This document shows positions 1 to 32,049 of a stretch of 32,049 nucleotides of DNA, one piece after another. A program made the translations under genes and the position numbers. The stretch spans positions 1-32,049 of the forward strand of contig JACOVG010000003.1 of NCBI GenBank assembly GCA_016177405.1, in the 5' to 3' direction. The notes under the pieces were generated by a model. That model saw nothing but the letters and a program-made list of their open reading frames with translations. It ran no database searches and was not told the DNA's origin. The first letter of the stretch is position 1; each line of letters opens with the position of its first letter. This DNA is from Candidatus Omnitrophota bacterium (GTDB lineage Bacteria; Omnitrophota; Gorgyraeia; 1-14-0-20-64-10).

Positions 1-75
1 CAGGTCCTGTACGAGGGGAAGTCCCCCAGGGACACGGTCCGGGAGCTGATGCTCCGCGGCCCCAAACCGGAATAG
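1..75 (+). CDS. gpsA: C-terminal fragment of NAD(P)H-dependent glycerol-3-phosphate dehydrogenase (truncated by window start)
   Basis: Frame 1 reads QVLYEGKSPRDTVRELMLRGPKPE*, resembling the GpsA C-terminal pattern (vLxegxsxxeavreLMxRxxkxE). Confidence 0.7.
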   Translation, partial: QVLYEGKSPRDTVRELMLRGPKPE

Positions 76-93
76 AAGGAGACAGCGGTACAA

Positions 94-423
94 GTGCCAG
101 ACTCTGTGGTTCAGAAAAAGATCGAGGAGATGGTTCGGCGGATCGTTGAGCGGTTCCATCCGGAGAAAATTATTCTATTCGGTTCCCATGCGCGGGGCAC
201 GGCTGGCCCAGATAGCGATGTGGATTTGCTTGTGATCATGAACGTGCAAGGGTCCCGACGGCAGAAGGCCACAGAGATCGATCTTTCTCTGGCCGATCGG
301 AAAATACCCTTAGACTTGCTCGTTGTGACACCGCAGCAGTTTGACCGGGACCGGGACATGATTGGGACGGTCATCCGGCCGGCGGCGCGTGAAGGAAAGG
401 TGCTTTATGAACGAGCCGCCTGA
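94..423 (+). CDS. Minimal nucleotidyltransferase (MNT), MntA-like antitoxin
   Basis: GTG start; FGSHARGTAGPDSDVDLLVI matches the GSx(n)DxD nucleotidyltransferase motif; followed by an overlapping HEPN ORF. Confidence 0.85.
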   Translation: MPDSVVQKKIEEMVRRIVERFHPEKIILFGSHARGTAGPDSDVDLLVIMNVQGSRRQKATEIDLSLADRKIPLDLLVVTPQQFDRDRDMIGTVIRPAAREGKVLYERAA

Positions 424-823
424 AGGCCTTCGCAAGATCCGTCAATGGGTGGAGAAGGCAGAACACGATTTCAAGACGGCTGAACACCTGTTGACTTTGT
501 TGGAAGGGTGCCCCTTCGATGTCGTTTGCTTTCACGCGCAACAGTGCGCGGAAAAATATCTCAAGGGATTCCTCACCTTCCGTTCGGTCGATTTTCCGAA
601 AACACATGATCTTGTCATTCTGCTTAATCTTGCAGATGGGCCTGCGACTCTGGGGGTTGACCTCGTGGATGTACAGCCATTGAACCGATATCCGGTGGAA
701 GCCCGTTATCCTGGTGATTGGGAGTCCTTCACACTTGAGGAAGCGCGGGAAGCTGTTAGCTTGGCTCGGAAGGTTCGGGAGGCGGTGCGGAAGCAACTTC
801 CAGCCGCTGCTCTGAATGGATAA
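407..823 (+). CDS. HEPN domain protein, HepT-like toxin partner
   Basis: MNEPPEGLRKIRQWVEKAEHDFKTAEHLL...CFHAQQCAEKYLKGFL typical of HEPN; ATG at 407 overlaps the MNT ORF by 17 bp. Confidence 0.85.
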   Translation: MNEPPEGLRKIRQWVEKAEHDFKTAEHLLTLLEGCPFDVVCFHAQQCAEKYLKGFLTFRSVDFPKTHDLVILLNLADGPATLGVDLVDVQPLNRYPVEARYPGDWESFTLEEAREAVSLARKVREAVRKQLPAAALNG

Positions 824-1100
824 ACGTCCGCCTCCATTCCCAGGATTTGGAACCCTGCGAGAAGCGTCTCATGGAGGACACCGGTGCGAGGGTGAGCTGC
901 CGAAGGCCGCCTATGGGAAAGCCGTCAAGTACTGTTACGAGGATGCAGAGGGGAAGCTCTGGATCACCAACGAGGAGTACGCCAGCCAGGTGAATTTCTG
1001 TCCGTACTGTGGACACAAGGCGAAGGTAGAGGCAATTGGGCGGCCAGCGGTTAACGTCGGGAGGATACGCAGTGAAAAGCAAGCTGGTCAAAATCTATAA
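816..1100 (+). CDS. Small hypothetical protein with a CPYCG zinc-ribbon-like motif
   Basis: ORF overlaps the HEPN stop codon; VNFCPYCGHKAKVE near the C-terminus. No family recognised. Confidence 0.45.
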   Translation: MDKRPPPFPGFGTLREASHGGHRCEGELPKAAYGKAVKYCYEDAEGKLWITNEEYASQVNFCPYCGHKAKVEAIGRPAVNVGRIRSEKQAGQNL

Positions 1101-1266
1101 GTTGCGAAAAGGCGGCCAACTATGTGTCAATGCGACGGGCATCAATGAGAGCGGGGACTTCTATTTGAAGTCACCCGCCAAACAGCATGGGAGGATATTG
1201 CCACCTTCGGCCTCGTATGAGGATATAGGCAAAGCCGTTCGCTACGTGCTTTCAAATTGTGATTGA
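1072..1266 (+). CDS. Hypothetical small protein (64 aa)
   Basis: GTG at 1072 preceded by GGGAGG with good spacing; VKSKLVKIYKLRKGGQLCVNATGINESGDFYLKSP... overlaps the previous ORF. Confidence 0.5.
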   Translation: MKSKLVKIYKLRKGGQLCVNATGINESGDFYLKSPAKQHGRILPPSASYEDIGKAVRYVLSNCD

Positions 1267-1384
1267 GCTTCGTCGGCTATGGATTGGATAATCCGCGGGA
1301 ATGGTGCCTTCCTGCCCCTGCTGGCCGGGTTTTCGCGATGGCCAGTGGTCATTGCGGTTGGTGGACATCGGTAGTGGCTCGTTA

Positions 1385-1424
1385 CGGGGCGTGGCGTAGC
1401 TTGGTAGCGCGCTTGCATGGGGTG
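1385..1424 (+). pseudogene. Truncated 5' half of tRNA-Pro (acceptor 5' strand through anticodon loop)
   Basis: 39/40 identical to 3130-3169 of the intact tRNA-Pro; similarity stops just after the anticodon loop. Confidence 0.85.
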
Positions 1425-1545
1425 TTTAGTACTGTTTTTGCAACACACTCATGCATAATGAGATGCAGGATGAGTGGTCGCCATAAGGTCGCCATTGGAA
1501 ACAGTTAGGCCGAAGTTGCAACCCAAGGATGAGGCCTAGGATCAG

Positions 1546-1875
1546 ATGAGGTTGACGGAACAGGAACAGAGGGCGGTGGAACGTTTCGCCACCACGCTTC
1601 GGGAGCGATGGGGAAATGAGGTCCTTGAGATCCATCTGTTTGGTTCGAAGGCGCGAGGCGATGCGGGACCTGAGTCGGACGTTGATCTTCTGATTGTTAC
1701 CGAGCGCAATGACTGGAAACTCAAGGACGAGATCGGCCGAGTTGCAACGAGGATCCTTTTGTCAGAGGGAATCTATTTGTCCATCAAGGTGTTGGGGAAG
1801 ACCCTGTATCAACGGCTTGTTACACTGGAGGCCCCATTCATCAAGAACGTGTTGCGGGAAGGAGTCGTTGTATGA
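1546..1875 (+). CDS. Minimal nucleotidyltransferase (MNT), second copy
   Basis: LFGSKARGDAGPESDVDLLIV motif; ATGA overlap with the downstream HEPN gene. Confidence 0.85.
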   Translation: MRLTEQEQRAVERFATTLRERWGNEVLEIHLFGSKARGDAGPESDVDLLIVTERNDWKLKDEIGRVATRILLSEGIYLSIKVLGKTLYQRLVTLEAPFIKNVLREGVVV

Positions 1876-2270
1876 ACGACCGAATCAAGGAGTACATCCA
1901 CCAGGAGCTGAAGAAGGCCGAGCAGGCATTGAAGGCCGCGCAGAACCTCTTGGCCGATGGGCTTTATGACGATGCGGTCTCCCGGGCTTATTACGCTGTT
2001 TTCCATGGCGCCCGCGCCGCGCTCAAAATCAAAGGGATAGAGACGGTGTCTCACAAGGGCCTCATCAGTCAGTTTGCGTTGCACCTGGTGAAGGCGGGCG
2101 AAGTGGAGGAAGAGTACGGGGACATCCTCCGGCAGATCAAGGAAGATCGAGAAACCGGAGATTACGAGCCATTGGTGACGTTTGGTTCAGAAGAAGCTAC
2201 TAAGTTGGTGGGCAGTGCAGATCGGTTTCTCGTGAAGATGCGAGACTGGATCGGGAGGCAAGAAGCGTGA
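1872..2270 (+). CDS. HEPN domain protein, second copy, different HEPN subtype
   Basis: QELKKAEQALKAAQNLLADGLYDDAVSRAYYAVFHGARAAL with an R-x6-H-like HEPN core (RAYYAVFH); overlaps MNT2 by 4 bp. Confidence 0.85.
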   Translation: MNDRIKEYIHQELKKAEQALKAAQNLLADGLYDDAVSRAYYAVFHGARAALKIKGIETVSHKGLISQFALHLVKAGEVEEEYGDILRQIKEDRETGDYEPLVTFGSEEATKLVGSADRFLVKMRDWIGRQEA

Positions 2271-2380
2271 TTTTCGGCCTGGTCACCGATATCCTCTGGG
2301 TCCTCGCTGCCAACAAGGTCCCAGACCTGAAGCACAAGCTCGACTCTATTCTTGGGCTGCAAGCGAAGGAAGGAAGATGA
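2267..2380 (+). CDS. 37-aa mini-ORF between HEPN2 and the membrane protein
   Basis: GTG at 2267 overlaps the HEPN2 stop (GTGA); translates VIFGLVTDILWVLAANKVPDLKHKLDSILGLQAKEGR*; its stop overlaps the next ATG (ATGA at 2377). Absent from the supplied ORF track because of its length. Confidence 0.5.
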   Translation: MIFGLVTDILWVLAANKVPDLKHKLDSILGLQAKEGR

Positions 2381-2940
2381 AACTGATGCTAGGTTTTTTG
2401 AAGTCGCTATTTAAAACGCATCCGATTGCAGCTTCCGTAATGGCGGTATTAGCCATGTCCATGATTTGTTGGATAGCGAACCTGTTGATTCTTTTTTGTA
2501 AAGATCCTTTCCAATTCTCACAGATTCAGCAGCCTGGGCAGGTACAACAGAGCTATCCTTACGCGTACCTGTTTAGCGCCTTAGCGCAATCGCTTGCAGC
2601 TTTATTGGGATTCTTGGGTATTTTTGTGGTCTATCGGCTTGATCGCTTGCATTCGCGGATTGTAGGGATGAATTCTGAAGGGGCCAAGCCATATGAGAAA
2701 AGAAGAGAGGATACAAAAAACGTTGGATTCGCTCTAGCAATTTTAATGATGCTCGCATTCACGCTATCATTACTTCTACTTGGAAGATGTGAATATCTTT
2801 GTTTGAACCCCTATCTAGGAGCGCCCTATTTCGCTGTCGTGTGGGGCATTCCAGTCATCGTGGTGGTAATTGGAATATGTTTGGTCATTCTGGGTCTTGT
2901 AGCGTGGTTCGCTTATCTATCCTTGAGCGGAGGGGACTGA
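2377..2940 (+). CDS. Integral membrane protein, about 4 predicted TM segments, unknown function
   Basis: Hydrophobic blocks (AASVMAVLAMSMICWIANLLILF; AYLFSALAQSLAALLGFLGIFVVY; GFALAILMMLAFTLSLLLL; YFAVVWGIPVIVVVIGICLVILGLVAWF). Confidence 0.65.
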   Translation: MKLMLGFLKSLFKTHPIAASVMAVLAMSMICWIANLLILFCKDPFQFSQIQQPGQVQQSYPYAYLFSALAQSLAALLGFLGIFVVYRLDRLHSRIVGMNSEGAKPYEKRREDTKNVGFALAILMMLAFTLSLLLLGRCEYLCLNPYLGAPYFAVVWGIPVIVVVIGICLVILGLVAWFAYLSLSGGD

Positions 2941-3073
2941 TCTTTATCGGTGCTATTTTGATGCAGTTTTTGGCAGGGTGGCATAGGATTTGCTACGGTG
3001 GTCTATGTTGGTCTACGGTGTTATCAGTTATAGTTCTCGACGGAAAGTCGGTTTTCGTAAGTCCTTATACCGC

Positions 3074-3087
3074 ACGGGGCGTGGCGT
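3074..3087 (+). repeat. 14-bp copy of the tRNA-Pro 5' end (ACGGGGCGTGGCGT)
   Basis: Identical to 3129-3142 at the start of the intact tRNA. Confidence 0.7.
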
Positions 3088-3114
3088 CCTCCAAAACAAC
3101 ATGGCGGACGCCAC
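3081..3114. repeat. 9-bp perfect inverted repeat GTGGCGTCC/GGACGCCAC
   Basis: Arms 3081-3089 and 3106-3114 with a 16-nt loop, just upstream of the tRNA. Confidence 0.75.
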
Positions 3115-3129
3115 GAAGGCATGAATTTA

Positions 3130-3203
3130 CGGGGCGTGGCGTAGTTTGGTAGCGCGCTTGCATGGGGTGCAAGAGGTCCCGAGTTCAAATCTCGGCGCCC
3201 CGA
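3130..3203 (+). tRNA. tRNA-Pro(GGG)
   Basis: CGGGGCG/CGCCCCG acceptor stem, GCGT/GCGC D-stem, CTTGC-ATGGGGT-GCAAG anticodon arm (anticodon GGG), CCGAG-TTCAAAT-CTCGG T-arm, discriminator A; CCA not encoded. Confidence 0.95.
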
Positions 3204-3317
3204 TTGATACACTTGCTTAAGGCGGCGAGTTTGAACGAAGTTCAGGATCACCAGACGATTGGCGTTCAGGGAAGATACAGCCGACTGGCCAGACCATTGG
3301 CTTGCAAGGTCGGCTGC

Positions 3318-3335
3318 AATCTCGGCGCCCCGATT
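3318..3335 (+). repeat. 18-bp direct repeat of the tRNA-Pro 3' end (AATCTCGGCGCCCCGATT)
   Basis: Identical to 3188-3205; att-site-like duplication. Confidence 0.85.
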
Positions 3336-3339
3336 AACT

Positions 3340-3412
3340 GTTATCCTCGCGAAAGCGAGGATCGGACGTCGTCCTCGACTTGATCGAGGATTCCCGTTTG
3401 CACGGGAATGAC
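3340..3412. repeat. GTYAT...ATGAC multi-hairpin intergenic repeat (REP-like)
   Basis: ATCCTCGC-gaaa-GCGAGGAT, then TCCTCGA/TCGAGGA, then TTCCCGT-ttgc-ACGGGAA, ending ATGAC; resembles the repeats at 13806 and 28121. Confidence 0.75.
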
Positions 3413-3429
3413 ATACATGGAAGCGAAGC

Positions 3430-4728
3430 ATGGACAAGGTTAACGTAGGGCTCATCGGACTGGGCACCGTGGGGTCAGGGGTGGCCAAGATGCTCCTGGC
3501 TCGAAGGGAGTTTATTGCCCGCAGGGCCGGCCTTCCCATTGTTTTGAAAAAGGTCTGCGTGCGCGACCGGCGCAGGGCGCGGGCCGTCCGGCTGGACCCG
3601 CGGCTTGTCACCACCCGCGTGAGCGATATCCTGGACGATCCGGAGATCCACGTGGTGGTGGAGCTGATGGGCGGAATCCACCCGGCCAAGGAGATCCTCT
3701 TAAAGGCCCTGGACAAGGGTAAGCCGGTCGTCACCGCCAACAAGGCCCTCCTGGCGCACGAGGGAGCCGCCCTTTTCCAAAGGGCCAAAAAGAAGGGGGT
3801 GGATCTCTACTTCGAGGCGTCGGTGGCCGGAGGCATCCCGATCATCAAGTCGCTCCGGGAGGGTTTGATCGGCAACGACCTGGAGACCCTCTACGGGATC
3901 TTAAACGGCACCACCAACTTCATCCTGACCGAGATGTCCCGGGGCGAGGGGCGCAGCTTCGACTCGGCCCTCAAGGAGGCCCAGTCCCGGGGTTACGCCG
4001 AGCGCAACCCGTCGCTGGATTTAAGGGGCATCGACACCGCGCACAAATTGAGCATCCTGACCTTGCTGGGGTTCGGCAGGGCCATCGCGCCCGGCGACAT
4101 CTACGTGGAGGGAATTCCCGGAATCACCGCCAACGATGTCCGGTACGCCCACGACTTCGGCTACACCGTCAAGCTCCTGGGGATCGCCAAGCGGGAAGGG
4201 GACGAGCTGGAGGTCCGGGTTCATCCGACCCTGCTGCCCAAGAACCACCTTCTTTCCAACGTGAGCGGAGTCCACAATGCCGTCTTTGTGCGGGGGGACT
4301 TGATCGGGGAGCTCGTTCTGTACGGGCAGGGGGCCGGGCGGCTTCCGACCACCTCGGCGGTGCTGGCCGACCTGGTGGATGTGGCCCGCAACCTTCGGTA
4401 TCACTCGCCCCAGCGGGTGCCCCCGCCGGTGCCGCATCGAAGGATCCGCCGGATCCGGAAGATGGGGGAGATCGAGGGGCGCTTCTACTTCCGCTTCTCC
4501 TGCATCGACCGGCCCGGGGTGCTGGCCCGGATCGCCCGGATCCTGGGGGCCCATCGGATCTCGATCGCGTCGGTGAGCCAGAAGGACCGGCGGCGTGAGC
4601 AGATTGTGCCGGTGGTCATGATGACCCACGAGGCCAAGGAGCGGGACGTGGAGGAGGCCCTGGCCGAGATCGACCGGATGGGCGTGATCCGCCGCAAGTC
4701 GGTCTGCATCCGGGTGGAGCGGGGATGA
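3430..4728 (+). CDS. hom: Homoserine dehydrogenase with C-terminal ACT domain
   Basis: VGLIGLGTVGSGVAKML, VTANKALLA, FEASVAGGIPIIKSLREGLIGN, ILNGTTNFILTEM; ACT-like FYFRFSCIDRPGVLARIARILG. Confidence 0.97.
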   Translation: MDKVNVGLIGLGTVGSGVAKMLLARREFIARRAGLPIVLKKVCVRDRRRARAVRLDPRLVTTRVSDILDDPEIHVVVELMGGIHPAKEILLKALDKGKPVVTANKALLAHEGAALFQRAKKKGVDLYFEASVAGGIPIIKSLREGLIGNDLETLYGILNGTTNFILTEMSRGEGRSFDSALKEAQSRGYAERNPSLDLRGIDTAHKLSILTLLGFGRAIAPGDIYVEGIPGITANDVRYAHDFGYTVKLLGIAKREGDELEVRVHPTLLPKNHLLSNVSGVHNAVFVRGDLIGELVLYGQGAGRLPTTSAVLADLVDVARNLRYHSPQRVPPPVPHRRIRRIRKMGEIEGRFYFRFSCIDRPGVLARIARILGAHRISIASVSQKDRRREQIVPVVMMTHEAKERDVEEALAEIDRMGVIRRKSVCIRVERG

Positions 4729-5825
4729 AGAAGAGCAGGTGTCGCCCTGACGCCGTGGCACCAGGGGGCGAGGCCTGGAAGGGTGTGGTGGAGCGCTACC
4801 GGCCGCTGCTTCCGGTTTCACCGGAAACACCGGTTGTCACCCTGCTGGAGGGAAACACCCCGCTGGTCCCCTCCCGCTCTCTGGCCGGGCGCCTGGGCCG
4901 CGGCGTTGAGCTTTACTTCAAATGCGAGGGGTTCAACCCCACCGGATCCTTCAAGGACCGAGGGATGACCCTGGCGGTTTCCAAGGCCAAAGAGGCCGGC
5001 GCGACCGCGGTGATCTGCGCCTCGACCGGCAACACCTCGGCCTCGGCGGCGGCCTATGCCGCGCGCGCGGGCTTGAGGTGCGTGGTGCTGATCCCCAAGG
5101 GAGCCATTGCCCTGGGCAAGCTCGCCCAGGCGCTGATCCACGGCGCCCAGGTCTTGGCGATGAGCGGCACCTTCGACGAGGCGCTGGCGATCGTGCGGCA
5201 GATCGCGCGGGAGGCTCCCATCGTTCTGGTGAACTCGGTCAATCCCCACCGGCTGGAGGGGCAGAAGACCGGGGCCTTTGAAATTTGCGACGCCCTGGGA
5301 CGCGCCCCGGATTACCACGCGATTCCGGTGGGCAACGCCGGCAACATCACCGCTTACTGGAATGGCTACAGCCAATATTTCAAGGCAGGAAAGGTGGATG
5401 GGCTTCCCAGGATGCTGGGGTTTCAGGCGGCGGGGGCGGCGCCCCTGGTGCGCGGCCGGGTGGTCCGCAAGCCCGAAACGATCGCCTCGGCGATCCGCAT
5501 CGGCAACCCGGCCAGCTGGGAGGGGGCGGTGAACGCCCGGAAGGCCTCCGGCGGATTGATTGACGCGGTGACCGACCGGGAGATCCTGGAGGCGTATCGG
5601 CGCCTCGCGCGCGAGGAGGGGCTTTTTGTGGAGCCGGCCTCCGCGGCCTCGGTGGCCGGGGTGCTGAAGCTTGGCAAGCGGGGATACTTTCGCCGCGGGA
5701 GCCTGGTGGTGTGCGTGCTGACCGGCCACGGCCTCAAAGACCCGGAGCGGGCGGTCCAGACGGCCGTTTCACCCAAGACCGTGCCGCCTCGGCTGGGTCA
5801 CATCCTTCAGGAGATCGGGTTTTAA
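4725..5825 (+). CDS. thrC: Threonine synthase
   Basis: EGNTPLVPS, PTGSFKDRGMTLAVSKAKEAGATAVICASTGNTSASAAAYAARAGL (PLP Lys), AIPVGNAGNITAYW; ATGA overlap with hom. Confidence 0.97.
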   Translation: MKKSRCRPDAVAPGGEAWKGVVERYRPLLPVSPETPVVTLLEGNTPLVPSRSLAGRLGRGVELYFKCEGFNPTGSFKDRGMTLAVSKAKEAGATAVICASTGNTSASAAAYAARAGLRCVVLIPKGAIALGKLAQALIHGAQVLAMSGTFDEALAIVRQIAREAPIVLVNSVNPHRLEGQKTGAFEICDALGRAPDYHAIPVGNAGNITAYWNGYSQYFKAGKVDGLPRMLGFQAAGAAPLVRGRVVRKPETIASAIRIGNPASWEGAVNARKASGGLIDAVTDREILEAYRRLAREEGLFVEPASAASVAGVLKLGKRGYFRRGSLVVCVLTGHGLKDPERAVQTAVSPKTVPPRLGHILQEIGF

Positions 5826-5838
5826 GGAGAGGATCGGG

Positions 5839-7047
5839 ATGAAGATCATCGTTTTGGTCTGCGACGGGATGGGAGACCTTCCCATCGAACAGCTGGAGGG
5901 GCGCACTCCTCTGGAAGCGGCCAAGACCCCGTGGATGGATGAGGTGGCCCGGGAGGGCAAGGTGGGTTTGGCCCAGACCATCCCGGACGGCTTCACTCCG
6001 GCCAGCGATGTCGGCAACATGGCGATCCTGGGCTACGACCCTCACGTCTATTACTCCGGCCGGGGCCCCCTGGAGGCGGCCAACATGGGGATAGCGCTCA
6101 ACGCCGGCGACGTGTGCTTCCGCTGCAATCTGGTGACGGTGGACGGCAACAACCTGCTGGACTACTCGGCCGGCCACATCGGCTCCAAGGAGGCCAAGAC
6201 CCTGATCGAATTCACGGCCGGACGCCTGGGGACCGGCCAGCTCCAGTTTTATCCGGGCATACAGTACCGGCACCTGGCCGTCTTCCGGGACGCCTCGCTG
6301 GCCGACGATCTCTTAAAGACCAAGTGCTTTCCCCCGCACGACATCATGGGCTGGAAGATCTCGGAGCATTGGCCTAAGGGGCCCGCGGCCAAGAGGCTGA
6401 TCGAGCTGATGGAGGCCTCCCTGAAGATCCTGCCGGCTCATGAGGTGAATCAGGTGCGGATTGATCTCAAGGAAAACCCGGGCAACATGATCTGGCTCTG
6501 GGGTCAGGGCCAGAGGCTGGAGGTTCCCACCTTCAAGGAGCGCTTCGGCGTGAGCGGGTCGGTGATCTCGGCGGTGGATCTGGTCCGGGGGGCCGGGCGC
6601 CTGGCCGGTTTGAAGGTCCTTCAGGTTCCCGGGGCCACCGGTTATTACGACACCAACTACGCCGGCAAGGCCGAGGCCGCCTTGAAGAGCCTGAAGGATC
6701 ACGACTTCGTCTTTGTGCATGTGGAGGCGGCCGATGAGGCCGGCCACAACGGCGATCTGCGGCAGAAGATCGCCGCCATCGAGAACTTCGACCGCCACGT
6801 GGTGGGGACGATCCTGAAGCATTTTAGGAGCTTGAAGAATTACCGGATCCTCATCATTCCGGACCACTTGACCCCCGTGGCCAAGCGGACCCACGCCTCG
6901 GACCCCGTGCCCTTCGCGATCTGCGGCAAGGGGATCGAGCCCGGCAGGGTGACCTCTTTCGGAGAGACCCAGGCCAAGGCTGGCGGCTGGTTCGTCGAGA
7001 AGGCCTACGAGATCCTTCCCCGCCTGTTCACCGAGAAAACGATTTAG
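5839..7047 (+). CDS. ApgM-type cofactor-independent phosphoglycerate mutase / proposed homoserine kinase
   Basis: MKIIVLVCDGMGDLPIEQLEGRTPLEAAKTPWMD, TPASDVGNMAILGYDP, HVEAADEAGHNGD, LIIPDHLTPV; sits between thrC and lysC. Confidence 0.9.
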   Translation: MKIIVLVCDGMGDLPIEQLEGRTPLEAAKTPWMDEVAREGKVGLAQTIPDGFTPASDVGNMAILGYDPHVYYSGRGPLEAANMGIALNAGDVCFRCNLVTVDGNNLLDYSAGHIGSKEAKTLIEFTAGRLGTGQLQFYPGIQYRHLAVFRDASLADDLLKTKCFPPHDIMGWKISEHWPKGPAAKRLIELMEASLKILPAHEVNQVRIDLKENPGNMIWLWGQGQRLEVPTFKERFGVSGSVISAVDLVRGAGRLAGLKVLQVPGATGYYDTNYAGKAEAALKSLKDHDFVFVHVEAADEAGHNGDLRQKIAAIENFDRHVVGTILKHFRSLKNYRILIIPDHLTPVAKRTHASDPVPFAICGKGIEPGRVTSFGETQAKAGGWFVEKAYEILPRLFTEKTI

Positions 7048-7050
7048 GCG

Positions 7051-8307
7051 ATGGCGCTGATCGTTCAGAAATTCGGCGGATCCTCCGTCGCCAACCCCCA
7101 GCGGATCAAGGAGGTGGCCCAGCGGGTCGCCCGCGTCCGAAAGGCCGGGCACCAGGTGGTGGTGGTGGTTTCGGCCCTGGGGGACACCACCGACGAGCTG
7201 CTTCAGCTCGCCGCCGAGGTCTCCGGGAACCCCTCGGACCGGGAGATGGACATGCTTCTGGCCACCGGGGAGCAGGTCTCCTCGGCCCTGCTGGCGATGG
7301 CGATCCACGGCTTGAAGCTGAAGGCGATCTCTTTCACCGGGGCGCAGGTGGGAATCGTGACCGACCGCTCCCACACCGAGGCCAAGATCCGGAAGGTGAG
7401 CGCGCAGAAGATCAAGCAGGCCCTCTCCCGCGGGAACACCGTGATCGTGGCCGGTTTTCAGGGGATCACCGAAGACGGGGAGATCACCACCCTGGGGCGG
7501 GGCGGCTCGGACCTGACCGCCGTGGCCCTGGCCAAGGCGCTGGACGCCAGGATCTGCGAGATCTACACCGACGTGGAGGGGGTCTACACGGCCGACCCGA
7601 GGGTCGTTCCCAACGCGAGGAAGCTTCCGGCGATAAGCTACGACGAGATGCTGGAGATGGCTTCCCTGGGGGCCCAGGTGATGCAGGCCCGCTCCATGGA
7701 GATGGCCAAGAAGCACGAGGTTCGGCTTCACATCCGCTCGAGTTTCTCCCGTCGGACGGGTACAATCATCTCGAAGGAGGTCAAGGCGATGGAAGATGTG
7801 GTGGTTTCAGGGGTGACCGTGCAGAAGGACGAGGCCAAGGTGACGATCTGCGATGTGCCGGACCGCCCCGGGATCGCGGCGACCATCTTCACCCGGATCT
7901 CGGATTCGCGCGTCAACGTGGACATGATCGTGCAGAACGTCAGCCGCACCGGCTACACCGACGTCTCCTTCACCGTGGCGCGGCCGGATTTGAAAAGGGT
8001 TCTGCGGGCGGCCCGGCGGGTGGCCTCCGAGGTGAAGGCCGGCCGGGTGACCCACGACGACGGGGTGGCCAAGGTCTCGGTGGTGGGCCTGGGGATGCGC
8101 TCCCACTCGGGGATCGCGGCCAAGATGTTCCAGGCGATGGCGAAGGAGTCGATCAACATCGAGATGATCTCCACCTCCGAGATCAAGATCTCCTGCGTCA
8201 TCCGCAAGGACCAGGCGGTCCGCGCGGTCAAGGCGATCCACGACGCCTTCGGGCTGGACAAGCTGGGCGTCAAGCCGATCACCGAGAAGGCGGCCAAGAG
8301 AAAATAA
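7051..8307 (+). CDS. lysC: Aspartate kinase
   Basis: VQKFGGSSVANPQRI, TTLGRGGSDLTAVALAKAL, YTDVEGVYTADPR, tandem ACT domains. Confidence 0.97.
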   Translation: MALIVQKFGGSSVANPQRIKEVAQRVARVRKAGHQVVVVVSALGDTTDELLQLAAEVSGNPSDREMDMLLATGEQVSSALLAMAIHGLKLKAISFTGAQVGIVTDRSHTEAKIRKVSAQKIKQALSRGNTVIVAGFQGITEDGEITTLGRGGSDLTAVALAKALDARICEIYTDVEGVYTADPRVVPNARKLPAISYDEMLEMASLGAQVMQARSMEMAKKHEVRLHIRSSFSRRTGTIISKEVKAMEDVVVSGVTVQKDEAKVTICDVPDRPGIAATIFTRISDSRVNVDMIVQNVSRTGYTDVSFTVARPDLKRVLRAARRVASEVKAGRVTHDDGVAKVSVVGLGMRSHSGIAAKMFQAMAKESINIEMISTSEIKISCVIRKDQAVRAVKAIHDAFGLDKLGVKPITEKAAKRK

Positions 8308-9881
8308 TGCCGGAACCCAGCGTGGTTTTATACGACACCACCCTGCGCGACGGGGCGCAGACCGAGGGGATCTCCCTCTCGGTGGCGGACAAGCTGCGGG
8401 TGACGGCCAAGCTGGACGAGCTGGGCATTCCCTACATCGAGGGGGGCTGGCCCGCCTCTTCCCCCAAGGAGATGGAGTTTTTCCGCAAGGCCGGCAAGCT
8501 CAAGCTCAAACGGGCGGTTCTCACCGCCTTCGGTTCCACCCGCCGGGCCGATACCCCGGTGGGGAAGGACCCGCAGGTGAAGAGTTTGCTCGCTTCGGGC
8601 ACCCGGGTGGTGACGATCTTCGGCAAGAGCTGGGACCTGCACGTCCGGGATGCCCTGCGCGCGACGCTGGAGGAGAACCTCCGGATGATCGCCGAGACCG
8701 TCGCCTTCCTGAAGAAGCATGGCCGGACCGTCTTCTACGACGCCGAGCACTTCTTCGACGGCTTCAGGGAGAACCCGGAGTACGCCCTGAAGACCCTTCA
8801 GGCGGCGGTGGACTCCGGCGCCGGCACGATCATCCTTTGCGACACCAACGGCGGCTCCCTGCCCAGCCGCCTCCGCCAGGTGATCGACGAAGTGAAAGGC
8901 CGGGTCACCGTTCCGCTGGGGATCCACTGCCACAACGACATGGACCTGGCGGTGGCCAATTCGATCGCCGCGGTGCAGGCGGGCGTCACCCAGGTGCAGG
9001 GCACGGTGAACGGCTATGGAGAGCGCTGCGGCAACGCCAACCTCTGCTCGATCCTCTCGATCCTCCAGCTCAAGATGGGATACCCCTGCGTGGCGCCGGA
9101 GCGCCTTAAAACCCTCACCGAGGTCTCTCATTACGTGGCCGAGGTCTGCAACATGCACCCGGACGACCATCAGCCCTTCGTGGGGAATTCCGCCTTCGCC
9201 CACAAGGGGGGCGTGCACATCAACGCGGTGATGAAGAACCCCAAGACCTACGAGCACGCCGATCCGGCCGTCCTGGGCAACCGCCGACGCCTGCTGGTTT
9301 CGGAGCTGGGGGGCAAGTCCACCGTCCTGCACCGGGCGGCCGCCCTGCGGCTGGATGCCGGCGGCGACGCCGCCAAGGCCAAGCGGTTCGCCAGGATGAT
9401 CCAGGTCCTGGAGTCCAAGGGCTACCACTTCGAGGCGGCCGAGGGGTCGCTGGAGGTCCTGATGCGCCGGGCCTACAAGCGCTTCAAGCGTTTCTTCGAC
9501 CTGGAGGGCTTCCGGGTGGTGGTGGAAAGGACCCCCGAGGGCCGGCTGACCTCCGAGGCGACGATCAAGCTGAAGGTGGGCGGCGTGACCGAGCACACCG
9601 CCGCCGAAGGAGACGGCCCGATCCACGCGCTGGACCGCGCCCTCCGGAAGGCCCTGGTCTCGTTTTATCCCTCGTTGAGCCGGATGCACCTGGTGGACTT
9701 CAAGGTGCGCGTTTTGGAAAGCCAGGTCGGCACCGCCGCCAAGGTGCGCGTCTTGATCCAGTCGCAGGACACCCAAGAATCCTGGTGGACCGTGGGGGTG
9801 AGCGAGAACATCATCGAAGCCAGCTGGCAGGCCCTCGTGGATTCCATCGAATTTAAGCTTCTCAAAGACCGGAAGGCTTGA
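8307..9881 (+). CDS. cimA: Citramalate synthase
   Basis: VVLYDTTLRDGAQTEGISLSVADKLRV, GIHCHNDMDLAVANS, GTVNGYGERCGNANL; C-terminal LeuA-dimer-type regulatory domain; length 524 aa. Confidence 0.93.
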   Translation: MPEPSVVLYDTTLRDGAQTEGISLSVADKLRVTAKLDELGIPYIEGGWPASSPKEMEFFRKAGKLKLKRAVLTAFGSTRRADTPVGKDPQVKSLLASGTRVVTIFGKSWDLHVRDALRATLEENLRMIAETVAFLKKHGRTVFYDAEHFFDGFRENPEYALKTLQAAVDSGAGTIILCDTNGGSLPSRLRQVIDEVKGRVTVPLGIHCHNDMDLAVANSIAAVQAGVTQVQGTVNGYGERCGNANLCSILSILQLKMGYPCVAPERLKTLTEVSHYVAEVCNMHPDDHQPFVGNSAFAHKGGVHINAVMKNPKTYEHADPAVLGNRRRLLVSELGGKSTVLHRAAALRLDAGGDAAKAKRFARMIQVLESKGYHFEAAEGSLEVLMRRAYKRFKRFFDLEGFRVVVERTPEGRLTSEATIKLKVGGVTEHTAAEGDGPIHALDRALRKALVSFYPSLSRMHLVDFKVRVLESQVGTAAKVRVLIQSQDTQESWWTVGVSENIIEASWQALVDSIEFKLLKDRKA

Positions 9882-12589
9882 GCTCCCCATCCGCCTATAA
9901 TCCCCATGAGGTGGAGGCCCGCTGGTACCGCCAGTGGGAAGCGGGCGGCTGCTTCAAACCGGATCCTTCCTCCTCCGGAAGCCCCTTCGCGATTGTTATC
10001 CCGCCGCCCAATGTGACCGGCATCCTGCACATGGGCCATGCCCTGAACAACACCCTCCAGGACATCGTGATCCGGTTCAAGAGGATGCAGGGGCATCGCG
10101 CCCTCTGGGTGCCCGGCACCGACCATGCCGGGATCGCCACCCAGAACGTCGTGGAGCGGCAGTTGGCCAAGGAGAAGACGACCCGCCACCAGCTCGGCCG
10201 CGAGGAGTTCGTCAAGCGGGTCTGGGCCTGGCGGCAGGAGTACGGCTCCACCATTGTCCAACAGCTTAGGCGGCTGGGCTCCTCCTGCGACTGGAGCCGG
10301 GAGCGCTTCACGATGGACGAGGGGCTCTCCCAGGCGGTGGAAACCGCCTTCCTGGAACTTTACCGGGCCGGCTTGATCTACCGCGGGTATTACCTCGTCA
10401 ACTGGTGCCCCCGCTGCCAGACGGCCCTTTCCGATGAAGAGGTCCAGCACGAGGAGATCCAGGGACATCTCTATCACATCCGCTACCCTTCCGCCGCCGG
10501 CGGGGAAGGGCTGGTCGTGGCCACGACCCGGCCCGAGACCCTCTTGGGCGACGTGGCGGTGGCCGTTCACCCGGAGGACGAGCGCTACCGATCCCTCGCG
10601 GGCAAGACCCTTCTTCTTCCCATTCTGAAGCGTCCCTTAAAGGTGATCGCCGATCCCGTCGTGGACCGGGCCTTTGGCACCGGCGCGGTCAAGGTGACCC
10701 CGGCCCATGACCCGGTGGACTTCCTCTTTGGACAGCGCCACGGCCTGGAGGCGATCCGGGTGATGAGCGCCGAAGGCCGGATGAACGAGCAGGCCGGCCC
10801 CTACGCCGGGATGGACCGCTTCGAATGCCGAGAGAAAATCCTGGAGGATCTGGCGGCCCAGGGGCTTCTGGTGAAAACCGAGCCCCACACCTCGGCGGTG
10901 GGCCATTGCTACCGCTGCAAGACGGTGGTGGAGCCGACCCTCTCACCGCAGTGGTTCGTCAAGATGGCTCCCTTAGCGAAGCTGGGGATCGAGGCGGTGG
11001 AAAAGGACGGCCTGCGTTTTGTGCCGGAGCGCTGGACCAAGGTTTACCTCGACTGGCTGGCCAACATCCGGGACTGGTGCATCTCCAGGCAGATCTGGTG
11101 GGGGCATCGGATACCGGCCTGGTACTGCCGGCATTGCTACCCGGCCTTCCTGGAAAAACAGGAGAGGGGCTCCCTCTCCGACAACCTGAAGATGGATGAG
11201 GCCCAGGCCGGCATCCATGTCGGGTCCAAGCCGGCGGCCTGCCGCCATTGCAAAGGAACCGACCTCGTCCAGGACGAGGATGTGCTGGACACCTGGTTCT
11301 CCTCGTGGCTGTGGCCCTTTTCCACCCTGGGCTGGCCGCGGGAGACCGAGGACCTGCGGACCTTCTATCCGACGTCGCTCCTCGTGACCGGGCAGGACAT
11401 CATCTTCTTCTGGGTGGCCCGGATGGTGATGGCCGGCAAGTTCTTCTTGAAGAAAATCCCCTTCCGGGAGGTTTACATCCACGGCATCATCCGGGTGGAG
11501 GGGGGCAAGAAGATGTCCAAGTCGCTGGGCAACATCATAGACCCCCTTCAGGTGATCGACCGGATGGGGACCGACGCCCTGCGCTTTTCCATCGCCCACA
11601 TGACTTCGGAGGGGCAGGACCTGTACCTGGCCGAGGACAAGTTCCTCCTGGGCCGCAACTTCGCCAACAAGCTCTGGAACGCCGCCCGGCTCATCCTCGA
11701 CTCGCCCAGTCTCCCGGTCTCCCAGTCTCCCATCCCGTTTAATCCTCGCTCTATGACCCTGGCCGACCGCTGGATTCTGAACCGTCTTCAGCGGGCCATC
11801 CAGGAAACAACCGACGCCTTAAACAGCTACCGCTTCAACGCCGCCAGCAGGATCCTTTACCAATTCCTCTGGCATGAGTTCTGCGACTGGTACCTGGAGA
11901 TCGCCAAGCTCCAGAAAGAGGGGGGAGATCCCTCCCTGGCCCAGCAAACCGGCTTCATCCAGAGAACCGTTCTGGAGGCGGTCCTGCGCCTGCTCCATCC
12001 CTTCATGCCCTTCATCACCGAGGAGATCTGGCAGAAGCTGCAGCCAGAAACCCTCATGAGAGCCCCTTGGCCGACTCCGAACCCTGCCTGGATAGACCCC
12101 GAGGCCGAGGAGCTGTTTGGCCGGTTGGATTTTCTGGTGACGGAGGTCCGGAACATCCGGGCCTTCTTCCGGGTTCCGGCAAAAGAGAAGGTGACCCTCC
12201 TGGTTCAGGGCCGGAAGGGAACCGCTCTCTTAAAGGAGCACGAGAATTGGCTCAAGCGCCTGGCCGGGATCGGTGAGCTGACCGCGGACGAGAAGCTGAA
12301 AAGGCCCAGCGGCTCGGCCGTTTCCCACCTTCCGGCGGCCGGCCCCTTCGATGCCTGGGACCTGGTGGTGCCGCTGGCCGGCCTGGTAAATCTTGACGTG
12401 GAGCGCAAGCGGATCGAAAAGGAGATCGAGGCGCTTCAGGTTCGGGCGAAGGCCAAGCGGTCCCGCCTGGCCGATTCCACCTTTCGCTCCAAGGCGCCGC
12501 CAGACGTCATCGCCGAGGAGGAGGAATCGCTCAAGGAGCTGGGCGCCCAGCTTGCCAAGTGGCAAGACAGCCTCAAACAAATTCAATGA
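9878..12589 (+). CDS. valS: Valyl-tRNA synthetase
   Basis: GILHMGHALNNTLQD (HIGH-type), KKMSKSLGNIIDP (KMSKS), anticodon-binding domain and C-terminal coiled coil. Confidence 0.97.
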   Translation: MSSPSAYNPHEVEARWYRQWEAGGCFKPDPSSSGSPFAIVIPPPNVTGILHMGHALNNTLQDIVIRFKRMQGHRALWVPGTDHAGIATQNVVERQLAKEKTTRHQLGREEFVKRVWAWRQEYGSTIVQQLRRLGSSCDWSRERFTMDEGLSQAVETAFLELYRAGLIYRGYYLVNWCPRCQTALSDEEVQHEEIQGHLYHIRYPSAAGGEGLVVATTRPETLLGDVAVAVHPEDERYRSLAGKTLLLPILKRPLKVIADPVVDRAFGTGAVKVTPAHDPVDFLFGQRHGLEAIRVMSAEGRMNEQAGPYAGMDRFECREKILEDLAAQGLLVKTEPHTSAVGHCYRCKTVVEPTLSPQWFVKMAPLAKLGIEAVEKDGLRFVPERWTKVYLDWLANIRDWCISRQIWWGHRIPAWYCRHCYPAFLEKQERGSLSDNLKMDEAQAGIHVGSKPAACRHCKGTDLVQDEDVLDTWFSSWLWPFSTLGWPRETEDLRTFYPTSLLVTGQDIIFFWVARMVMAGKFFLKKIPFREVYIHGIIRVEGGKKMSKSLGNIIDPLQVIDRMGTDALRFSIAHMTSEGQDLYLAEDKFLLGRNFANKLWNAARLILDSPSLPVSQSPIPFNPRSMTLADRWILNRLQRAIQETTDALNSYRFNAASRILYQFLWHEFCDWYLEIAKLQKEGGDPSLAQQTGFIQRTVLEAVLRLLHPFMPFITEEIWQKLQPETLMRAPWPTPNPAWIDPEAEELFGRLDFLVTEVRNIRAFFRVPAKEKVTLLVQGRKGTALLKEHENWLKRLAGIGELTADEKLKRPSGSAVSHLPAAGPFDAWDLVVPLAGLVNLDVERKRIEKEIEALQVRAKAKRSRLADSTFRSKAPPDVIAEEEESLKELGAQLAKWQDSLKQIQ
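11705..11736 (+). repeat. 8-bp imperfect tandem repeat CCCAGTCT inside valS
   Basis: cccagtct-cccggtct-cccagtct-cccatccc; encodes part of the low-complexity linker SPSLPVSQSPIP. Confidence 0.7.
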
Positions 12590-13467
12590 AGTTGGAAAAA
12601 AACGCGGTGTTGCCGCTGATTGTGGCGGCGCTGAAGGAGGACGTGGGGTCGAAGGACCTCACCACCGCGGCGCTCATCCCGCCGCAAAGGCAGGCGAAGG
12701 CGGAGCTGGTGGTCCGGGAAGATGGGGTGGTGGCCGGCTTGCCCGTGGCCGAGTGGACCTTCGCCCAAGTGGACCCGCGGATCCGCTTTCGGCCGACGGT
12801 GCAGGACGGGGATGCGGTCCATCCGGATAAGGTGGTTGTTTTCCTGGAGGGGCCGGCCCGAGGCATCCTGACGGCCGAGCGGGTGGCGCTGAACTTCGTC
12901 GGCCGGCTGTCTGGCATTGCCAGCTTGACCCGCCAATTTGTCGATAAGGTGAAGCCCCGCCAGGTGGAGATCCTCGACACCCGCAAGACCACTCCGGGCC
13001 TGCGCCTCCTGGAGAAATATGCCGCGGCCTGCGGCGGAGGCACGCCCCACCGGATGGGGCTCTTTGACCAGGTCCTGATCAAGGAGAATCACCTGCGGTT
13101 GGTCGAAAAGGGGCAGTCCCCTTCCGCCATAGAGCAGGCGATCGGCTTGGCCAGGCAGAAATCACCCAAGGGGATCACCGTGGAGATTGAGGTGACGAAC
13201 CTTAAGGAGTTTCGCCAGGCGCTGGCGGCGGGGCCGGAGATTATCCTGCTGGACAACATGAAACTCGTCGATATCGCGGAGGCGGTGAGGATCCGAAACG
13301 CCGTCGTACGTTCCAAGAAGGAGCCCAAGATCCTTTTGGAAATCTCCGGCGGGGTTACGTTGGAGAATGTGGGCCCGCTTGCCGCAACCGGAGTGGAGCG
13401 GATTTCCATCGGGGCCTTGACCCACTCCGCCCCTGCCTTGAACGTGGCCCTGGAGGTGGTGGGGTAG
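12586..13467 (+). CDS. nadC: Nicotinate-nucleotide pyrophosphorylase (carboxylating)
   Basis: EDVGSKDLTTAALIP, ILTAERVALNFVGRLSGIASLT, ILDTRKTTPGLRLLEKYAAACGGGTPHRMGLFDQVLIKENH, EISGGVTLENV; ATGA overlap with valS. Confidence 0.97.
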   Translation: MKLEKNAVLPLIVAALKEDVGSKDLTTAALIPPQRQAKAELVVREDGVVAGLPVAEWTFAQVDPRIRFRPTVQDGDAVHPDKVVVFLEGPARGILTAERVALNFVGRLSGIASLTRQFVDKVKPRQVEILDTRKTTPGLRLLEKYAAACGGGTPHRMGLFDQVLIKENHLRLVEKGQSPSAIEQAIGLARQKSPKGITVEIEVTNLKEFRQALAAGPEIILLDNMKLVDIAEAVRIRNAVVRSKKEPKILLEISGGVTLENVGPLAATGVERISIGALTHSAPALNVALEVVG

Positions 13468-13751
13468 TGGCTCAACTTCTCGTTTACCTGGTCAGCGTGG
13501 GGCTTGTGGTACTGGGGGCGCTGGGCTTCATCGCGGCCCTCTCCATCCCAGGCAAGGTCCGCTCCGTCCTGGCCTGCCTGGCGGCCTGCGTGCCAATCAC
13601 CATTGGGGTCTGGCTCTTCAGGTCGGCGGGGCTCAAACTCACCGACTTGAGCGGCCTCTTGAAATCCACCACCGCCGATTTCCAGAATCTCACCCGGGAC
13701 CTCAAAGAGACCCAATCTTTTCGCCGTCAGTTCAAAGATATTCTCAAGTGA
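13467..13751 (+). CDS. Small membrane protein, unknown function
   Basis: 94 aa with two hydrophobic segments; starts at the nadC stop codon. Confidence 0.6.
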   Translation: MAQLLVYLVSVGLVVLGALGFIAALSIPGKVRSVLACLAACVPITIGVWLFRSAGLKLTDLSGLLKSTTADFQNLTRDLKETQSFRRQFKDILK

Positions 13752-13805
13752 CATGAGGCCCAGGCTTGCGCGAGTGTTAACGAGCGTCAAGTCTGCCGGC
13801 CGAAT

Positions 13806-13866
13806 GTCATCCCGAGCGGAGCGAGGGATCTCATGAGATTTCTCGGCCTAAAGGCCTCGAAATGAC
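13806..13866. repeat. GTCAT...ATGAC palindromic intergenic repeat (REP-like)
   Basis: GTCATCCCGAGCGGAGCGAGGGATCTCATGAGATTTCTCGGCCTAAAGGCCTCGAAATGAC; nested palindromes ATCTCATGAGAT and GGCCT-AA-AGGCC. Confidence 0.85.
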
Positions 13867-13903
13867 GGTTAGTTAGACGGGTAAGTTCAAGCTCGTCAGC
13901 GAG

Positions 13904-15928
13904 ATGACGCCCAAGGGGGACCAGCCCCAGGCGATCAAGGCGCTGGTGGCGGGCCTGCGCGGGGGCAGGCGCTGGCAAACCCTGCTGGGGGCCACCGGCA
14001 CCGGAAAAACCTTCACCATGGCCCACGTGATCGAGCAGATCGGCAAGCCGACCCTCCTGATCTCCCACAACAAGACGCTGGCCGCCCAGCTTTACAGCGA
14101 GCTGAAGTCCTTCTTTCCTGAAAACGCCGTGGAGTATTTCGTGAGCTACTACGACTACTACCAACCGGAGGCCTACATCCCCCAGACCGACACCTACATC
14201 GAGAAGGACGCCTCGATCAACGACCGGCTGGACCGCCTGCGCCTTTCGGCCACGACCAGTCTCATGTCCCGCGAGGATGTGGTGATTGTGGCGAGCGTCT
14301 CCTCGATCTACAACCTGGGCGACCCGCAGGACTACAAGGAGCTTCTCCTTTTCCTTGAGAAGGGCCAGGAGATCCAGCGGCGGGAGCTTCTTTCCCGGCT
14401 GGTGGGTCTCTTGTACGAGCGCAACGACGTGGATTTCACCCGGGGGCGCTTCCGGGTGCGGGGGGAGACGGTGGAGATCTTTCCCTCCTACGAGGAGAAG
14501 GCGGTGCGCCTTCAGATGTTCGGCGACCGGATCGAGAAGATCTCCATCGTGGACCCGGTGACCGGCGGCCCCCTTCAGGAGCTGGACCGCCTGGCCCTTT
14601 ACCCGGCCAAGCATTTCATCACCACGGCCGAGCGGATCGAGAAGGGGCTGGCCGCCATCGAGCATGAGCTGGAGGAACGCCTGAAGGAGCTCAAGGAGCA
14701 GGGCAAGCTTCTGGAGGCCCAGCGCCTTGAAAGCCGGACCCGCTACGACATGGAGATGATGAAGGAGCTGGGCTTCTGCCATGGGATCGAGAATTACTCC
14801 CGGGCTCTTTCCGGCAGGCCGGCAGGCTCCCGGCCCTGGTGCCTCCTGGATTATTTTCCCAAGGGGTTCCTCACCATCCTGGACGAATCCCACGTGACCG
14901 TTCCCCAGGTGGGGGGGATGTACGAGGGGGACCGGGCCCGGAAGAGGGTGCTGGTGGATTTCGGCTTCCGGCTCCCCTCGTGCCTGGATAACCGGCCGCT
15001 CAAGTTCAAAGAGTTTGAGACGATCGCGGGGCAGACGATCTTTGTCTCGGCCACCCCCGGCCCTTACGAGCTTGCGGCCGCCGGCGGACAGGTGGTGGAG
15101 CAGGTGATCCGCCCCACCGGCCTGGTGGACCCGGAGATGGAGGTCAAGCCGATCGGGGGCCAGGTGGACGATCTGATCCACGAGGTGCGGGAGCGGGCGG
15201 CAGTCAAGGAAAGATCCCTGGTGACCACCCTGACCAAACGGATGGCGGAGGATCTTTCCACGTATCTCAAGGAGGCCGGATTGAGAGTGACCTACCTCCA
15301 TTCCGACCTGGACGCCTTCGAGCGGGTGGCGGTCTTAAGGAATTTGCGCCTGGGCAATTTCGACTGCGTCGTTGGGGTGAACCTCTTAAGGGAAGGGTTG
15401 GATCTGCCGGAGGTTTCGCTGGTGTGCGTGCTGGATGCCGACCAAGAGGGTTTCCTACGCTCGCCGACCTCGCTCATCCAGGTGGCGGGCCGGGCGGCGC
15501 GCCACCTCCACGGCAGGGTGATTCTCTACGGGGACAAGGTGACCGGCGCGATGAGGCAGGCGATGGCGGAGACCGCCAGGCGCCGGAAGATTCAACTGGC
15601 GTATAATAAGGAGCACGGCATCACCCCGCGCTCGGTGGAGAAGGCGATCCGGGAAGGAATCGAGGAGGCCGCCCAAGAGGAAGCGCGGGAGGTGGTGGCC
15701 GAAGCCGCCGGCTTCAACCAAGACGCCTTTGACTTGGAGCAGGTGGCGGCCGAGCTCACGCAGGAGATGACGCTGGCCGCGCGGAATCTTCAGTTCGAGC
15801 AGGCGGCGGCCTTCCGAGACCAGATCGCCGAGCTTCGCGAAAAAGGGGTGTCTGCGCTGTCCGGGGCAGGGCCCAAACCGGAGAGAAGGACTTCACGCCG
15901 ATGGAAACGGAAATCCTCAACACCCTGA
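13904..15928 (+). CDS. uvrB: Excinuclease ABC subunit B (true start may lie upstream)
   Basis: [53 protein letters not shown]-terminal UVR motif. In-frame upstream codons give TGKFKLVSE. Confidence 0.97.
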
Positions 15929-16860
15929 AATCCAGAAGGGGAGAGCATGTCTCCGGCGAGGATCTAAGCCGGATGCTGGGCGTTTCCAGGACGGCCGTCT
16001 GGAAGGACATCCAGCGTCTGAAGACCGAGGGCTACCAGATCCTCTCCCGGCCCCACAGCGGCTATCAATTGGTGGGGATCCCGGACCGGTTGACCGCCCA
16101 GGAGCTTTCGTGGAACCTCCACGTCAAGAGGATCGGCAAGCGCCTCCACGCCTACGGCATCACCGATTCCACCATGGAGATCGCCCATCGCCTGGCCGGC
16201 GGCGGTGAGCCGGAGGGGTCGGTGGTGGCGGCCGAGGGGCAGTCGAAGGGCAGGGGGCGGCTCGGCCGAAGCTGGGTTTCTCCGAAGGGCAAGGGGATCT
16301 ACCTCTCGGTGATTCTCCGGCCTTCCCTTCAGCTGTCCCAGGTTTCCCTGGTGACCTTGCTGGCGGCGGTCGCCCTGGCCCAGAGCGTCCAGGCGGAAAC
16401 CGGCCTGACGCCGGAGATCAAGTGGCCCAACGACCTCATGATCCGCGGCCGCAAGGCCGGCGGCATCCTGACCGAGCTGAACGCGGAGCTTAACCAGGTT
16501 CATTACCTGGTGGTGGGAATCGGCATCAACGTAAACACCCCGAGATCGGCCCTGCCGGCCCACGCGACCTCTCTGGCCGAGGAGATGGATGGCCCCTGCG
16601 ACCGGCTTGCCTTGGCCCGCTCCCTGCTGGTCCATCTGGATCGCCTTTACGATAAGTTCCTTAAGGGAGATACCGGCGAGATGCTGGAGGCCTGGCGCGG
16701 ATTTGCCGGTTTTCTGGGAAAGAGGATCCGCGTGGCGGCCCAAGGCAGGGTGGTGGACGGCCAGGCGGTGGATGTGGACGCCACCGGTGCCCTTCTGGTT
16801 CGGACCGACACCGGCATCGTCGAGGCGGTTTCCGCCGGTGAAGTGCTGGTGGTGCGATGA
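15901..16860 (+). CDS. birA: Bifunctional biotin-protein ligase / biotin operon repressor
   Basis: N-terminal HTH (GEDLSRMLGVSRTAVWKDIQRL), GRGRLGRSWVSPKGKGIYLSVILRP, EIKWPNDLMIRGRKAGGIL; overlaps the uvrB 3' end by 28 bp. Confidence 0.95.
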   Translation: METEILNTLKSRRGEHVSGEDLSRMLGVSRTAVWKDIQRLKTEGYQILSRPHSGYQLVGIPDRLTAQELSWNLHVKRIGKRLHAYGITDSTMEIAHRLAGGGEPEGSVVAAEGQSKGRGRLGRSWVSPKGKGIYLSVILRPSLQLSQVSLVTLLAAVALAQSVQAETGLTPEIKWPNDLMIRGRKAGGILTELNAELNQVHYLVVGIGINVNTPRSALPAHATSLAEEMDGPCDRLALARSLLVHLDRLYDKFLKGDTGEMLEAWRGFAGFLGKRIRVAAQGRVVDGQAVDVDATGALLVRTDTGIVEAVSAGEVLVVR

Positions 16861-18170
16861 GGCCCTTGCTATTCGTTGCGTTTTTTCTGCTTTCTGCTTT
16901 CTGCTTACTGCTTACTGCTGCCTTTCCCGACGAGACGCACCCCATCGTGATTCTGGAGGTCGCCGGCACCATTGACCCGGCGCTGGGCCGCTACGTCACG
17001 CGGGGGCTCGAAGAGGCCAGGGCTCTTCAGGCGGCGGCCGTCGTCATTCAATTGGACACCCCCGGCGGGCTGGACGGCTCCATGCGGAAGATCGTCCAGG
17101 CGATCCTGAACTCGCCGGTTCCGGTCATCGTTTACGTGGCCCCTGCCGGGGCCAGGGCCGCCTCGGCCGGCGCCTTCATCACCCTGGCGGCCCACCTGTC
17201 GGCCATGGCGCCGGGCACCAACATCGGAGCGGCCCACCCGGTTCAAATCGGTCCGGGCGGCGCCGAAGGGGGCAAGGGGGACACGATGACGGAGAAGATC
17301 ACCAACGACGCCGCGGCCTACATCCGTTCGATCGTGGAGATCCGGGGGCGCGACGCCGCCTGGGCGCAGGGGCTGGTCCGGCAGAGTCTCTCCCACAGCG
17401 CCGAGGACGCCAAGAAGGCCGGCGGGGTGGACTTCATCGCCAAGAACCTGGAGGATCTCTTCACCCAGGCCGAAGGGAAAGAGGTCAGGACGGTTTTCGG
17501 CCTGGCGCGCCTTTCCTTCAAGGATGCGCCTCAAAAAAGAATAGGCCCCTCCGTAGTCGAGAAGGGCCTGCATGAGCTGGCCCATCCGAATCTGGCCTAC
17601 ATCCTCCTTCTGCTGGGGATCTACGGTTTGATCTACGAGCTGGCCACCCCAGGCACGGTCTTCCCGGGGGTGGTGGGGGCGATCCTCCTGGTGCTGGCCC
17701 TGGCGGCCCTGGAGACCCTTCAGGTCAACTGGGCCGGACTTTTTCTGATCCTCCTTTCGATCCTCTTCTTCATCGCGGATATCAAACTGCCCGGTTTTGG
17801 AGCCCTGACGGTGGGCGGGGTGATCGCCTTCGCGCTGGGCTCGGTGATGCTTTTCCCCCAGGGCCGGTGGCCCGGTTTCAGGATTCCCTGGGGGACGATT
17901 TTCACGGCTACCGGAACGACGGCCGCCTTTTTTCTCTTCATCGTGGGGGCGGCCCTGCGGGCTTTGAAACGCAAGGTGGTCTCCGGCGCCGAGGGCTTGA
18001 TCGGCGCGGTGGGCACAGCCCGGACCGATTTAAGGCCGGAAGGCCTGGTTCATGTTCAAGGGGAGGATTGGAAGGCGAGGGCCGCCGCCCCCATCCCGAA
18101 GGGGGGCCGGATTAAGGTGGTAAAACTGGAAGGATTAACCGTTTACGTGGAACCGTTGAAGGAGGAGTAA
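16857..18170 (+). CDS. NfeD-family protein (ClpP-class membrane serine protease plus NfeD C-terminal domain)
   Basis: VVIQLDTPGGLDGSMRKIVQAILNSPVPVIVYVAPAGARAASAGAFITLAAHLSAMAPGTNIGAAHPV; multiple TM segments; followed by an SPFH gene. Confidence 0.93.
   Translation: MRPLLFVAFFLLSAFCLLLTAAFPDETHPIVILEVAGTIDPALGRYVTRGLEEARALQAAAVVIQLDTPGGLDGSMRKIVQAILNSPVPVIVYVAPAGARAASAGAFITLAAHLSAMAPGTNIGAAHPVQIGPGGAEGGKGDTMTEKITNDAAAYIRSIVEIRGRDAAWAQGLVRQSLSHSAEDAKKAGGVDFIAKNLEDLFTQAEGKEVRTVFGLARLSFKDAPQKRIGPSVVEKGLHELAHPNLAYILLLLGIYGLIYELATPGTVFPGVVGAILLVLALAALETLQVNWAGLFLILLSILFFIADIKLPGFGALTVGGVIAFALGSVMLFPQGRWPGFRIPWGTIFTATGTTAAFFLFIVGAALRALKRKVVSGAEGLIGAVGTARTDLRPEGLVHVQGEDWKARAAAPIPKGGRIKVVKLEGLTVYVEPLKEE
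16884..16918 (+). repeat. Heptanucleotide tandem repeat (tttctgc x3, ttactgc x2) in the NfeD signal-peptide region
   Basis: Five contiguous 7-bp units, read directly. Confidence 0.9.
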
Positions 18171-18173
18171 CCC

Positions 18174-19043
18174 ATGTGGATTCCCCCGGCTGTTTCGGCG
18201 TTTTTCTTTCTTGTCGTTGTCGTGACCCTGATTCTCACCGTGGTCCGGATTGTGCCGGAGTACAAGCGCCTCGTGATCCTGCGCTTGGGCCGGGTGATGG
18301 GGGCCAAGGGTCCCGGGATCGTGATCATCCTGCCCGTGATTGACCAGCCGGTTTCCGCCGACCTGCGCGAGACCTACCTGGAGATCCCCCGGCAGACCTG
18401 CATCACGAAGGACAACGCCCCCATCTCGATCGATTTTCTCATCTACTCCAAGGTGGTGGAGCCGGTGGCCTCGGTCATCCAGGTCCGGGACTATGCCGGT
18501 GCCGCCATGGGGATCGCCACCACCACCCTGCGCGCGGTGGTGGGCGACATCCCGCTGGACGACGTTCTGGCCAAACGGGAGCAGATCAACCAGGTTCTGC
18601 GCACCAAGCTGGATGAGGTGACCGAACGCTGGGGGGTGAAGGTGACCTCGGTCGAGATCCGGGAGATCTCGCCGCCCAAGGATGTGCAGGAGTCGATGAA
18701 CAAGCAGATGGCCGCCGAGCGCAGCCGGCGCGCCATGGTCCTGGAGGCGGATGGGCAGAAGCAGGCAGACATCACCGTGGCTGAGGGACAAAGGCAGTCG
18801 GCAATCTTGAAGGCCGAAGGGGCCAAGCAGGCGGCGATCCTGGAGGCGGAAGGGCACGCCCTGGCCCTGACCAAGGTCTTCGAGGCGGTCAAGCACGTGG
18901 ACGCCAAGACGATGTCTCTCCAGTACCTGGAAACGCTGAAGGCGCTGGGGACGGGCGCCTCCACCAAGTGGGTGATTCCCGCCGAATTGACGAACCTGCT
19001 GGCGCCGTTCGCCGGAATGGTGAAAAGCTCCGCCAAGGAGTGA
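18174..19043 (+). CDS. SPFH/Band 7 (slipin-like) membrane protein
   Basis: N-terminal TM; EYKRLVILRLGRVMGAKGPGIVIILPVIDQ, SIDFLIYSKVVEP, LDDVLAKREQINQVLRTKLDEVTERWGVKVTSVEIREI. Confidence 0.95.
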   Translation: MWIPPAVSAFFFLVVVVTLILTVVRIVPEYKRLVILRLGRVMGAKGPGIVIILPVIDQPVSADLRETYLEIPRQTCITKDNAPISIDFLIYSKVVEPVASVIQVRDYAGAAMGIATTTLRAVVGDIPLDDVLAKREQINQVLRTKLDEVTERWGVKVTSVEIREISPPKDVQESMNKQMAAERSRRAMVLEADGQKQADITVAEGQRQSAILKAEGAKQAAILEAEGHALALTKVFEAVKHVDAKTMSLQYLETLKALGTGASTKWVIPAELTNLLAPFAGMVKSSAKE

Positions 19044-19435
19044 AAGAAAAACTTAAATCCAGGGCCAGGGCCGTTGTCAGCTTCAAGGCCTCGCCGCATC
19101 GCCTGGCCCTGGCGTTTGGCTTGGGGATCGCGCTGGGAATCATCCCGGGAACCGGCGCCATTGTGGCGGCCGGCGCGGCCGCGGCCTTCAAGCTGAACCT
19201 CCCGCTTATGGTGGCCGGAGCCCTCCTGACCAACCCCCTGACGGTGCCGCTGGTCTATGCCGGGAGCTTCTTCCTGGGGCATTGGCTCCTGGGCGATTGG
19301 CTGCCTGCCGGAAGGATCAGCAGTATTCTTCTTGGGACCCTAACAGGCAATCTCCTGCTTGCCGCCGGGATGGGCCTGGCCGGCTACCTGATCGTTTTCG
19401 GGATCTCGTCCCTCTCCAAACGCGGTTGTAAATAG
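19040..19435 (+). CDS. DUF2062-type membrane protein
   Basis: GTG at 19040 (GTGA overlap); SPHRLALAFGLGIALGIIPGTGAIVAAGAAAAFKLNLPLMVAGALLTNPLTVPLVY. Confidence 0.8.
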   Translation: MKEKLKSRARAVVSFKASPHRLALAFGLGIALGIIPGTGAIVAAGAAAAFKLNLPLMVAGALLTNPLTVPLVYAGSFFLGHWLLGDWLPAGRISSILLGTLTGNLLLAAGMGLAGYLIVFGISSLSKRGCK

Positions 19436-19523
19436 TAACACATCCCCAGTTTATTTATTGGAATTCTCCCGCCCAATCAGGTAAACTTCCATTGGTCATG
19501 CGAAACCCTTTAAAAAATCCCCG

Positions 19524-22500
19524 ATGAAGGCGCAACCCATCACCGCGAGAGGATTAGCGCTCCTTCTAAGCCTTTCCCTTGGCTTTCCTCCGGGCGCCTC
19601 GGCGCTCCGCCCAACCGGCCTCGAAGAGTCGGACTCCGCCAAGGAAAAACTGCTCGAATCCCTCACCGACAGCTCCGACATCGCGCGCCCCGCCGCCGGC
19701 CTCGAGGAACCTCCCGTTGTCTCGACGATCACCAGGTTTTTCCGCTTCCCCACGCAATTGGACTGGCTTCTGGCACAGATGACGCCGAAGGTGGAAGGTC
19801 AAGAACCGGTGGTCATCCTATGCCTGGGCAGCGGGGCGAAGGAACCGGCCTCCATCGCCTCTTCCCTCTGGGAAAGGTATGGCGAGATGCCCCAGGGGAG
19901 GGTTGTCATTCATGCCGTGGATTCTAACGATGGAGTTTACCAAGAGATGCTTCGCCATTTTGAAAAAGGAGAAGCTTTCGATCTTTTTCTAGAGGCAGAC
20001 TCCAGGCCAGGCATTGGCAAGAGGCTTATCAGACTTAACGAAACCATGCTGCACTGGAGACAATGGATCAAGCCCGTCCATTCTTCTTTGGAGAATGTCC
20101 GGGAACTTTACTTCCAGGCCGACGCGGTGTTCCTTAACATGGTGGCTTATCAAGTTAGAGATAGGAAGAAGGTGCGTGAGTTGCTAGCTCAACTGAAAGA
20201 GGGGGCAAGGATATATACCCGGTCTGAAGATGCCCAGCTCCTGGACCTGAAGTCTGATTCCCGATTTTACGTTCTAAATGATTCGAAGGACCCGGAGTGG
20301 GTGATGGTTTTCCAGCGCGCCGGGCTGGAGGAATTGAGTTCTCGGGCGGGCAGACTGGATGCGGAGCTTAAGAGGCTGGCGAGCGAAGCCGAGGAACTCC
20401 AATGGCTTCGAGACTTCCTTCGGGAGGAAGGAATCACGCTGGAGGACCCTTCCATCCGGTTTGGCATACACCTCGGATCCAGCGTTCTTGGCTCCAGCTC
20501 TCCTCCCGCGATAACGCACCTGTACAACCGTGTTCCGGCATGCCGGGCTCCCTTCGCGAAGGCGCGAATACGCCTGATCTCCATTCCTCGAAATACCACC
20601 GAAGCGGAGCTCCCGGAAATTCTCCGAGCGATCGAGGAACACCCTCGAATCGTTTTGGTCACCGCTACCCAGCCGCACAAGATTAAGGTGGGAGCGTGGG
20701 TCAACCGATGGGATCCTCAAGAATTGCCGGCCACAAACGTCCTGATTCTTCGGGATCCACAAGGAAAGCTCCTTGACGTTCGCGGAACGAATTCAGACGG
20801 GCCGGGCTTCGTGGAGCAATATAAGAAGGTCTGGGGTGCACGGCAAGGAAGAATCGGAACGTTTGAGGGAAAGAAGGTGGTGCTTTTAGGCGGCTGGGGC
20901 GGGCTGGGGCAGGCTCTAACGACCTCCGTGCTGAAAGAGAAACCCCTCGAGCTCATCATCAGCGAAATTGACCACCCAGAGAGGACCCTTGAACAGTCGA
21001 GGATGCAGTTTGAAGAGATGCTGGATCGTTTCTCAAGCCAGGGCGGAGAACGGCTCAACGCCACCATCCTGCGGGCCTACGACCCCCGAGATCCCTCTAA
21101 GAACGATCCGGAACTTCTTCGGCACATCCGAGAAGCCGAGATCATCATCAATGCCACCGGTCTTGGAATGGAGAAGAATGATCACCGCTCCCCTCTTACA
21201 GATCCAAGCGTCTTGGGTTCTCAACAAGAGGTGTTCGACTCCATTTACAGAACCAAAAAGGGAGAACCCCGGCCGGTAACGCCATTTCTGCAGCAAGCCT
21301 GGGACGCTGGAGTCCGAAGGGTCTTTAATGGCGTTGGGCTCTACGTGAGGGATTTCGCCTTGGAAGCAGAGTGGCTGGTTCGGGAACTTACAGGTGAGAC
21401 AATTCAGCGCGATCCCATTCACGAGGAGATGTACCACTGGGCTCTCCAAAACCGAGGTCTCAAGGAAGCGAGGGATATCCTCTCCGCCGGGCTGGAGGAG
21501 AAGACGGCGTTGGGCCGACACGTCGACCGGATGGAGCAGGCCATCAAGGAACGCCGCTGGGATTCCTTGGGTGACTTCTCCAAAGAGCTGATGGAGGCGG
21601 CAATTTCCGTCCTTAAAACAGAAGAAGCGGGGAAGGACTTGAGTTCTTTCTGGGAACTCGATGAGGCGGTTTGTTCGCTCCAGGCGCTTCCCGCAGAGGG
21701 TTTACCGCGAGAAGAAGCTGCCTTGAAGATTCTCCGGAGGTGGCAAGCCAATGCCGTCGCTCTCTTGGTGACGACCGCCACCCTTTCCGAGAAGGCGGCC
21801 GAGGGATTCCTGAAAGATCCTGCCTCCCTGGAAGGGCACCTTTGGTTTGTCCTCGATTACCTCTGGGGCAGGCTGCGAATTGCCAACATGGATCGCCTGG
21901 TTTTCTCGAACCAAGAAGTGGCCTGGGAATTCTGGGCAGATGCCTTCCAGGTTCTGACCTGGACCACTCCTCCTGAAAGATTTGATCCTACCCAGATAGA
22001 AGTTGAAGCGATCAGAAGGACGATGCCTATTGAGACCTTCCCCAGCTTGTTAAAAGCTCCGACCCTTGGCCCGGAGAGCGCGAAGCCCTTCTTTGTTCCT
22101 CTGGTTCAACAGATGGGAGAAGCTCCGTTCTTCCTGAAGAAGGATCTTCTCTTGAGGCGCCAGGCCGCGGCGATGAACCTGTCCGCCGTCTTTTACAGCT
22201 TCGCCTCCCGCGTGGCGGGGGAATTGCGCTTAGAACAGACGCGCGCCTTCTTTGATCGGCAGGCCCAGGCGCGGTATCAGCAGGCCGCTGGCGGAGAGAA
22301 TTACCCTTGGAGGCCGGCATTCCAAGCTGTTGTTGCCGAAGAGGAAAGGAAAAACCAGGCGGCAACTCTGCCAGCGCCCAAAGAGGTGATGTGGAAGGTG
22401 GGGGATCGGGTGGCGATGCGCGATCCGTTTTCCGGAAAAGACCGGGTGAGGGTCATTGACGAGGTGGATCCTAAGAACGAACGGGTTCATCTGGAAGGAG

Positions 22501-25500
22501 ATCCTTCCGGGGACCGGGTGAGTTTTAAGATTTTGTCCCGTTTCAAGCGCCTTCCGCGGTCTGGGTTGGAGGAGGATGGGATTGTTCATTTGGAGGGTTT
22601 AAGCTTAGAGAGGGTGGAGGGGATGTTGAAGGGGCATGCGCCGCAAGCGCTTACCTTCTTTTGGGATCGGGAAGGAAAGCCGGCAGAGCCGGAGACCTTT
22701 CCGTGGAATTCCGAGAGCGACTTCCAAGCGTTGGCGCGTGAAAGATTGGGGCAGGGAGCCGACGCCATCCTCTACGCGGTGACCATTCACCGGTTTCCCG
22801 GAGGCCTCCAGGTGGGTTCCCGTCTCACCCACGCGGCTGTTGCTGCCTATCGAGGTTCTTCCTCATCAAATCTTCTGCACGATCTCTCCTGGTACTTGCG
22901 AAATGTGGTTGAGGCGTACCCAGGCCCTCTGGAGAAAATCGTTCTCGTGAATCCAGCGGGGGAAGAGAAATTCATGCCAGCCGCATTCAGCACGGAATCT
23001 CTAAGGAGCTGGTTGAGGGAAGATTTTCGGCGGCTTAGGATTCCGCGAGAGGAATTGGGGCAGTGGCAGACCAGGTTGAAGGTGATTCCGGGAAGCGGCT
23101 TGACACCTCCTCATCTGCGTTTGACGGTGGAGTACCAAGGCACCTCCGGCTCGATCTTAGAAGAAGCAAGGAAGGTTGCCCAGGCGGTGGCGCGCCGTTA
23201 TCCGCTTGCCTATGGCGGAAAAAAACTCCTTCAGGGTTACCTTTCAAGTGACGAGAAAGAGCGCTTGAAAACGATGGCTGCCATGGCCCGAAGCCTTTTT
23301 GAAATGAGCCAGAGATCTCAACGGGGTGAACGAATAGTGGATGCTGACCACGCCATGCGGATTCTGGCGGCGGCTCAAGCGGGGGTCAAGTACGGGCTTC
23401 CATGGCTTCAAATGGAGACGGTGGAAAGGTACCTGGAGGGAAGGTATGACCTCAAGCGGGCCAGGTTAAACTTTCCCCGTCGGCTGGAGAAAAGGGCGGA
23501 AGAGATCTTGAAAGAGGCCGAGAAGCTCCTGAAAGAGGGGACGCGTTTGAGCGGCCAGAAAACCCTTCAAGCCGTCCCTAAAGAAAAGACAAGGGAAGCG
23601 GTTGCGGCTCCTCCCAAACATCCCCTCCCAAGCTCTCCCCTGGCGGAAGCGGTGAATGAATTGTTTGGCGAGGATGGCAAGCTTGAAATCCCGGTTCCTT
23701 CGGATGCCGCCCCCCATGGTCCTGTGGGGGCCGCCGGCGGCCGCTCGGTTGCCGGCAAGACGGCTTATGGCTCTTTCTTGTTGAAGGCCGAGGCCGGGAT
23801 GCTGGAGAATCAAGATCCGGCTGTTTGGAGGGAGAAGGTTCCCGCGGCGCGAATTACGTACCGGCAAAGCAGGGCGCTTATCTCGAGAGACTTCCCGTGG
23901 ATCCGGCAGGTTCAATTCCGAATGGCTGCCCCCGTTCAAACGGATTGGGGAACGCTGAATCCGGTTCTGTTTCCCATCCATGATCGGTCTCGAGCCCGGG
24001 AGATGGCGATCACCTTCCCCTTGCCATGGGTTGGGTTGGACCAGCCCGGGCCTGTTCGGGCGGTCTTGGAGGCCCGCCTCCCCGAGGTCTTGCTGGAAGA
24101 AGAAGCAGATGCCAGAACTGACGACTCGAGACTCATCTTTGCCACAAGCGAGGAACCCTCCGCCGGGCTGCCCCAAAAATGGGCTCTAGTTTATGAGCCA
24201 CCTGAAGGTGGTCTAAAAACTTCGGGGTTGGAGGAGCGGGGGATCAGAAAACTGCTTGTCTTCGCGCCGGGGTTCGTTCAAGGGGCAATCGGGGATGCCG
24301 TGAAAAAGTGGCGCTTGGACTCACCGAGCACCGAGGTTGCCTATGTGGAAGCCAAAGAGCAAGTTCCAGACAATCCCCAGGCATACCCGGACGCGGTTTT
24401 CATTGTGGTGCAGGATGGCAGCTCTTGGGACCTGCTGGAGAAGCTCTTCTCCTTGGCGGCCCACGGGGTTCCGACGGCGCTCCTTTGCCCGCCCTCTTTG
24501 ATGAACGAGGAAAGGATCTCCTCGGCCTACGTGAGGGTAGCGTCACTGGAGGCAAACCCCCTTTTCCTCCACGTGGAAGACGGTCTCGCGCAAGAACCCA
24601 AGCTGATTCTTACGGCAGGGCAGGTTCTCAACCGGCTCGATTTCGCGGCCACCGCGGGCGATTCCGGGATGGATTTGGCAAGGATCCGGCTGGCGGCAAG
24701 GAAATTCGCCAGGACTCTTCAGGAACCCCTGGGATCCATTGGCGAGGGCCTCACGAAACTTCGCCGGATCACCAACTCTTGGAAAGAAAAGTTACCCCGA
24801 GAAATGCCGGCGGAGGCGGAGGGGGCCCTACGGGAGATCTCTTCTTCCCGGGAGGAGATCTCCCGGGTTCTTCAAGTGAACAGAGAGAATCGACCATCCG
24901 AATTGAGCCGGCTCATCGGCTATGAGCTGACCAGCGCGGTCAACGCGCTCGACCTGGTGCAGTTCGCGACGACTCCAGAAAAGGTTCTCTCCCATCTGCC
25001 TACCATTGAGGTAAGCTTCCAGCACATCCTGGCTGTTTTGGATGAGCTTCAATCCTGGGAGCAGGTTCGGATGGCGGGCGACCCCTTCTTTCCCTACCTT
25101 GCTCTGGCAACCTCCGACACCATTTCCCTGCCGGTGGGGACCTACGCGTATGCCGTGGCAGGGATACGGGTCGTTTTAGGACCCATCAAAGAAGATGGCG
25201 GTGAGACAGCCGGAGAGAAGGAGGCTGCCGGGGTTGAAACTACGGCAGGGAATCGATCCTACCACCACGGCCAGAAGCCGTGGGCGGAGGTGGTAAATGA
25301 GCATCGCCAGGTGACTCGGCTTATCTCCCAAATGAGAGGCTGGCCCCTTGAGGAAATCCATGCCGCCATCGCCAATCTGGACTTCTTCGCCGCTGGGTTG
25401 TCCCAAAAAGGGGCTCCAGTTTATGGGCCGCCTAAAGGTGGCCTAGAAACTTCGGGGTTGGAGGAGGGGGTGCTGGGGGGAGTGATGGCGCGGATGCCGG

Positions 25501-26309
25501 ACCCAAAGAGTTATTCCGATGTAGAAAAGTGGCTGGACGCGGTGCACGGACCGGCCCCAATTACGGGTTATCCGCTGGCGGATGATGTGGCGTGGGGGTT
25601 GTTGGCGCGGAATTACGACTCTCCAGAAGGGAAGAGATCGGCGTTTTGGAAACAATTGGCGGAGGAAGTTTCCGGCAAGGCAGGGCAATTGAAACCCCTT
25701 GAGGTCCTGTGGCTGGCGGAGATATTCGAGCATCTGACCAAGCAATACGTTCCTGAAGAAGGCAGGGGGGCTGTTGCTGAAATTCTTGATCTGGTCGTAA
25801 AGAGAAGAATTCCGGAGGCCGCGGAAAATGTGAGGTTTGAGGAGGTGAAAGGGTTTGAGTTCCCTGATACCTTGCCGGGCTTCCTTCTGGAGAAGGAGGG
25901 ACTTCGATTCGCGCCCCTGTTTGCCCTGATGCGCGCCAGGATGGGCCGCATCAAGATGCCTCCCTTTGCGGGAGTTGTAGAGACAAAGAAGGAGAAAGCA
26001 GCCCTGATAGAGATCTTGTCGATTTCCGACAAGATGCTGCCGGAGGAGCGAGCCCAGGTGGTAGAGGCAAAAAGGATTTTAAGAAGGATGATCCAATCTG
26101 CCGAGTCCTTCGGGGGAGGAGAGAAAGGCTACGAAGAAGCCACCCGGTTGGCAGAATCCATGTTGCTCGGTTTAGTTCTTACGCCCATTAAGGAAGCTGA
26201 ACCCAACTTGCTTAGGCAACTGAACCAACTCCTGGGCCGCTTCGGCTACCGGCTTTCTCCTGATCGCGCCACGCAGGAGGCGGCGCTCATCCTGCTTTAC
26301 GCCGCGTAA
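19524..26309 (+). CDS. Giant (2261 aa) multidomain protein with signal-peptide-like N-terminus, seven GLEE motifs and an AroE-like internal domain
   Basis: Single ORF; MKAQPITARGLALLLSLSLGFPPGASA|LRPTGLEE N-terminus; GLEE at aa 32, 59, 267, 656, 1014, 1568, 1978; AroE-like motifs at about aa 312-640. Confidence 0.85.
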   Translation: MKAQPITARGLALLLSLSLGFPPGASALRPTGLEESDSAKEKLLESLTDSSDIARPAAGLEEPPVVSTITRFFRFPTQLDWLLAQMTPKVEGQEPVVILCLGSGAKEPASIASSLWERYGEMPQGRVVIHAVDSNDGVYQEMLRHFEKGEAFDLFLEADSRPGIGKRLIRLNETMLHWRQWIKPVHSSLENVRELYFQADAVFLNMVAYQVRDRKKVRELLAQLKEGARIYTRSEDAQLLDLKSDSRFYVLNDSKDPEWVMVFQRAGLEELSSRAGRLDAELKRLASEAEELQWLRDFLREEGITLEDPSIRFGIHLGSSVLGSSSPPAITHLYNRVPACRAPFAKARIRLISIPRNTTEAELPEILRAIEEHPRIVLVTATQPHKIKVGAWVNRWDPQELPATNVLILRDPQGKLLDVRGTNSDGPGFVEQYKKVWGARQGRIGTFEGKKVVLLGGWGGLGQALTTSVLKEKPLELIISEIDHPERTLEQSRMQFEEMLDRFSSQGGERLNATILRAYDPRDPSKNDPELLRHIREAEIIINATGLGMEKNDHRSPLTDPSVLGSQQEVFDSIYRTKKGEPRPVTPFLQQAWDAGVRRVFNGVGLYVRDFALEAEWLVRELTGETIQRDPIHEEMYHWALQNRGLKEARDILSAGLEEKTALGRHVDRMEQAIKERRWDSLGDFSKELMEAAISVLKTEEAGKDLSSFWELDEAVCSLQALPAEGLPREEAALKILRRWQANAVALLVTTATLSEKAAEGFLKDPASLEGHLWFVLDYLWGRLRIANMDRLVFSNQEVAWEFWADAFQVLTWTTPPERFDPTQIEVEAIRRTMPIETFPSLLKAPTLGPESAKPFFVPLVQQMGEAPFFLKKDLLLRRQAAAMNLSAVFYSFASRVAGELRLEQTRAFFDRQAQARYQQAAGGENYPWRPAFQAVVAEEERKNQAATLPAPKEVMWKVGDRVAMRDPFSGKDRVRVIDEVDPKNERVHLEGDPSGDRVSFKILSRFKRLPRSGLEEDGIVHLEGLSLERVEGMLKGHAPQALTFFWDREGKPAEPETFPWNSESDFQALARERLGQGADAILYAVTIHRFPGGLQVGSRLTHAAVAAYRGSSSSNLLHDLSWYLRNVVEAYPGPLEKIVLVNPAGEEKFMPAAFSTESLRSWLREDFRRLRIPREELGQWQTRLKVIPGSGLTPPHLRLTVEYQGTSGSILEEARKVAQAVARRYPLAYGGKKLLQGYLSSDEKERLKTMAAMARSLFEMSQRSQRGERIVDADHAMRILAAAQAGVKYGLPWLQMETVERYLEGRYDLKRARLNFPRRLEKRAEEILKEAEKLLKEGTRLSGQKTLQAVPKEKTREAVAAPPKHPLPSSPLAEAVNELFGEDGKLEIPVPSDAAPHGPVGAAGGRSVAGKTAYGSFLLKAEAGMLENQDPAVWREKVPAARITYRQSRALISRDFPWIRQVQFRMAAPVQTDWGTLNPVLFPIHDRSRAREMAITFPLPWVGLDQPGPVRAVLEARLPEVLLEEEADARTDDSRLIFATSEEPSAGLPQKWALVYEPPEGGLKTSGLEERGIRKLLVFAPGFVQGAIGDAVKKWRLDSPSTEVAYVEAKEQVPDNPQAYPDAVFIVVQDGSSWDLLEKLFSLAAHGVPTALLCPPSLMNEERISSAYVRVASLEANPLFLHVEDGLAQEPKLILTAGQVLNRLDFAATAGDSGMDLARIRLAARKFARTLQEPLGSIGEGLTKLRRITNSWKEKLPREMPAEAEGALREISSSREEISRVLQVNRENRPSELSRLIGYELTSAVNALDLVQFATTPEKVLSHLPTIEVSFQHILAVLDELQSWEQVRMAGDPFFPYLALATSDTISLPVGTYAYAVAGIRVVLGPIKEDGGETAGEKEAAGVETTAGNRSYHHGQKPWAEVVNEHRQVTRLISQMRGWPLEEIHAAIANLDFFAAGLSQKGAPVYGPPKGGLETSGLEEGVLGGVMARMPDPKSYSDVEKWLDAVHGPAPITGYPLADDVAWGLLARNYDSPEGKRSAFWKQLAEEVSGKAGQLKPLEVLWLAEIFEHLTKQYVPEEGRGAVAEILDLVVKRRIPEAAENVRFEEVKGFEFPDTLPGFLLEKEGLRFAPLFALMRARMGRIKMPPFAGVVETKKEKAALIEILSISDKMLPEERAQVVEAKRILRRMIQSAESFGGGEKGYEEATRLAESMLLGLVLTPIKEAEPNLLRQLNQLLGRFGYRLSPDRATQEAALILLYAA
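24171..24230 (+). repeat. In-frame 60-bp imperfectly palindromic insert, copy 1 (PQKWALVYEPPEGGLKTSGL)
   Basis: 52/60 identical to 25401-25460; flanked by SAGL before and EE after. Confidence 0.8.
25401..25460 (+). repeat. In-frame 60-bp imperfectly palindromic insert, copy 2 (SQKGAPVYGPPKGGLETSGL)
   Basis: 52/60 identical to 24171-24230; flanked by AAGL before and EE after. Confidence 0.8.
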
Positions 26310-26322
26310 GACGCTGTCCATC

Positions 26323-26378
26323 TTGACTTGTTGGTAGACTTGTGGCACAATTGATTTGTAGCCACATTTGTAGCTACA
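26323..26378 (+). promoter_or_regulatory. Promoter plus three-box operator of the downstream TA module
   Basis: TTGACT-17-CACAAT (26323-26351); palindromes TGTGGCACA (26341-26349), TGTAGCCACA (26357-26366), TGTAGCTACA (26369-26378). Confidence 0.6.
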
Positions 26379-26397
26379 TTCAATCGGGAGGGAACGC

Positions 26398-26676
26398 ATG
26401 GTCCAGTTCGTGAATGTCCGGAAGCTGAAGAACCAAATTTCGGAGGTGATCCGCCGCGCCCGCCGGGGGGATGTGGTAGTCACCTCCCGGGGCAGGCCCC
26501 AGGCTGTTTTGCACGCGATCTCGGAAGAGGGTCTGGACGATTACCTTCTGGCCAACTCACCCAAGTTTGTCAAGAGTCTGGAAGATTCCTACCGGGAGTA
26601 TCGGCGAAAGGGCGGGGTTTCGCTGAAGAGACTTCTGGCCCAGGCCGAGCGAGAGCTTGCCCGAGTTTGCCGTTGA
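26398..26676 (+). CDS. Phd/YefM-family antitoxin
   Basis: VNVRKLKNQISEVIRRARRGDVVVTSRGRPQAVLHAIS pattern; followed by an overlapping RelE-like toxin. Confidence 0.88.
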   Translation: MVQFVNVRKLKNQISEVIRRARRGDVVVTSRGRPQAVLHAISEEGLDDYLLANSPKFVKSLEDSYREYRRKGGVSLKRLLAQAERELARVCR

Positions 26677-26923
26677 GTTCGCTCCAGCCGCCGCGCGAGA
26701 TCTCAAGCGGCTGGATACTCCCATTCGGGTGGCGCTTCTTAAGGCCTGCACCCTCTTAAGCCATGCTCCCTTTCCGTCCCCTGGTGGAGCCATTAAGCTT
26801 CTGGTGGGGGTAGCTCCCCGGCATTTCCGGCTGCGCGTGGGAGATTACCGGGTGATCTATCGGATAGAGGGAAGTTGCGTGGTGGTTGTGCGGGTGGCGC
26901 ATCGCCGCGAGGCCTATCGTTGA
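26657..26923 (+). CDS. RelE/ParE-family toxin
   Basis: VEFAPAAARDLKRLD...IKLLVGVAPRHFRLRVGDYRVIYRIEGSCVVVVRVAHRREAYR; TTG start overlaps the antitoxin. Confidence 0.92.
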   Translation: MPEFAVEFAPAAARDLKRLDTPIRVALLKACTLLSHAPFPSPGGAIKLLVGVAPRHFRLRVGDYRVIYRIEGSCVVVVRVAHRREAYR

Positions 26924-26946
26924 CAAGGCAAGGCCCAGAGTTCCCT

Positions 26947-27684
26947 GTGTTGCTGGCGATTGACGTTGGGAATACCAGTATCCACTTGGGGCTCTTTCAG
27001 GGCAGGAGGCTCACCCGGCAGGGCAGGGTCCTGACCCATGGCCCCCATATAGAGGAAGGGATGCGCCGGTTTCTGAAGAAGGAACCGGCGGTCATTGTTT
27101 CCAGCGTGGTGCCGAAGGCGACCGCTGCCATCAAGAAAGCCCTGCGGGCCCTGGACCTGCCCAAGCCGCTTGTTCTGGGAGAGAACATTGAGGCGCCGGT
27201 CATCAACCGGTACCGGATCCCCGCTCAAGTGGGGCAGGACCGGCTGGTCAACGCGGCGGCGGCCTTCTTCCTTTATGGGGGGCCGGCGATCGTGGTTGAT
27301 TTTGGGACCGCCATCACCATTGACCTCGTCTCCGGCCGAAGGGAGTATTTGGGAGGTTTGATCGTGCCCGGGATTGAGATTGCCCTGGAGGCTTTGAGTT
27401 GCCGGGCGGCCCTCCTGCCGAGGATACGCCTGACGCCGCCGAAGGAGTTTCTTGGGAAGGACACGGCAAGCAGTATGAAAAGCGGCATCTTCTATGGTTA
27501 CAGCCAGTTGTGCGACGGAATCGTTCGGCGCCTGAAGGCAAAACACGCCCCTTCGGCCAGGGTGATCGCGACAGGGGGGTACGCCCCCTTGATCGTCCCA
27601 TTCTGCCGGGTTATCCGAAAGGTCAACCCCATCCTGACTCTTCAGGGTCTGGAGATTACCTCCCGCTCTCAAAAAAGTTGTTGA
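26947..27684 (+). CDS. coaX: Type III pantothenate kinase (start approximate)
   Basis: LLAIDVGNTSIHLGLF, DRLVNAAAAFFLYGGPAIVVDFGTAITIDLVS, GGLIVPGIEIALEAL, ATGGYAPLI. Confidence 0.94.
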   Translation: MLLAIDVGNTSIHLGLFQGRRLTRQGRVLTHGPHIEEGMRRFLKKEPAVIVSSVVPKATAAIKKALRALDLPKPLVLGENIEAPVINRYRIPAQVGQDRLVNAAAAFFLYGGPAIVVDFGTAITIDLVSGRREYLGGLIVPGIEIALEALSCRAALLPRIRLTPPKEFLGKDTASSMKSGIFYGYSQLCDGIVRRLKAKHAPSARVIATGGYAPLIVPFCRVIRKVNPILTLQGLEITSRSQKSC

Positions 27685-27708
27685 CAAGTTGGTTTGAAGT
27701 CGTATCAT
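27681..27708 (+). promoter_or_regulatory. Sigma70-type promoter for groES-groEL
   Basis: TTGACA (27681-27686), 16-bp spacer, TATCAT (27703-27708). Confidence 0.75.
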
Positions 27709-27718
27709 ATCTGCAGGG

Positions 27719-27745
27719 TTAGCACTCTAGTGGTCAAACTGCTAA
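27719..27745 (+). promoter_or_regulatory. CIRCE element (HrcA operator) with partly degenerate right arm
   Basis: TTAGCACTC-N9-AACTGCTAA versus consensus TTAGCACTC-N9-GAGTGCTAA; left arm 9/9, right arm 7/9. Confidence 0.9.
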
Positions 27746-27812
27746 AAATTCAAGAAATCCTCTAGATTCGACCCGAAGTGACTTCGAAATAACCTCTAGG
27801 AGGGAGAACGCT

Positions 27813-28109
27813 ATGGCGATTCAACCGTTAGGTGACAGGATCTTGGTGAAGCTTTTGGACCAGGAAGAGAAATCTCCCGGGGGGATCATCCTCCCGGACA
27901 CGGCGAAGGAAAAGCCCCAGGAGGGTGAAGTGATCGCTGTGGGAAAAGGGAGGCTCCTGGAAGATGGGACCGTTCGCGCCTTGGAGGTGAAGGTCGGCGA
28001 CACGGTCCTTTTCGCCAAATATTCCGGCTCGGAAGTCCAGCACAAGGAAAAGGAGTTCCTCATCCTCAAGGAAGAGGACGTCTTGGCGATTCTGAAGGGA
28101 AAGAAATGA
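27813..28109 (+). CDS. groES: Co-chaperonin GroES (copy 1)
   Basis: MAIQPLGDRILVKLLDQEEKSPGGIILPDTAKEKPQEGEVIAVGKG... canonical GroES. Confidence 0.98.
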   Translation: MAIQPLGDRILVKLLDQEEKSPGGIILPDTAKEKPQEGEVIAVGKGRLLEDGTVRALEVKVGDTVLFAKYSGSEVQHKEKEFLILKEEDVLAILKGKK

Positions 28110-28120
28110 CGGCGTCAGCC

Positions 28121-28164
28121 GTCATCCTCACGAAAGTGAGGATCCCCGCATTCGCGGGGATGAC
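28121..28164. repeat. GTCAT...ATGAC double-hairpin repeat between groES and groEL
   Basis: ATCCTCAC-gaaa-GTGAGGAT and CCCCGC-attc-GCGGGG; preceded by GACGGC-gtca-GCCGTC (28108-28123). Confidence 0.85.
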
Positions 28165-28182
28165 AATTTAAAAGGAGGTTGA

Positions 28183-29826
<1,644 letters not shown>

Positions 29827-29845
29827 AGGGAGGGACCTTTTTTAG

Positions 29846-30133
29846 ATGAATCTCAAACCGTTGGGTGACAAGATCATCGTCGAGGTCCTTCAGGCGGGCG
29901 ACAGGACCAAGGGCGGCATCATCCTGCCCGACACCGCCAAGGAAAAGCCGCAAGAGGCCAAGGTTTTGGCGGTCGGTTCCGGAAAGGTGCTGGGCAACGG
30001 CAAGGTGGTGGCCCCGGAGATGAAGGTGGGGGACACCATCCTGTTCGGAAAATATTCCGGAAACGAGGTGAAGGTGGACGGCAAGGAGCTCCTGATCATC
30101 AATCAGGACGACGTCCTGGCCGTGATCCGATAA
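29846..30133 (+). CDS. groES: Co-chaperonin GroES (copy 2)
   Basis: MNLKPLGDKIIVEVLQAGDRTKGGIILPDTAKEKPQEAKVLAVGSG...; 54 identical positions with copy 1 in a hand ungapped alignment of 95. Confidence 0.97.
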   Translation: MNLKPLGDKIIVEVLQAGDRTKGGIILPDTAKEKPQEAKVLAVGSGKVLGNGKVVAPEMKVGDTILFGKYSGNEVKVDGKELLIINQDDVLAVIR

Positions 30134-30161
30134 CCCTCGCCGATTTCCTCGCGTGATTTTC

Positions 30162-30200
30162 AGGGGTCAGGCCCTTTTTCACGGGGCCTGACCCCTTTTA
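30162..30200 (+). terminator. Rho-independent terminator after the groES-groEL-groES cluster
   Basis: AGGGGTCAGGCCC-tttttcacg-GGGCCTGACCCCT 13-bp perfect stem followed by TTTTA. Confidence 0.8.
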
Positions 30201-30217
30201 AATTTTGAGAAGGTCTG

Positions 30218-30226
30218 TGATATACT
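30218..30226 (+). promoter_or_regulatory. Possible extended -10 promoter for the guaB3-like gene
   Basis: TGaTATACT; no convincing -35. Confidence 0.4.
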
Positions 30227-30271
30227 GTTGCCTTCACGTTTAACCGCTTAAAACCAATGGTAATTTCCTAA

Positions 30272-31432
30272 ATGGGTGAGTTCATAGGCCGCGGAAGAAA
30301 AGCCCGCCGTTGCTACGGTTTCGATGAGGTCGCCCTCGCCCCTGGCGAGGTCACCGTGAACCCCAACGAGGTCGACCCCTCCTGGACCCTGGACGGCAGG
30401 AAGTTCCGCGTTCCCATCCTGGCCTCCGCCATGGACGGGGTCGTGGACGTCCGGTTCGCCATCGCCTTCGGCAAGCTGGGCGGCCTGGCCGTCCTGAACC
30501 TGGAAGGGGTCCAGACCCGGTACGACGAGCCGGAGGAGATCTTGAAGAAGGTCGTCGGCGCCAAGACCGACGGCGCCACCGAGATTCTGCAAAAGGTCTA
30601 CCGGGAGCCGGTCAAGGAAAAGCTGGTGGCCAAGCGGGTGGAGGAGATCAAGCGTTCCAAGGTTCCGGCGGCGGTCTCCGCGATCCCCCAGCGGGCCGGC
30701 CGGTTCGGGCCCATCGCGCAGGAAGCGGGGGCCGATGTCTTCGTGGTGCAGTCGACCGTCTCCACCGTCCGGCACACCTCCTCGGAGTACCGCTCCCTGG
30801 ACATCGCCAAGTTCTGCAAATCAATGAAGATCCCCGTGGCGGTGGGCAACTGCGTCACCTACGAGGTGGCCCTGGGGCTCATGGCCTCCGGCGCCGCGGC
30901 GGTCCTGGTGGGCATCGGACCGGGAGCCGCCTGCACGACCCGAGGCGTTTTGGGGCTGGGCGTTCCGCAGGTGACCGCCACCGTGGACTGCGTGGCCGCG
31001 CGCGATGCTTACCACAAGAAATCGGGCCGTTACGTTTCCATCATCACCGACGGCGGCATGCGCACGGGCGGCGACGTCTGCAAGGCCTTTGCCTGCGGGG
31101 CCGATGCCGCGATGATCGGCTCCCCCTTCGCCCGGGCCAAGGAGGCGCCCGGCAAGGGCTACCACTGGGGAATGGCCACCCCGCATGCCAATCTCCCGCG
31201 CGGAACCCGCATCCATGTCGGGGTTTCCGGAACCCTCGAGGAGATCCTCTTCGGGCCGGCCAGAACCGACGACGGCACCCAGAACCTGATGGGGGCGTTG
31301 GTCACCGCCATGGGGTCGGTGGGGGCCCGCGACATCAAGGAGTTCCAGCAGACCGAGCTCATCATCGCCCCTTCCATCCAGACCGAAGGCAAGCTCATCC
31401 AGCGCGTTCAAGGCGTTGGCATGGGCAAGTGA
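30272..31432 (+). CDS. guaB3: GuaB3-family IMP dehydrogenase-related protein (no CBS domains evident)
   Basis: [54 protein letters not shown]; active-site-like [20 protein letters not shown]; 386 aa. Confidence 0.85.
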
Positions 31433-31443
31433 CCTATCAGTTT

Positions 31444-31472
31444 TTGACTTTATCGCCCTCCCGAAGTAAAAT
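31444..31472 (+). promoter_or_regulatory. Sigma70-type promoter upstream of guaA
   Basis: TTGACT (31444-31449), 17-bp spacer, TAAAAT (31467-31472). Confidence 0.7.
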
Positions 31473-31474
31473 AA

Positions 31475-31503
31475 AGTAACTCTTTTCAACTCAAGGAGTT
31501 ACT
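31475..31503 (+). promoter_or_regulatory. Perfect 8-bp inverted repeat in the guaA leader
   Basis: AGTAACTC (31475-31482) - 13 nt - GAGTTACT (31496-31503); the right arm overlaps AAGGAG. Confidence 0.6.
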
Positions 31504-31512
31504 AAATCCCCG

Positions 31513-32049
31513 ATGCCGGCAGACCCACAAGAAAAGGTTCTTATCCTTGATTTTGGCTCCCAGTATGCCCAGCTGATTGCCCGCCGGGTGAGGGAGCTGA
31601 AGGTTTTCTGCAAGATTGTGCCCCACAACATCCCGCCCGAGGCAGTCGTGAAGGAATCGCCCCGGGGGATTGTCCTATCCGGCGGTCCTGCTTCGGTTTG
31701 GGCGCCGGGAGCCCCCAAGCCGAACCCCGGAATCTTCAAGCTTCCGTACCCCTCGCTTGGCATCTGCTACGGGATGCAGCTCATGGGCCAGATGCTGGGG
31801 GGCGCCGTCTCCAAGGCGGCCCACCGGGAATTTGGCAAGGCCGAGCTCACCGTGGTGGAGGCCGACTCCCTGTTTGACCGGCTGCCGGATAAACTCACCT
31901 GCTGGATGAGCCACGGCGACTACGTGACCCAGCTTCCGCCGGGCTTTCGGGTGATCGCCCGCACCGCCAACACCTCGATTGCCGCCATGGGGGATTTGGC
32001 CACAAAGCGGTTCGGCCTGCAGTTTCATCCGGAGGTGGTCCACACCCCG
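31513..32049 (+). CDS. guaA: GMP synthase (glutamine-hydrolysing), N-terminal amidotransferase part, truncated by window end
   Basis: VLILDFGSQYAQLIARRVRELKVF, GIVLSGGPASVW, LGICYGMQLMGQMLGG, GLQFHPEV. Confidence 0.97.
   Translation, partial: MPADPQEKVLILDFGSQYAQLIARRVRELKVFCKIVPHNIPPEAVVKESPRGIVLSGGPASVWAPGAPKPNPGIFKLPYPSLGICYGMQLMGQMLGGAVSKAAHREFGKAELTVVEADSLFDRLPDKLTCWMSHGDYVTQLPPGFRVIARTANTSIAAMGDLATKRFGLQFHPEVVHTP

Follow-up and report, generated by a model that had tools for sequence, protein, structure and literature searches.

Chains that are cut at short recurrent sites are familiar from viral polyproteins and neuropeptide precursors. In Plasmodium, the PEXEL motif (RxLx[E/Q/D]) occurs once per protein and is read by one protease, while LPXTG and PEP-CTERM signals consist of a single C-terminal word, followed by a TM helix and a basic tail, that is also read by one enzyme. 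In the Omnitrophota, giant ORFs have been described, such as the 39,678-aa ORF of 'Ca. Velamenicoccus archaeovorus' LiM, and the sections of that account considered here call their roles poorly understood and stress adhesion and many TM helices (PMC10066038).

The window analyzed here, 32,049 nucleotides in length, belongs to contig C32, one of the 35 contigs that make up a 1.70-Mb genome (G000), whose ValRS finds its closest matches mostly among Candidatus Omnitrophota MAGs (54–59% for the best). It encodes a giant exported-type protein, P0001, bearing seven copies of the word GLEE (Table 1), against a chance expectation of about 0.1 at the genome rate of 15 per 311,024 aa. All seven occurrences listed by a first-pass annotation of this ORF are present at the residues it gave, the segment lengths it reported between them are correct, and its reading of the N-terminus as a Sec-like signal peptide (ASA/LRPT) with the first word directly behind it agrees with our own judgment of the sequence. 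The small residue (T, A or S) that it associated with the motif accompanies every word, in the order T, A, A, A, S, S, S, but directly precedes the G instead of standing fifth before EE. Pfam searches with the whole protein and with each module returned no domain above cut-off, and a scan of the genome contigs with the whole protein returned no relative. A PDB search with the module at aa 264–659 reached shikimate dehydrogenase at E 0.3, which only suggests an AroE-like fold, and single-sequence AlphaFold2 prediction of the C-terminal half, run with no alignment, gave a mean pLDDT of 36.9, too low to be informative. Words 6 and 7 fall within copies of one linker, GL[SP]QK...VY.PP.GGL.TSGLEE (window 24156–24236 and 25386–25466), which is also present in the giant C11_5160.

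Table 1. P0001 and its parts in the window.
Feature	Residues (aa)	Window position	Strand	Basis or remark
P0001, giant exported-type protein	1–2261, ends LLYAA	19524..26309	+	sequence; C-terminal Ala as in 19/25 word proteins
Leader, signal-peptide-like	1–27, ends ASA	19524..19604	+	inferred from sequence
LRPT, LR[PQE]-type start common to word proteins	28–31	19605..19616	+	sequence
GLEE word 1	32	19617..19628	+	sequence
GLEE word 2	59	19698..19709	+	sequence
Module, weak CheR/DOT1-type methyltransferase resemblance	63–266	19710..20321	+	sub-threshold Pfam, E 0.001 and 0.008
GLEE word 3	267	20322..20333	+	sequence; kept in paralogue
Module, Rossmann-like	271–655	20334..21488	+	36% identical paralogue G000:C32:89470-90669, GLEE on both sides
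GLEE word 4	656	21489..21500	+	sequence
Module	660–1013	21501..22562	+	relatives in G004 giant ORFs, two side by side in one frame
GLEE word 5	1014	22563..22574	+	sequence
Module	1018–1567	22575..24224	+	Pfam by module: no family found
GLEE word 6	1568	24225..24236	+	sequence
Module	1572–1977	24237..25454	+	no family found
GLEE word 7	1978	25455..25466	+	sequence; kept in C11_5160
C-terminal module	1982–2261	25467..26306	+	from about aa 2085 also C-terminal in giants of G001, G003 and G004

The word is not peculiar to P0001. In the DNA of the genome, the pattern [AST]G[LF]EE has 203 matches compared with 15 for its reversed control. The 987 kb of G000 that were read (740 gene calls with a total of 311,024 aa) contain 182 GLEE where 15 are expected (Poisson log10 P about −126). 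The calls are the longest ORFs of draft contigs, and some giants among them may be spurious (e.g., C17:1-11319, in an unlikely start frame). Permuted orderings of the same letters are found 7–25 times each, except for LEEG, whose count of 53 is inflated because G often follows GLEE, and GMEE, GIEE, GVEE and GFEE remain at chance level. The residue preceding the word is A in 87 cases, S in 39 and T in 32. A few single matches are ordinary chance, as in rpoB-like and NfeD-like genes. The proteome-wide enrichment on which the first-pass annotation had staked its proposal is strong, and the assembly fusion of separate genes that it had raised as an objection is ruled out by the presence of dozens of such giants across many contigs and genomes.

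Within these proteins, the word respects domain limits. None of the words falls inside the 18 Pfam domains identified in 13 proteins, whereas random placement would put 9.9 there (0 of 20,000 simulations), bearing out the suggested concentration of the motif between domains. The fit is often tight: a WD40 propeller at aa 854–1145 is flanked by words at 847 and 1148, an aminotransferase ends 13 aa ahead of a word, and in the related genome G005 a WD40 domain ends at 371 with a word at 373 and an aldolase starts 8 aa past a word. In L040:13097-17092, one GLEE-to-GLEE module is filled exactly by a WD40 propeller whose repeats are unusually regular and eukaryote-like (315 bits to THOC3). Furthermore, aa 265–655 of P0001 recur from GLEE to GLEE elsewhere on the same contig (Table 1), and aa 2202–2547 of C17_28347 match aa 802–1155 of C17_48887, with end words lying about 15 aa or less from the limits of the alignment. 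These observations support the movement of GLEE-bounded modules as units between giants. The first-pass annotation had proposed three possible meanings for the word, namely a signal for processing or sorting, the layout of a polyprotein and a motif that joins modules. The part of that proposal that concerns layout is supported, with words after the leader, words between domains and modules moving as units.

Proteins with at least two words are mostly large, from about 0.8 to 8 kaa, and other giants of G000 extend over 18–24 kb in one frame, compared with 6.8 kb for the P0001 ORF. Most word proteins begin with a leader, as judged by hydrophobicity, followed by LR[PQE...] and by a first word 4–41 residues past LR; most have no further TM-like segment, and GLEE often also lies near the C-terminus. 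A C-terminal Ala is found in 19 of the 25 complete proteins with at least two words, compared with 5 of 129 wordless proteins whose N-terminus is hydrophobic, and is equally common in the relatives G001, G005 and G006 (70–81%). Several leader-bearing proteins contain cytosolic-looking enzymes, among them 4-alpha-glucanotransferase, starch synthase, sugar kinases and aldolases. DNA-binding-type domains are also seen behind leaders, with three HTH in L039:7394-11980 and a sigma-70 region 4 in L107:8788-11583. Not all giants belong to the word set, since two repeat-type frames cut by contig ends, L060 (G000:C19; 6734 aa) and L082 (G000:C8; 2407 aa), contain zero GLEE.

In raw DNA, GLEE exceeds its reversed control in 10 of the 11 genomes of the source's order, and across 292 genomes sampled from the phylum, those that stand out all belong to the source's family, the others lying near control. 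The exception within the family is G001, in which GLE[AS] takes the place of GLEE in the same kind of architecture (108 matches vs. 43 in the control), and the few Pfam domains found in it contain none of its own words. G005 uses G[LQAM]EE, with GLEE 73, GQEE 41, GAEE 26 and GMEE 7 times. The spelling of the word changes across whole genomes. Beyond the family, an ARMT1 module found in one of the giants exists as a free-standing enzyme of about 300 aa in most of the genomes that encode it, and several other families carry it within giant frames, which reach 42,913 aa in G087. Some of these other-family giants show over-represented words of their own at apparent module boundaries, namely SSSP or ASSS in G130 (L183) and G087 (L179–L182), KDGG in G167 (L184) and ELR[AST] in G038 (L195), and others show none. 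Of eight Pfam domains in G130, none contains an SSP (2.8 expected, P 0.03), and SSP splits 6 of 7 neighboring domain pairs. Each of these words comes from one contig or stretch, and they are treated here as leads.

A trans-acting reader is suggested by the sharing of one spelling per genome among dozens of unrelated proteins, and a protease by the combination of polyprotein layout, tight fit to domain ends and a small preceding residue that matches the terminal Ala. We give about an even chance to the view that [AST]GLEE is a short linear motif marking module ends and read in trans, most likely as a processing site of exported polyproteins. Under this model, the giant would be synthesized as one chain of modules and would cross the inner membrane by means of its signal peptide, and an extracytoplasmic protease would cut it at the words into single modules. 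A scissile bond between [AST] and G would leave each module with GLEE at its start and a small residue at its end, which would agree with the terminal Ala of most of these proteins. One candidate is a secreted subtilase of about 610–640 aa whose gene comes immediately after those of orthologous giants in three genera (G000, G005 and G008). Subtilase genes were located at L037:3250-5088, L280, L281 and L279, with an OmpA-like gene next after the subtilase, and G002 also encodes one on a contig that starts too near to show the upstream gene. The subtilase is absent from G001, G003 and G004, and it can therefore be at best one reader, not a universal one; we regard it as a lead. An S41 protease is present in single copy in almost all relatives, and a caspase-like C14 enzyme was rejected, with none in 23 relatives. 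Among the candidates compared (subtilase, S41 and C14), no protease gene tracks the presence of the word. Several observations count against cutting, which we infer from the sequences: words 8–50 aa apart near many protein ends would release tiny peptides, S and T precede the word yet hardly occur at protein C-termini, and the placing of cytosolic-type enzymes outside the cytoplasm would itself call for an explanation.

An uncut docking or anchoring tag is the main and a serious rival, albeit one that we hold to be on the unlikely side. The word would here bind a hypothetical surface, scaffold or chaperone protein, holding the chain at module boundaries and near both ends. Multivalent binding would fit the C-terminal clusters of words 35–50 aa apart that are kept in paralogues, and strict spelling and dialects fit any reader. 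Docking predicts, however, neither words set so closely against domain ends (7 and 3 aa for the WD40 propeller) nor the terminal Ala. A structural linker or helix cap that needs no reader, with the word as a favorable joint between domains, is a good deal less probable. The position of the word between domains and the often helical-looking residues after the first word agree with it, but a joint would tolerate variants, and one-mismatch words near 153 intact words are not in excess (25 vs. 38.6 expected); moreover, Ala, which is unable to cap, precedes half of the words, and the spelling differs between whole genomes.

An origin at the DNA level, as a scar, as a linker cassette copied during module shuffling or as an internal Shine-Dalgarno-like pause (GGAGGAG), is very improbable, having been largely refuted by frame and codon tests. 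The codons of the word do lean to CTG GAG GAG in G000, and copying is evident for a few linkers, two of which lie in P0001. Inside genes with at least two words, however, 148 pattern matches are in frame and the five remaining frames together hold only 3. G005 encodes the Leu and Glu of the word at background codon frequencies, the G001 spelling breaks the purine run, most linkers are unrelated in sequence, and decayed copies are missing, since one-mismatch words are not in excess. Paralogue codons differ as well: C18_89783 and C27_11314, which are identical at 73 of the 194 residues aligned between their C-termini (38%), keep all four words there under different codons. GLEE is under selection as protein sequence at the module boundaries of exported-looking giants. 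Lastly, chance, composition or an assembly artefact has a negligible probability, for even if some longest-ORF giants are spurious, the raw-DNA excess over the reversed control extends over nearly the whole order, the count in G000 has the significance given above, and permuted words and reversed patterns rule out chance and composition.

If the word is indeed a processing or attachment site, the foreign words of other families could belong to a phylum-wide export system of the Omnitrophota. Metabolic and regulatory modules would be carried in giant secreted chains, and a fast-evolving reader, a protease or transpeptidase, would act outside the cytoplasm, perhaps at a host or a prey cell, to release or attach them at lineage-specific words (GLEE, GLE[AS], G[LQAM]EE, SSSP, KDGG, ELR[AST]). 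We advance this extension tentatively and consider it somewhat doubtful. A separator word makes Omnitrophota giants parseable into module boundaries and predicted products, with processing testable by proteomics. Whole-genome dialects would furthermore record, as few natural cases do, how a reader and dozens of its targets changed in concert, and the question arises of why cytosolic-looking enzymes, HTH and sigma-70 region 4 domains bear export leaders. Should the word be a plain cleavage site, the novelty would shrink to a variant of polyprotein processing.

The giants reported earlier from the same phylum are the nearest relatives of these proteins in kind, with very long ORFs and few annotated domains, and the 42,913-aa frame of G087 is of that kind; the P0001 ORF, from a member of the phylum, lies below the >20 kb class counted there, and in most giants described here the leader is the only hydrophobic segment, unlike the TM-rich giants stressed in the consulted sections of that account, which describe no separator word, module parsing or dialects (PMC10066038). 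No earlier description of such a separator word was found in the open-access literature. With PEXEL, the word shares a position shortly after the leader in exported proteins of many unrelated kinds, but its consensus, [AST]GLEE, is another one and it recurs between modules. With LPXTG and PEP-CTERM it shares genome-wide use on unrelated exported proteins, but it is internal and repeated, and P0001 has no C-terminal TM-like segment. In layout the word proteins resemble polyproteins and prohormones, in which, as here, a leader is followed by a chain of several domains split by one short site; the difference is that here one site is common to dozens of bacterial proteins that are unrelated to each other, with a candidate protease and a presumptive cut.

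Follow-up and report, generated by a model that had tools for sequence, protein, structure and literature searches.

A probable palindromic mobile element shared by tRNA-Ala gene starts and in-frame GLEE codons of giant ORFs in an Omnitrophota genome

Introduction

Rickettsia palindromic elements (RPEs) are sequences of about 105-150 bp found in many unrelated genes of Rickettsia, with their target duplication given as '?' (PMC2229807; PMC10969869), and they also occur within RNA genes, namely those for tmRNA and the RNase P M1 RNA (PMC2229807). In-frame insertion outside Rickettsia is represented, among the work cited in PMC2996958, by the protein-coding palindromes of Wolbachia and Methanocaldococcus jannaschii. 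Two further groups of short repeats invite comparison: MITEs (RUP, NEMIS, ERIC, YPAL), most of which end in TA, carry terminal inverted repeats, and are believed to rely on a transposase for movement (PMC2229807), and REP elements, small imperfect palindromes that sometimes lie within ORFs, fall into the GTAG and CGTC superfamilies, and are linked to RAYTs (PMC3733652).

Here, we describe a 60-bp element in a genome of the phylum Omnitrophota, two copies of which the initial annotation of this DNA had likened to RPEs, a parallel that holds for the mode of action but not as membership. As with RPEs, there is a palindrome with a long stem-loop, in-frame insertion into ORFs, a used frame free of stops, orthologues without the insert, and occurrence at RNA genes as well as in ORFs (here at the 5' ends of tRNA-Ala genes). 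Unlike RPEs, it is 60 bp long, occurs in Omnitrophota, and stands solely at GGG(Y/A)TG, in GLEE codons or at the start of tRNA-Ala genes, where repeats mark its junctions; an exact tail pattern revealed no RPE sequence kinship in GTDB, a kind of pattern that would miss a diverged relation. The element thus resembles RPEs in how it works but falls outside them, given its smaller size, the lack of sequence relationship in the comparison made, and its apparent target. With the palindromes of Wolbachia and Methanocaldococcus jannaschii it shares the kind of insertion, in other phyla, a likeness drawn from their description. Like MITEs, it is short, non-autonomous, and dispersed, with direct repeats at its junctions, but an alignment of the copies has no conventional terminal inverted repeats or TA ends. 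Like REP elements, the copies are small imperfect palindromes, some of them inside ORFs; unlike REP elements, they have no GTAG or CGTC tag, and no Y1 transposase was found in the genome.

Results

Two copies in one giant ORF and seven in the genome

The window, by which we mean the whole stretch of 32,049 nucleotides analysed (contig JACOVG010000003.1 of assembly GCA_016177405.1), belongs to an Omnitrophota MAG of 1.70 Mb in 35 contigs that is 93% complete. The initial annotation had claimed two 60-bp segments with 52/60 identity and seven of eight differences being transitions, each following (S/A)AGL and preceding EE in frame. The coordinates and counts were reproduced: the palindromic segments lie at 24171-24230 and 25401-25460, differ at 8 of 60 positions (seven by transition; BLAST E = 5e-22), and both stand in frame in a single ORF, where they read SAGL-PQKWALVYEPPEGGLKTSGL-EE (copy 1) and AAGL-SQKGAPVYGPPKGGLETSGL-EE (copy 2). 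This ORF has no Pfam match, and no phage-protein homology was found for a segment of it. The features of the window are these:

19524-26309, forward strand: host ORF of 2261 aa, with a hydrophobic N-terminus resembling a signal peptide and seven GLEE motifs
22563-22574, forward strand: uninterrupted native SGLEE (GGGTTGGAGGAG), an example of an unoccupied site in the 2261-aa ORF
24165-24170, forward strand: GGGCTG, left junction of copy 1 (GL codons of the native SAGL)
24171-24230, forward strand: element copy 1, 60 bp, 20 codons (PQKWALVYEPPEGGLKTSGL), covariance-model score 79 bits
24171-24183, forward strand: copy 1, hairpin 1 (YCCC-A5-GGGR type)
24184-24227, forward strand: copy 1, hairpin 2, a long palindrome whose closing pairs use GGGG of the right junction
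24225-24230, forward strand: GGGTTG, right junction of copy 1, beginning the regenerated GLEE
25395-25400, forward strand: GGGTTG, left junction of copy 2
25401-25460, forward strand: element copy 2, 60 bp, 20 codons (SQKGAPVYGPPKGGLETSGL), 86.8 bits, the top score in the genome
25401-25413, forward strand: copy 2, hairpin 1
25414-25457, forward strand: copy 2, hairpin 2 (fold of the whole copy, z = -4.2)
25455-25460, forward strand: GGGTTG, right junction of copy 2, beginning the regenerated GLEE

A BLAST search of the genome itself brought the count to seven full-length copies (E = 7e-24 to 5e-10 for the other copies), and a covariance model built from these seven recovers the same seven, with no other match of comparable score. 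Four copies are coding and lie in three giant ORFs: two in the 2261-aa ORF of the window, one in a 2783-aa ORF on contig C23, and one in a 6168-aa ORF on contig C11. The other three are each flush against the mature 5' end of a tRNA-Ala gene. The length is 60 bp, or 61 bp at one tRNA copy. Copies at tRNA genes differ from one another at 11-16 of 60 positions, compared with 6-10 of 60 among coding copies; in a tree of the seven copies, support is at most 55% everywhere, and a direction from tRNA to gene is not readable from it.

The occurrence of copies at GLEE sites in ORFs holds throughout the coding set: all four copies, in all three ORFs, have the same element frame and split the motif between (A/S)AGL and EE. 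Frame 1 of the coding copies is without a stop. The element-encoded peptide looks free of constraint, with 5-9 non-synonymous and 1-2 synonymous codon changes per pair and with dN of 0.12-0.24 against dS of 0.06-0.14 (dN/dS of about 1 or more). The native GLEE sites in all three host ORFs showed no remnants of the element.

A common target and repeats at the junctions

GGGYTG stands on both sides of six of the seven copies, and GRGATG on both sides of the seventh, at tRNA-Ala(TGC), whose two junctions share the ATG peculiar to that tRNA. Beyond the copies in the window, the junctions are as follows:

C23 copy: GGGCTG on the left, GGGTTG on the right
C11 copy: GGGCTG on the left, GGGTTG on the right
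tRNA-Ala(CGC) copy: GGGCTG on the left, GGGCTG on the right
tRNA-Ala(GGC) copy: GGGCTG on the left, GGGCTG on the right
tRNA-Ala(TGC) copy: GAGATG on the left, GGGATG on the right

On its left, the element runs from GGGYTG into YCCC; on its right, CTTCG is followed by GGGYTG and then, downstream of the junction, by GAGGAG (the EE codons) or TAGCTC (the tRNA). The site common to both settings is GGG(Y/A)TG-KAG, which is present in the tRNA-Ala start (GGGGCTGTAG or GGGGATGTAG) and in the codons for GLEE (GGGYTGGAG). The pattern GGGYTGKAG has 209 sites in the genome, compared with 64 for the reversed pattern, and those in the regions read are mostly GLEE codons. The duplicated GL codons that had been proposed from the sequence alone are the GGGYTG held in common with the 5' end of tRNA-Ala.

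The right junction is GGGTTG in all four coding copies and the left junction is GGGCTG in three of them, the native GLEE codons having mostly CTG. At coding sites the element seems to bring its right end along, which disagrees with a simple target-site duplication of the kind seen at tRNA-Ala(TGC). Two of the tRNA copies have 12 bp (ACTTCGGGGCTG), and not 6-7 bp, in common with their left flank, perhaps a vestige of a tandem unit that once stood there.

Two hairpins with covarying pairs

Each copy folds as two hairpins, a small one of the form YCCC-A5-GGGR and a long one of the form CTCC-AGTTT...AAACT-TC-GGGG in a single-strand fold. Six copies were folded; the energy lies 3.2-5.6 SD below that of shuffled sequences for five of them and 1.95 SD below for the sixth, the decayed copy 1. 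Counted over the named structure, the share of paired cells is 95.5%, compared with 92.4% on average after shuffling, and double changes occur in two of the four pairs of hairpin 1 and in one pair of hairpin 2. Compensatory substitutions are thus present, and are clearest in the small 5' hairpin, which was absent from the earlier description. With seven sequences, the evidence that the hairpins covary is moderate. The proposal that the stem differences between copies 1 and 2 keep pairing through wobble pairs holds for positions 17, 30, and 42, by G-U pairs, but not for position 26, where the A of copy 1 breaks the pair with C43, nor for position 46, which is unpaired.

Copies at tRNA genes

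The element stands directly at the 5' end of each of the three tRNA-Ala genes (anticodons CGC, GGC, and TGC) and of none of the 28 other distinct tRNAs (31 read in all); picking the three tRNA-Ala genes out of 31 at random has a chance of 1 in 4495. The tRNA-Ala(TGC) copy is located in the 16S-Ile-Ala-23S spacer. At each of these genes the element ends at position -1 and forms part of the 5' leader: at tRNA-Ala(GGC), the order is a leader of 13 nt, GGGGCTG, a stretch of 53 nt that begins with TCCC and ends with CTTC, and a second GGGGCTG, with which the tRNA starts. A known RNA family was ruled out, as the Rfam 15 matches nearby are to tRNA, rRNA, and tRNA-overlapping models and none falls on the element. 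To the left of the tRNA-Ala(CGC) copy (contig C28, locus L060, around 1430-1447), the sequence CCCAAAAACTTCGGGGCTG resembles an element unit with its middle deleted, which suggests that it may be the trace of a former tandem pair.

A second set of large hairpin elements, which we call family B and which is unrelated to the 60-bp element, was observed with its 3' arm ending at or within a few nucleotides of tRNA 5' ends. At least four genera (G000, G002, G003, and G006) have it, next to tRNAs for Met, Pro, Gly, Cys, His, Lys, Phe, Thr, Gln, and Arg, with six copies in the genome of the window (G000; at Met, Gly, Cys, His, Lys, and Pro) and nine loci in relatives. At tRNA-Phe of G002 it is about 220 nt long (fold z = -7.9). 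The hairpins are conserved, and the closing stem varies with compensatory changes; there is no Rfam match. Some copies adjoin other genes, one of them reading into a prepilin-like GFTFIEIL start. In the genome of the window, the end of contig C31 and the start of contig C2 have identical sequence upstream of tRNA-Cys and tRNA-Lys, both with family B copies, which is probably an assembly break at near-identical repeats. We found no report of a hairpin family flush with tRNA genes in these bacteria.

Empty sites

The tRNA-Ala(GGC) genes of three sister genera (G001, G003, and G005) are element-free: their promoter is the same (TTGACA...TAGACT or TAAACT), and the leader after it, 11 nt long, runs directly into GGGGCTGTAG. 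Among the coding sites, an insert-free orthologue was found for one: G005 has an orthologue of the 6168-aa C11 ORF (51% identity over 555 aa) with a plain QAGLEE at the insertion point, so that FMQAGLEEPPADSEAAVDVIDG / FMQAGLEEPPADSEAAVDVIDGTTTLVLNR in G005 stands against SAAAGL(20 aa)EEAAESEAAVDVIDG / EEAAESEAAVDVIDGTTTLVLNR in C11. These empty sites support the initial reading of the 60-bp segment as an insert and not as ancestral sequence. For both copies in the window and for the C23 copy, the alignments with relatives lie outside the insertion points and give no empty-site orthologue; the case for insertion at these three sites comes from the identity of the element and from the motif.

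The element had no match in 58 relatives, among them eight genera from its own family; the 85,488 species genomes of GTDB r220, own record excluded, have no match to a tail pattern that fits all seven copies; and viral contigs, phages, and plasmids have no element match. With all known copies in a single genome, movement between strains is not seen.

The GLEE motif of giant ORFs

The three host ORFs contain 7, 8, and 8 GLEE motifs (4613 aa of the C11 ORF were read), where composition predicts 0.17, 0.21, and 0.34, a 24- to 40-fold excess. (A/S)GLEE is found 2-8 times per giant ORF, both in the window (19617-25466) and in ORFs at seven other loci. Where Pfam domains are found in giant ORFs, they sit between GLEE motifs:

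1057-1281: TPR, between GLEE at 1040 and 1447
1504-1748: Metallophos, between GLEE at 1447 and 1816
1879-1955: Fic, between GLEE at 1816 and 2002
1781-1983: NTP transferase (weak match), between GLEE at 1740 and 2040
From 2708: PIG-L (weak match), after GLEE at 2684

The motif is also present in genomes of the same family; in three other families of the class, the giant ORFs that were checked lack it. (A/S)GLEE appears to behave as a family-specific domain delimiter of secreted-looking giant proteins, and it may perhaps be a linker or a processing site. We found no report of a GLEE domain delimiter of giant proteins in these bacteria.

Discussion

We conclude, with a probability of roughly 80%, that the seven copies represent a short, non-autonomous, site-preferring palindromic mobile element of 60 bp with two hairpins. 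Such an element would insert in one orientation at GGG(Y/A)TG-KAG and leave GGG(Y/A)TG on both sides, so that the target would set the reading frame, the 60-bp length would preserve it, and the 3' end would re-encode TSGL and thereby restore GLEE downstream. With the frame kept and GLEE restored, an insertion would merely lengthen an inter-domain linker, and the position of GLEE at domain borders would make insertion there tolerated, the TSGL end before EE leaving a complete motif. The copies would then persist as near-neutral passengers. At the tRNA-Ala genes, RNase P would be expected to cut off the element with the 5' leader. Mobilisation would presumably depend on an enzyme that acts on the hairpins in trans. 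Counting against this reading are the lack of any identified transposase or recombinase, with no Y1_Tnp match in the genome, the restriction of the element to one genome, the mismatched left and right junctions of the coding copies, the 12 bp shared at two tRNA copies, the poorly supported tree, and the missing empty-site orthologues for three coding copies.

The chief rival is that a functional leader hairpin of tRNA-Ala, serving processing or regulation, arose once and spread among the tRNA-Ala genes by gene conversion, the coding copies being accidental by-products of microhomology-mediated recombination between GGGGYTG of the tRNA leader and GLEE codons, with no mobile element involved. 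In its favour, the element is on every tRNA-Ala gene, the tRNA copies show covarying hairpin pairs, the first GGGG of the tRNA takes part in the closing pairs, which could compete with the acceptor stem, and tRNA copies have diverged more than coding ones. However, the element is missing from the same loci in sister genera, which shows that the family can do without it, and rare microhomology events would hardly yield four exact 60-bp insertions into coding sequence that all have the same junction. Since the tRNA flanks differ outside the element, conversion tracts must also have stopped near the junction each time, and we regard this history as possible though doubtful. Yet another explanation, a useful 20-aa linker or processing segment that is ancestral or selected and was duplicated within giant proteins, would account for the location of all coding copies at GLEE, which marks borders where domains are predictable. 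Its amino acid sequence evolves freely, however, other GLEE sites and the G005 orthologue are without it, and as the sole explanation it is refuted by the same DNA standing before three tRNA genes, outside coding sequence; an ancestral domain is rejected on the tRNA copies and the empty sites together, and we consider any such origin highly improbable.

A REP-type element moved by a Y1 transposase (IS200/IS605-like or RAYT) and inserting 3' of a fixed tetranucleotide would be consistent with the imperfect hairpins, the single orientation to the target, and a right end seemingly carried with the coding copies; CTCC at the 5' foot is paired with GGGG at the right end, which may resemble the pairing of a guide with a cleavage site. 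Against it, Y1_Tnp (PF01797) has no match in the 93%-complete MAG in a search that was positive in five control genomes, the tags of the two REP superfamilies (PMC3733652) are lacking, and repeats of GGG(Y/A)TG on both flanks are not required by such a mechanism. We rejected Y1 transposase mobility on the absence of PF01797 from the genome and judge a REP-type origin improbable.

Returning to the site-preferring mobile element, one extension, which we put forward tentatively and consider rather unlikely, is that in this Omnitrophota family a shared mechanism recognising the tRNA start, or the pre-tRNA, places both the 60-bp element and family B precisely at tRNA 5' ends; GLEE codons would then mimic the tRNA-Ala start and would have let the 60-bp element escape into proteins as linkers.

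To our knowledge, in-frame palindromic insertions have been mainly a curiosity of Rickettsia and Wolbachia, and we know of no target rule for them. The Omnitrophota element is a case from a distant phylum with an explicit, testable target common to tRNA-Ala starts and domain-border codons. The choice of this target may let the element enter genes harmlessly, and the target rule offers a simple reason why such elements could enter proteins without harm.
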